Shown here: positions 1-64,000 of the stretch, piece by piece | How the letters are laid out: every line of letters begins with the position of its first letter | How positions within the stretch are numbered: the stretch's first letter is position 1 | Origin: Flavobacteriales bacterium | GTDB taxonomy: Bacteria > Bacteroidota > Bacteroidia > Flavobacteriales > Schleiferiaceae | NCBI GenBank assembly: GCA_017795025.1 | Contig: CP051243.1 | Span: 2,876,897 to 2,940,896 of the forward strand | DNA length: 64,000 nucleotides | Reading direction: 5' to 3' | Notes under the pieces: generated by a model | What the model saw: only the letters and a program-made list of their open reading frames with translations | What the model was told of the DNA's origin: nothing | The model's database searches: none | Made by a program: the position numbers and the translations under genes

Positions 1-969
1 TTTGACAAGAGCTGTCAATATGCTTACGATACAAACAACCAAGCCCATTTCCTTCATCGAGACATTGGAGCAATGAGCAAGGAAGAATTAGAGAGTCTTT
101 TCCCTGCTGGCTCGAAGAAAGTATTGATTGGATGTGCTCCATGCCAGCCTTTCTCTATTTTCAATCGGAGGAATGGAGGGAAGATGAGTAAGACGAATGA
201 TCAACGTTGGAAACTACTTTCTGCCTTTGCTGATCTTATTGTTAAGACTAAGCCGGAAATTATTTCCATGGAGAATGTTCCTCACCTCCTAGGATTTAAA
301 AGAGGGGAGGTTTTTAATGACTTCGTCTCTAAATTGGAAAATGCTGGATATCATGTTTCCTATGAAATTCATGACGCCCAGCATTATGGGGTCCCTCAAA
401 GGCGGCATAGATTAGTACTTTTAGGTTCACTTCATGGAGAAATAGAAATGATAGCTCCAACACATCGAGAGTGTCCCGTGACAGTGAGAGATGCAATCGG
501 TGAGCTGCAGCCAATTTCTGCGGGACAAATAGCACAAGATGATACTTTACACAGAGCACGAAATTTAACAGAACTTAGCTTAAAGCGAATAAGAGCTACT
601 CCTGAAGGGGGAGGCTGGCAAGATTGGGATGAGGAATTGGTTGCTGATTGTCATAAAAAGGAAGGAGGAAAAGCTTTTGGTAGTGCTTATGGTAGAATGA
701 GTTGGGATAAAGTAGCTCCGACCATGACGACTTATTGCATTGGTTATAACAATGGCCGTTTTGGACACCCAGATCAAGATAGACCAATATCCATAAGGGA
801 AGCAGCTCTGATTCAATCATTTCCTGCACACTATGATTTTGTAGACCCAGAGGTTGACTTTTCTTCAGGGCGATTAGCTAGGCATATTGGGAACGCTGTA
901 CCTGTCTTGCTCGGACAGGCCGTTGCAAAGAGCGTAATAGAACATATTCAAAAGATGGAGAATGCTTGA
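1..969 (+). CDS. DNA (cytosine-5-)-methyltransferase, 5'-truncated by window edge
   Basis: This gene methylates cytosine C5 in a specific DNA sequence using S-adenosylmethionine. The frame stays open from base 1, and the residues before the first internal ATG (base 73) still look like the Dcm N-terminal region, so the true start lies left of the window. Motif IV is visible as GCAPCQPFS (catalytic Cys codon at 142-144), motif VI as ENV (271-279), motif VIII as VPQRRHR and motif X as GNAVPVLLGQA near the C-terminus. The target-recognition region lies between VIII and X. Its stop overlaps the start of the next gene by 8 bases, which indicates an operon. The region is more AT-rich than the core genes to the right. 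No restriction endonuclease is visible; one may lie upstream. The family call is firm; the recognition site is unknown. Confidence 0.95.
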   Translation, partial: FDKSCQYAYDTNNQAHFLHRDIGAMSKEELESLFPAGSKKVLIGCAPCQPFSIFNRRNGGKMSKTNDQRWKLLSAFADLIVKTKPEIISMENVPHLLGFKRGEVFNDFVSKLENAGYHVSYEIHDAQHYGVPQRRHRLVLLGSLHGEIEMIAPTHRECPVTVRDAIGELQPISAGQIAQDDTLHRARNLTELSLKRIRATPEGGGWQDWDEELVADCHKKEGGKAFGSAYGRMSWDKVAPTMTTYCIGYNNGRFGHPDQDRPISIREAALIQSFPAHYDFVDPEVDFSSGRLARHIGNAVPVLLGQAVAKSVIEHIQKMENA

Positions 970-3085
970 TAGCCAGAAAACACTAAAATGGAGATTTGAT
1001 GTAAATACGTTTAGGTTGCTTGGCAGAGAGCTTATTACAGATCGAATCACCGCTGTTTATGAGCTGGTGAAAAATTGCTATGACGCTAATGCAAAGAAGG
1101 TAACAGTTTCTTTTGAAAATGTGGGGAGGAATGCAGAAGGAAAAGCTGTCATTACCATTGAAGACGATGGTCACGGAATGTCTTTTGAGGATATTCGCGA
1201 CAAATGGATGGTGGTAGGGACGGCTAGCAAGCGAGCTGAAACGTTTTCTCCAGCACCATTTAATCGAAGGTATGTAGGAGAAAAAGGTATTGGAAGATTT
1301 GCAGTTGATAAATTAGGGGGTAGGGTTCGTATTATCACAAAACAAGCCGGATCAGATAAAAGGCTTGTTGTGGTCATAGATTGGGATGAATACGAACGAT
1401 TATCAAGAGAACCTCAATTAGAGTTATTTACAGATGTTCCCAATGACTTCCATTGGGAAAAAGCTCCTGTGGAAGAACAAGGAACGATATTAGAGATTTC
1501 TTCAATTCCGGAGCATGAGGTGTGGACCGATTTAGATATTAGGAGACTGGAACGTGAATTAGAAAAAATAGTTTCACCATTTTTCCCTTTAAATCCCCCT
1601 TTCAACATTTGGATTAAATCCAATGAAAACCAAGAATTTAATAAGAAATTAATTCAAGCTGAAACAGTCAAGTTTTCGAGTCACGAGTTTTCAATTGGAT
1701 TCAACTCAGAGGAAGGGATTCAAGAAACTTTAACTTTTGATAAGGATAAAAGGGCTATTACAATTGCTGAGACCCCCTTAAGGTCTTTTGGGCCGGTTAA
1801 GCTTCATATTTTCTATTTTAATGAAAGGGCAAAAAAGAAATATAACGCAGCATATAAGAATGATGACTATCGAGTAGATGGGGTAAAAATTTATCGGGAT
1901 GGTTTAATAACTACGCCCTTTGCTGAATTCGAACAAAGTAGGGATAAAAAAAGAGACATTCTTGGAATAGAAAAACGAAGATGGTCAGGTGCTTTTGATA
2001 AAATTGGTACTCGAGAGGTTATAGGCATCCTTGAGATCACAAATGACGGAAATCCTAAAATTCGAGACGCTACTAATCGGCAAGACTTTGTTGATTGTAA
2101 AGAATATCGGGATTTAAAAGAGTTCATAATTGCACAACTTAATGTGCTTAGTGAACTTAAAAAGCATGAACGTGATGTTATCAAAGAGGAAGTAGATTCA
2201 GCCCTTTTAAAAGCTAACATAGAAATAAAGGAATTTGAATCTGTAATCGCAGACATCAAGAGAGAAAACCCTACCCTCAAAACTGCTTTACAGCCTTTAT
2301 TAAAGCAGGCAAAGCAAATCGACCGTTCACTAAAGAGAGGAATACAGCAACAACAAAAGGAGAGGCAAGAGCATGTTCGGAAAGAGAATATTTATTTGAG
2401 CTTAATGTCTCTTCAGGATTATGCAATCCACATTTCCCATGCTGTAAGAACCGCTTTAGGGAAAGTCAAACGCAGAGCTGAATTTTTCAAGGATAATTTT
2501 CCTAACACAAAGTATGATGATTTATTCGCTGATTATTCAATTGAGATTTATGAAGAAATGGCTAATCTCAACAGAATAATCGACTTCATGCTAAGTTATG
2601 CGGGATCTAACATTGACATGGAGGACTTTAATGTTCGAGACCTATTGATTGATTTATTTGAACGAGCTTATAAGCCTGAATTCGAATCTGAAAATATTCA
2701 TGTGCAAGTTGAGATTAAAGACAACTTTATCATTCATGCAAATAAAAAGTTCTTTGAAGATATCATAGAGAACCTCATTTCCAATTCCGTAAAAGCCTTA
2801 AGAAATGAGAGTAATAAGATTATTAAGTGTACCGGTTTTATTAAGAATGATCATTTTATCCTCTACTTCTCTGATAATGGTGAAGGTATTGCACCAGGAG
2901 ATGAGGAAAAAATATTTGAGATGTACCATACAACTACGGCAGACCTAGGAGGTGCAGGAGTAGGACTTTATATCGTGAAAACACGTGCTGAGTCCTTAAA
3001 AGGAAGTATAAAAGTTATCCGCAGTGAGTTTGCTCCAAAGGGAGCAACATTTAAAATATCATTTCCATTTAATAAAGAAGTATGA
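962..3085 (+). CDS. Dual-GHKL ATPase (MORC/Hsp90-like N-terminus, histidine-kinase-like C-terminus)
   Basis: This 707-residue protein has two ATP-binding modules of the GHKL superfamily. The N-terminal one (about 20-210) has the N-box Glu34/Asn38/Asp41, a DDGHGM G1 box and a GEKGIGRFA G2 box, in the style of MORC, MutL and Hsp90. A charged helical stretch (about 390-480) leads to an H-box-like SHAVRTAL with His493. The C-terminal module has an N-box around Asn604/Asn608, SDNGEGI (637-643) and GGAGVGLYIV, as in histidine kinases. The usual acidic residue after the phospho-His is Ala494. No membrane segment or signal peptide is seen, so it should be cytosolic. It overlaps the methyltransferase upstream and the receiver-like gene downstream (ATGA). 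A role as ATP-driven sensor in a modification-linked defence system is inferred. Confidence 0.85.
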   Translation: MLDSQKTLKWRFDVNTFRLLGRELITDRITAVYELVKNCYDANAKKVTVSFENVGRNAEGKAVITIEDDGHGMSFEDIRDKWMVVGTASKRAETFSPAPFNRRYVGEKGIGRFAVDKLGGRVRIITKQAGSDKRLVVVIDWDEYERLSREPQLELFTDVPNDFHWEKAPVEEQGTILEISSIPEHEVWTDLDIRRLERELEKIVSPFFPLNPPFNIWIKSNENQEFNKKLIQAETVKFSSHEFSIGFNSEEGIQETLTFDKDKRAITIAETPLRSFGPVKLHIFYFNERAKKKYNAAYKNDDYRVDGVKIYRDGLITTPFAEFEQSRDKKRDILGIEKRRWSGAFDKIGTREVIGILEITNDGNPKIRDATNRQDFVDCKEYRDLKEFIIAQLNVLSELKKHERDVIKEEVDSALLKANIEIKEFESVIADIKRENPTLKTALQPLLKQAKQIDRSLKRGIQQQQKERQEHVRKENIYLSLMSLQDYAIHISHAVRTALGKVKRRAEFFKDNFPNTKYDDLFADYSIEIYEEMANLNRIIDFMLSYAGSNIDMEDFNVRDLLIDLFERAYKPEFESENIHVQVEIKDNFIIHANKKFFEDIIENLISNSVKALRNESNKIIKCTGFIKNDHFILYFSDNGEGIAPGDEEKIFEMYHTTTADLGGAGVGLYIVKTRAESLKGSIKVIRSEFAPKGATFKISFPFNKEV

Positions 3086-3696
3086 TTGAGCCAGTACAAT
3101 TACTCATTATCCATGACGATATGAGCGAAAATGATCCGCTCATAATTACACTAAAAGAAAGATATGGGGGTGATAACGTCAAACTTGAAAAAAGGTCAAG
3201 CAGAGGCTTGAGTTACATACACAATCACCTAATCAGCAAATTGATTGTTCTTTTAGACTTTGACTTGGGAAAGGGAGAGCCACATGCTCCAGAGGTGATA
3301 GAAGAAATCAGAAAGGAAACCTCTTTAATATACGTCATCATATTGACAGCAAAACAGTTTTCAAGCATTTCTCATGAAGCACTGATAAAATTTATCAACA
3401 ATGAAGCACTTGGTATAATTCAGAGCACAGCAGACATTAAAGATATTGTAAGTCTGGTTGATAAGGCGGCGCATGAGCTAGATACAAGAGTTGACTGTGT
3501 TTTGGAACAATGGATTGCTAAAAGACAAAAAGGGGAAAGAGAGAAGCCTTATTTAACTACGAGGTCTGGAGAAACCTACACTTTAGATGATCTCATAATT
3601 GAGATTAGAAAAGAGACTGAATTAGGTAAGCGCATGGAGAGAGGTATACTTCAGTTGGCTATTGAGCAATTAACAAATGGTGATCGCAGGTTATAA
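3082..3696 (+). CDS. Receiver-domain-like protein with C-terminal helical extension
   Basis: The first ~125 residues resemble a response-regulator receiver domain: acidic pair Asp12/Asp13, candidate phospho-acceptor Asp59 in LLDFDL, and Thr88 in ILTAK. The conserved Lys of the receiver active site appears to be Gln113, so signalling may be atypical. The C-terminal ~75 residues are charged and helical, with a TYTLDDLIIEIRKET-type segment, and are not a recognisable DNA-binding domain. The start overlaps the upstream stop (ATGA), and the stop shares a base with the next start (TAATG). The probable role is to relay a signal from the GHKL protein to the protease-like protein downstream; this is inferred from order and domains. 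Confidence 0.75.
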   Translation: MIEPVQLLIIHDDMSENDPLIITLKERYGGDNVKLEKRSSRGLSYIHNHLISKLIVLLDFDLGKGEPHAPEVIEEIRKETSLIYVIILTAKQFSSISHEALIKFINNEALGIIQSTADIKDIVSLVDKAAHELDTRVDCVLEQWIAKRQKGEREKPYLTTRSGETYTLDDLIIEIRKETELGKRMERGILQLAIEQLTNGDRRL

Positions 3697-4343
3697 TGAT
3701 TGAATTCGTAATTGCTTATGATGAACGCGATGATGTTCTCGGGTCTTATTTTCAAGAATGTAGAAATAATCTAGTTTCTGTAATCTCAGACCTACAAGAA
3801 CTAGATCCCATTTTAAATGATGTACCCGCTAATAAGTGTAATAGAGCGTATTTAGATTATGTACTTGCCAACCTCCGAGATAAACCTTTTATAATTGCGG
3901 TGTATTGTCACGGAAATCCGAAACAGTTAGTAGTGAATGGTTCACTTTTTATTGATTCAGATGAAGACAATGAGTATTTCAAAAAAACGTTTTTCTACAC
4001 TAATAGTTGTTCAAGTGGAAAAACACTTGGACCGAAATTAATTGAACAGAATTGTAGCGTATTCATTGGGTTCGAAAGGAACGTTGAATCCTTAATGGGG
4101 GATTACTACGAAGAGCTATCTATTAATTGCGACAATTTTGGAATCACAGCATTTCTTACACAAGAAATCACTGCATTTGAGGCATACGAGCAAATGATTA
4201 AAAACTATACTCAGAAAATACAAAATCTACAGAAGACCGGTGATATCTTAAGAGCTGGAATTTTTATAAATGCACGTGAAGCATTAGTGTTCCACGGTAA
4301 TAAGGACCTTACGAAGGCAGATTTACAAATACCCCTTGGATGA
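3696..4343 (+). CDS. Caspase/CHAT-like cysteine protease candidate
   Basis: This 215-residue protein has the landmarks of the caspase-haemoglobinase (CD clan) fold: a hydrophobic strand ending in YCHG (His72-Gly73), then a strand ending in NSCSSG (Cys105), and a following VFIGFE strand. The His-Gly and Cys spacing matches CHAT/caspase-like peptidases, in which such genes serve as effectors of bacterial conflict systems. There is no signal peptide or membrane segment. It is the fourth gene of the island operon and is translationally coupled to the receiver-like gene. The substrate is unknown; a partner's C-terminal tail is one possibility. The fold assignment rests on motifs only and would need a structural comparison. 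Confidence 0.65.
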   Translation: MIEFVIAYDERDDVLGSYFQECRNNLVSVISDLQELDPILNDVPANKCNRAYLDYVLANLRDKPFIIAVYCHGNPKQLVVNGSLFIDSDEDNEYFKKTFFYTNSCSSGKTLGPKLIEQNCSVFIGFERNVESLMGDYYEELSINCDNFGITAFLTQEITAFEAYEQMIKNYTQKIQNLQKTGDILRAGIFINAREALVFHGNKDLTKADLQIPLG

Positions 4344-4627
4344 GCCTCTATAAAAAGAGGGATTACAAATCATTGGTTCACGAATTGAATAACACAGGTC
4401 CAATAGGTAGGAAAATTTGTGAGAGTGTACTAATTAATCTGAATTTGCTTCACAATTTTCTAATAAACCCTAGACCAAACAATCTCCTCTCTCCCTACGA
4501 AATCTTATTCTTAATATACTCCAAGTCCACGCTTTGCTCAATCAAATCAATGGCGCGCTTGATTTTCCAAGGGGTATCGCGGTTAATCTTTACTTCAATC
4601 CGACTTACCTTTAACACCACACCATAG
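4340..4627 (+). pseudogene. Probable truncated fifth gene of the island operon
   Basis: An ATG overlaps the protease-like gene's stop in an ATGA arrangement, exactly as the upstream island genes are coupled. The first ~45 codons read as a plausible polar N-terminus, but the frame then runs antisense into the 3' end of the core ATPase gene on the other strand (from 4495), where its composition becomes that of a shadow frame. The simplest reading is a gene whose 3' part was lost at the island/core junction near 4450-4490. A genuine short 95-residue protein cannot be excluded. No homology is recognised. Confidence 0.45.
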
Positions 4628-5595
4628 GTATCCAGTTCGGTATGGATTAAGGGCGTTTGGTAATAGTCAATCGCTTTTTGGGTTTCGGCATTAATCTCTC
4701 CCTGACCGCAAACGATGATCCCACTTAAAGGCCAATCTTCTAAAGCTAATTCGGCATTTATCTGCAGGATATTAGCAATCGATTCATCCAGTCGGTGGGT
4801 GCCCACCACCAAGAGTAAATTATCGCGCTTCTCTAACTTGGTACGGTCTAGCACGGTGCCCGCCAAAACATCGGCCACCTTGTTCTTTAAATTATGAGCA
4901 TTGGAACGCACCGTTCCTTTTACGGCTTTACACACGGTAGACATTACCGGCCAGGCCAAAGTGCGATCATACGGCACTACCCCCAATAAAGGGATGCCTT
5001 GTCCATCCAACCACTTTTGGATATAGGGCCTAATCTTATCAATCTTCTCCTCGCGAACCTTATTTACAATCACCCCTAAAATGGGAACGCCCTCTTCTCT
5101 AAAAAGGGAAATACACATATTAATCATGTCGATGGTGGAGCCCACCCCACCTTCGGCAATAAAGATCACTTGCGCATCCAGCATTTTGGCTACGCGCGCA
5201 TTACTTAGGTTAACCACCGAGCCTACCCCGGGGTGACCGGTCCCTTCGTGTATGGTGAGTTCCTTGCGACTTTCCAAAGCCACTTTGGCCTTCATGATTT
5301 TCTCCTCGTAGTTGAAGTCTTCTGGGCGGTCAATAAAATCGGTCGTGGCACCCGAACCCAAAATCACCGGACTATGAATTTCCGGATGAAGGTCAAATTG
5401 AATTAAATCGGAAAACAAGATGGTGTCCTTATCCACCTTTAGGTCGTTGAGGTCCACAAATTGTTGACCTACCGGTTTGCAGTAACCAATGTCGATGCCC
5501 AACCTTTGCAGGCAATAGGCCAATCCTAAGGTGGAAGTGGTTTTACCAACATGTTGACGGGAAGCGGCTACGTAGAGGGTTTGGTATTTTTTCAT
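4495..5595 (-). CDS. BioD-like P-loop ATPase with DRTGG domain
   Basis: The N-terminal ~220 residues are a dethiobiotin-synthetase-like P-loop NTPase (HVGKTT Walker A near the start, then CKPVGQQ and IAEGGVGSTIDM). The remainder resembles the DRTGG domain. The same pair forms the N-terminal part of long phosphotransacetylases, but the acetyltransferase domain is absent here, so the function is unknown. An ATG at 5613 is possible, but a TAGCTTTG promoter-like element (5618-5611, minus strand) covers it, so the ATG at 5595, 16 bases downstream, is preferred. It is divergent from dgt. This is the first core gene to the right of the island. Confidence 0.8.
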   Translation of the reverse strand: MKKYQTLYVAASRQHVGKTTSTLGLAYCLQRLGIDIGYCKPVGQQFVDLNDLKVDKDTILFSDLIQFDLHPEIHSPVILGSGATTDFIDRPEDFNYEEKIMKAKVALESRKELTIHEGTGHPGVGSVVNLSNARVAKMLDAQVIFIAEGGVGSTIDMINMCISLFREEGVPILGVIVNKVREEKIDKIRPYIQKWLDGQGIPLLGVVPYDRTLAWPVMSTVCKAVKGTVRSNAHNLKNKVADVLAGTVLDRTKLEKRDNLLLVVGTHRLDESIANILQINAELALEDWPLSGIIVCGQGEINAETQKAIDYYQTPLIHTELDTYGVVLKVSRIEVKINRDTPWKIKRAIDLIEQSVDLEYIKNKIS

Positions 5596-5610
5596 GCCCG
5601 AGGCTTTACT

Positions 5611-5618
5611 CAAAGCTA
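5611..5618 (-). promoter_or_regulatory. Bacteroidota -7 element (TAGCTTTG)
   Basis: On the minus strand this reads TAGCTTTG, a match to the Bacteroidota consensus TAnnTTTG. It lies 15-20 bases upstream of the ATG at 5595 of the BioD-like gene and overlaps the alternative ATG at 5613, so it argues for the shorter protein. No clear -33 element was seen. Confidence 0.5.
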
Positions 5619-5692
5619 AGAAGCATTATTGGATATCTGGGAACCGCATCTTAAAAACTTGAAATTCCGAAAATGCTCCCGACCTTTAGGCC

Positions 5693-7069
5693 ATGGATTT
5701 AACTTGGCAAAATTGTTACAGCCCCAAGCGCTTTGGCGATGATAAAATACCAGCCGATGCTCGCTCGGTATATGAGCGCGATTACGACCGCATCATCTTT
5801 TCATCAGCCTTTAGGCGCCTCCAAAATAAGACCCAGGTTTTCCCACTTCCCGAGCGTGTGTTCGTACACAATCGCCTTACCCATTCCCTAGAAGTGGTTT
5901 CGGTGGGCCGTTCTTTGGGAATGATTGTGGGGGAGGCCCTGGCGCAATTAGAGGAATTGGAAGGTAACAGCAATGCCCAAGACTTTTACCGCAACCAATT
6001 GAAGTCGGTCGTTTCGGCAGCTTGCCTAGCCCACGACTTAGGTAACCCAGCCTTTGGCCATTCCGGGGAAGAGGCTATTTCTAAGTACTTTTTAGATCGT
6101 CAGAACGATGCAGGCTTTCGAGCCGCTTTTACCGATGGAGAATGGGAAGACCTCATCAATTTTGAGGGGAATGCCAATGCCTTACGTCTTTTAAGTCGGC
6201 AGTTTAAGGGCCGCCTGCCCGGAGGTTTGCAAATGACCTATTCCACTTTGGTGAGTATTCTCAAATACCCTTGCGAGAGTAGAGCACGGGATAAATCGAA
6301 AGGTAAGCACCGCAGTAAGTATGGCTTTTTTCAAGACGAACGCGCGGTGTTTGAAGATATCGTTAAGGAACTACCTTTAAAAAAGGAGAGTGATGAACCC
6401 CTGGCTTACCGTCGTCACCCCTTCGTTTACTTAGTGGAGGCGGCCGATGACATCTGCTACAGCATTATCGATTATGAAGATGCCCATCGTTTGGGGATTT
6501 TAAGTTTTGAGGAGGTTCGTGATGATTTCTTGCAAATTCTGGCTCAGGATAAGAACACCGATCAGGCACGTTTGCGTCGAAATCTCGAAAACCTAAGAGA
6601 AGATAAAAATGAGTCGGTGGCCTATCTGCGGGCCAAGGTTATCAATACCCTGGTTCAAGCTTGCGCTGATGCTTTTTTGGCGCAGAAGGACCTTATTTTA
6701 AAAGGTGATTTTACCACCTCACTTTTAGATAGTATCGAGGCCTATGCCATTCCCTTAAAGCGAATTGAGAAAAAGTCGATTGGCCGCATTTACAATCACG
6801 ATAGTGTAATGAAAATCGAATTGGCGGGCTTTAAAATTATGAGCGGCCTGATTGAAGACTTTGTGGAAGCCGCATTGCTACCCGCGGAGAATAGGCAAAA
6901 ACGACATCAAAAGGTACTGGGCTTAATTCCGAACCAATTTCGCTTTGATGATCAAGATCGGCCTTACCAAAAGGTGATGTGCATCTTGGATTTCGTGAGT
7001 GGTATGACCGATAACTATGCTTTGGAATTGTACCGTAATCTGCGCGGAATATCCGTTCCAGGGATTTAA
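5693..7069 (+). CDS. dgt: Deoxyguanosinetriphosphate triphosphohydrolase (dGTPase)
   Basis: The product hydrolyses dGTP (and often other dNTPs) to the nucleoside and triphosphate, which lowers dNTP pools. The N-terminal block with RDYDRIIFSSAFRRLQ, the HNRLTHSLEV histidine and the CLAHDLGNPAFGHSGE HD motif are typical of the HD-superfamily dGTPase family. At 458 residues it has the family's usual length. It is divergent from the BioD-like ATPase and convergent with batE: the two genes' stop codons overlap in a TTAA, so no terminator separates them. dGTPases can contribute to phage defence, but a housekeeping role is likelier here. Confidence 0.93.
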   Translation: MDLTWQNCYSPKRFGDDKIPADARSVYERDYDRIIFSSAFRRLQNKTQVFPLPERVFVHNRLTHSLEVVSVGRSLGMIVGEALAQLEELEGNSNAQDFYRNQLKSVVSAACLAHDLGNPAFGHSGEEAISKYFLDRQNDAGFRAAFTDGEWEDLINFEGNANALRLLSRQFKGRLPGGLQMTYSTLVSILKYPCESRARDKSKGKHRSKYGFFQDERAVFEDIVKELPLKKESDEPLAYRRHPFVYLVEAADDICYSIIDYEDAHRLGILSFEEVRDDFLQILAQDKNTDQARLRRNLENLREDKNESVAYLRAKVINTLVQACADAFLAQKDLILKGDFTTSLLDSIEAYAIPLKRIEKKSIGRIYNHDSVMKIELAGFKIMSGLIEDFVEAALLPAENRQKRHQKVLGLIPNQFRFDDQDRPYQKVMCILDFVSGMTDNYALELYRNLRGISVPGI

Positions 7070-7812
7070 GGAATAGCCTCAATTTGCTTGCTCGGCAACC
7101 AGCCTATCTTACCATCGCTCAAGCGAATTTTTGTCCATGACTCAAAGGCTTCTACTTGCAAAGCCTTGGTACCAGCGTGTAAAATGAACAGATCTTCGGC
7201 CTCCGTACTCGGTCCGCTTTTAACATAGGCCGAGTCGCTCATTACAATTAATTCGGGGTGCTCGGCTTGATAATGGGCGTGACTATAGGCCATTACCAAA
7301 GAGAAACCCCCTAATAGGCTTCCCGCCAGTAGACTAATAAAACCGATTCGGCCCCAAGTGCTAAAAAGGTATAAGCCAAGTCCGATTAAAGCCAGGCCAA
7401 GCCATGCAATGCCTAATCGGGCCCAATTATCGGGGCTAAATAATTGCAGAATACTCAGGCGAAAGGCCTTAAATAAGTTTGGGGGCATCTCATCCAGGCG
7501 ATCCACTCTTTTACTTTGAGCCAGCTTTAGGTTGTGTTGTATTTCCTCATCATCAGGCTTAAGTTTTAAAGCCCGCTCATAGTTTAAAATGGCATAGGCT
7601 AGGGCACCATTTTGATAATGGGAATTTCCCAAATTATAATACAGTTCCGCACTTTCATAATCTTCCTTATGAATACTATCGTAAAGCCGAATGGCCAAGG
7701 CGTAGTCTTCGGCTTGATAAGCTTTGTTGGCCGCTTTAAAAAGGTCTTGCACTTGGGCTGTAGCCAAGTTGCTCAGGCAAATCAAGCTTAATAAAATCAG
7801 CCGCATTCTCAT
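7066..7812 (-). CDS. batE: BatE: TPR and SH3-like membrane protein
   Basis: This is the last gene of the Bat (Bacteroides aerotolerance) operon. A signal-like N-terminus precedes TPR-type helices (about 20-95, including a YYNLGNSHYQNG repeat), two hydrophobic segments (about 130-175) and a C-terminal SH3-like domain ending in KIGWLPSKQ. The TPRs should lie in the periplasm and bind partners such as the other Bat proteins. It overlaps batD by four bases, so it is translationally coupled. The molecular role of Bat proteins is not settled; oxidative stress or cell envelope functions are proposed for the family. Confidence 0.85.
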   Translation of the reverse strand: MRMRLILLSLICLSNLATAQVQDLFKAANKAYQAEDYALAIRLYDSIHKEDYESAELYYNLGNSHYQNGALAYAILNYERALKLKPDDEEIQHNLKLAQSKRVDRLDEMPPNLFKAFRLSILQLFSPDNWARLGIAWLGLALIGLGLYLFSTWGRIGFISLLAGSLLGGFSLVMAYSHAHYQAEHPELIVMSDSAYVKSGPSTEAEDLFILHAGTKALQVEAFESWTKIRLSDGKIGWLPSKQIEAIP

Positions 7813-9569
7813 AACTGCTTTTCGATTTTAGTGAGTACCGTTTGCGCTTGGTGGTAGTCCTTTTCCGCCGCTTCCATTTTAATGCCGGTAAATCGCGCCA
7901 TCTCCGCTTTCGCCAATAAGTCAAGGATGCTTTTAATATCCTCCTCTTCGCAGCTGCCTTCTTTAAGTTTAGTGCGAATAAACTCTTTGCTCAAGCTGCT
8001 TACCCCAACTTGCAGCTTATCGCTAAAGAACCCAAGGATGGCTGTTTCCAATTCGACATAAAATACCTCCGCATCTCCTTGCTTTAGGGCTTTTTGCGCT
8101 TTTTGTAATTTTTTACGCGCCATTTTCCCCGCCCTTTGGATTCGCAGGGAATCACGGTTGGTAAGTTCTTTTTTCTTGCGGTTCCAGAACAGGATCAAAC
8201 CTAAGGCTAAAATGAGAATGCCCCCTAAGCTCCCATAGAAAAGGGTACTGCCTAAAAAGCGATAATCAATAGATTTCCAATGGGCACCTTTGGTCTTAAT
8301 AAAGAGGATATCCTGATTGAGGAAATCCACCGATTCCTGGTTGCCCGTGCTCGAAATACCTTTTTCCGTGGTATTCGCATTAACGGGCCCATCGCCAGTG
8401 ATGGTGATGTCGTAGGATTCGGTCTCCAGTCTTTGGTATCGTTCTTTCTTCGGATCGAAATAGCTAAATACAATGGGTTCGATTTTATATTTCCCTTTGT
8501 ATCGCGGCACCAAGAGGTATTCAATTTCCTTGAATCCCCGCATGCCATAAGGACCCACCGTGCTCGATTCTTTGATCTCAGGATCAAAAACCTCAAAGGC
8601 ACTGGGAAACTCTACTTGCGGTAGATCGGCGAATTTGATGTTTCCCCGCCCTTCAATGCGGATGCGTAATCGCAGGCTGCCATCGGTACTAACTTCTGTG
8701 GCGCTGATGGAGGCATCCATTTTAAAATCGCCCACTGCCCCACTAAAGTTTTGAGGTTTACCCTTAGTAGGAAGAGGCTTTACAGTGATTGCTGGGAAAG
8801 AAGAACTAAGAGCTAAGTTACGTCGTACGCGTCGGGGGAAGCCCCAAGAGTCTCGCTGATTGGTTTGATAGTTAACCGGTAATTCAATCGCTAGGGGGCC
8901 GGGCTCCAGCTTCCCACTACGTTGGGGGATCAGTACCAATTCCCGAAGATTTCCCGCCTTATAGGCTAAACCATTAAAATACTCAATGTCCTCTTCAATG
9001 CGCTTTTGCTCAATTTGCTCATTGTAGAAACCTTCGAAATCGGGCTCGGCATTTAAACTTAAGGGTTCGAGGCCTAGTCCATCACGGTAATAAATTCGAA
9101 AGGCTCCATAAATGGGTTCCCCTAAATACACCTCCGTTTTACTGGCAATGAGTTTTAAAAAGGCCAAATCGGGTTGACCGGAAGTAGTGTTCTGTTTGGC
9201 CTCATGCACCGTAATCTTAACTTCTTGGGTGCGATAGGTTTCACCATTCACCTTAATGAAGGCTGGATCGATGGTGTATTCCCCGGGCTTCAAGGCCTTT
9301 AAAACATAACCATAGCTTATTTCTAAACGATGTCCACGGTTATCGCGGAAAGAGCTGTAGGAGGTATTGGGGCCGCCAAGTACTTTGAAACCTTGGAAAC
9401 TTGGCGGACTAAAGTCGGTACCTTCTTGATTAACCGCAAACTCCACTTGAAAGCGTTGGCCAACGCTCACTTCATTTCTACTAAGCTTAGTTTTAAAACT
9501 TACCTGTGCCGCAAGACTGCTGCAGACCATGGAAAAAACTACTATGTAAAAGCGCATCGCCATTACCAA
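7809..9569 (-). CDS. batD: BatD: secreted/membrane oxygen-tolerance protein
   Basis: The protein has a signal peptide, a long beta-rich extracytoplasmic region (about 25-440) of the BatD type, one transmembrane segment (near 450-470) and a cytoplasmic helical tail of about 120 residues. Several ATGs are possible: 9569, 9563 (TAATG overlap with batC's stop) and 9557. The TAATG arrangement favours 9563, which would shorten the protein by two residues. It is probably membrane-anchored and part of a complex with the vWA proteins BatA and BatB. Confidence 0.88.
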   Translation of the reverse strand: MVMAMRFYIVVFSMVCSSLAAQVSFKTKLSRNEVSVGQRFQVEFAVNQEGTDFSPPSFQGFKVLGGPNTSYSSFRDNRGHRLEISYGYVLKALKPGEYTIDPAFIKVNGETYRTQEVKITVHEAKQNTTSGQPDLAFLKLIASKTEVYLGEPIYGAFRIYYRDGLGLEPLSLNAEPDFEGFYNEQIEQKRIEEDIEYFNGLAYKAGNLRELVLIPQRSGKLEPGPLAIELPVNYQTNQRDSWGFPRRVRRNLALSSSFPAITVKPLPTKGKPQNFSGAVGDFKMDASISATEVSTDGSLRLRIRIEGRGNIKFADLPQVEFPSAFEVFDPEIKESSTVGPYGMRGFKEIEYLLVPRYKGKYKIEPIVFSYFDPKKERYQRLETESYDITITGDGPVNANTTEKGISSTGNQESVDFLNQDILFIKTKGAHWKSIDYRFLGSTLFYGSLGGILILALGLILFWNRKKKELTNRDSLRIQRAGKMARKKLQKAQKALKQGDAEVFYVELETAILGFFSDKLQVGVSSLSKEFIRTKLKEGSCEEEDIKSILDLLAKAEMARFTGIKMEAAEKDYHQAQTVLTKIEKQL

Positions 9570-10378
9570 TCTTTAGTACTATTCGAGGGTTTGTGCTTTA
9601 TCTTCTTTTCGAGCAGCTTCTTCTGGGTTTTTTCTTCTTGACGCTCCAAGGCTTGCAATAAACGCTCGATGTTCTCACGGTTCATTTGCTTTTGGGCCTC
9701 TTGAGCTTCCTGTTGTTGCTGTTCTTTTTGGTTCGCATCGTCTTTGGCCTGTTCTTCTTTTCCAGATTCGGGCTGCTTCTGCTCTTGTTCTTGTTGCTCC
9801 TTATTTTGTTGCGAATCTTCCTGCTGGTCCTGCTTTTGCTGGTCCTTGTCTTCTTTCCCTTGGTCTTGCTTTTGCTGCTCTTTTTGCTGCTCCTGATCCT
9901 TTTTATCCTGCTCTTGATTTTTATCCTGCTGCTTTTGCTGTTGCTCTTCTTTGCGTTGCTGTTCCAGCGCTTTCGCTAGATTGTAGCGAGTTTCCTCATC
10001 GGCAGGGTTTTGCAAGAGGGCATTTTTATAGGCTTCAATTGCTTCTTTTAGCTTTTCCGATTTTAGATAAGAGTTTCCCAAGTTGTGGTAAACTTCGGCT
10101 TTCTGTTGAGGGCTTTGTGCTCGGCCCAGGCTTTCTTTAAAAGCAGCGATAGCCTCTTCGTAGCGCGCCTGCTTAAATAGTGCCGTTCCAAGATTATACT
10201 GGGTAGTAGCTAAATCCTTGTCTTTAGCCGCCTTGGCCGCTTCCCGGTATCTGATTTCCGCTTCGTCGTAGGCACCTTGCTCATAAGCTTGGTTACCCTG
10301 CTCTACTTTTTCGCGGGCCGCTTGGCCAACTGAGTTTAAAGCGAGCAGCATGAGGACAAAAAGACTAATCTTTTTCAT
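9563..10378 (-). CDS. batC: BatC: TPR protein with long Gln/Lys/Glu-rich tail
   Basis: A signal peptide (MKKISLFVLM) is followed by three TPR units (about 25-135, for example YHNLGNSYLKSEKLKEA) and then about 100 residues made almost only of Q, K, E and D. This tail is probably an extended or coiled-coil segment; its reverse strand gives a spurious leucine-rich frame. The ATG at 10378 is chosen because it begins the signal peptide; an ATG three codons earlier (10387) is possible. It overlaps batB upstream and batD downstream. Confidence 0.85.
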   Translation of the reverse strand: MKKISLFVLMLLALNSVGQAAREKVEQGNQAYEQGAYDEAEIRYREAAKAAKDKDLATTQYNLGTALFKQARYEEAIAAFKESLGRAQSPQQKAEVYHNLGNSYLKSEKLKEAIEAYKNALLQNPADEETRYNLAKALEQQRKEEQQQKQQDKNQEQDKKDQEQQKEQQKQDQGKEDKDQQKQDQQEDSQQNKEQQEQEQKQPESGKEEQAKDDANQKEQQQQEAQEAQKQMNRENIERLLQALERQEEKTQKKLLEKKIKHKPSNSTKDW

Positions 10379-11411
10379 TCCGATCAAATAAGTTTAAATT
10401 CTTAAACCACTGCGTTTTTCGCTCTAGTATAAAGGTGTCTAAAATTAATAAGAGCAATGCAGGAGCCAATAACCATTGAAATTGGTCTTGGTAATCCGTA
10501 AAGGTCATGGACTCGAATTGCTGCTTTTCCATGCCCGATATCTCATCAATTAAAAACTCTACAGTCGAGGTAATCGAGTTTCCATTTCGATACAAGCCTG
10601 TACCTTGTTCGGCAATCTTTTCCAAAAGCTCTTGGTTGAGCTTGGTGATTACAACCTCGCCCGATTGGTCCTTTTTATAGCTTTTGGTTTGGCCTTGGCG
10701 ATTTTTAATAGGAATTGGTCCACCGCGCTCGGTACCTAAGCCTAAAGTGATAATGCGAATGCCTTGATTTGTGGCTCTTTCTATAGCCGCTTCAATTTCC
10801 GATTCGTGATCTTCACCATCGCTAAGAATGACTAGCAAGCGGTTCTTCTGGTCTTTATTGTCGAAGTATTTACTCGCTAAGTCGATGGCCTCACCAATGG
10901 CAGTACCTTGGGAGGGGATGAGGTCGGTATTTACATTTTTAAGGAATAAACGCGCCGCTCCGTAATCAGTGGTAATGGGCAATTGCGGATAGGCCCTGCC
11001 AGCATAGGAGATAATACCGATGCGATCGCCAACCATCTCATCCAGTGTTTTGGAAATCAGTAAGCGCGCTCGGTCTAAACGACTCGGCTGAACATCCTCG
11101 CAAAGCATACTCTTACTCACGTCTACGGCGAATACCAAGTCGATTCCTTCTCTCTGCACTTTTTCCATCTGACTGCCAATCTTGGGATTTACTAGGGCCA
11201 GACTTAAGAGTCCGATTATGCTGAGGGCTAAAATGAACTTTAGGAAAGGTTTATTCTGACTACGTTCCGGACTAAGTTGTTCAATAAGCAAGCGGTCGCC
11301 AAAGGCTTTTTGGGTTTTTCGGCGCCAAGCCAAGTATAAGCTGTACACCAATACCAACAGGGGTATCAGCAAAAGCAAGTAGAAGTATTCTGGTTGCTCT
11401 AATTGGTACAT
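10365..11411 (-). CDS. batB: BatB: membrane-anchored vWA protein
   Basis: Two hydrophobic segments at the N-terminus (about 10-30 and 55-75) precede a von Willebrand factor A domain with an intact MIDAS start, AVDVSKSM, and a LSDGEDHE motif; a third hydrophobic segment lies near the C-terminus. This is the standard BatA/BatB layout. It is paralogous to batA immediately upstream, with which it shares a TAATG overlap. It probably forms a metal-dependent protein-binding surface on the periplasmic or cytoplasmic face for MoxR-driven complex assembly. Confidence 0.9.
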   Translation of the reverse strand: MYQLEQPEYFYLLLLIPLLVLVYSLYLAWRRKTQKAFGDRLLIEQLSPERSQNKPFLKFILALSIIGLLSLALVNPKIGSQMEKVQREGIDLVFAVDVSKSMLCEDVQPSRLDRARLLISKTLDEMVGDRIGIISYAGRAYPQLPITTDYGAARLFLKNVNTDLIPSQGTAIGEAIDLASKYFDNKDQKNRLLVILSDGEDHESEIEAAIERATNQGIRIITLGLGTERGGPIPIKNRQGQTKSYKKDQSGEVVITKLNQELLEKIAEQGTGLYRNGNSITSTVEFLIDEISGMEKQQFESMTFTDYQDQFQWLLAPALLLLILDTFILERKTQWFKNLNLFDRNEKD

Positions 11412-12412
11412 TACACAAAGCTTTTTAGTAGGGTGTAGCGCAAGAGCACTTCAACAAACAAGAGTCCTAATGCCCAAAGGGCAAAAACATCGAATTTTTC
11501 GTCGTAGGTGTAAAAGCGCAACTCTTGCAGTTTTGTTTTTTCCAGCTGGTCTATTTCCTTGTAAATCTCTGCAAGCTTTTGGTTATCCGTGGCTCGGAAA
11601 TACTGACCATCAGTACGCTTTGCAATTTCTTTAAGCAGCTTTTCGTCAATATTTACCGGTAAATAGGCGTAGTCGTAATTATTGGCGCCACGCTTTCCAA
11701 CTACCGTTAAGGCGCGTCCTTTAGTGCCAACCCCAATCGTATACACCCGAATGTTGAAGGTTTTAGCCCATTCGGCCGCCGTTAAGGGGTCAATCTCTCC
11801 CACATTATTTTCACCATCGGTTAGTAAAATGGCCACTTTACTTTTGGCTTTGCTATCCTTTAATCGGTTGATGGTGGTGGCGAGTCCCATTCCTATTGCG
11901 GTTCCCGGATCTATTAAGCCACTGCGTAGGGAGCTTAAGTCATTTTTAAGGATAGCATGATCGGTGGTTAAGGGCGTTTGGGTGTAGCTCTCCCCAGAAT
12001 ATACCACTAAACCAATACGATCGCTGGAGCGGCCTTCGATAAAATCGGTAGCTACTTCCTTAGTAGCTTCTAGTCGATTGGGTTTTAAATCTTGCGAAAG
12101 CATCGACACCGAAACATCCACCGCCAACATGATGTCAATACCTTCGGTGCTACTACTCTTACTTTTTTCCTCACTACTTCTTGGGCGGGCCAAAGCAACA
12201 ATAACTAGTGCGATACTCAAAATGCGTAATACTCGCGGAAGCACGTGTAGCAAGGCACTGCGGTTAAACTTACTTTGCGCAAGGAAGGAGGCGTCGGGGA
12301 AGCGCATTTCGGGGTAGCTATCTTTGCGACGCCAATAAAACCAAAGGGCAATAATGGGAATGGCCACTAAAAGCCAGAGAAATTCGGGGTTTACAAACTC
12401 GTAATTATACAT
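11411..12412 (-). CDS. batA: BatA: membrane-anchored vWA protein
   Basis: The layout is the same as BatB: hydrophobic segments at about 10-25 and 50-70, a vWA domain with AVDVSVSM (MIDAS DxSxS) and LLTDGENN, and a C-terminal membrane segment. It has 333 residues, a normal length. Its start overlaps the stop of the preceding BatD/DUF4381-like gene by 8 bases. MoxR-type AAA ATPases and vWA proteins commonly act as pairs, and both occur in this operon. Confidence 0.9.
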   Translation of the reverse strand: MYNYEFVNPEFLWLLVAIPIIALWFYWRRKDSYPEMRFPDASFLAQSKFNRSALLHVLPRVLRILSIALVIVALARPRSSEEKSKSSSTEGIDIMLAVDVSVSMLSQDLKPNRLEATKEVATDFIEGRSSDRIGLVVYSGESYTQTPLTTDHAILKNDLSSLRSGLIDPGTAIGMGLATTINRLKDSKAKSKVAILLTDGENNVGEIDPLTAAEWAKTFNIRVYTIGVGTKGRALTVVGKRGANNYDYAYLPVNIDEKLLKEIAKRTDGQYFRATDNQKLAEIYKEIDQLEKTKLQELRFYTYDEKFDVFALWALGLLFVEVLLRYTLLKSFV

Positions 12413-13310
12413 CGGCTTCAGGGTTTTGAATTTGATGTGACTTTACGAATTCACGGATACTCTCGAGGGCTTGAATATTGTCTTCCGGCAGGGGTTTCTC
12501 ACGGGCAAACTTCACTAGGGCACTGAGCAGTAAACTCTCTTTCATTTGCCGGTATAATTGCTCATTCTTTACAATCGGTTTCATTCGGGAGACCAATTCT
12601 TCGGCAGTGAGTTCTTTGGTTTTTAAACCATGTTTACGCTCTAAGAAGATGCGGAGGATATCCACAAGCTCCGAGTAGTAGGCTTTATTTTTCCCTTCTT
12701 GCCACAGCTTTTTGGCCTCGAGGGAGCGCAGCGCTTCTAAGGCCCATTCTACCGGTGGAACTAAGGGGGCTTCGGGAGTTTTAGCTTGCGATTCACCTTT
12801 ATTACGCAACCTTTTCCAGAGGAAGAAGACTATCAAGCCTATGCCAAGCAGGGCTAAGGCCCAATAAAGGATTTGCATTAAATCGAACGGAATACTACCA
12901 GGGCCTTTAATGTCGTAATAGTCTTGGCCGGCCTTTATATTGGGGAAGAAGACCCGTATCGCAATACTATCGGTTTCGCTTATCGAGCTATCCTCAAGGA
13001 CTAGTTTTAAAGGAGGGATAAACACATCCCCACTATCAAAGGAAGTAAGGCGAACTTTTTGCTCGAGTTCCAAACCAAGCTCATTCTTTAGGCTGTCCAC
13101 CGAGCCCATTTCAATAATCGAAATTCCAGGGAGCTCATTAAGGCTTGGCCAAGTGTAATTTTTACCGCTTGGGATGCTTGCTTTAAGATTTAAGTGAATG
13201 GGTTCCCCAATTTTTATTTGTTGGGTGTCGACCCGTGCGCTGAAGTCGAATTCTTGCGCCGAAACCAAGGTGCCCATTACCAGGAATAAACAAAGCATGG
13301 TATTTCTCAT
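12405..13310 (-). CDS. BatD-like/DUF4381-type membrane protein
   Basis: A signal peptide (ending near SAQ) is followed by a beta-rich extracytoplasmic domain of about 120 residues resembling the BatD N-terminal domain, one transmembrane segment (near 145-165) and a cytoplasmic helical domain (about 185-290) of the kind found in DUF4381 proteins. It occupies the position between DUF58 and batA that a small membrane protein usually has in Bacteroidota Bat operons. The start at 13310 is fixed by an ATGA overlap with the DUF58 stop. Its own function is unknown. Confidence 0.75.
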   Translation of the reverse strand: MRNTMLCLFLVMGTLVSAQEFDFSARVDTQQIKIGEPIHLNLKASIPSGKNYTWPSLNELPGISIIEMGSVDSLKNELGLELEQKVRLTSFDSGDVFIPPLKLVLEDSSISETDSIAIRVFFPNIKAGQDYYDIKGPGSIPFDLMQILYWALALLGIGLIVFFLWKRLRNKGESQAKTPEAPLVPPVEWALEALRSLEAKKLWQEGKNKAYYSELVDILRIFLERKHGLKTKELTAEELVSRMKPIVKNEQLYRQMKESLLLSALVKFAREKPLPEDNIQALESIREFVKSHQIQNPEADV

Positions 13311-14176
13311 CGACTCCGCTTTTTAAAATAACCTAATAATGCAGCGGGATAGGATTGATCGATTCGAATAGACAATTCGCCAGCACCACTGCGTAAAAAG
13401 CTCTCTTGGTAATAATTACGGTAATCGCTAAAGCGCTCCTTCATTTTGTTTCGCAGCTTACGCGATCCGGTATTTATCCAATGGACCTTGCCACTTTCAG
13501 GATCGCGCATCGGCAGTAAGCCAAGGTTAGGTAAGTCCTCCTCCCGAGGGTCATAAACACGGATACCGGTTAAGTCGTGTTTTCGGCTAGCAATTTTAAG
13601 GGCTTGTCGGTAGCGACTATCCATAAAATCGCTGAGCACAAAGGCAATGGCCCTACGCTTTTGAAAGGCACTGAAGAAGCGCAAGGCTTCCCCAATATTG
13701 GTTTTATTGCTTTGGGGTTTAAACTCGATAAGCTCACGGATAATTCTTAGGATATGCGATTTTCCTTTACCCGGCGGGATAAACTTTTCCACCTGGTCGC
13801 TAAAGAAAATTACCCCTACTTTATCGTTGTTCTGAATCGCCGAAAAGGCGAGGGTAGCGCATATTTCGGTAATCATTTCGCGCTTAAGCTGATGCTTAGA
13901 CCCAAAGTTTTCGGAGCCACTTAAATCGACTAATAGCATTAAGGTTAACTCCCGCTCTTCTTCAAAAACCTTGATGTAAGGTTCGTGCAGTTTGGCGGTC
14001 ACATTCCAGTCGATGGCTCTAATATCATCACCATATTCGTAACGACGCACTTCACTAAAGGCCATTCCTCTTCCCTTAAAGGAGCTGTGATACTCCCCCG
14101 AAAAGAGGTGGTTACTGAGGCGTCGGGTTTTAATTTCTATCCGCCTAACCTTCTTTAGTAATTGTTGCGTTTCCAT
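13307..14176 (-). CDS. DUF58 domain protein of the Bat operon
   Basis: The family signature is clear: a GRGMAFSEVRRYEYGDDIRAIDWN block near residues 36-60, followed by a vWA-like half with LLVDLSGSENFG. DUF58 proteins are nearly always next to a MoxR ATPase and are thought to be its cytosolic partner or adaptor. It lies 14 bases downstream of moxR and overlaps the next gene by four bases. Confidence 0.9.
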   Translation of the reverse strand: METQQLLKKVRRIEIKTRRLSNHLFSGEYHSSFKGRGMAFSEVRRYEYGDDIRAIDWNVTAKLHEPYIKVFEEERELTLMLLVDLSGSENFGSKHQLKREMITEICATLAFSAIQNNDKVGVIFFSDQVEKFIPPGKGKSHILRIIRELIEFKPQSNKTNIGEALRFFSAFQKRRAIAFVLSDFMDSRYRQALKIASRKHDLTGIRVYDPREEDLPNLGLLPMRDPESGKVHWINTGSRKLRNKMKERFSDYRNYYQESFLRSGAGELSIRIDQSYPAALLGYFKKRSR

Positions 14177-14190
14177 TCGACTCCCTCGGT

Positions 14191-15195
14191 TTAAGGTACT
14201 TCGATTTGGTCTACAATCTGATGAATGAGGTCTTCACTACTCACATTTTCCGCTTCCGCTTCATAAGTGATTCCGATGCGATGCCGCAGTACATCTCCGA
14301 CTACCGCCCGAACATCCTCTGGAATTACGTATCCTCTGCGCTTAATAAAGGCGTGAACCTTAGCGGCTGTGGCTAAGGAGATGCTACCACGAGGGGAGGC
14401 GCCAAACTCAATTAAAGGTTTTAAAGAAGGGAGGCGATAATCTTCTGGTTTCCGGGTGGCAAAGATGATATCTAAGATGTAGCGCTCTATCTTTTCGTCC
14501 ATATACACCTCGCGCACCATTTTTCGGGCTTTAAGGATGCTCTCCATTTTTACGACCGGACGAATCTCCTCAACCGAGCCACTTAAATTTTGACGCATTA
14601 TTAAGCGCTCATCTTCCTTACTGGGATAGGTGATTACCGTTTTAAGCATGAAGCGATCACTTTGCGCTTCGGGTAATGGATAGGTACCTTCTTGTTCCAC
14701 CGGGTTTTGTGTCGCTAGAACCAAAAAGGGTTCGGGGAGGCGGTGGGTTTCTTCTCCAATGGTAACCTGCCGCTCCTGCATAGCTTCTAATAAAGCGCTT
14801 TGCACCTTGGCGGGAGCCCGGTTAATTTCATCGGCTAAAACGAAATTGGCAAAAACAGGACCTTCCTTAACGGCGAATTCGTTCTTCTGGATATTGTAAA
14901 TCTGGGTACCCACTACATCGCTCGGTAAAAGGTCGGGGGTAAATTGAATCCGACTGTACTTAGCGTCGATCGCCTGGGCCAATGACTTAATAGCAAGGGT
15001 TTTGGCTAGGCCAGGTACACCTTCTAAAAGTATGTGCCCGTTACCTAAGAGGGCGATTAATAGGCGTTCCAGCATTTCTTTTTGACCAATGATGGATTTG
15101 TTTACTTCCATCATTAAAAGATCGATAAATGCACTTTCCTGTTCGATCTTCTCATTCAAGGCACGGATGTCCGTTGCGCTCTGACTAGTTTCCAT
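14191..15195 (-). CDS. MoxR-family AAA+ ATPase
   Basis: The product is a cytosolic AAA+ ATPase thought to act as a chaperone for vWA-containing complexes. The Walker A motif is EGVPGLAKT and the Walker B region is LADEINRAPAKVQSALLEAM; sensor and lid regions follow. The open frame extends to an ATG at 15318, but the family's typical N-terminus (DIRALNEKIEQESAF) begins just after the ATG at 15195, so this start is preferred. It is the first gene of the eight-gene Bat operon. Confidence 0.9.
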   Translation of the reverse strand: METSQSATDIRALNEKIEQESAFIDLLMMEVNKSIIGQKEMLERLLIALLGNGHILLEGVPGLAKTLAIKSLAQAIDAKYSRIQFTPDLLPSDVVGTQIYNIQKNEFAVKEGPVFANFVLADEINRAPAKVQSALLEAMQERQVTIGEETHRLPEPFLVLATQNPVEQEGTYPLPEAQSDRFMLKTVITYPSKEDERLIMRQNLSGSVEEIRPVVKMESILKARKMVREVYMDEKIERYILDIIFATRKPEDYRLPSLKPLIEFGASPRGSISLATAAKVHAFIKRRGYVIPEDVRAVVGDVLRHRIGITYEAEAENVSSEDLIHQIVDQIEVP

Positions 15196-15621
15196 GGTAC
15201 CTTCTACGTATTTATTTTTCTCGAGGGGGGCCTTTAACGACCGCATGCGAAAATGATAATTGACGGCATTTTCGGGCGTTAAAGCCTTGTTAAAAAACTT
15301 TTTCGAATTAACTGCCAATCAGGCGACTACCTTATAAATCGCATGAATCGACAAGTAACTCACTATCAAGGGACTAATTCCTTTTTAGTTCTTCACTTAA
15401 CAATAGGCTAACGCTGCGGTTCAAGCCTTCTTTTTAGTTAACAGTTATTTATGCTTTGAGGAGATGGATTTTTTAAGAGCCGCTTCGGGCCAAGGTTTCC
15501 TATCTCTTTCTTTAAGGTTAAGACCCCTAGGATTTGATTACATAAGCTTAAGCTAGGGAGGACTTTCCCCTAATCTTGGCCGCTCATATTTGCGGCACAT
15601 CCTAAACAAAAAATCTTCAAC
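15196..15621. other. Intergenic region between divergent moxR/Bat operon and PhoX-like gene
   Basis: This gap of about 430 bases should contain promoters for the Bat operon (leftward) and the PhoX-like gene (rightward). A CATATTTG near 15586-15593 is a one-mismatch Bacteroidota -7 element, about 30 bases before the PhoX-like start. Nothing else firm was seen: no RNA gene, repeat array or conserved small frame. The open frame upstream of the moxR start (15196-15318) could encode a longer MoxR N-terminus. Confidence 0.35.
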
Positions 15622-17454
15622 ATGAAAAAAGCATTACTCTTTGTTGCCTCCATGGCAACAGCCTTAGCCGTTCAGGCGCAATCTTTCTCGCCCGAGATTG
15701 ATGTAACCAATTGGGAACCTACTACCATTCAGGTTCCAAAGTCTCCGCTCATCACTCAATACCTTTTTATTGGTGGTCATGATGTGGTACAAACCACCCC
15801 TACTTATGGCAATCCTGCCGATACCGCTTTAGCCAAGCAATGGCACGATTTCATCGGCTTTACACCGGATAATAATGGATCCGACTTGGGTTGGATTTCG
15901 GTTAACCACGAAATGGTTGTTGCCCACGATAAGATTGGAGATGGCGGCGGAATGACCGTATTTAAGGTGCGCCGCGATCCTGCGACCGACTCTTTAGTAA
16001 TTGTGTCTCAAACCCTAGCCGATGGCCGTAGTGGCGAATTCTTTGCCGTTGATTTTGCCAATACCGTTGGTGAAACTGGAATGAACTGCGGTGGAATTAG
16101 TGCCTCAGATGGTCGTATTTGGACAGCCGAAGAATGGTGGAGGGGTTCGAACTCAGACATAGCAGACCGTGATACCGGTGACTTCACTATCGGGGTGGGT
16201 ACTTCCAGCTACGCCGCTCCAAATGGTTTTCCGGGCTACGATGGCCAAACCATTAAGAAGTACGAGAACTACAACTACATGGTGGAAATTGATCCGCGCG
16301 AAGCCAAAGCTATTCGTAAACAATACAATTGGGGTCGTCAGCCTTTCGAAGGAGGTTGCGTTATGCCCGACAACAAAACCGTTTACCTGGGCGCTGATGC
16401 TACCCCTGGCTTCTTTACCAAGTTCGTAGCCGATAATGCGGGTGACTTTACGACGGGTACCACTTACGTTTACAAGCATGATGCTATGGGAACGAAGTGG
16501 GTTGAGATTGACAACAGCGACTTTAACAAGATGATCAATTTTAACTCGGAGGCCGTAATGGCTGGTGCCACCATGTTTAACCGCATCGAGTGGGTAGTTG
16601 AAATTAATGGTAAGGTATACTTTACCGAAACTGGTCGTGATAACCCAGCTAGCAGATGGGCTCCAGCGGCAGCTCTGGGTTGTGTTTATGCTCCTCATCA
16701 CATGCAGCGCGCAGCCGACCAAAGTGCCGAGTTTAATAAAACTATTACCCCAGATAGTGCTGAGTATTGGGATTACTACGGTCGCGTAATGATGTACGAT
16801 CCAGCAACTGAGCAAACTTCTGTTTACCTAGAAGGTGGTCCTTACTTTAGTGTGGATCCTGGTGTATCGCAATATCCCGACAAGCACCTTTCTAACCCTG
16901 ATGGACTTAGCAAGATTAACATTAATGGCAAAGACTATATGCTTATTAATGAGGACTTAAATGGAACTTCCAAAGGGCGGACGCCTGCGGGAATCAGTAA
17001 CCGTACCTGCGAGCTGTTTATGTTGGATATGAGCATCACCAATCCTGGATTAAATGATTTGGTGCGTATTGCGGTTGTTCCAGTTGGAGCCGAGATTACA
17101 GGAGCCATTGGTACTCCTGATGGAAAAACCATTCTCTTTAATAGTCAGCACCCGAGCACTTCCAATCCTTTCCCTTACAACAACTCTATGACAGTGGCCA
17201 TTACGGGCTGGGATCAGGTTACCATCGGTTTGCCCGAAGATGCTTTTGAAGGAGAGTCTTTCCAGATTTACCCGAATCCTGCTACGCGTACTTTATACTT
17301 TAATACGCTAAGCGATGTTGCTATTTACGATGTAAATGGTAAGCGCATCAATGTGTTCCGTCAGGTAGAGAATATCGACATTTCTCTGCTTAAACCGGGC
17401 GTGTACTTTATTCAGAATGCTGAAGGCATTACCCAAAGACTTTTAGTAAAGTAG
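15622..17454 (+). CDS. Secreted PhoX-like (DUF839) protein with T9SS sorting domain
   Basis: A signal peptide ends at VQAQ (about residue 20). The body (about 30-540) has the repeated beta-propeller-like strands of DUF839/PhoX phosphatases, including VNHEMV, CGGISASDGRIWTAEEWW, FEGGCVMPDNKTVYLGAD and NPDGLSK. The last ~75 residues are a type A T9SS C-terminal sorting domain (FQIYPNPATRTLYF, IYDVNGK, LKPGVYFIQ), so the protein should be exported across the outer membrane and attached or released. PhoX enzymes are Ca/Fe-dependent alkaline phosphatases, but activity was not tested against active-site residues here. A terminator separates it from the peroxidase gene downstream. Confidence 0.85.
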   Translation: MKKALLFVASMATALAVQAQSFSPEIDVTNWEPTTIQVPKSPLITQYLFIGGHDVVQTTPTYGNPADTALAKQWHDFIGFTPDNNGSDLGWISVNHEMVVAHDKIGDGGGMTVFKVRRDPATDSLVIVSQTLADGRSGEFFAVDFANTVGETGMNCGGISASDGRIWTAEEWWRGSNSDIADRDTGDFTIGVGTSSYAAPNGFPGYDGQTIKKYENYNYMVEIDPREAKAIRKQYNWGRQPFEGGCVMPDNKTVYLGADATPGFFTKFVADNAGDFTTGTTYVYKHDAMGTKWVEIDNSDFNKMINFNSEAVMAGATMFNRIEWVVEINGKVYFTETGRDNPASRWAPAAALGCVYAPHHMQRAADQSAEFNKTITPDSAEYWDYYGRVMMYDPATEQTSVYLEGGPYFSVDPGVSQYPDKHLSNPDGLSKININGKDYMLINEDLNGTSKGRTPAGISNRTCELFMLDMSITNPGLNDLVRIAVVPVGAEITGAIGTPDGKTILFNSQHPSTSNPFPYNNSMTVAITGWDQVTIGLPEDAFEGESFQIYPNPATRTLYFNTLSDVAIYDVNGKRINVFRQVENIDISLLKPGVYFIQNAEGITQRLLVK

Positions 17455-17473
17455 GGATTATATAATCACCTGG

Positions 17474-17506
17474 ATGGGGGTAGTGCAAGCTGCCCCCATT
17501 TTTAAT
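17474..17506 (+). terminator. Rho-independent terminator after PhoX-like gene
   Basis: An 11-pair stem starting ATGGGGG and closing CCCCCAT carries a GCAA tetraloop (17485-17488) and is followed by a T-rich tract. It lies 20 bases past the stop and 11 bases before the peroxidase start, so it probably limits read-through. Confidence 0.8.
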
Positions 17507-17516
17507 TTTTAAGACT

Positions 17517-19361
17517 ATGAAAGCGCGCTGGACGGTCCTGATTATCCTATTATTCGCTGTTGTTTTAAGTCAGTTTTCCTTTAGCCAAAGGCCTGATCCC
17601 ATAGAGATGGTTCGGGCTAAGTACTTGGCCGACTTAGCGGCTTTCCGCGATCAAGGTCGGTATTTTAAAAAGGTACTGGAGGATGGGGCTAGTTCTTCCG
17701 ATTTAAAAAGGGCTTTTGAAGATTTAAGGCGCAATTTTAAACGGGTGGAGTTTTTGCTCGACTATCTGCAAAATCAGGACGTAAAGGACCATATCAATGG
17801 AGCGCCATTACCAAAAACGGAACGGAATGCTCCCCGTTTGGTGATTATCGAGCCCAAGGGTTTGCAGCGCATGGAGGAGTTGGTTTATGCCGATAGTCTT
17901 GATGCGGCCCAATTACAAAAGCTTTCTACGGAGTTTAACTACCAGCTGGAGCAGATAAATCGTTTTGCTCAAAAAATGCCTTTTGATGATCGACAGGTTT
18001 TTGAAGCCATGCGATTAGGCTTGGTGCGGATTATGAGTATGGGCTTAAGTGGTTTTGATACCCCCGCTAGTGAAAGAGCCATCTACGAAAGTGCCGTGGC
18101 TTGGGAGGCCATTGGTGATTGTGCCGCTCTTTATGGGCTACTGCTTGAAGATAAAGCCCTTAAATTGAAAATCGAAGCGGAGTTTCAAGCAGGCTTAGAT
18201 GCCTTACGGGCTAAGCCAGATTTTACTCAATTCGACCGGGCCTCATTTATCCGTAATTATTTACATCCTCTGTATGCCGATTTATTGGAGCTTCACCAAA
18301 AGCTACATTATGAAACCCTAGATGAGGTTTATCAAGGCGTGCTGGCCTTTGATTACAATAGTCCTGAAGTTTTTTCGGAGCAGTTTTTCAATTTGGAGTA
18401 TTTCACCGGATTGAATCAAGAGGCACCGGAATTTGAAGCTCAGAAAGAACTCGGTAAACGGCTCTTCTTCGATCCCATTTTAAGTCGCGACCTGAACCGA
18501 AGTTGCGCTACTTGTCATAAGCCTGAGCTGGCTTTTAGCGACGGCTTGCCTAAAAGCGAGGCCTTAAATGGCGGCTTTTTACAGCGCAACTCCCCAGGGC
18601 TTTTTAATGCTTTATATGCCGAGCGGTTTTTTTATGATTTACGTGCCGATCGTATGGAGAGCCAAATGGAGCACGTGATATTTAGTCCGGAGGAGTTTGG
18701 AAGCTCCTATAAATTAATCTTTAATCGCTTAGACTCTAGCAAGGCCTATAAGTCCTTATTTAAAGCAGCTTTTCCCAAGCTTGGTGGTGGCGCCGATCGC
18801 TACAAGCTTTCGCGGGCAATTATGGCTTATATGAGCGACTTAAAGGCTTTTGATACTAAAATTGATCGCTATTTAAGAGGCGAGCGCACGGCCTTGAGCC
18901 CCGAAGAGCATCAGGGCTTTAATCTCTTTATGGGTAAAGCGGCTTGCGCGACCTGTCATTTTTTGCCCAGCTTCAGTGGCTTGGTGCCTCCCTTTTTTGA
19001 AGAGAATGAATCGGAGGTCTTAGGGGTGTTTACAGCTCCACAATCGGGAGTGCTGGACCCTGATTTAGGTCGTTTTGCGGGCGGAGTGGTTCAGGATGAA
19101 GCGCCCTTTTTTAGGCACTCTTTCAAAACCCCCAGCTTACGGAATGTGGCCTTTACTGCTCCCTATTTTCACAATGGTGCCTTTCCCGACCTGAGAAGTG
19201 TTTTGGAGTTTTACAATCATGGTGGAGCGCAGGGTTTTGGCCTAGCAATTAGTCATCAAACTTTACCTCCCGATTCACTGGGTTTAGATGAAGGTGAGCT
19301 TCAGGCACTCGAATCTTTTTTGGAGGCCTTAAGTGATACATCCGCTTTGATGCACCATTGA
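17517..19361 (+). CDS. Di-haem cytochrome c peroxidase (MauG/CcpA family) with N-terminal extension
   Basis: The signal peptide (about 1-24) leads to an N-terminal helical domain of about 260 residues. The C-terminal half is a bacterial cytochrome c peroxidase with two CATCH haem sites (Cys330-His334 and Cys477-His481), plus RNSPGLFNALYAERFFYDLRA and SLRNVAFTAPYFHNGAF. It should act in the periplasm, reducing peroxide or oxidising a protein substrate as MauG does. The long N-terminal domain could be imelysin-like or a partner-binding domain; it is not firmly recognised. The PhoX-like gene directly upstream suggests a functional link, but a strong terminator lies between them. Confidence 0.88.
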   Translation: MKARWTVLIILLFAVVLSQFSFSQRPDPIEMVRAKYLADLAAFRDQGRYFKKVLEDGASSSDLKRAFEDLRRNFKRVEFLLDYLQNQDVKDHINGAPLPKTERNAPRLVIIEPKGLQRMEELVYADSLDAAQLQKLSTEFNYQLEQINRFAQKMPFDDRQVFEAMRLGLVRIMSMGLSGFDTPASERAIYESAVAWEAIGDCAALYGLLLEDKALKLKIEAEFQAGLDALRAKPDFTQFDRASFIRNYLHPLYADLLELHQKLHYETLDEVYQGVLAFDYNSPEVFSEQFFNLEYFTGLNQEAPEFEAQKELGKRLFFDPILSRDLNRSCATCHKPELAFSDGLPKSEALNGGFLQRNSPGLFNALYAERFFYDLRADRMESQMEHVIFSPEEFGSSYKLIFNRLDSSKAYKSLFKAAFPKLGGGADRYKLSRAIMAYMSDLKAFDTKIDRYLRGERTALSPEEHQGFNLFMGKAACATCHFLPSFSGLVPPFFEENESEVLGVFTAPQSGVLDPDLGRFAGGVVQDEAPFFRHSFKTPSLRNVAFTAPYFHNGAFPDLRSVLEFYNHGGAQGFGLAISHQTLPPDSLGLDEGELQALESFLEALSDTSALMHH

Positions 19362-19630
19362 TCATTTTTAGCAAAAACCTTAGCGTATTTCGTAAAACCC
19401 AGATTTATTGTGTTTTGGTTATCTAATTTTTAGGTTCGAATGGTTTGTTTCTGAGCGAGGCTTTTCGCAACTTCACTTCCCAAATCGAGATGAAACCATC
19501 CGTTTTCCCAATTTGAGAAAAAGTTTCCAGATGGGGGAATAATTGGTTGTTTCATTCTGATTTACTATATTGAAAATCAATTGTTTGTGTTTTTGGTAAC
19601 GCACTTGCATTGTGAGGTTAGTTTAGCTCA

Positions 19631-22033
19631 ATGAGAAAGATATTTTACATTTTCACCCTTATTTTTTGCTTCAGTTCCATAGGACTGCAGGCAAAAAATG
19701 TGCTTAATGGAGAAATATCTATCAATGAGCAGTTTTACGAGCAGGAAGAAGATGTTGTTTTAAAAGGCAAATGGAGGTTTTACTGGAAGGATTTAGTGAA
19801 TCCTGCTGGTCCTCCCGATTTAGACCGCCGTCCGGTGTTTATGGACATCATGAGGCCCTGGTCGGAATTACAAAGCTTAAAAGATGATTATCATGCGCGC
19901 GGTTTCGCCACCTATGAGTTGGATATTTATTCCTCTCGCAAGAGCGATAAACTCGCCTTAAGGATCCCCGAATTTTATTCTTCCTATGCCCTTTACCTTA
20001 ATGGAGAGCTCCTTGCTCAAAATGGTAAGGTGGCGACCAATATTGCTGATGCCGTTCCCTATTGGCTGCCAAAAGTGGCGGCTATAAAACTTAATAAGGG
20101 TCATAACCGACTGGTGCTTCATGTGTCTAACTTTCACCACCACAAAGGAGGTTCGGTGGCACCGATAGCCCTAGGTCCCTCCAATCGCTTTTTCTTTTTT
20201 AAGAATATGGCCATTAGCGGCTCCTTGTTTATTGCGGGAGCCTTATTGATATCCGCGGTTTTCTCGCTAATTGTTTTCTATTTCCAAAAAACGGATTTCG
20301 CCTTTTTGTTTTTCGGACTTTTCGCCCTAACCTATACCTACCGGATTGTTGGTACCGACACCTATATCTTCCACGAGATTTTTCAAGGATTAAGCTGGCA
20401 GGTAGCCATTCGTTTTGAATACCTGAGCTTATTCTTAAGTGTTATCTTCTTTACCTATTTCTATAAGAATTTAATTGCCCGACGAGCTCCGGAGTGGATT
20501 TTCCATACCATTGGAATTGTTTCCGCCCTCTTCTCTTTAGCCCTGCTTTTACCCACTCAAAATTTCACGGCCCTTATCGATTACTACCTCTTAATTGTGG
20601 CGGCCGGATTAGTGGCGACGAGCTTCTTTTACCTAAGAGCGATTCGCTGGTCGCATACTATGAGTTGGTTTACTACTGTAGCGGTAGGCTCCCTAATTAT
20701 GGTGATGGGCTTAAAGATGTTCGCCTTCTTCGGGTTTAGTGTCAATCATTTGTTCTTATCCTTCTTTGGCTATTTCGCTTTTGTGGTGTCACAAACTATC
20801 GCACTCAGTCAGCGCTTTGGCTACAATATGCGGATGCACATTTCGCAATCAGAAACAGCCATGGTTTCGCAGCGAAACTTTATGAATTCGGTAAGTCACG
20901 AATTGCGGACACCTATGAATGCCATCATGGGGATGACCGACTTTTTATCGAAAACCGAATTAAAGCCTGATCAACAAGCCAAATTGGAAACCATCCGAAA
21001 GAATAGCGAGCAGCTAAATGGTTTACTGATGGACCTTCTAAACTTCTCGGCTATTGATTCGGGAGAGTTGAAACTGGAGTCGAAGAAATTCCAGCTTAAA
21101 GAAGTTGTGGATCGTGCCTTAGAACAGGCGGGCGTTAGTGGACTTAAAAGTAATGTGACCTTTAAACTCGATTACGACGATAATATTCCCGACGAGCTCG
21201 CGGGTGATCCCGAGCGTTTGGGTCAGGTTATTTACCACTTGGTGAATAATGCCATTAAGTTTACCCAAAAGGGAATTATCAGTTTTGACCTCCGCATGGA
21301 GAGTGTGGAAGGGAATCGTGTTCAACTACACATGAAAGTCTCCGATACCGGTGTAGGTATCAAACCAGAGGAGCTAAGCAAAGTAATTCAAGCCTTTAAT
21401 CAGGGTGATGAAGGAAATACCCGTAAGCACGGTGGCACCGGACTTGGTTTAACCATTGCCGCCAATGTGATTGAAATGATGGACGGGGAAATGTGGATTG
21501 ATAGTGATGAGGGTAAAGGAACTACCGTAAGGGCCGATTTTGTTTTACGCACCCCACGCCTCAACTTATCAAAGCACGCCGAAGAGATTAAGGAGGAAAA
21601 CAAGACCAAGAAAATTGAAGGTCTTAAAATCCTTTATGCCGAAGATAACCCCATCAATCAGAAGCTATTGGTGATGATTATGAAAACCATGGGTTATGAG
21701 GTGGACATTGCCAACAATGGCTTGGAAGCTTGGGAAATGGCGATAACAAATAGTTACCACATCATCTTTATGGATGTGCAAATGCCAAAGATGGATGGTA
21801 TTGAATCTACCCGAAGGATTATAAAAGATCAGCCCCAGCGTCCAATTATTATCGCGGTAACCGCTAATGCCGAGGTGGCCGATCAAAAACGCTGTATCGA
21901 AGCAGGAATGAATGATTTTATTCCTAAGCCCTTTAATGCCAAGATGCTTAAAGAGGCCATTAGTAAATGGTCGGGGCTATTAATGTATATGGAGGAGGAC
22001 GCTCGCAATGGTAAACTCCGCGTCATTTCGTAA
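19631..22033 (+). CDS. Hybrid sensor histidine kinase with 7TMR-DISM sensor and receiver domain
   Basis: This protein combines a signal peptide (1-22), a periplasmic beta-sandwich of the 7TMR-DISM extracellular type (about 25-190), seven hydrophobic segments (about 195-400), HisKA with SHELRTPM (His423), HATPase_c (DTGVGI, GGTGLGLTI) and a C-terminal receiver domain with phospho-acceptor Asp715 in FMDVQMPKMDG. No HPt domain or output regulator lies nearby, so phosphate must pass to a separate HPt/regulator. The 269 bases upstream contain no recognisable gene. The 3' end overlaps the fructosamine-kinase-like gene by 26 bases. Confidence 0.92.
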   Translation: MRKIFYIFTLIFCFSSIGLQAKNVLNGEISINEQFYEQEEDVVLKGKWRFYWKDLVNPAGPPDLDRRPVFMDIMRPWSELQSLKDDYHARGFATYELDIYSSRKSDKLALRIPEFYSSYALYLNGELLAQNGKVATNIADAVPYWLPKVAAIKLNKGHNRLVLHVSNFHHHKGGSVAPIALGPSNRFFFFKNMAISGSLFIAGALLISAVFSLIVFYFQKTDFAFLFFGLFALTYTYRIVGTDTYIFHEIFQGLSWQVAIRFEYLSLFLSVIFFTYFYKNLIARRAPEWIFHTIGIVSALFSLALLLPTQNFTALIDYYLLIVAAGLVATSFFYLRAIRWSHTMSWFTTVAVGSLIMVMGLKMFAFFGFSVNHLFLSFFGYFAFVVSQTIALSQRFGYNMRMHISQSETAMVSQRNFMNSVSHELRTPMNAIMGMTDFLSKTELKPDQQAKLETIRKNSEQLNGLLMDLLNFSAIDSGELKLESKKFQLKEVVDRALEQAGVSGLKSNVTFKLDYDDNIPDELAGDPERLGQVIYHLVNNAIKFTQKGIISFDLRMESVEGNRVQLHMKVSDTGVGIKPEELSKVIQAFNQGDEGNTRKHGGTGLGLTIAANVIEMMDGEMWIDSDEGKGTTVRADFVLRTPRLNLSKHAEEIKEENKTKKIEGLKILYAEDNPINQKLLVMIMKTMGYEVDIANNGLEAWEMAITNSYHIIFMDVQMPKMDGIESTRRIIKDQPQRPIIIAVTANAEVADQKRCIEAGMNDFIPKPFNAKMLKEAISKWSGLLMYMEEDARNGKLRVIS

Positions 22034-22877
22034 ACAACTTGCAACGGCGCTTCATGCAGAGGACATTGAAATCCGGCAAGCCCTATCTGGCGGTGATATC
22101 AATGAAGCGTATCAAATTAGCTTAAGCTCAGGCAGGACCCTTTTCTTAAAGCGCAATAGGCAGTTCAAGGCCCACTTTTTTAAGGCGGAGGCCGGTGGCT
22201 TAGCGGCCCTGCGGCAGAGTAAATCCCTCCGGGTACCTCAAGTGATTTTGGTGGATTATATAGAGGATTCGGCGGTGCTCGTACAAGAGTATATTGATAG
22301 GAAGGCGCCAAGCGCTGATTATGCCCATCAGCTAGGGCTGGGACTAAGTGCACTCCATCGGAATACACATCCTAGTTTTGGTTGGGAGAAGGATAACTTT
22401 ATTGGAAGCCTAGCTCAAAACAATACCTTCGTAAAAGACTGGCCCGACTTTTATGCTGAGTATCGAATTTTAAGTCAGGTACGCAGTGCATTCGATGCCA
22501 ATTTACTTTCTCCGAAAGACTTAAAAATGGTGGAATCCTTTTTAAAGGCCTATCCCCATTTAGTGCCCAAAGAAAAGCCGGCCTTACTACATGGTGACCT
22601 TTGGTCGGGGAATGTTATTTCGGATGAGAAAGGAGCCCCGGTTTGGATAGATCCAGCAGTTTATTATGGCCATCGAGAAATGGACTTGGCCATGATGAAG
22701 CTCTTTGGCGGTTTCTCGGAAGCCGTATTTAGTACTTACCAAGAACACTTTCCCTTGGAGGCGAATTGGCAAGAACGCATTCCTTACCACCAACTTTACC
22801 CCCTCTTGGTGCACCTCAATTTATTTGGTTCTTCCTATTATCCTGCCTGCCGGCAAATTTGGTTAAGCTTTGCTTAG
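22008..22877 (+). CDS. Fructosamine-kinase-like (FN3K family) kinase
   Basis: The protein belongs to the fructosamine/ketosamine-3-kinase family of APH-fold kinases, which phosphorylate sugars attached to protein lysines so that they detach (deglycation). The LHGDLWSGNV catalytic loop and the IDPAVYYGHREMDLAMMKLFGGF block are diagnostic. At 289 residues it has the family length. Its ATG lies inside the hybrid kinase gene (26-base overlap), which suggests co-translation. Its stop overlaps that of the convergent pdeM gene. Confidence 0.88.
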   Translation: MVNSASFRKQLATALHAEDIEIRQALSGGDINEAYQISLSSGRTLFLKRNRQFKAHFFKAEAGGLAALRQSKSLRVPQVILVDYIEDSAVLVQEYIDRKAPSADYAHQLGLGLSALHRNTHPSFGWEKDNFIGSLAQNNTFVKDWPDFYAEYRILSQVRSAFDANLLSPKDLKMVESFLKAYPHLVPKEKPALLHGDLWSGNVISDEKGAPVWIDPAVYYGHREMDLAMMKLFGGFSEAVFSTYQEHFPLEANWQERIPYHQLYPLLVHLNLFGSSYYPACRQIWLSFA

Positions 22878-23515
22878 CTTACCTCAATTACCCGATCTTC
22901 GGCAATCACAAAAACCTGATCCCCTTTTTTAATCTTTAAGGCATGGGTCCCGGTAAACTCACCAAAGGCCGGTAATATACCTTGACGCCCACTAAAGTAA
23001 AAGCAAGCCAACCGAAGGCTTTGCCGTCCTTGCCCCCGTAAAACAACTCCAGGGTGTATATGTCCGCAAAGGTTGTAGCCTTCCCATTCTTCTAGGGGTT
23101 CATGACTTAAATAAAAGGGGGGCAGTTTTAAGCCATTAGGATGGTATTCTAACCTAGCCCGATAATAGCTTAGCTCGTCTAAAATGTCGTGATTTCCACC
23201 AATGAGGTGAAAGGTAGTGCTAGGAAAAAGGGCGATTACCTGCTTAAATCCTAACCACTCGCGGTTGAGCTCAGAATGAAAGAGGTCGCCTAGAAAATAC
23301 ACCGTTTGGGCTCGTGTTTCGAGGAGCAATTTTTCCAAGCGGTAAAGATTGGTTCGTGCCGCTTCTTCGGGTAATTTAATGCCGTGTTTGCGGAAATGGC
23401 TAATCTTTCCAAAATGAGTATCGGCAATAAATAAGCTTCGGGTTTCAGGCCAATAAATGGCTCGGTCCGGTAATAACCATAACTCTGCACCTTCAATCTC
23501 GATGCGTTCTTTCAT
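22874..23515 (-). CDS. pdeM: Ligase-associated metallophosphoesterase PdeM
   Basis: This is a calcineurin-like metallophosphoesterase of the type linked to ligase/helicase DNA-damage response clusters. Metal-binding motifs are visible in order: ADTHFGK, LGDLFH, GGNHD and CGHIHPG. It has 213 residues. The usual partners (ATP-dependent ligase, Lhr-type helicase, exonuclease) are not in this window, so here it sits alone, convergent with the FN3K-like gene. Confidence 0.88.
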   Translation of the reverse strand: MKERIEIEGAELWLLPDRAIYWPETRSLFIADTHFGKISHFRKHGIKLPEEAARTNLYRLEKLLLETRAQTVYFLGDLFHSELNREWLGFKQVIALFPSTTFHLIGGNHDILDELSYYRARLEYHPNGLKLPPFYLSHEPLEEWEGYNLCGHIHPGVVLRGQGRQSLRLACFYFSGRQGILPAFGEFTGTHALKIKKGDQVFVIAEDRVIEVS

Positions 23516-23525
23516 GTGGGCAATT

Positions 23526-25004
23526 TTAAGGCCTAGCGCTAGTAGCTATAGATAGGGAGTCTTCCGGTATCAAACGACGATAATGTTCGTACCGTAAGAA
23601 GATATCGCGAACATACCGAAAAGGTTCTTCTCCACGCACCGGGCCGTAGCGTACTAAAGGATCGGAGTAAACTTTATACTGCCCCATTTTTCGTAGCCAA
23701 TCGGCAGTGGCATTGTCGAATTGCAAAGAATCGAGATTGTTTTTTGCCGCCAAACGCTGAGCATCGAGGATATGACCATAGCCGCAATTATAGGCCGCCA
23801 TGGTGAATTTTATGCGTTGCGTGGAATCGGGGATATGGGCGAACCTAGCTTGCAAGTCTCTTAAGTACCTCGTCGCTGCTTTTAGGTTTTGTTCCGGATT
23901 ATAAGGGTCGGTGATTCCTAAGTCATCGGCAGTTCCTGGCATAATTTGCATAAGGCCACCCGCGCCAGCCCAGGAACGGGATTGCGGATCGAAACGAGAC
24001 TCCTGATATACCTGGGAGGCCAATAATCTCCAATCCCATTTAAGGCTATCCGCGGCCGCTTTTATTAGCGCGTCGTATTGACTAATCTGACCACTATTCT
24101 TGCTGTAAAACTCACTTTGAACTCTGCGTTTGTAGGACTTCTTATGAACGTAGTACTTTTTATAAATAAAGGCATAGGTGCCGTTATTTCGCATCCCTTG
24201 AATCCAGCTATTTACCGCTTTTTCCAGTTGGGGCGAATTTTTTCGCAAGCCCCAAGCGATACGCTGGGAGAAGCTAACGGGTGTTTCCACATCTAGGATG
24301 GGGTAGAAGGTTTGGTTTATTGAAGCCACATTGTAATCCGCAATCGCGTATTTAATATCCCCATCAACCACCATTTTAATCACATCCTCAATATTATAGT
24401 CGCCCACAATGGTGTCGATATTAATGGTACCCCCAAGCTCTTCTTGTAAGTTGAGCAGTCGCTCATAATAAGAAGACCTACGGTGGACGTGCACGGTATC
24501 ATCGATGAGGTCAATTACATCTCGCACCATCTTACGATCTATTTGATCGCGGGTAAGGCGTCGCCAATTTCTGGGTTTTCGTTGTACTAAGGCCTGGTGA
24601 GTCGTATAAAGGTAGTCGGTGAAATTGATGAGCTTTTTACGCTCTTCGGTGATGGTAAGGCCGTAGGCTATAATGTCGCCATCGCCCCGGTTGAGCATAT
24701 CAAATACTTCATCAATATTATTAGCAAGCACAATTTCGAGCTCCAGGCCAAGGTCCTCGGCCAAACGCTTTAGCAATTCATATTCGTAGCCCATCGCTTC
24801 TCCTCGATAAAGGAAATAGCTGGTGCTGCTATACACCATAATAGCGCGCAATTTGCCATCAGACTGAAGGCTATCCAGGTCTCTATTAACGATAGGACCA
24901 TCGAGTTGCGCTTTAGGTCCACGGTTTTGAGACTTGGCCAGCTTTCCTTGGTCGCAGGCACTAAACAGAAAAAGTAAAGAGAGTAAAAGGGTCCAAACTC
25001 GCAT
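23526..25004 (-). CDS. MltF-like membrane-bound lytic transglycosylase
   Basis: A lipoprotein signal ends at Cys17 (FSAC). Residues about 50-285 form a type II periplasmic solute-binding domain, and residues about 300-430 form an SLT transglycosylase domain with the catalytic Glu in YQESRFDP and GGLMQIMPGTA. This is the MltF architecture, which cleaves peptidoglycan strands exolytically; the binding domain is thought to regulate activity. It is tied to the outer membrane and periplasmic. It may be co-transcribed with pdeM, whose start lies 10 bases downstream. Confidence 0.9.
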   Translation of the reverse strand: MRVWTLLLSLLFLFSACDQGKLAKSQNRGPKAQLDGPIVNRDLDSLQSDGKLRAIMVYSSTSYFLYRGEAMGYEYELLKRLAEDLGLELEIVLANNIDEVFDMLNRGDGDIIAYGLTITEERKKLINFTDYLYTTHQALVQRKPRNWRRLTRDQIDRKMVRDVIDLIDDTVHVHRRSSYYERLLNLQEELGGTINIDTIVGDYNIEDVIKMVVDGDIKYAIADYNVASINQTFYPILDVETPVSFSQRIAWGLRKNSPQLEKAVNSWIQGMRNNGTYAFIYKKYYVHKKSYKRRVQSEFYSKNSGQISQYDALIKAAADSLKWDWRLLASQVYQESRFDPQSRSWAGAGGLMQIMPGTADDLGITDPYNPEQNLKAATRYLRDLQARFAHIPDSTQRIKFTMAAYNCGYGHILDAQRLAAKNNLDSLQFDNATADWLRKMGQYKVYSDPLVRYGPVRGEEPFRYVRDIFLRYEHYRRLIPEDSLSIATSARP

Positions 25005-25085
25005 GGGTGGAAGTTAGCAAAAACTAATAAGCCGACATGATTACTTTCGAGGACCCTACAGGATTTTGAATCTTAAAACAAGGAT

Positions 25086-25120
25086 AAAAAAAAGAGCCAC
25101 TCGCATTCGCGAATGGCTCC
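25086..25120 (-). terminator. Rho-independent terminator of the S46 peptidase gene
   Basis: On the minus strand a GAGCCATTCGC / GCGAGTGGCTC stem (25094-25119) with an AAT-type loop is followed by a run of nine T. It is placed about 25 bases past the peptidase stop. Confidence 0.85.
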
Positions 25121-25143
25121 TTAAAAAGCTTTTGATTTACAGC

Positions 25144-27369
25144 TTAGTTGAAGATACGACTAAACCAAGAACCTTGTTTTACGGGCTCTGTAATAATGGT
25201 CATTTCTTCAATAAGGTTGTTGGCACCCGCATATTTATCAATGATGAATAGCGTATAGCGCACATCTACTGAGATGGTACGTTGAATTTCAGATTCGAAA
25301 TTAATATCACCACTCATCGCTTCCCAGTTACCATCAAAGGCGGTTCCGATTAACTCACCACGGGCGTTAATAACCGGACTTCCGGAGTTACCACCGGTAA
25401 TATCAGTGTTATGGATAAAGCAAATGGGTAGTTCACCTTCGGCATTAGCATAAACCCCAAAATCCTTATTATCGATTAAGGTTTCGAGTTTGCTAGGAAC
25501 CACAAACTCTGGATTGCTATTGTCTTTTTTCTCTAAGATACCATCAGCAGTAGTGAAGTGCTTGTAATGTACTGCATCACGAGCATCATAGCTTCCCACG
25601 GTACCGTAGGTTAAACGCATGGTGCTATTCGCATCTGGATAGTAATTGGTGTTAGGATCCATCTCGCGCAAGCCAGCGGTGAACAGGCGGTAAGCTTTTT
25701 CCAATTTATCGGAAACCTCAGCAGAAGTATTGGCGCCCATATAGGCGGCATACATTCCTTTACCCAGGGCAACAGCCATATCGGCCTGTAACACACTGTC
25801 TTGAGGGTTTTCCATGAAGGCCTCAAATTTTTCCTGACTAGCAAGGAAAGAGGTGCTGAAGAGCTTATCCGCATAGGCGGCAAAGTCGCCATCAAAACTG
25901 TCGGCTACAGCACTTAGCAATTCAGGGTGCTGATCTTTAGGAATATCATTGTAGTACAATTCCATAAGGCTGGCAGTCATTTCCTGATCCAAGGCCACAT
26001 TGTAATCCTTGTAGAAGCCGCTAGCGTTTTCGAGGATGGCGGCTTTAAGAGCAGATAAACGCTCTTCCATTTCTGCTTTGGCCTCTGCGTCTTCGGCTTG
26101 TTTGATACCTGCCTCGGCGCCATAATAAGCCGTCATTAAGCGACTTAAGCGGAAGGCTTGCAAAGCGATTTCGGGACCGGTAATACCCGCCTCACGAGCG
26201 TATACTCCTGCTTCAACTCCGTCTTCTTTGGCGGCGTAAGCTTCGGCAAACATGCTTAGCACCTCGCCGTATTTTGCTTTGCGCGCTTCATCCGCATTTA
26301 CCCACTTGGCAAAACGGTCTTCCAAGGCCTTTTTCTTGGCGTATACTTTATTGCTCTGCAGCTGCTCGGTTTGCCCGATGTAGTATTTCCAGTAGTTAGA
26401 AACACGAGCGTATTTAGAAGCATATTGAATACGGGTCGCGGCATCAGCTTCCATGTATTTTTTCATTACTTCCAATTTCAAATCGCGTACGCGCACAACC
26501 GCTGGGCCATAAAGTTCAATTTGCTCTTTAACGCCCCAGCTGGTTAAGTAACGGTCGGTAGAACCAGGGTAACCCATTACCATGGTAAAGTCACCATCTT
26601 TAACTCCGCTGATGTTTACAGGAAGGTGGTGCTTAGGTTTTAAAGGTACATTGTCCTCTGAATACTCGGCAGGCATCCCGTCTTTGTCGGCATAAACACG
26701 GAACATGGAGAAGTCACCGGTATGACGTGGCCACATCCAGTTATCGGTATCACCACCATATTTACCTACGCTAGAAGGAGGAGCTCCAACCAGGCGAATG
26801 TCATTAAAGGTTTCGTACACGAATAAGTAGAATTCATTTCCGTGGAAGAAGGTCCGCACATTAGCGTCGTAGTGCGTATCGGCAGTAGCTTCATCGGCAA
26901 TTTCTTTACCAATATCAGCAATAGCTTTCTTGCGCTCAGCTTCGCTCATCTCGTCGTTTAAGCCATCAAGAACGCGGTTGGTAACATCTTCCATGCGTAC
27001 CAGGAAGCGAACAAACAAACCTTCGTTAGGAAGCTCTTGACTTTTCTCGTAAGCCCAAAAACCATCGGTTAGGTAATCGTGCTCCGTGCTAGAGTGTGAC
27101 TGAATTTGTCCGTAACCACAGTGGTGATTGGTGAGGATAAGTCCTTGATCGGAAATAATCTCACCGGTACAGAAACCACCGAAGGATACAATCGCGTCTT
27201 TCAGACTACCATTATTCACATCGTAAATCTGTTCGGGAGTAAGTTGTAAGCCATGGGCTTTCATGTCCTCATAGTTGCGGCCCAAAAGGAGGGGGAGCCA
27301 CATTCCTTCATTTGCAAATGCTGGTAAAGCAAGCGCAAAAACGAGGATAAATGACAACAATTTTTTCAT
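25144..27369 (-). CDS. S46 family dipeptidyl-peptidase, DPP7-type
   Basis: Periplasmic S46 peptidases remove dipeptides from peptide N-termini and support growth on peptides. The catalytic His lies in TNHHCGYG and the Ser in GGNSGSP. The residue 18 positions after the catalytic Ser is Gly (FDGNWEAMSGD), as in DPP7, which prefers hydrophobic P1 residues, and not the Arg of the acidic-specific DPP11. The frame extends to 27438, but the ATG at 27369 begins a proper signal peptide (MKKLLSFILVFALALPAFA), so that start is chosen. A strong terminator follows. Confidence 0.93.
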   Translation of the reverse strand: MKKLLSFILVFALALPAFANEGMWLPLLLGRNYEDMKAHGLQLTPEQIYDVNNGSLKDAIVSFGGFCTGEIISDQGLILTNHHCGYGQIQSHSSTEHDYLTDGFWAYEKSQELPNEGLFVRFLVRMEDVTNRVLDGLNDEMSEAERKKAIADIGKEIADEATADTHYDANVRTFFHGNEFYLFVYETFNDIRLVGAPPSSVGKYGGDTDNWMWPRHTGDFSMFRVYADKDGMPAEYSEDNVPLKPKHHLPVNISGVKDGDFTMVMGYPGSTDRYLTSWGVKEQIELYGPAVVRVRDLKLEVMKKYMEADAATRIQYASKYARVSNYWKYYIGQTEQLQSNKVYAKKKALEDRFAKWVNADEARKAKYGEVLSMFAEAYAAKEDGVEAGVYAREAGITGPEIALQAFRLSRLMTAYYGAEAGIKQAEDAEAKAEMEERLSALKAAILENASGFYKDYNVALDQEMTASLMELYYNDIPKDQHPELLSAVADSFDGDFAAYADKLFSTSFLASQEKFEAFMENPQDSVLQADMAVALGKGMYAAYMGANTSAEVSDKLEKAYRLFTAGLREMDPNTNYYPDANSTMRLTYGTVGSYDARDAVHYKHFTTADGILEKKDNSNPEFVVPSKLETLIDNKDFGVYANAEGELPICFIHNTDITGGNSGSPVINARGELIGTAFDGNWEAMSGDINFESEIQRTISVDVRYTLFIIDKYAGANNLIEEMTIITEPVKQGSWFSRIFN

Positions 27370-27493
27370 CGTTATGCTATGTTTAAATTTAAGTGACGCG
27401 AATTTAAGGATTAGCGCCTTAAATGTGGCCCTAAGCATTAAAAGCCTGAGATTTTAGAAGCTTTCTAAAACAAGCCTCGCTTTATTTCCTTCT

Positions 27494-27501
27494 TACTTTT
27501 G
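27494..27501 (+). promoter_or_regulatory. Bacteroidota -7 element (TACTTTTG) of the cystathionine synthase gene
   Basis: TACTTTTG matches TAnnTTTG exactly and lies 20 bases before the ATG at 27521. The alternative GTG at 27503 would be upstream of the expected transcript start, so the element helps fix the start. No clear -33 element was found. Confidence 0.6.
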
Positions 27502-27520
27502 TGTGGCCTATACTATTGGT

Positions 27521-28687
27521 ATGTCAAAACCCGATTTACATTTCAACTCCCTCACCATACATGGTGGCCAAAAGCCCGATCCCTCTACCGGGGCTGTAAT
27601 GCAACCTATTTTTCAAACTTCCACTTTTGCTCAAGCTGCACCTGGGGAGCATCAAGGTTATGAGTACGCTCGAAGTAAAAACCCCACCCGCAGCGCCTTG
27701 GAGAAATCCATTGCAAGTTTGGAGGCTGCGGCCCATGGTTTGGCATTTGGTAGTGGCTTAGCCGCGATCGACGCGGTGCTTAAATTGCTAAAACCGGGAG
27801 ATGAAGTTATCGCCAGCAACGATTTGTATGGAGGCACCTATCGTCTGTTCACTTCTACCTTTAAGCAGTTTGGAATTAAGTTTCAATTTGTGGATTTAGG
27901 AGAAGATGGAGCTTTAAAAGGAGCGCTAAATTCGGATTCCAAAATGCTGTGGATCGAGAGCCCTACCAATCCAATGATGAACATCGTTGATATTGCTGCC
28001 GTAGCAAAGGAAGCAAAGGAATCAGGCTTAGTAGTGGTGGTCGATAACACTTTTGCCAGCCCGTATTTGCAGCAACCCTTAAACCTGGGGGCCGATATTG
28101 TGATGCATAGTGCGACCAAGTATTTAGCCGGACATAGCGATGTGGTTTTAGGATTATTGGCCACAAATAGCGAGGTGCTGGCAGGGCGTTTAGCCTTTAT
28201 TCAAAACTCCAGCGGTGCCATTTGCGGCCCCATGGATGCCTTTCTTTGTTTGAGGGGAATCAAAACCCTTCATCTGCGAATGCAAAGGCATTGCGAAAAT
28301 GGTCGGGCCCTAGCCGAATATCTAAAGGAGCACCCAGAAGTTTCAGCGGTTTACTGGCCAGGCTTTAAAAATCATCCTGGACATAATGTTGCCAGTGCGC
28401 AAATGCGTGATTTTGGTGGAATGCTGAGCTTCCGCTTAAAGCAAGATACCAAGGAAGAGGCTGTTCGTTTTCTAAGGAAACTCCGGGTATTTACGCTGGC
28501 AGAATCCTTAGGTGGCGTAGAATCTTTAGCTGGTCATCCTGCCAGTATGACGCATGCCTCGCTACCGCCAGAGGAGCGCGCCCAATTGGGGATTAGTGAG
28601 GGATTGATTCGCCTCAGCGTAGGCGTGGAGGATATACGCGACCTAATAGCTGATGTAAGTCAAGCGCTTGATAATTTAAAATCTTAA
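27521..28687 (+). CDS. Cystathionine gamma-synthase/lyase family PLP enzyme
   Basis: This is a Cys/Met-metabolism PLP-dependent enzyme. It has the family landmarks YEYARSKNPTR, FGSGLAAI, SNDLYGGTYRLF and the PLP-lysine region HSATKYLAGHSDVV, and ends with ESLAGVES-like and LIRLSVGVED blocks. It should act in the cytosol in methionine or cysteine synthesis (transsulfuration). Sequence alone does not separate synthase (metB) from gamma- or beta-lyase. The ATG at 27521 is preferred to the GTG at 27503 because of the promoter element. The SDR gene follows after four bases. Confidence 0.9.
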   Translation: MSKPDLHFNSLTIHGGQKPDPSTGAVMQPIFQTSTFAQAAPGEHQGYEYARSKNPTRSALEKSIASLEAAAHGLAFGSGLAAIDAVLKLLKPGDEVIASNDLYGGTYRLFTSTFKQFGIKFQFVDLGEDGALKGALNSDSKMLWIESPTNPMMNIVDIAAVAKEAKESGLVVVVDNTFASPYLQQPLNLGADIVMHSATKYLAGHSDVVLGLLATNSEVLAGRLAFIQNSSGAICGPMDAFLCLRGIKTLHLRMQRHCENGRALAEYLKEHPEVSAVYWPGFKNHPGHNVASAQMRDFGGMLSFRLKQDTKEEAVRFLRKLRVFTLAESLGGVESLAGHPASMTHASLPPEERAQLGISEGLIRLSVGVEDIRDLIADVSQALDNLKS

Positions 28688-28691
28688 AGAC

Positions 28692-29411
28692 ATGAAAAAA
28701 CTATATATCACCGGGACTAGTTCCGGAATTGGAAAGGCTTTAGCAGAGGAGGCTTTGGCACAGGGGCATCGCGTAACCGGTTTTGCGCGTCGCAACCGCA
28801 TCAATCATCCTAATTACCGTCATATTAATATAGACCTCTCCGATTTAGATCATTATTCGGGGATTGGTTTTGAAGGTTTAACGGAGGACATTGAAGAAGT
28901 TATATTGGTGAATAATGCGGGAAATTTGGGACCCGTGAAACCAGTGGCCCATATTGATCCACGTCGTACAGCAGATGCCTATCATTTAAATTTGGTGGCA
29001 CCGAGCCTGCTCAGTAAACTCTTTCTGGAGAATCTTTCGGAGCAAACTCTGCCCAAAACCATTATCAATATTTCGAGCGGAGCGGCATCCTATCCGGTAA
29101 AGAGCTGGAGTGTGTATTGTGCTTCTAAAGCGGGACTGGCCATGTTTTCGGAGGTATTACGTCTCGATCATCCCGATATTCGGGTACATGCCATTTCCCC
29201 CGGAATTGTGGACACCGAAATGCAAGGTGAAATTCGAAGAACTCGGGCTGAGGACTTCCCCGATTTGCAACGATTTGTGGAGTATAAGCAAAACGACGAG
29301 TTGAGTTCGGCCCAAGAAGTAGCGCAAAAGATTTTATACATTCTTGATGCGCCCCAAAAGTTTACGGACGTGAAACTCAGCTTGCGCGACGTTCAACTGC
29401 CAAACTCTTAA
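28692..29411 (+). CDS. Short-chain dehydrogenase/reductase
   Basis: This is a classical SDR with the dinucleotide motif TGTSSGIGKA (about 8-17), NNAG (near 75), the catalytic Ser in NISSGAASYP and YCASK (Tyr/Lys). Residues FARRNR after the second strand suggest NADP(H). The overall pattern is closest to the sepiapterin-reductase or benzil-reductase group, but the substrate is not known. It lies four bases after the cystathionine synthase gene, so it is co-transcribed; a direct link to sulphur metabolism is not implied. Confidence 0.85.
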   Translation: MKKLYITGTSSGIGKALAEEALAQGHRVTGFARRNRINHPNYRHINIDLSDLDHYSGIGFEGLTEDIEEVILVNNAGNLGPVKPVAHIDPRRTADAYHLNLVAPSLLSKLFLENLSEQTLPKTIINISSGAASYPVKSWSVYCASKAGLAMFSEVLRLDHPDIRVHAISPGIVDTEMQGEIRRTRAEDFPDLQRFVEYKQNDELSSAQEVAQKILYILDAPQKFTDVKLSLRDVQLPNS

Positions 29412-29491
29412 ACTTTTCTTAAAGACCTAGAAGGGCTTAAACCTTAGGGCTAAAAAGTACTCTTAGGAGCAAATACTAAATATTGAAAATC

Positions 29492-29866
29492 ATGAAGAAA
29501 TTAGTTTTTGCTCTAGCCTTAGGCATATTTGCATTGCCTGTTTTTGCTCAAGAAGGCCCTCGTGATGGCGCCGATCGTAGTCCAGAAGAAAGGGCTAAAA
29601 TGATGGTGCGGAAAATGGCCGAGGAATTAAATTTAAACGACGATCAAATTGAGGCGATCAAGCCGCTTTTAGTGGAGTTCCAAAAGGAGCGTGCGGAGGC
29701 CAAGCAGGCCGATAAAAAAAGACATGAGGAAATGCGCGAAAAGTTATCTACCATCTTAACTGAAGAGCAGATGGAAAAGCTTGAAGCCAAAATGAAGGAG
29801 CGTCGCAAAAAGATGCGCAAGCACCGCATGCTTGCCGAGCCTCAACTTGAGTCTCAAGATCAATAG
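29492..29866 (+). CDS. Small periplasmic Spy/CpxP-like protein
   Basis: A signal peptide ends at FAQ (about residue 20). The rest is a highly charged helical protein with an LNLNDDQIEAIKPLL segment and an ILTEEQMEKLEAKM repeat that resembles the LTxxQ motif of Spy/CpxP. Such proteins act as periplasmic chaperones or stress sensors. The ATG at 29492 begins the signal peptide; a TTG three codons earlier is less likely. A terminator follows. Confidence 0.7.
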   Translation: MKKLVFALALGIFALPVFAQEGPRDGADRSPEERAKMMVRKMAEELNLNDDQIEAIKPLLVEFQKERAEAKQADKKRHEEMREKLSTILTEEQMEKLEAKMKERRKKMRKHRMLAEPQLESQDQ

Positions 29867-29882
29867 TTGAGCGCTAAGATTT

Positions 29883-29913
29883 AACCCCTAAGCTAAGGTT
29901 TAGGGGTTTTTTT
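29883..29913 (+). terminator. Rho-independent terminator after Spy-like gene
   Basis: AACCCCTAA pairs with TTAGGGGTT (29900-29908) around a GCTAAGGT-type loop, followed by a T-run. It lies 17 bases past the stop. Confidence 0.85.
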
Positions 29914-30012
29914 ATTGTCAATTTTTAGCCTAAAAGCTGCCGAATATCAGTCTACACCAAGCCTTTGTTTAGTACTTTGCGGTGTTTTAAAACCTATCAA
30001 AAGAAAGATTCC

Positions 30013-31563
30013 ATGGCAAGCATGCAGGATAAGATCAAAGATCTTGAAGCAAAAATTGAGGAAGCTCAATTAGGTGGAGGGCAAAAGCGAATTGATGCCC
30101 AACACGCAAAAGGAAAACTTACCGCAAGGGAGCGTGTTCATTTTTTATTGGATGAAGGAAGTTTTGAGGAAACGGGCATGCTAGTGAAGCACCGCTCTAA
30201 TTTCTTCGGCCTCGATAAACAGCAATTTTTAGGGGACGGCGTAGTAACTGGTTACGGTACTATTGATGGGCGCTTGGTGTATGTTTTTGCCCAAGATTTC
30301 ACCGTCCTTGGAGGCTCTCTAGCAGAGGCGCATGCTGAGAAGATTTGTCAGGTAATGGATCTTGCCATGAAAAACGGAGCACCAGTAATTGGCTTAAACG
30401 ATTCTGGTGGTGCTCGTATTCAAGAAGGGGTGGTTTCCTTGGGGGGCTACGCTGATATTTTTTACCGCAACACCCGCGCTAGTGGCGTTATTCCGCAACT
30501 AAGCGCGATTATGGGACCTTGTGCTGGGGGGGCCGTTTACTCGCCCGCTTTAACCGACTTTATCGGGATGGTAGAAGGTACTAGCTATATGTTTGTTACT
30601 GGACCTAATGTGGTGAAAACGGTAACCCACGAGGAAGTGACTTCTGAGGAACTCGGTGGAGCTTCTGCGCATAGTACAAAATCAGGGGTGACTCAATTTA
30701 CCTATAGCAACGAGATGGCCCTGATTAAAGGCTTTAGGAAGTTACTATCCTACATTCCACAAAATTGCGAAGAGGAAGCACCCGCTATTGCCTATGAAGC
30801 AGGTGATGAAGAACGCCCCGCCCTAAATGAAATCATCCCTGAAAACCCCAATCAACCTTACGACATTCGTGAGGTAATTGATGGCGTAGTTGATGAAGAT
30901 AGCTTCTTGGAAGTGCACAAGGATTTCGCCCAGAATATTGTAGTTGGTTTTGCACGAATCGCCGGTAAGTCTATCGGAATTGTGGCGAATCAACCGGCTT
31001 ATTTAGCGGGGGTTTTAGATATCGACTCCTCCACCAAAGGCGCGCGATTTGTGCGTTTCTGCGACAGCTTTAATATTCCTCTGTTGGTGTTTGAAGATGT
31101 TCCCGGATTTTTGCCTGGTACCGATCAGGAGTGGAATGCCATCATTACTAATGGAGCGAAATTACTATACGCTTTTAGTGAAGCCACTGTTCCACGGATT
31201 ACTGTAATTACCCGGAAGGCTTATGGTGGTGCCTATGATGTAATGAACTCTAAGCATATTGGGGCCGACCTTAACTATGCTTGGCCTTCGGCCGAAATTG
31301 CTGTGATGGGAGCTAAAGGAGCGGCCGAAATTATCTTCCGTAAAGAAATTGCCGCGGCCGATGACCCCGAGGCGAAGCTCAAAGAAAAAGAAGAAGAGTA
31401 CGCTTCCATATTCGCTAATCCCTATCGCGCGGCCTCCAGAGGCTATGTGGATCAAGTGATTCGTCCGGACGAAACCCGTAAAAAGCTGATTAAAGCCTTT
31501 AAGATGCTTGAGAATAAGGTGGATACTTTACCCAAAAAGAAACATGGGAATATTCCACTTTAA
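30013..31563 (+). CDS. Acyl-CoA carboxylase beta subunit (propionyl-CoA carboxylase type)
   Basis: This carboxyltransferase transfers CO2 from biotin to an acyl-CoA such as propionyl-CoA. Landmarks are [53 protein letters not shown] and [16 protein letters not shown]. It has about 515 residues, the usual length. The frame is open to 29965, but the ATG at 30013 fits the family's start. No biotin carboxylase or biotin-carrier gene is adjacent, so the other subunits must be elsewhere. A terminator follows. Confidence 0.9.
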
Positions 31564-31587
31564 GAATGTTAAAGTTAAGATAGAAGG

Positions 31588-31615
31588 AGCGTCCCAGTTT
31601 GGGGCGCTTTTTTTA
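31588..31615 (+). terminator. Rho-independent terminator after acyl-CoA carboxylase gene
   Basis: AGCGTCCC pairs with GGGGCGCT (31601-31608) around an AGTTT loop, followed by seven T. It lies 25 bases beyond the stop. Confidence 0.85.
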
Positions 31616-31679
31616 TTCTGTACTTTCCGAAAGCTAAAACTTTAGGACCCCAAAAGGGTTAAACGAAAAAACACCCATT

Positions 31680-32291
31680 ATGAAATTAAAACTTCAACTA
31701 GTATCACTGATTGCCATCTTAGGCTTAGCTATGGCTTTTAAAGGCGACAAGCCCCTTTTGGCCTTTGGTGCAGAAGCGCCCCTTGCGGATGTGAAAATGG
31801 AAGACATTTCTGGAGCAAGCTATAGCCTGGATGACCTTAAAAAGGAGAATGGCTTATTGGTCATCTTTAGCTGTAATACTTGTCCCTTTGTATTAGGATG
31901 GGAGGATCAGTACCCTAAATTGAAAGAGCAGGCCGATGCTCATAATATAGGGATGGTTTTGGTGAACAGTAATGAGAAAAAACGCGAAGGTGACGACAGC
32001 ATGGAAGCCATGAAAAAACATGCTAAGGAAGCCGGATATACCATGCCTTATGTGGTGGATGCGAATAATCGTTTAGCGGATGCCTTTGGCGCACGCACCA
32101 CTCCACATGTATTTATGTTTAACGCTGCGATGGAATTGGTGTATCGAGGCAGTATAAACGATAAGTATGAAAATCGTTCGAAAGAAGCCGAAGAACATTT
32201 TTTAATGGAAGCCATTGAAGCTCTTGGCGCGGGAAAAGAAATTGACCCGGCCGATACCCGCGAGCTCGGTTGCTCCATTAAGCGGGTTTAA
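31680..32291 (+). CDS. Secreted thioredoxin/redoxin-family protein
   Basis: A signal-like hydrophobic N-terminus (1-20) leads to a thioredoxin-fold domain with a CxxC site, Cys65 and Cys68 (SCNTCPF), a GMVLVNSNE strand and a cis-Pro region RTTPHVFMF. The layout matches the peroxiredoxin-like AhpC/TSA group common in Bacteroidota. It probably acts in the periplasm in disulphide reduction or peroxide removal; the substrate is unknown. It appears to have its own transcript. Confidence 0.82.
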   Translation: MKLKLQLVSLIAILGLAMAFKGDKPLLAFGAEAPLADVKMEDISGASYSLDDLKKENGLLVIFSCNTCPFVLGWEDQYPKLKEQADAHNIGMVLVNSNEKKREGDDSMEAMKKHAKEAGYTMPYVVDANNRLADAFGARTTPHVFMFNAAMELVYRGSINDKYENRSKEAEEHFLMEAIEALGAGKEIDPADTRELGCSIKRV

Positions 32292-32340
32292 GCGATAAAA
32301 TTTAATTTCTTCAATTGCGTTTCTTGTTCAAATTAAGGGA

Positions 32341-33837
32341 ATGAGGAACGCAATTTTTTTTGGTCTTTGGCTGGTTTACTATCTAATCTTTTGGCAAGAA
32401 GCAGCCGGATTAAACCTCGCTTTGTTTGCCATTTTATTGGTGATCGGCGCTAAATGGCATCGGCAGTCTTGGCGCTTGCAAAGTGGGGAAGGGTATTACT
32501 TAGCGGCCATAGGCCTTAGCCTTTTTGGAGTCTTGTTTATCAACTCCGGACTCAGCATTGCTGTTTTAATAATCGTAAGTTTTAGCTATTACAGCTTTAT
32601 TGGTGGGCCGCGTAAAAGTCCGCTCGAGCATTTCTTTTATGCCATTCTCCGGATGTTTAATGTCCAACAACCTCTATTGGTCGAAAAGTTGGGTAAAGGA
32701 CCAAAGGGAATACGTGGACTGCAAAGCTTCTTAAAGCTGGTTTTCCTTCCTCTGGTGATTTTCCTTTTGTTCTTTATGTTATTCCGAGCGGGTAATCCGA
32801 TTTTTAAGGAATGGAGCGATGTGTTCTCTAAGCAGTTTTGGTATTTGTTTGAAGACTTCTCCTGGGCATTGTTCTGGTTTCTCAGCCTCGGATTTCTTCT
32901 TTTACGATCGGTGTTTTTAGCCCAGCGTGCTTGGCCCAGTTTATGGACCGAGCAAGAATTTATTCAAAGGGGAGCTCGACGCGGAAAAAGAAAAGGCCTC
33001 AGTATTTTAGGCTTAAAGCGCGAATACCGCATGGCGCTTATGGTTTTTACCTCACTAAACCTCTTGTTGTTAAGCGTTAACCTGATTGATATCCGCTGGT
33101 TCTGGTTTGGCTTTGAGGTACCCAATCAATTTAGTTTAAAGGAGTTTTTACATGAAGGGGTAGCGTATTTAATTGCCTCATTGCTCCTGGCCGCAGCGGT
33201 GGTATTCTTCTACTTTCGAAATAACCTCAATTTTTATCCTGCCAATAAGGCCCTCAAGGTTTTGGGTCAAGTATGGATTATCCAGAATGCCATTTTAGCC
33301 CTATCGGTTTGTTTACGCACTTACTATTACATCGATTTTCATGGCATCGCTTATGGTCGTATTGTGGTGCTCAGTACCTTGGTTTTGGTCTTATTTGGAT
33401 TGTTCCTCTTGCATCGTAAACTGTCTAAGTATCATACTTCGGCTACTGTTTTTCGTCGGGTTTCATTATTCGGAATGATGTTGTTGGCCTCGCTATCGGT
33501 GGTCGACTGGGATCGATACATCAGCCGGTTTAATCTGGCCCATGATCGAATAAATGAGATAGATGTAGATAATTACCTCAGGATGCATCCTCGCACATAT
33601 CCCATGCTCTACGAAAACCTCAATCGGGTGCAAGCGCAAATTTCCTCTCATCAGCAAAACAAGCGCACCTGGATTCATTATGAGGATATTGATGCCTTTA
33701 AAGAGCGACTAGATCAATACAGTCGAAGCTTCATAAATCAGGAACAAGTACAAGGATTTTGGTCTTGGAACTATGCCGACGCATCTGCCTTAAGGCAATT
33801 AAGCGAATACCAAAGCGATGAAAAAGCGGGGACTTAA
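32341..33837 (+). CDS. DUF4173-type polytopic membrane protein
   Basis: About twelve hydrophobic segments cover residues 1-390, followed by a C-terminal soluble tail of about 100 residues with the DWDRYISRFNLAHDRINEIDVDNYL region that characterises DUF4173. No catalytic motif is recognised, so the function is unknown. It lies 49 bases after the redoxin gene, so it may be co-transcribed with it. Confidence 0.7.
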   Translation: MRNAIFFGLWLVYYLIFWQEAAGLNLALFAILLVIGAKWHRQSWRLQSGEGYYLAAIGLSLFGVLFINSGLSIAVLIIVSFSYYSFIGGPRKSPLEHFFYAILRMFNVQQPLLVEKLGKGPKGIRGLQSFLKLVFLPLVIFLLFFMLFRAGNPIFKEWSDVFSKQFWYLFEDFSWALFWFLSLGFLLLRSVFLAQRAWPSLWTEQEFIQRGARRGKRKGLSILGLKREYRMALMVFTSLNLLLLSVNLIDIRWFWFGFEVPNQFSLKEFLHEGVAYLIASLLLAAAVVFFYFRNNLNFYPANKALKVLGQVWIIQNAILALSVCLRTYYYIDFHGIAYGRIVVLSTLVLVLFGLFLLHRKLSKYHTSATVFRRVSLFGMMLLASLSVVDWDRYISRFNLAHDRINEIDVDNYLRMHPRTYPMLYENLNRVQAQISSHQQNKRTWIHYEDIDAFKERLDQYSRSFINQEQVQGFWSWNYADASALRQLSEYQSDEKAGT

Positions 33838-33852
33838 GTCTATTATCCTTCG

Positions 33853-33860
33853 TACTTTTG
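33853..33860 (+). promoter_or_regulatory. Bacteroidota -7 element (TACTTTTG) of purQ
   Basis: An exact TAnnTTTG match sits 21 bases before the purQ ATG at 33882 and just after the DUF4173 stop. It overlaps a possible TTG start at 33858, which is therefore unlikely to be used. Confidence 0.6.
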
Positions 33861-33881
33861 CCGAAGCAAAAATTCAAGACT

Positions 33882-34577
33882 ATGAAAATTGGGGTAGTAG
33901 TATTTCCTGGTAGTAATTGTGATCAAGATATGATCTACACTTTACGCCAAATGAATCATGAGGTGGTAGAGCTTTGGCATAAAGATACCGACCTTAAGGG
34001 TGCAGAAATGGTGGTGCTACCCGGAGGCTTTTCCTATGGTGATTATTTACGCAGCGGCGCGATTGCCCGCTTTTCACCAATTATGGAAGAGGTAATTCAA
34101 TTTGCTAAGCAAGGGGGTTTTGTGTTGGGAGTATGTAATGGTTTCCAGGTTTTATGTGAAAGTGGATTACTGCCAGGAACCTTATTGCACAATACCAGTC
34201 ATACCTTCATTTGTAAAAATGTGCACTTAAAGGCAGTATCGAGCTCTGCAGCAATTTCTGCTGGTTTGGCAAAAGATCGTACTTACATCATCCCTATAGC
34301 GCACGGTGAAGGCCGTTACCACATTGATGAGGAAGGTTATAAGTCTTTACAGGAAAATGATCAAATATTGTTTCAGTACGCTGCAGCTGATGGCAGTGTA
34401 GGCGCCGAAAGTAACGTAAATGGATCCTTAGCTAATATTGCGGGAGTATGTAATTTGGCTAAGAACGTTTTTGGTATGATGCCTCACCCCGAACGGGCAG
34501 CCGATGCTAATTTGGGTAATGAAGATGGAGCGGCTTTGTTTAAAAGCCTATTTGAAAACTTAAGCGTTTCCGTTTAG
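33882..34577 (+). CDS. purQ: Phosphoribosylformylglycinamidine synthase subunit PurQ
   Basis: This is the glutaminase subunit of FGAM synthase, step four of purine synthesis. It supplies ammonia from glutamine to PurL. The family start VVVFPGSNCDQD, the glutaminase loop with nucleophile Cys85 in GVCNGFQV, HGEGRY and MPHPERA are all present. The ATG at 33882 gives the normal N-terminus. PurL and PurS genes are not in the window. A bidirectional-looking terminator follows. Confidence 0.95.
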   Translation: MKIGVVVFPGSNCDQDMIYTLRQMNHEVVELWHKDTDLKGAEMVVLPGGFSYGDYLRSGAIARFSPIMEEVIQFAKQGGFVLGVCNGFQVLCESGLLPGTLLHNTSHTFICKNVHLKAVSSSAAISAGLAKDRTYIIPIAHGEGRYHIDEEGYKSLQENDQILFQYAAADGSVGAESNVNGSLANIAGVCNLAKNVFGMMPHPERAADANLGNEDGAALFKSLFENLSVSV

Positions 34578-34597
34578 ACTAATCATATTGAATGAAA

Positions 34598-34625
34598 AAG
34601 GCCGCAATTACTGCGGCCTTTTTTG
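34598..34625 (+). terminator. Rho-independent terminator after purQ (possibly bidirectional)
   Basis: AAGGCCGCA pairs with TGCGGCCTT (34612-34620) around an ATTAC loop, with a T-run on the right and an A-run on the left. It may therefore also stop minus-strand transcription from the XRE gene. Confidence 0.88.
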
Positions 34626-34695
34626 TTGAACTCCTAATTACTTAGGTACTTTGAGAAGGAATCCTATACTCGTAGGAAGGCTTGATTGCTCTTTA

Positions 34696-35055
34696 TTAAG
34701 CACTGCGTGGTTTGATACCTTCTAGCAAGCCCATGAGCTCTTCGTTTTGCCGAGCCACGATATAAAGGTTGTATCCCAACCTTTCTTCCCATTGCGTTTT
34801 TGCAGCGGGGCTCTGGCTGTAAGGCTTTTTTGCACTTGGCTTGGCTTCCACATTCTCTTTAAAAAAGAATTGAGGGTCGGTATCTAGGTAATTCATGATT
34901 TGGATAAAGCGATCGAGGCTGAGCTTCGTTTGACCTTTTTCCATTTTGGCATAACTGCTCTGACTAAGACCTAGGGCTTCGGCAAGCTCCGACTGTTTGA
35001 TTTGGCGTACCTGGCGAAGGCCTCGGATACGTTGGCAGATTTCTTGGGCATTCAT
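34696..35055 (-). CDS. XRE-family transcriptional regulator
   Basis: The N-terminal 65 residues are a Cro/CI helix-turn-helix: LRQVRQIKQSELAEALGLSQSSYAKMEKGQ, then LSLDRFIQIMNYL. The rest (about 70-119) is polar and unassigned. It has 119 residues and is transcribed leftwards on its own. A TACTTTG element (35080-35074, minus strand) lies 18 bases before the start, and an inverted repeat at 35122-35145 upstream is a candidate operator. The target genes are unknown; the adjacent CLC gene is one possibility. Confidence 0.85.
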   Translation of the reverse strand: MNAQEICQRIRGLRQVRQIKQSELAEALGLSQSSYAKMEKGQTKLSLDRFIQIMNYLDTDPQFFFKENVEAKPSAKKPYSQSPAAKTQWEERLGYNLYIVARQNEELMGLLEGIKPRSA

Positions 35056-35121
35056 TTATTAACTATTTGAACCCAAAGTAAAATATTGCCTTGCGCAACT
35101 TCTGTAGAAATAAATGCTTTC

Positions 35122-35145
35122 CCTTGTATGATTTATACTACAAGG
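35122..35145. promoter_or_regulatory. Inverted repeat CCTTGTA-N10-TACAAGG, candidate operator
   Basis: Perfect 7-base arms (35122-35128 and 35139-35145) flank a 10-base AT-rich spacer between the CLC stop and the XRE gene's promoter region. There is no T-run, so it is not a typical terminator. Binding by the XRE protein is only a suggestion. Confidence 0.35.
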
Positions 35146-35162
35146 ATTTCAGATTTTAACTT

Positions 35163-36935
35163 CTAGCTGAACTCCATCAGCTTGCGACGGTAAACCGAGA
35201 AGAGTTTACTCTTACTCACAAAGCCAATATACTTTCCTTCTTCAACCACGGGAAGGTTCCAGGCTCCGGTCGATTGAAACTTCTTCATCACCTGATTCAT
35301 GTTTTCCGTGCTCTCAATTAAAGCAGGAGGAGGGCTCATCAGCTCCGAAACAAAAGTTTCTTCATAGCGCTCGCTCTCAAACATAATACCCCTAAAGTCA
35401 TCGAGGGTTAATACCCCTACCAGTCCGCCATTTTCATCAATCACCGGAAACAAGTTTCGTCGCGATTTACTCACCACCTTCACTAATTCGCCCAAGTTCA
35501 TTTCGGGAGAAACCTTTTTAAAATCGTTTTCGATGACCTTTTTAAGGTTTAGGAGGGTAAGAATTGCATGGTCCTTATTATGGGTAATGAGCTCCCCTCG
35601 CTTGGCGAGCTGCATGTTATAAATAGAGAACGGCATCAAGTTTCGGGTAACCAAATAAGAAATGGTTGAAACCGTCATTAGGGGTAAGAACAAATTGTAC
35701 CCCGCCGTAATTTCAGCAATCATAAATATCGCGGTAAGCGGAGCATGTAGTACTCCCGCCATTAGGCCCGCCATACCTACCAAGGCAAAATTGGTGGTGT
35801 TAATCTCGGCAATTCCGAACTCTACAATAATAAAGGCGAACACAAAACCCAAAGAGGAGCCCACAAAAAGCGAAGGTGCAAAAATGCCGCCCACCCCACC
35901 GGCACCCATGGTAAATACCGAGGCAAAAATCTTGATGAAAACCAAGCCCAATAGCAGACCCATTATTAAATAGGGTCCCTCAAAATTTTGGAATAAGAAG
36001 CTTTGCTCTACAATCGACAGTACATCGCCGTTAAGTAAGGCGTTAATGGTTTGATAGCCTTCACCATATAGTGGTGGCACCAACCAAATACTCAAACCCA
36101 AGCCTATTCCGCCAATGAGCAACTTCTTGTACTTACTCCGAATTTTCGTGAAGTAATCATCGAAAAAGAAATAGACCTTATTAAAGTAAACGGAAACTAA
36201 GGCGGTGAGGACTCCCAAAATTAGATACCAATGCAAGTCGCCAACCCGAAAGGGATCTAAAGAGGAGTAGTGGAATAGTGAGTCGTTTCCTTCAATAAAA
36301 ATGGAGGTCACCGCTCCCGAAACGGAGGCAAGTAACAAGGGGACCAGCGAAGCTAGAGTAAGGTCGAGGCTAAAAATTTCGATGGTAAAAATAATGGCGG
36401 CAATGGGCGCATTAAAGATGGAGGAAATAGCTCCGGCCGTAGCGCAGCCTATCATTAAAATGCGTTGCCTAAAATTAAGGTGCATCATTCGGCCCAAATT
36501 GCTGCCAATGGCCGAGCCGGTGCTCACCGTGGGCCCCTCTAATCCTACCGAGCCCCCAAAACCAACGGTAAAGGCCGAAGTAATGACCGAGGCAAACATT
36601 TTATACGGACGCAAAAACCCACTGCGTCGAGAGATGGCAAAAAGGGTAGAGGGAATCCCTTCGCCAACATTGCCCTTAATCCGTGATTTAACGAGCAGGG
36701 TTAAGCCAATGCCTATAATGGGAAAGGCGAAGTAATAGATATTGAAATAAGGATCTACAAAATCAGAATGGATAAACTCTTGGATAAAGTGGGTGGTGTT
36801 TTTAAGTAAAACGGCCACCAATCCGGAGATCAACCCCACTACTACGCTTAGCAATAGGATAAAGCGATCTTGCCGGATGTTCTTAGCTCTCCAGAAAAGA
36901 AATTTACCCAGTATACTCTGCGGTTTTTGTCCCAT
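35163..36935 (-). CDS. CLC-type chloride channel/antiporter with CBS domains
   Basis: This 590-residue membrane protein has the CLC selectivity motifs GEGIP, GLEGP (the gating Glu is present) and GIFAP, and Glu in IFTIEIF at the place of the internal proton glutamate. Both glutamates favour Cl-/H+ exchange rather than a pure channel. Two CBS domains at the C-terminus (about 455-585, with GVLTLDDFRGIMF and GFVSKSKLFS) may sense nucleotides. Its ATG follows the aspS stop with no gap (TAA then ATG), so the two are co-transcribed. Confidence 0.9.
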   Translation of the reverse strand: MGQKPQSILGKFLFWRAKNIRQDRFILLLSVVVGLISGLVAVLLKNTTHFIQEFIHSDFVDPYFNIYYFAFPIIGIGLTLLVKSRIKGNVGEGIPSTLFAISRRSGFLRPYKMFASVITSAFTVGFGGSVGLEGPTVSTGSAIGSNLGRMMHLNFRQRILMIGCATAGAISSIFNAPIAAIIFTIEIFSLDLTLASLVPLLLASVSGAVTSIFIEGNDSLFHYSSLDPFRVGDLHWYLILGVLTALVSVYFNKVYFFFDDYFTKIRSKYKKLLIGGIGLGLSIWLVPPLYGEGYQTINALLNGDVLSIVEQSFLFQNFEGPYLIMGLLLGLVFIKIFASVFTMGAGGVGGIFAPSLFVGSSLGFVFAFIIVEFGIAEINTTNFALVGMAGLMAGVLHAPLTAIFMIAEITAGYNLFLPLMTVSTISYLVTRNLMPFSIYNMQLAKRGELITHNKDHAILTLLNLKKVIENDFKKVSPEMNLGELVKVVSKSRRNLFPVIDENGGLVGVLTLDDFRGIMFESERYEETFVSELMSPPPALIESTENMNQVMKKFQSTGAWNLPVVEEGKYIGFVSKSKLFSVYRRKLMEFS

Positions 36936-38711
36936 TTAATCTTGCTGTGGGCGCAGGTCGATACCTAGCTCCTCAAGTTGTAAATTGTCTACAGCAGCAG
37001 GGCTGTTTATCATCAAATCACGACCGGCATTATTCTTCGGGAAGGCAATAAAATCGCGAATAGTCTCCGAGCCTCCTAAAAGGGCCACTAAGCGGTCGAA
37101 ACCAAAAGCAATACCACCGTGAGGAGGAGCACCGTATTCAAAGGCGTCCATTAAAAAGCCAAATTGGGCTTGGGCCTCCTCCTTACTAAAACCGAGTACC
37201 TCAAACATTTTACTCTGAATGGCCCGGTCGTGAATCCGAATCGAGCCACCCCCAATTTCATTGCCATTTAAAACTAAGTCGTAGGCATTGGCCCGCACCT
37301 TGCCAGGATCGCTGTCTAAGAGTGCAATGTCCTCTGGTTTAGGTGAGGTAAATGGATGGTGCATCGCCTGGTAGCGCTCCGTGTCCTCGTCCCATTCTAA
37401 AAGTGGAAAATCTAAAACCCAAAGTGGGGCAAATTCTTCTGGGTTTCGCAGGCCAAGTTCGGCCCCCATGTGTAAGCGTAGCTCGCTCATAGCCTTACGG
37501 CAGATGGATTCTTTGCCCGCTAAGATTAATAATAAGTCACCCGCATTGCTTCCTGCCTCTTGGTGCCATTGTGCTTGAGTTTCCGCGTCGAAAAATTTAT
37601 CGACAGAGGATTTATAGGTACCATCAGCATTAAACTTAGAATAGATTAAGCCTTGCATACCAATCTGCGGACGTTTTACCCAATTGGTTAAAGCATCCAA
37701 TTGTTTACGGCTGTAATTAGCTGCCCCAGGAACCGAAATACCGACTACCAGCTCAGCTTCATCAAATACCTTAAATCCTTTTCCTTGGCAAAGCTCCATG
37801 AGCTCACAAAGCTCCATACCAAAGCGAATGTCGGGTTTGTCGTTTCCGTACTTCTTCATCGCCTCTGCGTAAGTGATACGAGGTACTTGCGCAATCTCTA
37901 CTCCCTTAACCTCTTTAAGCAGGTGCTTCGTTAATCCTTCAAATTGATTGAGAATATCTTCCTGCTCAACAAAGGCCATTTCGCAGTCAATTTGGGTAAA
38001 TTCAGGCTGACGGTCGGCCCGAAGGTCTTCATCTCTAAAGCAGCGAACAATTTGGTAATACCGATCGTAGCCCGAAACCATCAAAAGCTGTTTGAAGGTT
38101 TGAGGGGATTGCGGTAAGGCGTAAAACTGGCCTTGATTCATCCGTGAAGGCACTACAAAGTCGCGGGCACCTTCTGGGGTAGACTTAATTAAATAAGGGG
38201 TTTCGATTTCTAAAAAGCTGGCCTCATTTAAATAACTGCGCACCGCTTGGGCCACCCGATGCCTTAATTGAATATGTGCTTGAAGGGGGTCTCGGCGCAA
38301 ATCTAAATAGCGGTACTTCATGCGAAGCTCTTCCCCACCATCGGTTTCAGTTTCAATGGTAAAAGGAGGGGTTTTAGCGGCATTTAAAACCTCTAATTTC
38401 AAGACCTTTACCTCGATGTCGCCGGTGGCCATTTTGGGGTTTTTGCTTTCGCGTTCCAGGACTTCCCCTTCAATGCGAATAACATATTCCCGACCTAATT
38501 TGCGCGCCTGGGCTAAAAGATCATTATCCCAGCCTTCGTTAAAAGCTAATTGAGTAATCCCATAACGATCTCGTAAGTCGATAAAAGTCATGCCGCCCAT
38601 ATTTCGAACGCGCTGCACCCAACCGCTTAAAGTTACGGATTCACCTACCTGTTGAACACGAAGAGCTCCACAATTATGAGATCGATACATTTCCTGGATT
38701 TTAGCCGGCAA
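36936..38711 (-). CDS. aspS: Aspartyl-tRNA synthetase
   Basis: This is a class II aminoacyl-tRNA synthetase that charges tRNA-Asp. The OB-fold anticodon domain (about 1-110) with [12 protein letters not shown], motif 1, motif 2 ([18 protein letters not shown]), the bacterial insertion domain and motif 3 ([15 protein letters not shown]) are all visible. It has 591 residues, as expected for the bacterial type. It is divergent from tadA and directly upstream of the CLC gene. Confidence 0.96.
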
Positions 38712-38736
38712 AATTACAATATCAAAGGGGCATCCC

Positions 38737-38744
38737 TATTTTTG
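38737..38744 (+). promoter_or_regulatory. Bacteroidota -7 element (TATTTTTG) of tadA
   Basis: An exact TAnnTTTG match lies 28 bases before the tadA ATG, in the gap between divergent aspS and tadA. Confidence 0.5.
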
Positions 38745-38772
38745 AAGCTGAAAATAATTACCGGATTGAAGT

Positions 38773-39219
38773 ATGATTGAACCATTTGATGATGAGTACT
38801 TTATGCGCAAAGCCTTGGAGGAGGCCCAGCTTGCGCTAGAGGAAGATGAGATTCCGGTAGGAGCAGTGGTGGTAAGTAAGGGGAAGATTATTGGGCGAGG
38901 GCATAATATGACCGAGCGCCTTAACGATGTTACGGCCCATGCCGAAATGCTGGCCATAACGGCGGCAGCCAATTACCTTGGAGGGAAGTATTTACGCGAC
39001 TGTACCCTTTATGTAACTTTGGAACCCTGCAGTATGTGTGCCGGGGCTCTCTTTTGGACACAAATTACCAAAGTGGTTTTTGGAGCCTCCGATGAAAAAA
39101 GAGGGTTTCGAGAATTTGGCTCGAGATTACACCCTAAAACCCAACTAATTGAGGGCGTTTTACGTGATGAAAGTAGCAAGTTGATGCAGGATTTTTTTCG
39201 GGCTAAACGTAAAAAATGA
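38773..39219 (+). CDS. tadA: tRNA-specific adenosine deaminase
   Basis: The product deaminates adenosine 34 of tRNA-Arg to inosine. The zinc and catalytic residues are His56-Ala-Glu58 (TAHAEMLA) and Cys86/Cys89 (EPCSMCAGA). The length of 148 residues is normal. It is divergent from aspS, so two translation genes share this intergenic region. Confidence 0.94.
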   Translation: MIEPFDDEYFMRKALEEAQLALEEDEIPVGAVVVSKGKIIGRGHNMTERLNDVTAHAEMLAITAAANYLGGKYLRDCTLYVTLEPCSMCAGALFWTQITKVVFGASDEKRGFREFGSRLHPKTQLIEGVLRDESSKLMQDFFRAKRKK

Positions 39220-39293
39220 CATTGGCTTGATTTTGGATTAAACCAAAACCCCAACTTTTACGTATATATAAAGCACCTAAAAAACTCTCATTC

Positions 39294-39776
39294 ATGGTAA
39301 TCACAAATTTGCAAATCCGAAAAACGCTTCAACTTGCTCCCATTATTTTGGGCTTATTGGCACTTGCGGATTTGGTCCTCTACTTTATACCCGAATTTTT
39401 GGGAGGATTAAAGATTAACGGTTACGTGACTAGCTTGATCCTCCTTTCGCTAATCGCCTTTTATGCCTACGTTGGATATCCGATGTTTAGCATGAACTTA
39501 AAAAAGGACCGAATCATTTTTCGCTCGCATTTAGCTCTCAGTACCTTATTTGGTAAAAGGTTAGCCGTACCACGCTTTAACCTTCTCAACCTCGAGCTCG
39601 ACTCTTCAGGCTTTCGCGATAAGCTGGTGGTAACTTACCTAAACCGTCATGGTAAAGAGGCCAAGCAAAGTTTCTCCATCACCATTTTAAGCAATCGTAA
39701 AAAGGAAATGCTAAAGCAGGCAGTAGAAGATTTTAAACGGGAAAACTCAGCTCAGAACTTACATTTGTTTATCTAA
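39294..39776 (+). CDS. Small membrane protein, two TM segments and a C-terminal soluble domain
   Basis: Two hydrophobic helices (about 13-35 and 45-65) are followed by about 95 residues that look beta-rich, with alternating pattern (LKKDRIIFRSHL, DKLVVTYLNRHG), like a small PH-like or bPH domain. No family is firmly recognised. It has its own terminator downstream. Confidence 0.6.
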   Translation: MVITNLQIRKTLQLAPIILGLLALADLVLYFIPEFLGGLKINGYVTSLILLSLIAFYAYVGYPMFSMNLKKDRIIFRSHLALSTLFGKRLAVPRFNLLNLELDSSGFRDKLVVTYLNRHGKEAKQSFSITILSNRKKEMLKQAVEDFKRENSAQNLHLFI

Positions 39777-39797
39777 CAGATAGTTTAAACTTATATA

Positions 39798-39828
39798 AAC
39801 CTCAGGCTTTTCGCTTGGGGTTTTTTTG
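39798..39828 (+). terminator. Rho-independent terminator overlapping the bacilliredoxin promoter
   Basis: AACCTCAGGC pairs with GCTTGGGGTT (39813-39822) with G-T wobbles, around a TTTTC loop and followed by seven T. The bacilliredoxin -7 element begins five bases after it. Confidence 0.75.
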
Positions 39829-39832
39829 TTTG

Positions 39833-39840
39833 TAATTTTG
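39833..39840 (+). promoter_or_regulatory. Bacteroidota -7 element (TAATTTTG) of the bacilliredoxin gene
   Basis: An exact TAnnTTTG match lies 23 bases before the ATG at 39864. It overlaps a GTG at 39840 that would otherwise extend the frame. Confidence 0.6.
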
Positions 39841-39863
39841 TGCTTCATAAAAAACGACACATT

Positions 39864-40274
39864 ATGTACCCTGAAGATATTATTGCACCTATGCGCGCCG
39901 ATCTTACCGAGGTTGGTATTACCGAAACCCGCAGCAAGGATGAAGTGGAGCAAAACATTAAAGCCGATGGTACCACTTTGGTAGTGATTAACTCCGTTTG
40001 TGGTTGCGCAGCAGCAAATGCTCGTCCGGCCGTTAAAATGGCCACCAAGCATGCTAAAACTCCCGATCGTATGATCACCGCTTTTGCCGGAAATGATGTG
40101 GAAGCTGTAAATACCGCTCGTGCGATGATGGCACCCTTCCCTCCTTCATCACCAAGCATTGCCTTGTTTAAAGATGGCAAATTGGTTCACATGATCGAAC
40201 GTCATCACATTGAAGGTCGTCAGGCCGAAATGATTGCCGCTAACTTAACTGCCGCTTTCGACGAGTTTTGCTAA
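39864..40274 (+). CDS. BrxA/BrxB-family bacilliredoxin
   Basis: This thioredoxin-fold protein of 136 residues starts MYPEDIIAPMRADL and carries the characteristic CGC site (Cys46-Gly-Cys48 in NSVCGCAAANARP). In Firmicutes this family removes bacillithiol from proteins. Here the low-molecular-weight thiol partner is unknown, but many Bacteroidota are reported to make bacillithiol. It is a monocistronic unit with a promoter in front and a terminator behind. Confidence 0.9.
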   Translation: MYPEDIIAPMRADLTEVGITETRSKDEVEQNIKADGTTLVVINSVCGCAAANARPAVKMATKHAKTPDRMITAFAGNDVEAVNTARAMMAPFPPSSPSIALFKDGKLVHMIERHHIEGRQAEMIAANLTAAFDEFC

Positions 40275-40293
40275 ACAGCAAAAAATTGATTTT

Positions 40294-40325
40294 AAAAGCC
40301 ACTCTTTTCAGGGTGGCTTTTTTGT
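40294..40325 (+). terminator. Rho-independent terminator after bacilliredoxin gene
   Basis: AAAAGCCACTC pairs with GGGTGGCTTTT (ending 40321) around a TTTTCA loop, followed by T residues. It lies about 20 bases past the stop. Confidence 0.85.
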
Positions 40326-40377
40326 TGAATTAGTGGGCCTCAATGAACCTGAGGCGCTTTAATAGGTTCTTTAGAAT

Positions 40378-41928
40378 ATGAATCGATCCGAAAAAATTCG
40401 AAACCTGATTAAGGACCTCACCACCGGACTGTACGAACGTGATGAGGTGATGAAATTGGCCTTATTGGCGGCGGTATCAGGCGAAAGCCTTTTTTTATTA
40501 GGTCCTCCAGGAGTAGGCAAGAGTATGGTGGCGCGCCGATTAAAATATGCATTTAAAGATGCACAATCCTTCGAATACCTAATGACGCGCTTTTCGACCC
40601 CTGAAGAAGTTTTTGGGCCGGTGTCGATTAAAAAGTTGAAGGAAGAAGATAAGTACGAGCGTAAGACGGAGCAATATATGCCAGGGGCTAATATTGTATT
40701 CCTTGATGAAATTTGGAAGTCTAGCTCTTCGATTCAAAATACCTTACTCACCATTATAAATGAAAAGGTTTACCGCAATGGAGAGCAGGAGTTCCCAGTA
40801 GATTTAAAAGGGCTAATAACAGCTAGCAACGAGCTCCCCCCCGAAGGTGAAAACTTTGGTCCCTTGTACGACCGCCTCCTGCTTCGGTATCACCTCCATG
40901 AGATAAAGGATGAGCAGGTTTTTTTAAAAATGATCACTCAAACCGAGGAGGTGTATTCTGATCCCGTTGCTGAGGAGCATAAAATAAGTGCTGGCGACCT
41001 TAGCGAATGGCAAGAGCATATTGATGCCGTTAGGGTAGAAGATGAGGTTTTAAGCCTTATTCGCATTATTCGCGATAAGCTTCAAGAGTATAATAAGAAG
41101 CAGGATAATCCTAGTTTGGAAATTAAGGTATTTGATCGACGTTGGAAGAAGATTATCCGCCTCTTGCGAACCTCCGCCTTCTTAAACGGTCGCGATAAAG
41201 TAGACTTGATGGACTGCTTTTTAATGCGCCATGCCCTTTGGAATCAACCCCAACAAATCGAGGTTATTGAGGAGATTTTAGCCGAAACTATTCGTAAACA
41301 CGGCTACAGCATCGCGGTTGGCTTACCGATGTTACGCAAGGAGATTCGGGAGTTTGCCGAAGAAGTTGATCAGGAGGTGCGCATCAAAATTGCCCGTACC
41401 GAAGAGGTGCTTCGTCCGGTAGAAGAGGAATACTACGAATTGCAAAAGAATGGCGCTTCCTTCGCGGGGAAATACCTTACGGTGAAGGATTACAATAAAC
41501 TCCAGCACTCCGAGGTTCCGGTGCTAAATTTATACGACGATGAATTTAAATTGGTCTCTCGTCTCAGCGCCGAGCGGACCGATGCCCCATTTGCTATTCG
41601 CTTAAAGCATAATGCCCAAATTCATCAATTACAATTGCGTACCTATCAGAAGGAGCGCTATGATTATCACTTTAAACCGCCGCATCCCTTGGTTCGCAAC
41701 TACTGGGAGGAACGCCATGAGAAGCTCGAAGCCTACTTGCAAAAACAATTAGCGCGTTTAGAAAAAGAGAAGCCCGCCGAACTGCAGCGTGGTTCTGAGC
41801 ACCTTTTTATTGATGAAGGGCTTTTTCCAATTGTAGAAGCGAATCACAGCGAAGTGGAAGAAGCGCTAAAGTCACTGCAGTTGCAACTGGAGAAAACCCA
41901 GCATGCCTACGACCGACAATTAAACTAG
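40378..41928 (+). CDS. RavA-type MoxR AAA+ ATPase
   Basis: The protein is a 516-residue AAA+ ATPase whose start (ERDEVMKLALLAAVSGESLFLLG), Walker A GPPGVGKS (42-49), Walker B VFLDEIWKSSSSIQNTLL and long C-terminal region match RavA. E. coli RavA works with the vWA protein ViaA and modulates respiratory/Fe-S enzymes. No ViaA-like gene is adjacent; the vWA gene 800 bases downstream is a secreted protein and so not an obvious partner. Confidence 0.85.
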   Translation: MNRSEKIRNLIKDLTTGLYERDEVMKLALLAAVSGESLFLLGPPGVGKSMVARRLKYAFKDAQSFEYLMTRFSTPEEVFGPVSIKKLKEEDKYERKTEQYMPGANIVFLDEIWKSSSSIQNTLLTIINEKVYRNGEQEFPVDLKGLITASNELPPEGENFGPLYDRLLLRYHLHEIKDEQVFLKMITQTEEVYSDPVAEEHKISAGDLSEWQEHIDAVRVEDEVLSLIRIIRDKLQEYNKKQDNPSLEIKVFDRRWKKIIRLLRTSAFLNGRDKVDLMDCFLMRHALWNQPQQIEVIEEILAETIRKHGYSIAVGLPMLRKEIREFAEEVDQEVRIKIARTEEVLRPVEEEYYELQKNGASFAGKYLTVKDYNKLQHSEVPVLNLYDDEFKLVSRLSAERTDAPFAIRLKHNAQIHQLQLRTYQKERYDYHFKPPHPLVRNYWEERHEKLEAYLQKQLARLEKEKPAELQRGSEHLFIDEGLFPIVEANHSEVEEALKSLQLQLEKTQHAYDRQLN

Positions 41929-41979
41929 TCCGGGCCTCTATTTTGGAGAATGGAGTCTAAGGTTCAAAGAGTCCTGTAG

Positions 41980-42588
41980 ATGTACCTAAAAATTTACCCT
42001 TGCCTAATTTTTCTAGTCTTCGCTTGCCATGAACTAACCGCTCAGGAGCCATGGTCCTCCATAAAAGGTGTGGTAAGGGAAAGCACCGATTCAAGCGAAA
42101 TGGTAGGCGCTAAAATTGAAGTTCTTAATCAGGATAGCGTCCTAGTGCATGGTACCCACACTGATTTTGAGGGCAGGTTTAAGCTCTCCCCTCTACCTAT
42201 TGGAACTTATAATCTCAAAGTTTCTTCCCCTACCTATAACACGATTTACTTAAAGGGCGTACTGCTTAAGGAGAGCTACCCTTATGTCCAGTACTTTTAT
42301 CTCCAAAGGCAGGAGGGGGAAGTGAAGGTAAGAGTTGAGCGTTATCAGGAGCCCCAAATTGCCTCTCCCGGAATACGATTGGTCACTGCAGAAGAAGTGG
42401 CGAAAATGGCAGTTAGGGAATTGGATTCAATCAATGAGGGCGGAAAAGACAGTCTTAAGCAGGGCTCGGAGCAAAGCAATTGTCTCATTCGTTGCGTTTT
42501 ATCCTATCCTCCGGATAGCAGCAACTATGGCATATCTCAAGAGTTTATGCGGGGCAGTCCCAGTCGGACGATTTTCACTTTTCATTAA
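41980..42588 (+). CDS. Short secreted protein with carboxypeptidase-regulatory-like domain, degenerate paralogue of the next gene
   Basis: A signal peptide ends near TAQ (about residue 22). Residues about 25-110 form a CarboxypepD-regulatory-like beta-sandwich (IKGVVRESTDS, GTHTDFEGRF, LPIGTYNLKV). A segment LVTAEEVAKMAVRELDSI then matches VTSAASIQRMAVRDITSV of the following gene, after which the similarity is lost and the protein ends. It looks like a shortened and diverged copy of the downstream gene's N-terminal third. Whether it is functional is unclear. Confidence 0.55.
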   Translation: MYLKIYPCLIFLVFACHELTAQEPWSSIKGVVRESTDSSEMVGAKIEVLNQDSVLVHGTHTDFEGRFKLSPLPIGTYNLKVSSPTYNTIYLKGVLLKESYPYVQYFYLQRQEGEVKVRVERYQEPQIASPGIRLVTAEEVAKMAVRELDSINEGGKDSLKQGSEQSNCLIRCVLSYPPDSSNYGISQEFMRGSPSRTIFTFH

Positions 42589-42718
42589 TTTTTTTGACAA
42601 GAAAAGGCAACTAAAGCAGCTGCCTCAAGTCTATAAAGTAACAGGCCCAAATACCTTTTCTGCAGATAAGGAGTGTCGAGGGAAAAACCCTCAGACTATT
42701 AATTCTAATTGCTTCGCC

Positions 42719-44962
42719 ATGAAGAAGAACACTCCTTTTTATTTCGTGCTATTACTCTTTTTTGTAATCAGCCCAAACATACAAGCTCAACAAGCCCAAG
42801 GAAAAATTCGAGGGAAAGTTGTGGATGCTCAAACTAAGGAAGAATTGCCTTTCACGAATATTAGGCTATTAAAAGACAATGTAGTTATTGCCGGCGCCAC
42901 AACCGATATGGATGGTAAATACGAGATAAATCCCGTAGCACCGGAAACCTATGATCTAAAAGCAGATTTTGTAGGCTACACCACTACCACCATAGAAGAT
43001 ATTCAGGTAAGCCCCAATCAAATCACCCAGCAAGATATTGAACTGCAACTGAGCAGTGAACTACTGATGGAAGTGGTTTTATCGTACAATGCACCCCTTA
43101 TTGATAAAAATAAATCATCAAAAGTGACTAGTGCGGCTAGTATCCAGCGCATGGCGGTTAGAGATATTACCTCGGTTGCCTCACAAGCAGCTGGCGTAAC
43201 CACCGATGCCAATGGTAATACCAATATTCGTGGTGCCCGCGGCGGAGCACAGATTTATTTTATAGACGGGGTTAAAGTGCGAGGAACAGTAAGCTTACCG
43301 CAAGCGGCCATCGCACAAGTAGAGGTTATTAGCGGAGGTTTACCTGCCCAGTATGGCGGCGGTGAAGTGCCCGACCCCAGTCGACCCGAGAACCAAGAAA
43401 TTAGTCAAGACCAAACCGATTATGCCCTGCCTTCTCAAGAAGATATCTTCAGCCGGACCTCATCAGCAGTTTATGAGTATAATTCGCAAACCCAAACTTG
43501 GTCAAACTGGACCCCTGTTCCCAGTTCGGAAAGCGTTAATGATGGCTCCACCGCTTTTGCGGGGGAATATTACAAGTCGATTCCCGAGAATGATTTCTTG
43601 GGAAGCTTTTACCAGCCGCTTTCCACTTTTGGGGCGGATGTGGATGTCGCCTCCTATGCCAATGTGCGACGCATGTTAAAGAGTGGAAGTATGCCACATC
43701 CGGATGCGGTTCGCCTAGAAGAAATGATTAATTACTTTCAGTACGATTATCCCGAACCCAAACGTGGGGAGGTGTTTTCGGTAACCATGGACCAGCGCAC
43801 CTGTGATTGGAACCCCAAGCATCAGCTTTTACGTATTGGTCTTAAAACAAAAGCATTACCTCAAAAAGATTTACCGCCCAGCAATCTGGTTTTCCTAATT
43901 GATGTGAGTGGTAGCATGGGGTCATCGGATAAACTGCCTTTACTGCAATCGGCTTTAAAGATTATGGTAAAGCAGCTCGATCCCGAAGACCGAGTGGCCA
44001 TAGTAGTTTATGCCTCGGCCAGCGGCTTGGTGCTTGAGTCTACTCTAGCGGCTAACCAACAGAAAATATTGGAAGCTATTAATCAGCTACACGCCGGGGG
44101 GTCTACCGCCGGAGGTGCCGGAATTCAATTAGCTTATAAAGAAGCAGTACGCCATTTTATAAAGAAGGGTAATAATCGGGTAATACTCGCCACCGACGGC
44201 GATTTTAACGTGGGTGTTTCCTCCGATGCCGGTTTAGTGGAGCTGATAGAAGAGAAACGTGAAAGTGGGGTGTTCTTGAGTGTTTTAGGTTTTGGAACTG
44301 GAAATTACCAAGATGCTAAGATGGAGCAATTAGCGGATCATGGCAATGGCAATTATGCATATATCGACGGTTTACTAGAAGCCCGCAAAGTATTAGCTAC
44401 TGAGCTGGGTTCAAACTTGCATGTAGTCGCCAAGGATACCAAGTTTCAAATTGAATTTAATCCCCAGAAGGTGAGTGCCTATCGCTTAATTGGCTACGAA
44501 AACCGCCTTTTAGCAGCCGAGGATTTTGACGATGACACCAAGGACGCGGGTGATATTGGCGCGGGCCATACCGTTACGGCCATTTATGAAATCATCCCTC
44601 GCATTCCGGAGGCAGATTCAATTTGGGTGGAAGAGCCACGCTTGCGCTACCAAGATAAAGCCCTAAGCGAGGAAGCCTATGGCGAGGAATTGGCCCTACT
44701 GAAAATTCGATACAAGGAACCCGATGCGCGTAAAAGCAAATTGAAAATCTATCCGGTTCGCGAAAATATGAGCACCGACCCTGACTTCGCCTTTCTCTCG
44801 GCGGTGCTTCAATACGGCTTGTTGATGCGGCAAAGTGAATATGCCGGCAACAGCAGCTTGGAGTCGGCCATCGCCCTGGCAGAGCGGCACCTGGGCCCGG
44901 ACCCGCATGGCTATCGCCGAGAGTTTGTACAGCTCTGTAAATTAGCTAAGGATTTACAGTAG
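42719..44962 (+). CDS. Secreted vWA protein with carboxypeptidase-regulatory and TonB-plug-like domains
   Basis: The order is: signal peptide (about 1-27), CarboxypepD-regulatory domain (about 32-115), a TonB-plug-like domain with NIRGARGGAQIYFIDGVKVRG and AQYGGGEV (about 140-215), then a YfbK-type region with the vWA N-terminal block (ANVRRMLKSGSMPHPDAVRLEEMINYF), a vWA domain with MIDAS Asp395-Val-Ser-Gly-Ser and a C-terminal YfbK-like tail. No beta-barrel is present, so this is not a transporter. The frame is open to 42335, but the ATG at 42719 begins the signal peptide. Probably periplasmic or surface-bound. Confidence 0.85.
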   Translation: MKKNTPFYFVLLLFFVISPNIQAQQAQGKIRGKVVDAQTKEELPFTNIRLLKDNVVIAGATTDMDGKYEINPVAPETYDLKADFVGYTTTTIEDIQVSPNQITQQDIELQLSSELLMEVVLSYNAPLIDKNKSSKVTSAASIQRMAVRDITSVASQAAGVTTDANGNTNIRGARGGAQIYFIDGVKVRGTVSLPQAAIAQVEVISGGLPAQYGGGEVPDPSRPENQEISQDQTDYALPSQEDIFSRTSSAVYEYNSQTQTWSNWTPVPSSESVNDGSTAFAGEYYKSIPENDFLGSFYQPLSTFGADVDVASYANVRRMLKSGSMPHPDAVRLEEMINYFQYDYPEPKRGEVFSVTMDQRTCDWNPKHQLLRIGLKTKALPQKDLPPSNLVFLIDVSGSMGSSDKLPLLQSALKIMVKQLDPEDRVAIVVYASASGLVLESTLAANQQKILEAINQLHAGGSTAGGAGIQLAYKEAVRHFIKKGNNRVILATDGDFNVGVSSDAGLVELIEEKRESGVFLSVLGFGTGNYQDAKMEQLADHGNGNYAYIDGLLEARKVLATELGSNLHVVAKDTKFQIEFNPQKVSAYRLIGYENRLLAAEDFDDDTKDAGDIGAGHTVTAIYEIIPRIPEADSIWVEEPRLRYQDKALSEEAYGEELALLKIRYKEPDARKSKLKIYPVRENMSTDPDFAFLSAVLQYGLLMRQSEYAGNSSLESAIALAERHLGPDPHGYRREFVQLCKLAKDLQ

Positions 44963-44967
44963 TTTCT

Positions 44968-45006
44968 AAAGCCATCTCATGATTTGGGATGGCTTTTCTC
45001 TTTTTA
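44968..45006 (+). terminator. Rho-independent terminator after vWA gene
   Basis: AAAGCCATCTCA pairs with TGGGATGGCTTT (44985-44996) around a TGATT loop, followed by a T-rich tract. Confidence 0.85.
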
Positions 45007-45212
45007 TATGCTTGGGAACTCGCAGGTTCAGTGATGTACGAAATACTGTAGTTCACGCCATAGTCTTAAAATATAGGTGGATTCCTTTATTCAATTTTTG
45101 CATATCCGACAGAAATAGACTTTTTTTGGATATTGGAAATACTGTCTCATTAAAATTGGGACTAAAGTTCATGATTAAATCTCTATCTTTAACCCAATAC
45201 ACCCCCACCTTT

Positions 45213-46880
45213 ATGAAAAACAAGTACTTATCCCTACTCGCGGTGGTCTTTCTGGCTGTCGCTTGTACCAAACCAGACGAAATCCTGGATGATTTTCAGG
45301 TACACATTTCCCCCATTTTTTACTCTTACGTAGTAGAAGTTGAAGTGGAGGATTTAGTTGATCCCAGCACTCCCATTACCGAAAATGTAGCCGTGTCTAT
45401 CATCGGAAAAGATGGCGATGTGATTTACAACATCGATGGAACGAAAAATTTCGAAATCAACTTTGGGACCTTACAGTTAATGATCCCAAGAGATGCAGAG
45501 CCTACCCCAGGTGATCCGGTTGAGTTTACCGTAAAACTTACGGCTAATAACTATCAGTCTACCGAGGTGCCTTTCGCTATTAACGAAGGCGATTTCTTTG
45601 CCGCAGATGTGGCTCGGATGCTGAACTTAAATAACCTGCCAACAAGTATTGGTAGCAAAACTGCCAATGGTGGTATTGACCCAAACACCAATACCTTGGC
45701 TCAGCCACTTGTGGTTAATGCGGGTTCTCAAGACAGTGTGGCCAAAATCAAGATTACTATTCCAACCGATGTGAAGTTCTTAGATGCCGACGGTAACGAA
45801 ATCGTAGGTAAAAAAGGAGGCACCGGTCTTAATGTAAACGTGCTTAGCTTATCCGATTCTTCCGAGGCTTCGCAGCAGGCTTTACCTGGCGGAACTGGAC
45901 TTATCCAATTAGTAGCTAATGATCAGGGCGGTGTTGATACCGTTTTATTAGAGCAAGGAAGCACCTTTAATATCACTATGGATTTGGACGGAACTCCCGT
46001 TCGTGGATTTAGCGGTGGTAAAACTTCAGGTGGGGTAACTACGCGTTTCCCAGTTCCTGCAGATTCTTGGAATGCGGAATTTGACCGTGCTTACCAAGAA
46101 GGTGATTCTATCTCCTTGATGAGCTTGTCAGAAGGTGATGCCAACTGGTCGCCAGATGCTCGCTCTTTTGTAGTTAAGAAAGATCCAGTTACGGATGAAT
46201 TGTATGTAGATGGAAACATCACGCACCTTTCATGGTGGCGTTGGTGGTGGCGTCGTTGGTGGAGACCAACTTACTACTACCGCGGAATTGGTGCCTATTA
46301 TGTAGGAGCCAACGGTCAGCCTGATGGCTTTGTTAGTGGCCGCGTTTATGGTCGTTTATCGTACTTCCGTTACGGAAGATGGCGCTCTTGCTACCTTTAT
46401 ATTCGCGGAAACTTCGGTCCTAACTGGACCCGTAACCCACGCCGTTTCTGGAGAACCACCAGCCCCTATAATCCGGCTGTATTCTCTTACACTACCTTCT
46501 CACCATCGGTATACAACCTAAGCACCGAAGTGCGCGGAAATTATCGAGTATTGAAAATTCAAGCCAAAGAGCAACCCGTTTCGATTGGTTACCGCTTGTA
46601 TTGTGGAAGCAGCAACACCCTAGTAGATCCACCAGCTGGTGTGCGTATGTTCTATCGTGAGAATGGTTCAGGTGATGCTTGGTCAACCCTTTACACCTTT
46701 ACATCTCAAAACCAAGGTATTCGCTTTACCTCTTTCCCACAGCTTAAAGATCAAACGTTCTATGATTTCAAAGCACAGTGGAACGATGTAGAGCAAGAGA
46801 CCTTGAATGTTCAGGTAATTGACGGTCGTATTTATGATGTGACCTTGCCTAATGATGCATGTAGTGCCTTAGGAATCTAA
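45213..46880 (+). CDS. Lipoprotein with Trp/Arg-rich block
   Basis: A lipoprotein signal is visible (MKNKYLSLLAVVFLAVAC, Cys18). Residues about 30-330 are beta-rich and polar, with no recognised family. The central part has an extraordinary WWRWWWRRWWR run (residues 341-351, bases 46233-46265), followed by about 90 residues very rich in Tyr, Arg, Trp and Phe; a last domain (about 450-550) looks Ig-like. The frame extends to 44979, but the ATG at 45213 fits the signal and follows the terminator. The 215 bases between terminator and start hold no other gene. It is probably anchored in the outer membrane and co-transcribed with the barrel gene that follows after 24 bases. Confidence 0.75.
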   Translation: MKNKYLSLLAVVFLAVACTKPDEILDDFQVHISPIFYSYVVEVEVEDLVDPSTPITENVAVSIIGKDGDVIYNIDGTKNFEINFGTLQLMIPRDAEPTPGDPVEFTVKLTANNYQSTEVPFAINEGDFFAADVARMLNLNNLPTSIGSKTANGGIDPNTNTLAQPLVVNAGSQDSVAKIKITIPTDVKFLDADGNEIVGKKGGTGLNVNVLSLSDSSEASQQALPGGTGLIQLVANDQGGVDTVLLEQGSTFNITMDLDGTPVRGFSGGKTSGGVTTRFPVPADSWNAEFDRAYQEGDSISLMSLSEGDANWSPDARSFVVKKDPVTDELYVDGNITHLSWWRWWWRRWWRPTYYYRGIGAYYVGANGQPDGFVSGRVYGRLSYFRYGRWRSCYLYIRGNFGPNWTRNPRRFWRTTSPYNPAVFSYTTFSPSVYNLSTEVRGNYRVLKIQAKEQPVSIGYRLYCGSSNTLVDPPAGVRMFYRENGSGDAWSTLYTFTSQNQGIRFTSFPQLKDQTFYDFKAQWNDVEQETLNVQVIDGRIYDVTLPNDACSALGI

Positions 46881-46904
46881 TTTGACCAAACAAAACCATT
46901 CATT

Positions 46905-47624
46905 ATGAAAAAGTTAGTTTTTACACTTCTAGCCGGTTTGGTCTTCCTAGGACCATTGGCAGCACAGGATGCTACCCCTACCGATTCTAGCGCTACTACT
47001 CCTCAAGGGGAGGATAAGTATATGATGTGGCAAAATCGTCATGCTTTGGCCTTAAGTGCCGGATTACCTGGCTTTGGCGTAGAGTATGCCTATAACCTCA
47101 ATCGTAGTTTAAACTTAAGAGCAGGCTTTTTATCATTTGCTTTTAACGACTTTAACACTGATCTCGATATCAGCGGACAGTCGGTGAATGTAAATGCCAA
47201 CCTAAGCTCACAGGTTTACGACTTATTTTTAGAGTATCAGCCATCTTCAAACAGTGCCTTTAAATTGGTAGCCGGTTTGGGTTATTTAAATAATGTTGGG
47301 GTAAACACCTTGGTATTGTTAAATAATGATATCGGCTTTGGCGATTTGAACATCGACAACGAGGAAATTGGTGAAATTGACATCAATGTTTCTTGGACGG
47401 CTTTGGCACCTTATGTAGGTTTTGGCTTCGGTCGCGCAGTACCTAAAAAGCGTGTAGGTTTCGGCTTAGAGTTCGGAACCTATTATGCTGGAGGTCCAGA
47501 TGTAGCAATCACAGCTACCGAGATGCTTGAGAACACTTCAGAAGAGGCTGCTGAGCTTGAAGAAAACTTAGCTTCTTATGCTTGGGTGCCCCGCGTTATG
47601 GCGCGATTGGCTATCAAACTATAA
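46905..47624 (+). CDS. Putative outer-membrane beta-barrel protein
   Basis: A signal peptide (ends near LAAQ, about residue 21) is followed by amphipathic strands typical of small porin-like Bacteroidota proteins (HALALSAGLPGFGVEYAYNL, SLNLRAGFLSFAF, YDLFLEYQP, APYVGFGFGR, VGFGLEFGTYYAGG), ending with VMARLAIKL, a terminal strand. It has 239 residues. The function is unknown; the preceding lipoprotein is a likely partner. A terminator follows. Confidence 0.7.
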   Translation: MKKLVFTLLAGLVFLGPLAAQDATPTDSSATTPQGEDKYMMWQNRHALALSAGLPGFGVEYAYNLNRSLNLRAGFLSFAFNDFNTDLDISGQSVNVNANLSSQVYDLFLEYQPSSNSAFKLVAGLGYLNNVGVNTLVLLNNDIGFGDLNIDNEEIGEIDINVSWTALAPYVGFGFGRAVPKKRVGFGLEFGTYYAGGPDVAITATEMLENTSEEAAELEENLASYAWVPRVMARLAIKL

Positions 47625-47650
47625 GAGATTAGGATAATCTTTTTAGGAGA

Positions 47651-47677
47651 GGGCTGCACTTTGGTGTGGCCCTTTTT
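47651..47677 (+). terminator. Rho-independent terminator after barrel gene
   Basis: GGGCTGCAC pairs with GTGTGGCCC (47664-47672) through two wobble pairs, around a TTTG loop, followed by five T. Confidence 0.8.
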
Positions 47678-47682
47678 CTTTT

Positions 47683-49005
47683 TTAAAAAGGAAGGTCGAT
47701 ACAAAAGGCTTTGAAACCATCCTTTTGCTGCAAGTAAAGTCGACCCCCATGAGCCATCACAATCTTACGAGATAGGCTTAGTCCAATTCCGGAGCCTTTC
47801 TTTTTAGTACTAAAAAAGGGTAAGAAGATTTGATCAATCAAAGACTCCTCAATGGGTCTTCCTTCATCAATTACCTTTAGATAATGATAGCCATCCCCTT
47901 GATCAACTTGCAAAACCAAGTTTTGGCCCGGCCCATTGCGCATACTTTCTTGGGCGTTTCGGATCAGGTTTAAAAGCACCTGACTCATGAGCTCTCGATC
48001 GGCGTAAAGAGGCCTTTGTGATTCGAGATTCACCAGGCTCAATGTAAATCCATCCTTTTGCAGTTCTGCCTCGCAAAGTGATTGTATTTCAGCAAGGAAC
48101 GAAGGCCAGTCAATTTCGGTTTTTTGGAGGCGAGGGAGACGCGCAAAGCGGGCATAGCGCTCTACAAAGCTCATTAATCCCGCGCTCCTTCTTTGGATGA
48201 TTCCCGCGGTGCTAAGCAGGTCCTGATATTGTTCTTCGTTTAATTGGTAGCTCCCATTGCTAGTCGACTCGAGTTGAAGGTGATGCCCTAAAGTGTCGGC
48301 TAGGGAGCTAATGGGGCTCACCGAATTCATGATTTCATGGGTTAATACATGAAGTATTTTTTCCAAGGCTTGATCCTCATGACGCTCGAAAAGGGACTGT
48401 TCGTTACTAACTATAATGATCTTCTCAAGCTGCTTCCCCATACCGAGGGATTTTTGCTGAAAGCGCCATTTCTGCTTTTCACCATCATGCCTTAAGGAAA
48501 TTACCCGTTCCCTTTCCTCACTTTCCAAAAATGTTTTGAGAAAGGGGAATATCTCGGGCCAATCCGCAGCCTTTAAATGATGTCGCATTCCAGGAAGGCC
48601 CTCCTCCTGATGATTGAGCGCGCTTAAATTTTGCTCCTTATCTAAATAGAGAATATGACCCTCTAGCTGATCCAAGACATTTTCCTGCCAAAGACTGTCT
48701 TTCTGTTGAGCCGATTTTAAATGTCGAATTTGTTGTGACCATAAGCTTAAAACCTCACCAATAGTAGCGAAATCCTTGTAGGGCCACACAAAGTTGTAAT
48801 CCTCCATTTTCGAGTTGCGCAGAATTTTTTGCAGCTCTCTTTCGGGCTCATGAACACGCCGAATAAGCCAGCGAGCGGAGAAGGCCCATACCACGGCCGA
48901 TAAAAGGCTAAATACTAACCAGGCTTTAACTACCACAAACCAGGCAAAGCCCAAGCCGCTTAATAAAACCAAAGCCAAGGGAAGTATAAGCCGCTTATGA
49001 ACCAT
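47683..49005 (-). CDS. NtrY-like sensor histidine kinase
   Basis: Two hydrophobic helices lie at the N-terminus (about 8-45). A middle region with PAS-like character (about 90-210) precedes the H-box LTHEIMNSVSPI and an HATPase_c domain (LLNLIRNAQESM, KKGSGIGLSLSRKI, AHGG). It has 440 residues. The gene overlaps the end of the sigma-54 activator gene by 11 bases, so the two form a pair. It probably phosphorylates that regulator and through it controls the divergent export genes. Confidence 0.9.
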   Translation of the reverse strand: MVHKRLILPLALVLLSGLGFAWFVVVKAWLVFSLLSAVVWAFSARWLIRRVHEPERELQKILRNSKMEDYNFVWPYKDFATIGEVLSLWSQQIRHLKSAQQKDSLWQENVLDQLEGHILYLDKEQNLSALNHQEEGLPGMRHHLKAADWPEIFPFLKTFLESEERERVISLRHDGEKQKWRFQQKSLGMGKQLEKIIIVSNEQSLFERHEDQALEKILHVLTHEIMNSVSPISSLADTLGHHLQLESTSNGSYQLNEEQYQDLLSTAGIIQRRSAGLMSFVERYARFARLPRLQKTEIDWPSFLAEIQSLCEAELQKDGFTLSLVNLESQRPLYADRELMSQVLLNLIRNAQESMRNGPGQNLVLQVDQGDGYHYLKVIDEGRPIEESLIDQIFLPFFSTKKKGSGIGLSLSRKIVMAHGGRLYLQQKDGFKAFCIDLPF

Positions 49006-50374
49006 AGTGAATCTGGTATTTGTCTAACTTACGGTAAAGTGTATTGCGGTTAAGCCCAAGGTGCTTAGCGGTTTTACTAATATTTCCTTCATAATGGCGG
49101 AGCACCTTTTGAATATGATGCGCTTCCACCTCTTCTAAATTAAAGTGGATGTGGTCATCCTCCTGGGCTTTTCTTGCCTTTTCTTTCGATGGGATTAAAG
49201 AAGTGGTAAGATTCTCTGCATCGCTTAAAATCACTGCTCTCTCAATGCTATGGGAGAGCTCACGAATGTTGCCAGGCCAAGCGTAGGCCTTTAAAGCATT
49301 CATATCCTCTGCTCGCAATTGCAGCTGCTTTTGATATTGACGATTAAACTTATCCAAAAAGTACTGTGCTAGCCCCGGTAGATCTTCAGGTCGATTGCGT
49401 AAGGCTGGCCATTCTAAGCTTAAAGTATTTATCCGATAATACAGATCAGCTCTAAACCTTCCTTCTTCTATGGCTTTAGGAAGATTTTCGTTTGTAGCGC
49501 AAATCAATCGAATGTTACATTGTCGTTGCTCTTGAGAGCCCACTACCTGGTAACTGCGACTTTCTAAAAAAAGCAACAGCTTTTGCTGACTTTGCAAACT
49601 GCAATTAGCAATCTCATCTAAAAATAAGGTGCCCCCTTCGGCCTGAGCCACCAATCCTTCTCGATCCGATTGGGCATCGGTGAAGGCGCCCTTTTTATGT
49701 CCAAATAATTCGGTTTCGAAAAGAGATTCAGGTATAGCACCAAGGTCCACACTTATAAGGGGTTCATTTCGTCGCTTACTATGCGAGTGCAGGTATTGGG
49801 CGAGTAAGCTTTTTCCGCTGCCATTTTCCCCAAGCAGGAGTACATTGGCTTCGGTGTCGGCTACCTTCCGCGCCTGCTGCAAGAGGGCCATGCTTTGGGG
49901 GTTAAGGCAACTTTGCTCCAATTGCTTTTGGAGTTTTAAGGCGGAGGTATCTTGTTGTAACTGGTATTGCCGCAGCTTGCTTTGCGTTCGTTTCAATTCG
50001 TAGGCCCGCAAGAGTGCCGCTAGTAACTTTTGATTTTGCCAAGGTTTTAGGATAAAGTCGGAAGCCCCACTTTTTAAGGACTCAATCGCTAAATCGATAT
50101 CAGCGTAAGCGGTGATTAATAAGACCATTATTTCTGGCCGAATCTCTTTGAGGTGCTTGAGCCAATAAAGTCCTTCCTGGCCGTCGTTTCGACCCGTTTG
50201 GAAATTCATGTCCAGGAGGATTAAATCATAGTTCTCTTGATTCAGGGCTTCATGGATATCCTTAGGATCGCCAATAGCACTTACCTTTTGAAAGTGGATT
50301 TTAAGGTATAGGGCTAAAGATGCTCTTAGGTCAGCATCATCATCAATAATTAAAACTCGAGCCTCACTTTTCAC
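48995..50374 (-). CDS. NtrC-family sigma-54-dependent response regulator
   Basis: The order is receiver domain (about 5-125; VLIIDDDADLR and phospho-acceptor in LILLDMNF), AAA+ sigma-54 activator domain (Walker A GENGSGKS, GAFTDA loop, GGTLFLDEIAN) and a Fis-type HTH (KTAKHLGLNRNTLYRKL). The GAFTGA loop reads GAFTDA, a variant also seen in other regulators of this family. The frame is open to an ATG at 50422, but the GTG at 50374 gives a normal receiver start and keeps the upstream inverted repeat outside the gene. It is likely to activate the sigma-54 promoter of the divergent export operon. Confidence 0.92.
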   Translation of the reverse strand: MKSEARVLIIDDDADLRASLALYLKIHFQKVSAIGDPKDIHEALNQENYDLILLDMNFQTGRNDGQEGLYWLKHLKEIRPEIMVLLITAYADIDLAIESLKSGASDFILKPWQNQKLLAALLRAYELKRTQSKLRQYQLQQDTSALKLQKQLEQSCLNPQSMALLQQARKVADTEANVLLLGENGSGKSLLAQYLHSHSKRRNEPLISVDLGAIPESLFETELFGHKKGAFTDAQSDREGLVAQAEGGTLFLDEIANCSLQSQQKLLLFLESRSYQVVGSQEQRQCNIRLICATNENLPKAIEEGRFRADLYYRINTLSLEWPALRNRPEDLPGLAQYFLDKFNRQYQKQLQLRAEDMNALKAYAWPGNIRELSHSIERAVILSDAENLTTSLIPSKEKARKAQEDDHIHFNLEEVEAHHIQKVLRHYEGNISKTAKHLGLNRNTLYRKLDKYQIHYGS

Positions 50375-50412
50375 TCCGTAAAAATAGTTCCTGTAACGAA
50401 ATAGAACACCCC

Positions 50413-50433
50413 ACTGTTCCATTTTCGAACAGT
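50413..50433. promoter_or_regulatory. Inverted repeat ACTGTTC-N7-GAACAGT, candidate enhancer site
   Basis: Perfect 7-base arms (50413-50419 and 50427-50433) with a 7-base spacer lie about 100 bases upstream of the expected transcript start of the sigma-54 promoter. That is the classic place for an NtrC-type enhancer. It is also upstream of the regulator's own gene, so autoregulation is possible. Confidence 0.55.
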
Positions 50434-50495
50434 TGAAAGGTTCGATTGACTAACAATTCTATTTAAGTACCTGTAAATCAGTAATTAGTTTTTGA

Positions 50496-50511
50496 TGGCA
50501 TAAGCTTGGCA
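50496..50511 (+). promoter_or_regulatory. Sigma-54 promoter (TGGCATAAGCTTGGCA)
   Basis: The GG and GC pairs have the correct spacing for a -24/-12 promoter, with TGGCA at -24 and TGGCA in place of TTGCA at -12. The expected transcript start is near 50522, 16 bases before the TTG of the adaptor gene. The divergent sigma-54 activator supports it. Confidence 0.7.
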
Positions 50512-50537
50512 AAGGAAGGGCCTAAGAATTCTTTGTT

Positions 50538-51803
50538 TTGGATCGAATAATTAAACCGGAGGAACGTCCCGGCTTTATAAGAAGGTATCGCTGGCTTATA
50601 ATCGCCGTCCTGGCAGTGGCCTTTGCACTATACGGACTATTAGGTAGCGCCGGAGTGCACGAGTTGGAACGCGAACGTCTAGCCATAGTAGAAGTTAAAC
50701 AAGGGCTATTCGAGGATGTGATTTCCTTCCAAGCTCAGGTCGAACCCGAAGTGTCGTTCTCTTTAGATGCGGTGGAAGGCGGTACCGTGCAGGAAATGTT
50801 TGCAGAGGCTGGTCAAACGGTTAGCAAGGGTCAGCCGCTATTGCGTTTAGCCAATACCAGCCTGATGCTCGACTTCATGAACCGGGAAACCCAAATTGTA
50901 GAGCAGATAAATAATCTCCGTAATACCCGCATGCAATTGGAGTTAAATGAGCGTCAGCTGCAGGAGCAGGTATTAGACCTCCGCTTTGAGCAGGAACGTA
51001 TGGCTCGGCAGTTTGCGATCGATACCCTATTGTTTTCGGATAGTGTAATTGCGAAGCAAGAATTTGCGGATAGTAAAGCACGCTTCCTTTACCTTGAAGA
51101 AAAGCGGGAATTATTGGAAGACAACTTTAAAACCAATCGCAACTACCGGCAGCGGCAGCTTATTGCATTGGACCGTTCTATTGAAATGATGGAACGCAAT
51201 TTAAAGGCGATTCGGAAAAACTTAGAAAATTTAGTGGTTCGAGCTCCAATCGACGGTCAGCTCACCACCTTTAGCCCCGACATCGGGCAAAGTATTTCCC
51301 GTGGTGAGAATATTGGCCGCATTGAGGATTTAGGCTCTTTTATTTTAAGAGCCAATATTGATGAGCACTACCTATCCCGAGTATCGGCAGGGCAGAAGGC
51401 CTTTTATGAGGCAGGAAACTTTCGTTGGAATCTAGCCGTGCAAAAGGTGTATCCACAGGTACAAAACGCTCAGTTTCGGGTCGACTTTAATTATTCAGAT
51501 ACCGTTCCACCCACCTTACGAAGTGGGCAGGGCTTAAACTTACGACTGGCTTTAAGCGCTAGTGCCGAGGCGCTTATTCTTCCCCGGGGTGCCTTTTTTA
51601 GCAGTACCGGTGGTCGTTGGGTTTTTGTGCTTAGCGCAGATGGAAAGCGTGCTTTCAAACGGGAGGTTCAGCTGGGTAGGCAAAACCCCGATTACATAGA
51701 AGTCCTTAGTGGTTTGGAGCCGGGCGAAAGAATTATCAGCTCCAGCTATGAGAGCTTTAAAGATTATGACGAATTAAAAATTATAGAATCAAGCGATGAG
51801 TGA
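50538..51803 (+). CDS. Membrane-fusion (HlyD/MacA-type) adaptor protein
   Basis: One transmembrane helix (about 18-40), a split lipoyl/barrel-sandwich domain (VSFSLDAVEGG... and VVRAPIDGQLTTFSPDIGQSISRGENIG), a coiled-coil hairpin (about 115-220) and a beta-barrel region identify a periplasmic adaptor of an ABC-type exporter. The start is a TTG (no ATG is available nearby). The gene overlaps the ATPase gene by 8 bases. With the next two genes it forms a MacAB-like export system under likely sigma-54 control. Confidence 0.9.
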   Translation: MDRIIKPEERPGFIRRYRWLIIAVLAVAFALYGLLGSAGVHELERERLAIVEVKQGLFEDVISFQAQVEPEVSFSLDAVEGGTVQEMFAEAGQTVSKGQPLLRLANTSLMLDFMNRETQIVEQINNLRNTRMQLELNERQLQEQVLDLRFEQERMARQFAIDTLLFSDSVIAKQEFADSKARFLYLEEKRELLEDNFKTNRNYRQRQLIALDRSIEMMERNLKAIRKNLENLVVRAPIDGQLTTFSPDIGQSISRGENIGRIEDLGSFILRANIDEHYLSRVSAGQKAFYEAGNFRWNLAVQKVYPQVQNAQFRVDFNYSDTVPPTLRSGQGLNLRLALSASAEALILPRGAFFSSTGGRWVFVLSADGKRAFKREVQLGRQNPDYIEVLSGLEPGERIISSSYESFKDYDELKIIESSDE

Positions 51804-52503
51804 CTTAATTATTAAAACCCAAGGCCTTGAAATGCGGTATCGTACCGAGCTTATGGAAACCTTGGCCCTCAATCAGGTGGACCTGGAAATTCGTCAGGGT
51901 GAATTTGTGTCCATCATGGGCCCCTCGGGCTGTGGAAAATCAACCTTGCTCAATATCCTAGGGATGCTCGATCAGCCAACGGCCGGAAAATACTTCTTTG
52001 AAGGTAAAGACATTGCTGGCTTAAAGGAGCAGCAACGCGCAAAGCTTCGTAAACAAAGGGTGGGCTTCGTGTTTCAAAGCTTTAACTTAATTGATGAACT
52101 GTCGGTTTTTGAGAATGTTGAGCTTCCGCTTTTGTATCAAGGCCGTTCGGCTTCGGAACGCAAAGCCCAGGTGCATAAAATCTTAGAGCGCATGGGGATT
52201 GATCATAGAGCTGATCATTATCCCCAGCAATTAAGTGGTGGGCAACAGCAGCGGGTGGCCGTGGCGCGCGCTACCGTTGGGGAACCCTCCGTAATTTTTG
52301 CCGATGAACCTACCGGCAATTTAGATTCGGTGCATGGCGATGAGGTAATGAACCTCCTAAGCGAGCTAAATCGCGCCGGAACCACCATTGTTATGGTTAC
52401 CCATTCCACTCATGATGCAGCCTTCTCCCAACGTTCGCTGCGCTTATTTGACGGAAAGGTTATCGGCGAAAGCCAGAATCGTTTAGAAGAAGTGCAGTCA
52501 TGA
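51796..52503 (+). CDS. ABC transporter ATPase (LolD/MacB type)
   Basis: The protein has the Walker A motif GPSGCGKST (about 40-48), Q-loop, [14 protein letters not shown] signature and Walker [14 protein letters not shown], typical of the LolD/MacB subfamily. Length is 235 residues. It overlaps both neighbours (adaptor by 8 bases, permease by 4), so translation is coupled. Confidence 0.95.
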
Positions 52504-54914
52504 TGTTCCGTAATTACCTAAAAGTAAGTTGGCGTCATCTCCTCGCTGGAAAGGCCAATAGTGTGATAAGCATTTCGGGTTTGGCGGTTGGAGTAGCTAG
52601 TGCGATTCTCATTGCCTTGTATATTCAAGACGAACTGAGCTATGATCAGTTTCATGAGAAAAAGGACCGTATTGCCCGTATTGTAGAGCGCATAGATCAC
52701 AGTGGTGAAATTAAGGCGGCACTTACGAGTTTACCGGTGGGTCCTCAGTTTTTAAGTGATTATCCCGAAGTGGAGAACTTCGTGCGCTTTATGTCCATGG
52801 GGAGCACCCTCACCATCAAGGTGGAAGATCGAATTTTTAGGGAGGATCGCTTTATCCGCACGGATAGCACCTTATTTGAGGTCTTCGATTTTAAATTATT
52901 GCAAGGCGATCCTAAAGCAGCGCTAGCTGGTCCAAATCAGGTGGTGCTTAGTAAAACCTTGGCCGAAAAGTTTTTTGGAAACACTACGGAAGCCATGGGG
53001 CAAACCATTTCAATTGGTACTGGTAAGTATACCGTAACCGGGGTGATAGAAGATGGCAACCGACCCAGCGATATCGATTATCAAGCATTTACCTCCCTAA
53101 GCACCTTGCCTCCACAAGCGCAACAAACGCTCAATGGTGACTGGTTTCGATTGGTTTGCCAAACCTATTTACTATTTAAGCAACCGGTAGATCAACTGGA
53201 TTTTGACCATCAATTGGCCGATTTTACCGAGCGTATTATCAAGCCTTTTGTAGCCACTTTTGGTGCGAGTAGCACCGCCGATTTTAAACTTCAGCCGCTA
53301 GAAGGTTTGCACTTTGATAATAGTCGGGAGTACGACACCCCCAAGGGAAACCTTTCCTATCTATACATCTTTGGCTTACTGGGATTGTTTATTTTGGTTA
53401 TCGCCACTATAAACTTTGTGAATCTGGCTTTGAGTCAGTCGGTAAAAAGAGCCAAAGAAGTGGGCGTTCGAAAGGCTCTAGGGGCAGGGCAATCCCAGTT
53501 GCGAAATCAGTTTTTAGGCGAAAGCGTGCTCATCGTATTTCTTGCCATGATCATAGGTTTGGGCCTAGTGGAAGTTTTGATTCCCACCTTTAATGAAACC
53601 ACGGGAAAGCATTTTAGCTTTTCAAATCTCTTTAGTGTGGAAATGATCCTCACCCTAGTCCTCATTTTACTCCTTACGGCATTAATGGCTGGACTGTACC
53701 CAGCAGTGGTATTAAGTAAGTTTCAAAGTTCGGCCATTTTAAGGGGGAGTTTGCCCAAAATTGGTCGCTACGGAAATTTACGTCGAGTATTAATGGTAGT
53801 GCAATTGACCTTTAGCATTTTAATGATCATAGGTACCTTGGCCATCCAATCGCAAATGCGCTTTTTGCAGGATAAGGATTTAGGCTTTGATCAAGATCAA
53901 ATCATTGTACTTAACGTACCGCAGGATACGGCGGTGTTTAACCATCTCAGTTCCTTTAAGGATCGAATTTTAAGTCATACCGAGTTCGTGGGCATTAGCG
54001 GTTCGCAAGGTATCCCGGGCTCCAATGTGGGGGAACTGATGTTTCGAATAGAGCAGGAGGCCGAAATGCTGGATAAGAGTATTAAGTTCATTGCGGCCGA
54101 TGAGGACTTTTTCGAGATTCTCGGTTTAGAGCTTTTAGAAGGTCGTTTGTTTTCGCGCGATATTCAAAGTGATCAGCAGCAAGCTTTTATCATTAATGAG
54201 ACAGCTGCCCAGTCTTTTGGTTGGTCCAATCCTATTGGTAAGAGGATTCAGTGGGGACTGCAAGGTAATGGTCAGGCGGCCAATGATGGTAAGGTAATTG
54301 GCGTGGTGGAGGATTTCCACTTTGCCTCCTTGCACAACCCGATGGAGCCTTTGGTCATTCTGTTTAATCCCAATTTCAGTTTGCTCTTTAGCATTAAAAT
54401 TGCGGGCGGAAACATCCGTTCCGGTTTGGAGGTTTTGGAAGAAGAATGGCAGGCTTATGCGGGTAACCATCCATTGGAGTATACCTTTTTAGACGAGCGG
54501 GTCCAAACCCAATATCAAAGTGAGAAAACCTTGTTACAGATATTCGGCTACTTCGCACTTATTAGTATTCTTATCGCAGGCTTGGGTTTATTCGCATTAA
54601 CCTCTTATACGGTGGAGCAGCGATTAAAAGAGTTTAGTGTACGCAAAATTCTTGGCGCCGACCTTAAGGATTTAGGTCTATTGCTTGGTAAAGAGTTTGC
54701 TTGGTTAATTGGTATTGCTTCGCTCATAAGTGTTCCGCTGGCCGCTTGGGGCATAAGCTCTTGGCTCGATGATTTTTCGTATCGGATTGATTTACCCTGG
54801 TTGAGCTTTGTGCTGGCCTTGGTGCTCATTGCGGTAGTTACCTTACTGGCCATGGCCTACCATGTAGTACGCTTGGCGCGAACCAATCCAGCAAGGATAT
54901 TAAGGGACGAGTAG
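52500..54914 (+). CDS. FtsX/MacB-family ABC permease
   Basis: This 804-residue protein has the double FtsX layout common in Bacteroidota: a first transmembrane helix (SVISISGLAVGVASAILIALYIQDELSYD), MacB-like periplasmic domain, three helices (about 285-420, with RAKEVGVRKALGAGQSQL), a second such unit, and a second FtsX domain at the end with LKEFSVRKILGADL. Such systems move lipids, peptides or drugs across the envelope in mechanotransmission mode. The substrate is unknown. A terminator lies just past it, shared with glmS. Confidence 0.93.
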   Translation: MMFRNYLKVSWRHLLAGKANSVISISGLAVGVASAILIALYIQDELSYDQFHEKKDRIARIVERIDHSGEIKAALTSLPVGPQFLSDYPEVENFVRFMSMGSTLTIKVEDRIFREDRFIRTDSTLFEVFDFKLLQGDPKAALAGPNQVVLSKTLAEKFFGNTTEAMGQTISIGTGKYTVTGVIEDGNRPSDIDYQAFTSLSTLPPQAQQTLNGDWFRLVCQTYLLFKQPVDQLDFDHQLADFTERIIKPFVATFGASSTADFKLQPLEGLHFDNSREYDTPKGNLSYLYIFGLLGLFILVIATINFVNLALSQSVKRAKEVGVRKALGAGQSQLRNQFLGESVLIVFLAMIIGLGLVEVLIPTFNETTGKHFSFSNLFSVEMILTLVLILLLTALMAGLYPAVVLSKFQSSAILRGSLPKIGRYGNLRRVLMVVQLTFSILMIIGTLAIQSQMRFLQDKDLGFDQDQIIVLNVPQDTAVFNHLSSFKDRILSHTEFVGISGSQGIPGSNVGELMFRIEQEAEMLDKSIKFIAADEDFFEILGLELLEGRLFSRDIQSDQQQAFIINETAAQSFGWSNPIGKRIQWGLQGNGQAANDGKVIGVVEDFHFASLHNPMEPLVILFNPNFSLLFSIKIAGGNIRSGLEVLEEEWQAYAGNHPLEYTFLDERVQTQYQSEKTLLQIFGYFALISILIAGLGLFALTSYTVEQRLKEFSVRKILGADLKDLGLLLGKEFAWLIGIASLISVPLAAWGISSWLDDFSYRIDLPWLSFVLALVLIAVVTLLAMAYHVVRLARTNPARILRDE

Positions 54915-54932
54915 TAAAGTTTAGACCCCAAA

Positions 54933-54958
54933 AAAGGCGCTCTGTGATGAGCGCCTTT
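54933..54958. terminator. Bidirectional terminator between convergent permease and glmS
   Basis: AAAGGCGCTC pairs with GAGCGCCTTT (54949-54958) around a TGTGAT loop, with A-rich and T-rich flanks. Confidence 0.85.
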
Positions 54959-54979
54959 ATTATATGTATTCAAATCGTA

Positions 54980-56821
54980 TTATTCTACCGTAACCGATTT
55001 AGCTAAGTTACGAGGTTGGTCCACATTACATCCCCGCATTACGGCAATGTGATAGGACAACAGCTGTAGTGGAATGGTGGTTAACAGGGGCGAGAATACC
55101 TCCATAGTATCTTTCACCTCAATTACGTGATCCGCCATCTTAGCGATTTCGCTGTCTCCATCGTTAACAATGGCGATAACTTTTCCTTCGCGAGCTTTCA
55201 CCTCTTGAATATTGGAAACAATCTTCTCGTATTGTCCACTTTTCGGAGCAATAACCACCACCGGCATGTTCTCATCAATCAAGGCGATAGGTCCGTGCTT
55301 CATTTCTGCTGCAGGATAACCTTCGGCGTGGATATAGCTAATTTCTTTCAACTTTAAGGCTCCTTCCAGCGCAACGGGGAAGTTATATCCTCTACCCAAG
55401 TAAAGGAAATTAGGTGCGTCCTTATACAGTTCGGCGATGTACTTAGATTGTGCATCGCTCTTTAGCATTTCCTCAATTTTATTGGGAATTTCATGCAACT
55501 CGCTCAGTAAGCGGTGGTAATAAGACTCCTTAAGAAGACCTTTCTTATGCGCAATCTTAATGGCAATCAAACTAAGAACCGCTACCTGGGCGGTAAAGGC
55601 CTTGGTAGAGGCTACCCCAATTTCGGGACCAGCGTGAGTGTAAGCACCAGCATGCGTTTCGCGTGCAATGGAGGAACCTACCACATTACAAATTCCAAAG
55701 ATCGTGGCCCCGCGCTCTTTCGCTAATTTGATTGCCGCCAAGGTATCGGCAGTCTCCCCAGATTGCGAAATTGCAATGACCACATCCTTCTCGGTAATCA
55801 CCGGGTTACGGTAGCGGAATTCCGAAGCATATTCTACTTCCACCGGAATGCGCGCTAATTCCTCAAAAATGTACTCGGCAACCAAACCGGCATGCCAGGA
55901 AGTACCACAACCAATAATTAATATACGATTGGCATTAATCAGTTTTTCTTGGAACTGATAAACACCATCCATTTGTATCAAGCCTTGATCGGGCAATAAA
56001 CGACCACGAAGGGTGTCACCAATCGATTTAGGTTGCTCGTAAATCTCTTTTAACATGAAATGCTCGTAACCTCCTTTTTCGATAGAGGCCAAATCCATTT
56101 CCAATTGATGGATGTAGGGGTCGATAGTGCGATTATCAGGAATCGATAGAACTTCGATGTCTTGACCGCGATTGATTACCGCCATCTCATCGTCTTCGAG
56201 GTAGATGGCTTTCTTGGTAAACTCTAAGAAAGGAGTAGCGTCACTGGCAATGAAGTACTCGCCTTCGCCTACTCCAACTACTAGAGGGCTACCTTTTTTA
56301 GCAACAACAATCTGATCCTTATTATCCTTATCAAAAACCGCAATGGCATAAGCACCAATTACCTGATTTAAGGCAATGCGAACGGCTTTAGCCAAAGAAG
56401 TGTTTTCACTCTTCTTTACGTCTTCAATAAGATTTACTAAAACTTCCGTATCGGTATCGGAGGCGAAAGTATAACCACGCTGAATCAAGGCTTCTTTTAG
56501 GGAAGCGTAGTTTTCAATAATCCCGTTGTGGATTAAAACTAAGCTGCCATTATTTGAGGTATGAGGGTGAGCATTAACATCATTGGGTTCTCCGTGGGTT
56601 GCCCAACGGGTATGTCCAATACCAATATTGGCTTCTTTTATGCTGCCATTGATTTTAGCTTCCAGATCGGATACTTTGCCTTTGCATTTTTCCAGGCTTA
56701 TCCCGCCATTAAGAACAGCAATACCGGCACTATCATAGCCACGGTATTCTAATCGGCGTAGGCCGTTGATAATTACCGGAACCGCATTTTTATTTCCCAG
56801 GTAACCAACAATTCCACACAT
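54980..56821 (-). CDS. glmS: Glutamine-fructose-6-phosphate aminotransferase
   Basis: This enzyme makes glucosamine-6-phosphate from fructose-6-phosphate and glutamine, the first step to UDP-GlcNAc. The N-terminal Cys2 nucleophile (MCGIVGYLG), the glutaminase loops (GHTRWATHG), two SIS sugar-isomerase domains (for example SQSGETADTLAA) and the C-terminal LAKSVTVE are all present. Length is 613 residues. It lies 12 bases after the DUF4270 gene, so it may share its transcript. No ribozyme-like structure was sought in detail; the 5' gap is too short for a glmS ribozyme. Confidence 0.97.
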   Translation of the reverse strand: MCGIVGYLGNKNAVPVIINGLRRLEYRGYDSAGIAVLNGGISLEKCKGKVSDLEAKINGSIKEANIGIGHTRWATHGEPNDVNAHPHTSNNGSLVLIHNGIIENYASLKEALIQRGYTFASDTDTEVLVNLIEDVKKSENTSLAKAVRIALNQVIGAYAIAVFDKDNKDQIVVAKKGSPLVVGVGEGEYFIASDATPFLEFTKKAIYLEDDEMAVINRGQDIEVLSIPDNRTIDPYIHQLEMDLASIEKGGYEHFMLKEIYEQPKSIGDTLRGRLLPDQGLIQMDGVYQFQEKLINANRILIIGCGTSWHAGLVAEYIFEELARIPVEVEYASEFRYRNPVITEKDVVIAISQSGETADTLAAIKLAKERGATIFGICNVVGSSIARETHAGAYTHAGPEIGVASTKAFTAQVAVLSLIAIKIAHKKGLLKESYYHRLLSELHEIPNKIEEMLKSDAQSKYIAELYKDAPNFLYLGRGYNFPVALEGALKLKEISYIHAEGYPAAEMKHGPIALIDENMPVVVIAPKSGQYEKIVSNIQEVKAREGKVIAIVNDGDSEIAKMADHVIEVKDTMEVFSPLLTTIPLQLLSYHIAVMRGCNVDQPRNLAKSVTVE

Positions 56822-56833
56822 AGTAAATCCTAT

Positions 56834-58168
56834 TTAAGGTTTAGTAAAATAAACAATAACTGTGGCTCGCTCAGCAAGCCCCGACCCTCCCCTCAAAATA
56901 GTCCTATGAGGCGCAGTGGTTCGCGTCGTAGGAACGAGCGCTAAAGTAGGGTTTTCTTTACGATTCAATACTTCGAATAAATGGCGCGTAATATTAAATG
57001 CATATTTATTATTACGCAGGATACCTCGGCTTAACGTTCCGCCACCATTGCCGTCTATTTGGAAATCAGCAATTCGGTCACCTAAAGTTCGGCCTTCCAA
57101 ACTGCGCAGTTCCATACGAGGGCTAGGCGCTACGTACTCTCCTGTGCCTTGGGCGGTATACACTTCTACCGTCGCTCTATTAATGACTAAACCAGAGTCG
57201 AGTAGACTTTGAAACTTGCTCGGGTCAAAACGCAAAGCCGTGCAAACCCCACCCATCGCTTGAACGAAGGTGAGATCCTCACCATTAACCGAATCCTGAG
57301 CCATAGTCTCTAGACTTGATCCAGTATAATCTTGCTCGAAGGTGCTGAAGTTAATCGGCTTCACATTCTTATCCTGGTCTACATTAAGTTCCGCGTAGGT
57401 AGTATCCTCCGAATTGTGATAATAAATTCGCAGTCCGGTATAGGCACTAGCCAAATTGGTATAAAGAATAGAAGCGCCGTTTTCGGCTTCTACTTGGATG
57501 CCTTTGAAGTAATCTAAAAATTTACTGAAGCTGCTAAATTCGTCGGCACTCCCATTAGCCACATTGGCGAACTTGTTTTGGAAGTAGGCCACATCCATAG
57601 GGACACTTAAAATAGCGGGTGCAAGCTCATCTTCGAAGGTAGTGTTGCTTTTTGGCTGCGGCAAATACCCGTTAAGACGGCCAATTTCGGCGCCTAAGCG
57701 AGGTTGATAATTGCTGTAATACACACTGTCTTCCTCAAAATCCTGATCTAGTTCATAAACCGCAATATCCATGGCCTGACTAGTATCTCCGTAGGCATCG
57801 GTCAAGCGCAAGTATAGGCGCACCGAATCAACTACGGGAGAAGTGCCAAAGTTTAAATCGAGTTCGTTGGGGATTAACTGACTAACAATACGCGCCTTTT
57901 CTTCACCAAAGTAAGTGCTTTGGCTCCGGCCTAATAAGCGGGTAGAATTATAACCGCCCAAGGTAATTTGGGTTTGATAGTCGAGGGCAACTACGATGCT
58001 ATCGATAGGGGCGGTCCAACTCACGAGGTTTAGGTGCAGGGAGTCCGCTTCAACGGTGCCGCCAATAATTTGGTTAAAGCCCAAATCATCGGTGGGTTTT
58101 TCACAAGCACTTATAAAAAACAAAGGAGCCATTACAAGGATGGCTCGCTTTATTGTGTTTAAGGTCAT
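56834..58168 (-). CDS. DUF4270 lipoprotein
   Basis: The lipoprotein signal ends in SACEKPTDD (Cys22). The rest is beta-rich with the DUF4270 pattern of repeated VDSVRLYLRL and AINRATVEVY-type strands. Proteins of this family lie on the envelope of Bacteroidota and have no known enzymatic role. It is placed between the GT5 protein and glmS, which suggests an envelope-polysaccharide link. Confidence 0.82.
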   Translation of the reverse strand: MTLNTIKRAILVMAPLFFISACEKPTDDLGFNQIIGGTVEADSLHLNLVSWTAPIDSIVVALDYQTQITLGGYNSTRLLGRSQSTYFGEEKARIVSQLIPNELDLNFGTSPVVDSVRLYLRLTDAYGDTSQAMDIAVYELDQDFEEDSVYYSNYQPRLGAEIGRLNGYLPQPKSNTTFEDELAPAILSVPMDVAYFQNKFANVANGSADEFSSFSKFLDYFKGIQVEAENGASILYTNLASAYTGLRIYYHNSEDTTYAELNVDQDKNVKPINFSTFEQDYTGSSLETMAQDSVNGEDLTFVQAMGGVCTALRFDPSKFQSLLDSGLVINRATVEVYTAQGTGEYVAPSPRMELRSLEGRTLGDRIADFQIDGNGGGTLSRGILRNNKYAFNITRHLFEVLNRKENPTLALVPTTRTTAPHRTILRGGSGLAERATVIVYFTKP

Positions 58169-58188
58169 ATTTGGAATGCTAAAAATGA

Positions 58189-59010
58189 TTAAGCCAAGGA
58201 CTCTTGTTCTACGATCACTTGCTCGTAGAGTTTGCTGATTTCCGAATTCGGATCCTCAGCGTCCGTAAGGTCGATCATCGTGGTAACGTTCTTTTCCACA
58301 TATTCTTTCATTTCAGGCTCTAATCTACCTCCCGAAAGTGCTACACCATCGCAATAAGCCATATTAGCTTGATATACTTTGCTGATGTTCGCATCCTCGA
58401 ATGGCGCAACATCCTCGTCGCTTAAACCATCGAAGCGTAGGTAATCTGGAAGTTCCTTGCTCATGTTTTCTTCGGTAGCACCGTAAACCGAAAGAACGGT
58501 TTTGCTATCTACAAACATGGGATCATCGTGGTGAAACTTCTTAAGGTATAAAGGAAGGAAGCTTGCCATCCAACCGTGACAGTGGATGATATCGGGGCTC
58601 CAGCCTAATTTTTTTACCGTTTCGATTACACCGCGACAAAAGAAAATAGCGCGTTTATCATTGTCGCTGTGAAACTCTTCATCTTCATTGTAGAATATGG
58701 CTTTGCGCTTAAAGAACTCATCATTATCAATAAAGTATACCTGCATGCGCGCTTGCGGCACGGAGGCAACTTTAATAATAAGCGGTTGGTCTTCATCATT
58801 CACAATGATATTGATTCCGCTCAGACGAATCACTTCGTGCAATTGATGGCGACGCTCATTTATTAATCCATAACGGGGCATGAAGACGCGTACTTGATGC
58901 CCCTTCTCATTCATCTTTTTAGGCATTTCCAAAGAAGGTTTGGAAATTTCATTCTCGGGAAGGTAGGGGTGAATCTCCTGACTTACATACAGAATTCTCT
59001 TGCTGTCCAT
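58189..59010 (-). CDS. Short glycogen/starch synthase-like protein (GT5 N-terminal domain only)
   Basis: Residues 1-190 match the N-terminal (GT5) half of glycogen synthase (ILYVSQEIHPYLPE, MPRYG, PDIIHCHGWMASFLPLYL). The C-terminal catalytic half of full-length GlgA (about 200 more residues) is missing, yet the gene ends cleanly at 273 residues. The same short form is known in Flavobacteria, so it is probably a separate family and not a truncation. Its enzymatic role is unproven. It is divergent from panC. Confidence 0.75.
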   Translation of the reverse strand: MDSKRILYVSQEIHPYLPENEISKPSLEMPKKMNEKGHQVRVFMPRYGLINERRHQLHEVIRLSGINIIVNDEDQPLIIKVASVPQARMQVYFIDNDEFFKRKAIFYNEDEEFHSDNDKRAIFFCRGVIETVKKLGWSPDIIHCHGWMASFLPLYLKKFHHDDPMFVDSKTVLSVYGATEENMSKELPDYLRFDGLSDEDVAPFEDANISKVYQANMAYCDGVALSGGRLEPEMKEYVEKNVTTMIDLTDAEDPNSEISKLYEQVIVEQESLA

Positions 59011-59113
59011 GATTCGTGTTTAATCTACAAATTGAAAAGGCTTGCAAAAATATAGCTTTTTTGTGAATAACTCAATTTATAATAATAGCTTTACCCGCTT
59101 CAACGCCTTGAAA

Positions 59114-59959
59114 ATGCAAGTGTTCCACAAGGTCTCTGAACTGTCGGTTTTTCAACAGGAGCTACAAAAAAAGGGTCATTCACTTGGCTTTGTGGCAACT
59201 ATGGGAGCCTTACATGAAGGCCATCTTACCTTATTACGACGCGCCAATCAAGAAAACGAGGCCAGTATCGTCAGTATTTTTGTTAATCCCACCCAATTTA
59301 ATAATCCCGAAGACCTCGAGAAATATCCTCGACGTACCGATGAAGATTTAGCTCTTTTGGAAGCAGAAGGGGCCACGGCGGTTTTTATGCCCTCTGTGGA
59401 AGAGATGTACGGCGAAAATGTACAATCCGAGGATATCGACCTCATTGGTTTGGATAAAGGGATGGAAGGCGAGTTTAGACCAGGTCATTTCGACGGGGTG
59501 GCCACGGTGGTTAAAAGACTCTTTGAAATGATAAAGCCTCAAAAGGCCTATTTCGGAAATAAGGACTTTCAGCAGGTTTTAGTGGTGCAGCATGTGGCCA
59601 AAGTTTTTCAATTACCAGTGGAGGTTATTGGTTGTGATACCGCCCGTTACTCCAGTGGTCTGGCCATGAGCAGTCGTAACTTTCGTCTCTCCCCGCAGGG
59701 AATGGAAGAGGCAGCCATTATTTACCGGGAAATGTCTTGGGCGGCCAAAAACTATCAAGATTACAATCCAAGCGGTCTCCGAGCAGCGATTCGCCAACAT
59801 TTTGCTGCGAGTAATCTCGAATTGGAGTACATTGAATTTGCCGATGCTCGAAGTATGAGGATTGTGGAGGATTGGTCTCAGCACCAAGAAGTGCGAACTT
59901 TTATTGCCGCTTTTTGCGAAGGGGTGCGTTTGATAGATAATACTAAACTATTTCCTTAG
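59114..59959 (+). CDS. panC: Pantothenate synthetase
   Basis: The enzyme joins pantoate and beta-alanine with ATP to give pantothenate. The family start (VATMGALHEGHLTL, HxGH at 34-37), the NPTQFN site, the KDFQQ loop and the SSRN motif are present. The frame is open upstream to a TTG at 59042, but the ATG at 59114 gives the normal N-terminus. It is followed by panD, the enzyme that makes the beta-alanine. Confidence 0.94.
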   Translation: MQVFHKVSELSVFQQELQKKGHSLGFVATMGALHEGHLTLLRRANQENEASIVSIFVNPTQFNNPEDLEKYPRRTDEDLALLEAEGATAVFMPSVEEMYGENVQSEDIDLIGLDKGMEGEFRPGHFDGVATVVKRLFEMIKPQKAYFGNKDFQQVLVVQHVAKVFQLPVEVIGCDTARYSSGLAMSSRNFRLSPQGMEEAAIIYREMSWAAKNYQDYNPSGLRAAIRQHFAASNLELEYIEFADARSMRIVEDWSQHQEVRTFIAAFCEGVRLIDNTKLFP

Positions 59960-59998
59960 TCATCTTTAGCAAGGCTTTCCTTAAACCTTCCTTTCATT

Positions 59999-60006
59999 TA
60001 CTTTTG
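59999..60006 (+). promoter_or_regulatory. Bacteroidota -7 element (TACTTTTG) before panD
   Basis: An exact TAnnTTTG match ends only 4 bases before the ATG at 60011 and 19 bases before the next in-frame ATG at 60026. See the panD finding. Confidence 0.5.
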
Positions 60007-60010
60007 CAGC

Positions 60011-60361
60011 ATGTTGATTGAAGTCATGAAATCAAAAATCCATCGGGTAAAAGTTACCGGAGCGGATTTAGACTATATAGGGAGCATTACTATAGATGAA
60101 GCCCTTATGGACGCTGCCAATTTAATTCAAGGCGAAAAGGTTTCGATTGTGAATGTGAATAATGGGGAGCGACTTGATACCTATGTTATAAAAGGAAGCC
60201 GAGGAAAAGGGGAAATTACCCTTAATGGCCCTGCGGCCCGCAAGGTGCAAAAAGGAGATATTGTGATCATTATTGCTTACGCTCAGATGAGTCCTGAAGA
60301 GGCTAAAAACTTCCAGGCTCAGGTGATTTTCCCAGATGAGAATAGCAATACCTTAAACTGA
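60011..60361 (+). CDS. panD: Aspartate 1-decarboxylase
   Basis: PanD makes beta-alanine from aspartate and is a pyruvoyl enzyme that self-cleaves. The cleavage site Gly24-Ser25 (YIGSITID), [10 protein letters not shown] and [15 protein letters not shown] are clear. Length is 116 residues. M1 ([12 protein letters not shown]) matches the usual family N-terminus, although the promoter-like element just upstream would leave an almost leaderless mRNA from it. It forms a pantothenate pair with panC. Confidence 0.95.
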
Positions 60362-60365
60362 TTTT

Positions 60366-61367
60366 TTGAAAAAGCGCATCAAAGACATTTTAAAATACCT
60401 GCTCTTTGCAGGCATAGCCGGGCTTTTCTTGTATCTGGCTTTTCGTTCGGCCGACTGGGAGCAAATGTTGGAAGATTTTCGACAAGCGGATTATCGTTAT
60501 GTAATCCTTTCCATGTTAATGGGATATGCCGCCTTTATTAGTCGAGGCTTACGCTGGAACTTATTACTGGAACCACTGGGCAAAAAGGCCAAGCCTTGGA
60601 ACGCGATTCATGCAATTTCCATTGGTTATTTCGCCAATGCCTTGGTGCCTAGGGCAGGGGAGGTAATGCGCTGCACATCCCTCAAAGAGACCGATGATAT
60701 TCCCTTGGAACGCCTATTTGGAACCGTAGTATTGGAGCGCGTTATTGACGGCATCTTGCTTTTAACCCTTATCGCTTTAGCCTTTATCACCCAATTGGGC
60801 AATTTGCAGAGCTTCTTCGACCAGGCCTTTGCCAATAACGGAACTGGCGAATCTTCGGGAGTTGATATAAAGGTGTTGCTACTGATCGCTTTTGCCCTAG
60901 TTGGTCTCCTGCTATTTCTTCTGCGTAAGCGTTTGCAGCAATTACCCCTTTTCGCCAAGGTTCGTGAGCTTTGGCAAGGCTTTAAGGAAGGGTTTAAATC
61001 CCTATCTAAAGTCCAAAATAAATGGGCCTTTTTTGGACACACCGCCTTTATTTGGATCATGTATTTCCTAATGATTTACGTGGTGATGTTCGCTCTGCCC
61101 GCAACCCGCGATATTAATTTAGCCAATGGCCTATTTGTAATGGTAGCCGGAGGAATGGGAATGGTAGTTCCTACCCCAGGTGGAATTGGCTCCTACCACT
61201 ATCTTGTACAATTGGCCTTAGGCGTTTTAGGGGTAGACCCTGCTAATGGGCTTACCTTTGCTACTTTAGTACACAGCGGCCAATTGGTGATGACCTTACT
61301 AGCAGGCTTCACCGCCTTACCGATGGTATACCGCGCCCGACGAATTTTAAAAAGATCCCAATCATGA
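60366..61367 (+). CDS. Lysylphosphatidylglycerol-synthase-TM/flippase-like membrane protein
   Basis: Eight or so hydrophobic segments and the pattern YAAFISRGLRWNLLLEPLG, VPRAGEVMRC and GGMGMVVPTPGGIGSYH identify the LPG-synthetase transmembrane (AglD-type) family. Without the MprF catalytic domain, such proteins are thought to be transporters or flippases, but the substrate is unknown. It starts with TTG, four bases after panD, and overlaps the next gene by 4 bases. Confidence 0.8.
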   Translation: MKKRIKDILKYLLFAGIAGLFLYLAFRSADWEQMLEDFRQADYRYVILSMLMGYAAFISRGLRWNLLLEPLGKKAKPWNAIHAISIGYFANALVPRAGEVMRCTSLKETDDIPLERLFGTVVLERVIDGILLLTLIALAFITQLGNLQSFFDQAFANNGTGESSGVDIKVLLLIAFALVGLLLFLLRKRLQQLPLFAKVRELWQGFKEGFKSLSKVQNKWAFFGHTAFIWIMYFLMIYVVMFALPATRDINLANGLFVMVAGGMGMVVPTPGGIGSYHYLVQLALGVLGVDPANGLTFATLVHSGQLVMTLLAGFTALPMVYRARRILKRSQS

Positions 61368-61735
61368 CCCTTCGAGAAGCCTTACGAAATAAAAAACGCT
61401 CCACCCAAGAAATGAACCATCAGGCCAACGCCTGGCAGGTTTACGGAGAAGAGACCCTGGTTTTGTTTTATGTGAATTGGGAGTTTAATAGCGCTCACCT
61501 AGATAAACTATTAGACTATTTAAGTTTGGTGGATAAGCTGGTTGTGGCCCTTCCGGTGGGAACTAGCGACGATACCATTTTTCGAATTGCTAACCTTCAG
61601 GTGGTAGATGGCATTGTACTTTATAAGGATATGGCCGAATGCATGAATGACTTCAGTAGTGCAAAGTTTGCCTTTGAAGGTACTGATGCTCCCTCGGTTG
61701 ACGCCGAATCGAAAGCCCGAATTCTTGCTATTTAA
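61364..61735 (+). CDS. Small protein resembling a degenerate nucleotidyltransferase
   Basis: This 123-residue protein overlaps both neighbours by a few bases, so it is a coupled gene. Its pattern (TLVLFYVNWEFNSAHLDKL, KLVVALP, RIANLQVVDGIVLYKDMAE) is like the HIGH-type nucleotidyltransferase fold of RfaE2/HldE adenylyltransferases, but the HxGH motif is replaced by NSAHLDK. If related, it should have no catalytic activity. The relationship is my inference from spacing and composition, with no alignment. Confidence 0.5.
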   Translation: MTLREALRNKKRSTQEMNHQANAWQVYGEETLVLFYVNWEFNSAHLDKLLDYLSLVDKLVVALPVGTSDDTIFRIANLQVVDGIVLYKDMAECMNDFSSAKFAFEGTDAPSVDAESKARILAI

Positions 61736-63099
61736 TGGCTAAAACCAAAACGGAGTATACCTGCCAAAGTTGTGGCTCTCGCTATTCGAAATGGATGGGA
61801 CAATGTTCCCGTTGCGGGGAGTGGAATACTATTGTTGAAGAACTGGTTGAGTCGGGAAGCAAGGACAAAGCATGGCAACAAGCAGGGACTAAAAGCCCAA
61901 CGAGCAGCAAGGTTAGAGCGGTTAAAGATTTTATTCCCGATCGATCGGAGCGATTTAGCAGTGGCGATGCCGAACTGGACCGTGTTTTAGGGGGCGGAAT
62001 TGTAGAAGGCTCCGTAATGCTGGTTGGCGGTGAACCCGGAATTGGTAAGAGTACCTTGCTGTTGCAAATGGCCTTGGGGCTGCAGCATAAAGTACTGTAT
62101 GTGAGTGGGGAGGAGAGCGAGCAGCAAGTACAAATGCGGGCCCGCAGGATTGGGATTAAGAACGAAGATTGTTACCTCCTAACGGCCACTTCCACCCAAG
62201 AGATTTTTCAGCAAATAAAAAATGAGGACCCCGATGTTTTAATCGTGGACTCCATTCAAACCTTGCACTCCCAATTAATTGAATCGGCCCCAGGCTCCGT
62301 TTCTCAAATTAGGCAATGTTCTTCCGAGCTCATCCAGTTTGCTAAGGAAAGCGGCACGCCGGTGTTTTTAATTGGGCATATTACAAAGGAAGGGCAAATA
62401 GCCGGACCTAAGCTTTTGGAGCATATGGTAGACACCGTGCTTCAGTTTGAGGGCGACCGACATCATATTTACCGACTTCTAAGATCTCATAAAAACCGCT
62501 TCGGCTCTACCCACGAAATTGGGATTTACGAAATGCATGGAGATGGAATGCGGGCGGTGAGCAATCCCTCGCAATTGTTATTATCTGAGCGAGATGCCGA
62601 TTTAAGTGGAAATGCAGTCGCCGCCACCTTGGAGGGTATTCGTCCCATGTTGATTGAGATTCAGGCCTTATGCAGTACCGCGGTTTATGGCACTCCACAG
62701 AGGAGCACCACGGGTTTCGACACCCGCCGACTTAATATGCTGCTCGCGGTATTGGAAAAACGCTGTGGCTTCCGATTGGCGACTAAGGATGTCTTCTTAA
62801 ACATTACTGGCGGTATTCGAGTGGATGATCCCGCAATTGATCTCGCGGTGGTGGCCGCTATTTTAAGTAGCAATGAAGATATGGCCCTTTCGCCGCAAAT
62901 ATGTTTTGCCGCCGAAGTTGGACTTTCAGGCGAGTTAAGGCCCGTTCCCCGCCTCGAACAACGGATTAGTGAAGCTGAGAAATTAGGCTTCGAAGAAATT
63001 GTATGTAGTGCCCACAGTAAGTGGAACCGGAAATCGAGTGCCATTAATGTGCTGGAATTTAAAAAGATAGAAGAGGTGTTTCAGCACCTTTTTGGTTAA
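61735..63099 (+). CDS. radA: DNA repair ATPase RadA
   Basis: The protein has the RadA layout: a four-cysteine zinc finger (Cys10, Cys13, Cys24, Cys27), the Walker A GGEPGIGKST (about 98-107), the KNRFGS motif in LRSHKNRFGSTHEI and a Lon-like C-terminal domain. It acts as a branch-migration helicase in homologous recombination. Length is 454 residues. It shares one base with the stop of the preceding gene. Confidence 0.95.
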   Translation: MAKTKTEYTCQSCGSRYSKWMGQCSRCGEWNTIVEELVESGSKDKAWQQAGTKSPTSSKVRAVKDFIPDRSERFSSGDAELDRVLGGGIVEGSVMLVGGEPGIGKSTLLLQMALGLQHKVLYVSGEESEQQVQMRARRIGIKNEDCYLLTATSTQEIFQQIKNEDPDVLIVDSIQTLHSQLIESAPGSVSQIRQCSSELIQFAKESGTPVFLIGHITKEGQIAGPKLLEHMVDTVLQFEGDRHHIYRLLRSHKNRFGSTHEIGIYEMHGDGMRAVSNPSQLLLSERDADLSGNAVAATLEGIRPMLIEIQALCSTAVYGTPQRSTTGFDTRRLNMLLAVLEKRCGFRLATKDVFLNITGGIRVDDPAIDLAVVAAILSSNEDMALSPQICFAAEVGLSGELRPVPRLEQRISEAEKLGFEEIVCSAHSKWNRKSSAINVLEFKKIEEVFQHLFG

Positions 63100-63102
63100 A
63101 GT

Positions 63103-63128
63103 ATAGTCCAAGCTTATGGACTATTTTT
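63103..63128 (+). terminator. Likely terminator after radA
   Basis: ATAGTCCA pairs perfectly with TGGACTAT (63117-63124) around an AGCTTA loop, followed by four T. The stem is AT-rich, so its strength is uncertain. Confidence 0.6.
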
Positions 63129-63166
63129 GGTGATAGATATCATTATTTATTGCTAATCACTTAGCG

Positions 63167-63174
63167 TATTTTTG
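63167..63174 (+). promoter_or_regulatory. Bacteroidota -7 element (TATTTTTG) of the mrp gene
   Basis: An exact TAnnTTTG match lies 19 bases before the ATG at 63194. Confidence 0.55.
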
Positions 63175-63193
63175 ACAAAATTTTAGAATCCCC

Positions 63194-64000
63194 ATGGCAT
63201 ATACCAAACAAGAGGTATTACAAGCTTTAAAAGATATACCGGCCACTAAAGGCGGCACCAATTTGGTGGATGCTGGTCATGTGAAAAATGTGCAAATTTT
63301 TGGCGATGAGCTCGTGGTTGATGTAATCAGCGAGTCTCCCGCTTTGCACGTAAAGAAAAAGTTGGAGGTGGATATCCTCAAGGCGGTCCACGAGAAGGTG
63401 GATGCCAAGATTAAGATCACCGTAAATATTGAAGTCCCCAAGGCGGCAGAGGAGCGGGCGAATATGATTCGCGGTGCCGAATTACCCGGGGTGAAAAACA
63501 TAATTGCCGTGGCTTCCGGAAAAGGAGGCGTGGGCAAATCTACAGTGGCTTCCAACCTTGCGATCAGCTTAAAGCAGATGGGCTTTAAAGTGGGATTAGT
63601 AGATGCTGATATTTACGGACCATCGGTGCCAACTATGTTCGATGTTACCACGGCTCGCCCTGGAACCATTAACGTGAATGGTGAAAGTAAGATGGACCCG
63701 GTAGAAGCCTACGGTATAAAGATCTTGTCGATTGGCTTTTTTGCTAAGCCCGATCAGGCGGTAGTTTGGCGAGGTCCTATGGCTTCCAAAGCCTTAAATC
63801 AGTTGCTTCGCGATGCCCATTGGGGAGAACTCGACTTTATGATTTTAGACCTGCCTCCAGGTACAGGTGATATTCACCTTTCTACGGTGCAGGCTGTTCC
63901 CATTACAGGCGCCGTTATTGTGAGTACGCCCCAAAATGTGGCTTTGGCCGATGCCCGAAAAGGGGTGGCTATGTTTAAAGTAGAGAATATCAATGTTCCG
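63194..64000 (+). CDS. Mrp/NBP35-family Fe-S cluster carrier ATPase, 3'-truncated by window edge
   Basis: A DUF59-like domain (about 1-90) is followed by a ParA/MinD-type P-loop ATPase: [10 protein letters not shown] (deviant Walker A), [14 protein letters not shown] and [12 protein letters not shown]. This is the ApbC/Mrp architecture that carries Fe-S clusters to target proteins. The frame is open at the window end after 269 codons, so the C-terminal CxxC region is not seen. The start is the ATG at 63194, 19 bases after a TAnnTTTG element. Confidence 0.93.

What the first reader, a model, noticed from the sequence alone, without database searches (positions are those of the whole stretch)
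46233..46500. Trp/Arg-rich block in a lipoprotein
WWRWWWRRWWR is followed by about 90 residues very rich in aromatic and Arg residues. This resembles cationic aromatic membrane-active peptides but sits within a lipoprotein. A role in polysaccharide, DNA or membrane binding is possible. The downstream barrel gene may be its partner.
Basis: partly seen in the sequence, partly recalled or inferred. Interest (0 to 1): 0.5.

Follow-up and report, generated by a model that had tools for sequence, protein, structure and literature searches.

The report
Cationic Trp/Arg segment after GAIN-like domain
A Bacteroidota bacterium makes a lipoprotein in which a strongly positively charged tryptophan/arginine stretch begins at the spot that matches the self-cleavage site of animal adhesion receptors, suggesting a bacterial relative of that receptor architecture whose charged part can be tested for binding and for self-cleavage.

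Summary
In detail: WWRWWWRRWWR is encoded at 46233-46265 and opens a 113-residue block (26% aromatic, 15% Arg, 3% Asp/Glu, net +16) in a 555-aa lipoprotein (45213-46880). It is not a free-standing peptide. It starts directly after His338-Leu339-Ser340, the end of a domain whose weak model best matches GAIN and ZU5 folds: five of the top six VIA rows (Z 4.7-6.8; sixth unidentified, 5.8; next row 3.0). Leu339 pairs with the residue just before the published cut in GPR110 and latrophilin-1. By sequence the domain is related to FAM171A2 (E 1.4e-5). The Trp/Arg version occurs in 6 of 7 genomes of the genus. A paralogue from inside the Trp/Arg clade has lost every Trp in the block but keeps +20, so charge rather than Trp is what is kept. 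A CarO-like barrel gene adjoins 26 of 31 family genes, supporting the suggested partnership. Best reading: a probably surface-exposed lipoprotein whose GAIN/FAM171-like domain presents a cationic beta-module that binds an anionic partner. Self-cleavage at HL|S is possible but unproven, and this genus may lack a helper aromatic. New variant of a known kind.

The parts
45213..45266 (+). Signal peptide and lipobox of the lipoprotein, predicted lipidated Cys18 (45264-45266); followed by T-K-P-D-E, near the Bacteroidetes surface-export signal C-X-K-(D/E)2
   Evidence: Sequence; signal consensus from passages of PMC5080379; the match is imperfect (a Pro intervenes)
45321..45632 (+). N-terminal carboxypeptidase-D-regulatory / transthyretin-like beta domain, residues 37-140
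   Evidence: Model m1cc709dde9e3; VIA Z 8.3 over 80 residues, rmsd 2.3, to 5aq0_B, second row of the list
45624..46229 (+). GAIN/ZU5-like (FAM171-related) domain, residues 138-339; Trp312 (46146-46148) is the one residue invariant in 26 aligned domains
   Evidence: Model mb88a8b486e00; VIA rows; profile hit to FAM171A2 9y6n_A E 1.4e-5; A5 conservation
46224..46232 (+). His338-Leu339-Ser340, H-X-S/T triplet at the position of the GPCR proteolysis site
   Evidence: H-[LF]-[ST] in 24 of 31 family genes; Leu339 pairs with GPR110 residue 566 and latrophilin-1 residue 837, next to the published H565/T567 and H836/T838
46233..46265 (+). WWRWWWRRWWR, residues 341-351, at the place of the Stachel / tethered-agonist strand
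   Evidence: low confidence in the model (pLDDT about 30)
46233..46262 (+). 12-bp tandem repeat (2.5 copies) under the W/R run
   Evidence: Tandem Repeats Finder, score 46
46233..46571 (+). Cationic aromatic block, residues 341-453, net +16; strands 374-386, 389-401, 434-441, 444-451 predicted at low confidence
46572..46877 (+). C-terminal beta-sandwich domain, residues 454-555 (FN3-like is my label), with Cys464 and Cys550 invariant in 20 relatives
   Evidence: VIA Z 6.5 over 87 residues to 4iyk; invariant columns
46905..47624 (+). CarO-like outer-membrane beta-barrel gene, conserved neighbour
   Evidence: A6 profile to 4fuv_A E 1.3e-8, 4rl9_A 1e-7, 4rlb_A 5.6e-6; Pfam OMP_b-brl in 9 of 12 relatives at E up to 1; adjacency 26 of 31

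Best explanation
The finding is the start of a cationic beta-module in a lipoprotein. Order of parts: lipid anchor, carboxypeptidase-regulatory-like domain, GAIN/ZU5-like domain related to FAM171, an H-L-S triplet, the Trp/Arg strand with the rest of the positively charged block, and a C-terminal beta-sandwich; a CarO-like barrel is encoded next to it. Most likely mechanism (inferred): the lipoprotein is displayed on the outer membrane beside its barrel, and the GAIN-like domain presents the net +16 to +21 block, which binds an anionic partner (lipopolysaccharide, exopolysaccharide, or an acidic protein surface such as the barrel). Trp adds affinity in the Trp/Arg versions, but net positive charge is the property that selection keeps. 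Shown by computation: gene structure, composition, family, the FAM171 link, barrel adjacency, and loss of Trp with retention of charge in a paralogue. Supported at moderate strength: the GAIN/ZU5-like fold and the register of HLS. Inferred: surface exposure, the ligand, and contact with the barrel. Open: whether the chain is cut between Leu339 and Ser340.
For: Charge: N part net -17 to -30 and block +16 to +21 in all eight close genus proteins. Tandem paralogues L005/L015 are 78% (N), 33% (block) and 88% (C) identical, L004/L016 79%, 34% and 88%; yet the four blocks are +18, +20, +17 and +21. Random replacement of the differing sites reached the observed +20 in 32 of 20,000 simulations for L004/L015 and 49 of 20,000 for WIN/L015. 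The pair L015/L016, with no Trp in the block, groups with L004/L005 (support 98/98) inside the Trp/Arg clade. Cationic blocks also occur in L017 (+22), L067 (+15) and L052 (+9). Domain: VIA rows 8hc0_A GPR110 Z 6.8, 4d8o ankyrin-B ZU5 6.5, 8vti_A latrophilin-3 5.6, 4dlq_A latrophilin-1 5.5, 7crv_A NLRP1 FIIND 4.7; FAM171A2 E 1.4e-5; relative L061 passes the Pfam FAM171 cut-off, 32.5 against 31.2 bits. Pair: barrel next to 26 of 31 family genes, in both gene orders.
Against: Both models are weak (mean pLDDT 64.9 and 56.5) and most of the block is below 50. Foldseek alone gave no significant match for the domain (best E 0.19), Z under 8 can reflect a common arrangement, and one row among the GAIN/ZU5 rows (9fqr_Hn, Z 5.8) is unidentified. 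The other charge simulations are weaker: 401, 947, 1577 and 819 of 20,000 for WIN/L008, WIN/L006, WIN/L007 and L006/L007. Related L009 (-11) and L010 (0) do without a cationic block. The 14 barrels examined are acidic (net -8 to -20) whatever the charge of the block, so no co-variation supports a block-barrel contact. Pfam FAM171 hits no member of the window's own branch tested (P0001, L009, L010, L017, L018, L023). Five of 31 family genes and all six f6 relatives lack a barrel neighbour; one genome (G019) has two lone lipoprotein genes and a lone barrel. No ligand was identified.
Confidence: 0.5

Rival explanations
1. Self-cleaving, Stachel-like device. The GAIN-like domain cuts HL|S; the C-terminal fragment starts S-WWRWWWRRWWR and stays docked as the last strand; loss of the lipid-anchored fragment exposes a cryptic cationic peptide that inserts into a membrane or acts on the barrel.
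For: H-[LF]-[ST] in 24 of 31 family genes and in all six f6 relatives. Leu339 pairs with GPR110 566 and latrophilin-1 837, next to H565/T567 (PMC7060178) and H836/T838 (PMC13062082). Homologous domains without the triplet exist (FAM171A2 QLG; seven family genes), so it is not needed to make the domain. ZU5-superfamily autoproteolysis in bacterial surface proteins was proposed in PMC3482391.
Against: Seven of 31 family genes lack the triplet. HLS alone is not enough: BAI2 has HLS and was not cleaved, and an aromatic partner of the His matters (PMC13062082). In the strand about 33 residues upstream, 13 of 26 aligned domains read W-S-Y and 18 of 26 have Tyr or Phe at the third place, but the six rows of this branch of the genus read M-S-L or L-S-L; that this is the partner position is my inference. 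A Trp/Arg strand is unlike the hydrophobic Stachel of animals (recalled). No cleavage data.
Confidence: 0.16
2. Intramolecular clamp. The cationic block packs on the acidic N-terminal half (net about -25), or is simply a stable salt-bridge and aromatic-rich beta domain; no external ligand.
For: Opposite charges are segregated within one chain in all eight genus proteins and in L017 and L067.
Against: The N part is about as acidic in relatives with neutral or acidic blocks (L009, L010, L011, L054), so it does not need a cationic partner.
Confidence: 0.2
3. Sequence drift: slippage of a TGG/CGT repeat produced a low-complexity run that is tolerated and has no function.
For: 12-bp tandem repeat under the run; the block is the fastest-changing large part of the protein.
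Against: Kept in 6 of 7 genus genomes, low dN/dS in close pairs, charge kept where Trp was lost.
Confidence: 0.08
4. One reading: a cationic antimicrobial-like or DNA-binding segment in its own right.
For: Composition only.
Against: Embedded between two modelled domains, with strands predicted in the block; Trp is absent from the block of the paralogue.
Confidence: 0.04

Closest known systems
FAM171 family ectodomain (Pfam PF10577; FAM171A2 structure 9y6n)
   Same: Sequence-detectable homology of the middle domain, ending at the same spot (E 1.4e-5); relative L061 above the Pfam cut-off
   Different: QLG in place of HLS; what follows QLGYW was not seen; FAM171 proteins are animal membrane proteins (recalled). 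The window protein itself has no Pfam hit
GAIN domain of adhesion GPCRs (GPR110 8hc0, latrophilin-1 4dlq, latrophilin-3 8vti) and ZU5/FIIND domains (ankyrin-B 4d8o, NLRP1 7crv)
   Same: Overall fold by VIA-align and H-X-S/T triplet in register with the GPS
   Different: No 7TM part, lipid anchor at the N-terminus, Trp/Arg strand instead of the hydrophobic Stachel (recalled), no ZU5 profile hit; cleavage untested
Bacterial ZU5-superfamily surface proteins (PMC3482391, passages read)
   Same: Bacterial surface proteins with a putative autoproteolytic ZU5-superfamily domain
   Different: There described in large RHS/SpvB proteins and other large surface proteins and marked by a CxH motif; here a 555-aa lipoprotein with HLS, a cationic block and a barrel neighbour
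CarO porin family
   Same: The adjacent barrel family matches CarO-type structures (E 1.3e-8)
   Different: P0002 scores 43.3 bits against a cut-off of 300 for the NCBIfam CarO equivalog: related barrel, not CarO

Membership tests
FAM171 N-terminal domain family (PF10577) | Profile match over the curated cut-off | tested here: inconclusive
   Window protein: no hit. Of 18 relatives scanned one by one, 12 hit at E 7.1e-8 to 0.065 and one of these (L061, 32.5 bits) passes the 31.2-bit cut-off; L009, L010, L017, L018, L020, L023 do not hit
FAM171 N-terminal domain family (PF10577) | Homology of the family profile to a FAM171 chain of known structure | tested here: met
   A5 profile to 9y6n_A FAM171A2 E 1.4e-5 over 119 positions; next row E 0.037
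GAIN/ZU5 superfamily | GAIN/ZU5 fold | tested here: inconclusive
   Five of the top six VIA rows are GAIN/ZU5/FIIND chains, Z 4.7-6.8, next row 3.0; but model pLDDT 56.5 and no significant Foldseek row
GAIN/ZU5 superfamily | H-X-S/T triplet at the end of the domain, in register with the GPS | tested here: met
   HLS 338-340; 24 of 31 family genes; pairing with residues 566 and 837
GAIN/ZU5 superfamily | Sequence-profile match to ZU5 (PF00791) | tested here: not met
   No match in the lipoprotein genes of the nine genomes searched; no ZU5 or GPS row in the Pfam scans
GAIN/ZU5 superfamily | Autoproteolysis at X|S/T | not testable with these tools
   Needs protein
Surface-exposed Bacteroidetes lipoproteins (LES) | C-X-K-(D/E)2 after the lipidated Cys | tested here: inconclusive
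   C-T-K-P-D-E: same residues with an inserted Pro (consensus from PMC5080379)
Cationic antimicrobial-type peptide | Free or releasable short amphipathic peptide | not testable with these tools
   Encoded inside a 555-aa lipoprotein; release would need the unproven cleavage
CarO porin (adjacent barrel) | NCBIfam CarO equivalog cut-off | tested here: not met
   43.3 bits against 300

The most novel reading that the evidence does not exclude
A bacterial counterpart of the adhesion-GPCR principle: a self-cleaving GAIN-like domain on an outer-membrane lipoprotein keeps a Trp/Arg tethered peptide hidden as its last strand; pulling off the lipid-anchored half bares S-WWRWWWRRWWR, which then acts on the membrane or on the CarO-like barrel encoded next door.
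Probability: 0.1. Interest if true: 0.85.

Novelty: new variant of a known kind. Interest (0 to 1): 0.52.

Why it matters
If right, a domain best known from animal adhesion receptors (GAIN) and from FAM171 proteins sits in a small bacterial lipoprotein-barrel pair that should be simple to express. That gives a clean place to ask whether H-X-S/T domains in Bacteroidota cleave themselves, and what the part behind the cut is for. The paralogue pair offers a natural experiment: Trp was lost from the block while positive charge was kept.

Tried and rejected
Pfam and NCBIfam on the window protein gave nothing. A first scan of genome contigs with P0001 alone found no relative; the alignment query found seven loci. 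The ZU5 profile PF00791 gave two matches below cut-off in nine genomes, neither in a lipoprotein gene. Whole-protein Foldseek rows were mostly multi-domain Ig/FN3, pilin and S-layer chains with low TM-scores and were not used; for the domain model Foldseek gave no significant row. VIA row 9fqr_Hn (Z 5.8) was not identified and is not used; FAM171A2 does not appear in that list, which excludes nothing. The Trp/Arg motif elsewhere: a degenerate DNA pattern for about H-[LF]-S-W-x-R-W matched 20 of 395 phylum genomes and 7 of 88 family genomes, but of the fetched loci only the six of this genus encode the domain (one of the 21 phylum places was not fetched). Co-variation of barrel charge with block charge was looked for and not seen (the script's motif filter found 14 barrels in the 23 loci given and missed nine). 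Paper searches for bacterial GAIN, ZU5 or FAM171 lipoproteins and for Trp/Arg lipoproteins listed only PMC3482391 as clearly relevant to bacteria; the listings were capped at 20 titles or fewer and cover one open-access library, so this is no proof of absence.

Rows dropped and counts: the 31 family genes are the 25 full-length f1 genes (without the own-genome relic, L055 at a contig edge, and fragment L056) plus G047, G302 (two), G357 (two) and G394; the second G357 and G302 genes were read. Without a barrel neighbour: L009, L017, L023, L024, L051. Without H-X-S/T: L018, L020, L021, L023, L024, L065, L105. The f6 relatives L070-L075 are counted apart (0 of 6 with a barrel hit in flanks of about 0.5-1.1 kb). 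A5 uses 26 of the 33 domain slices; near-duplicates L005, L016, L024, L051, L072, L074, L075 were left out. The slices were cut at the triplet by a motif list, so L020, L021, L065 and L105, which lack it, are not in A5, and A5's 24 of 26 His must not be read as an unbiased rate. In A1, 15 of 20 rows have it. The tree uses 28 proteins. On rechecking, the confidence in the self-cleavage rival was lowered from 0.18 to 0.16 because of the corrected triplet count.

Full report
What is there. The ORF at 45213-46880 encodes a 555-residue lipoprotein. WWRWWWRRWWR is residues 341-351 (46233-46265). It opens a 113-residue block with 10 of the protein's 14 Trp, 17 of its 28 Arg and few acidic residues. 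Nothing else in the 46 window ORFs of 200 aa or more approaches it (next highest 3 Trp in 11 residues, against 7), and no shuffle of the protein did (0 of 20,000). The DNA stretch TGGTGGCGNTGGTGGTGG occurs once in the 3.44-Mb genome. A 12-bp tandem repeat lies under the run.

Relatives. Of 59 related genomes (own included), 12 hold a match to the protein at E 0.001; with a profile, 17 of 88 genomes of the family at E 1e-5 and 27 of 395 of the order sample at E 1e-8. The seven named loci are MAGs titled Flavobacteriales, Bacteroidetes, Cryomorphaceae or Owenweeksia. Within the genus, 6 of 7 genomes keep the Trp/Arg block; the seventh (G004) has only a divergent member with a block of net -3. 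In distant relatives the parts on either side of the block align while the block does not.

Where the block begins. H-[LF]-[ST] stands at this place in 24 of 31 family genes and in the six f6 relatives. In the 26 domains aligned in A5 (which were cut at the triplet, so not an unbiased sample), Trp312 is invariant, His is present in 24 and Ser or Thr in 26. Distant relatives read, for example, HFSWWNCD or HLSWWNLD. So the H-[LF]-S-W-W core is old, and the genus replaced what followed by R/W-rich sequence.

What the domain is. Modelled alone (residues 138-456, mean pLDDT 56.5), its VIA-align rows are the GAIN domain of GPR110 (Z 6.8, 132 residues, rmsd 3.5), ankyrin-B ZU5 (6.5), an unidentified axonemal chain (5.8), GAIN of latrophilin-3 (5.6) and latrophilin-1 (5.5), and NLRP1 FIIND (4.7); the next row is 3.0. 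The last aligned model residue is 202, i.e. Leu339, paired with GPR110 566 and latrophilin-1 837. Published triplets are H565/T567 for GPR110 and H836/T838 for rat latrophilin-1, entry 4dlq (passages read). I did not check that 8hc0 uses the numbering of the GPR110 paper, and the latrophilin-3 end (854) fits its site only from recall. The alignment ends there partly because the following low-confidence stretch was trimmed; the pairing of the last residues does not depend on that. By sequence, the domain profile finds FAM171A2 (E 1.4e-5), where HLS reads QLG. Foldseek alone found nothing significant, so I rate the fold as likely, not proven.

Other parts. Residues 37-140 resemble the carboxypeptidase-D regulatory domain (Z 8.3), and residues 454-552 a beta-sandwich (Z 6.5 to 4iyk). 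The Cys is followed by T-K-P-D-E, near the surface-export signal (passages read).

Charge is kept, tryptophan is not. In two genomes a second lipoprotein-barrel pair follows the first (L005 then L015; L004 then L016). The tandem copies are 78-79% and 88% identical on either side, 33-34% in the block. L015 and L016 have no Trp in the block but net +20 and +21, and group with L004/L005 inside the Trp/Arg clade (98/98; the root is a midpoint root). Chance retention of +20 was 32 of 20,000 simulations for L004/L015 and 49 for WIN/L015; pairs of Trp/Arg versions are less striking (401 to 1577 of 20,000). Other cationic blocks exist in L017, L067 and, weaker, L052, while L009 and L010 have none.

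The neighbour. A barrel related to CarO adjoins 26 of 31 family genes: downstream in the Trp/Arg branch, L010 and L052, upstream in the others. The exceptions are L009, L017, L023, L024 and L051; L051 follows another lipoprotein gene that has a barrel. Genome G019 has two lone lipoprotein genes and a lone barrel elsewhere. Upstream of the pair in this genome lie a MoxR-type ATPase and a vWA/YfbK gene; judged by eye from the protein ends, a similar vWA gene also precedes the pair in L038, L039 and L040 but not in L041.

Reading. The most economical account is a probably surface-exposed lipoprotein whose GAIN/FAM171-like domain presents a cationic module to an anionic partner, working with a barrel. 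Self-cleavage at HL|S is an attractive addition. It is backed by the triplet in 24 of 31 family genes and its register with the GPS. It is weakened by seven family genes without it, by BAI2, which has HLS without cleavage, and by M-S-L or L-S-L in this genus where 13 of 26 domains have W-S-Y. PMC3482391 (passages read) already proposed autoproteolytic ZU5-superfamily domains in bacterial surface proteins, so the kind is known; the Trp/Arg strand behind the triplet, the lipoprotein setting and the barrel pairing are what I did not find described.

Noticed in passing
G000:C1:238250-238444 (minus), loci L003/L062: A relic of a second copy in the same genome: only about the last 65 residues of the C-terminal domain match, in a 111-aa open frame.
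   Followed up: partly
window 73-4343: Cytosine methyltransferase followed by a 707-aa protein with GHKL/histidine-kinase ATPase parts at both ends, a 204-aa protein and a 215-aa protein without family hits; the first 200 residues of the 707-aa protein match a PADLOC type II restriction enzyme model (E 8.7e-16). Possibly a defence island; the 215-aa protein looks caspase/CHAT-like to me by eye only.
   Followed up: partly
window 40378-44962: bpMoxR-type ATPase gene, and nearer the lipoprotein-barrel pair a gene that joins carboxypeptidase-regulatory, TonB-plug and vWA/YfbK domains (start near 42719); this fusion looks unusual to me.
   Followed up: partly
L017 (G019:C25:8552-10141), residues after HLS: A relative without a barrel neighbour whose block is Lys/Arg-rich and of different character (19 Lys, 11 Arg in 101 residues, net +22).
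   Followed up: partly
G066:C346:5721-9084 (L061, L051): A barrel followed by two lipoprotein genes in a row; the second has no Trp after HLS (HLSVHAA).
   Followed up: no
L105 2122-4128 (G302:C17): A 669-aa distant member next to a barrel, without H-X-S/T in a matching place but with a long Arg-rich stretch in its middle (read).
   Followed up: no
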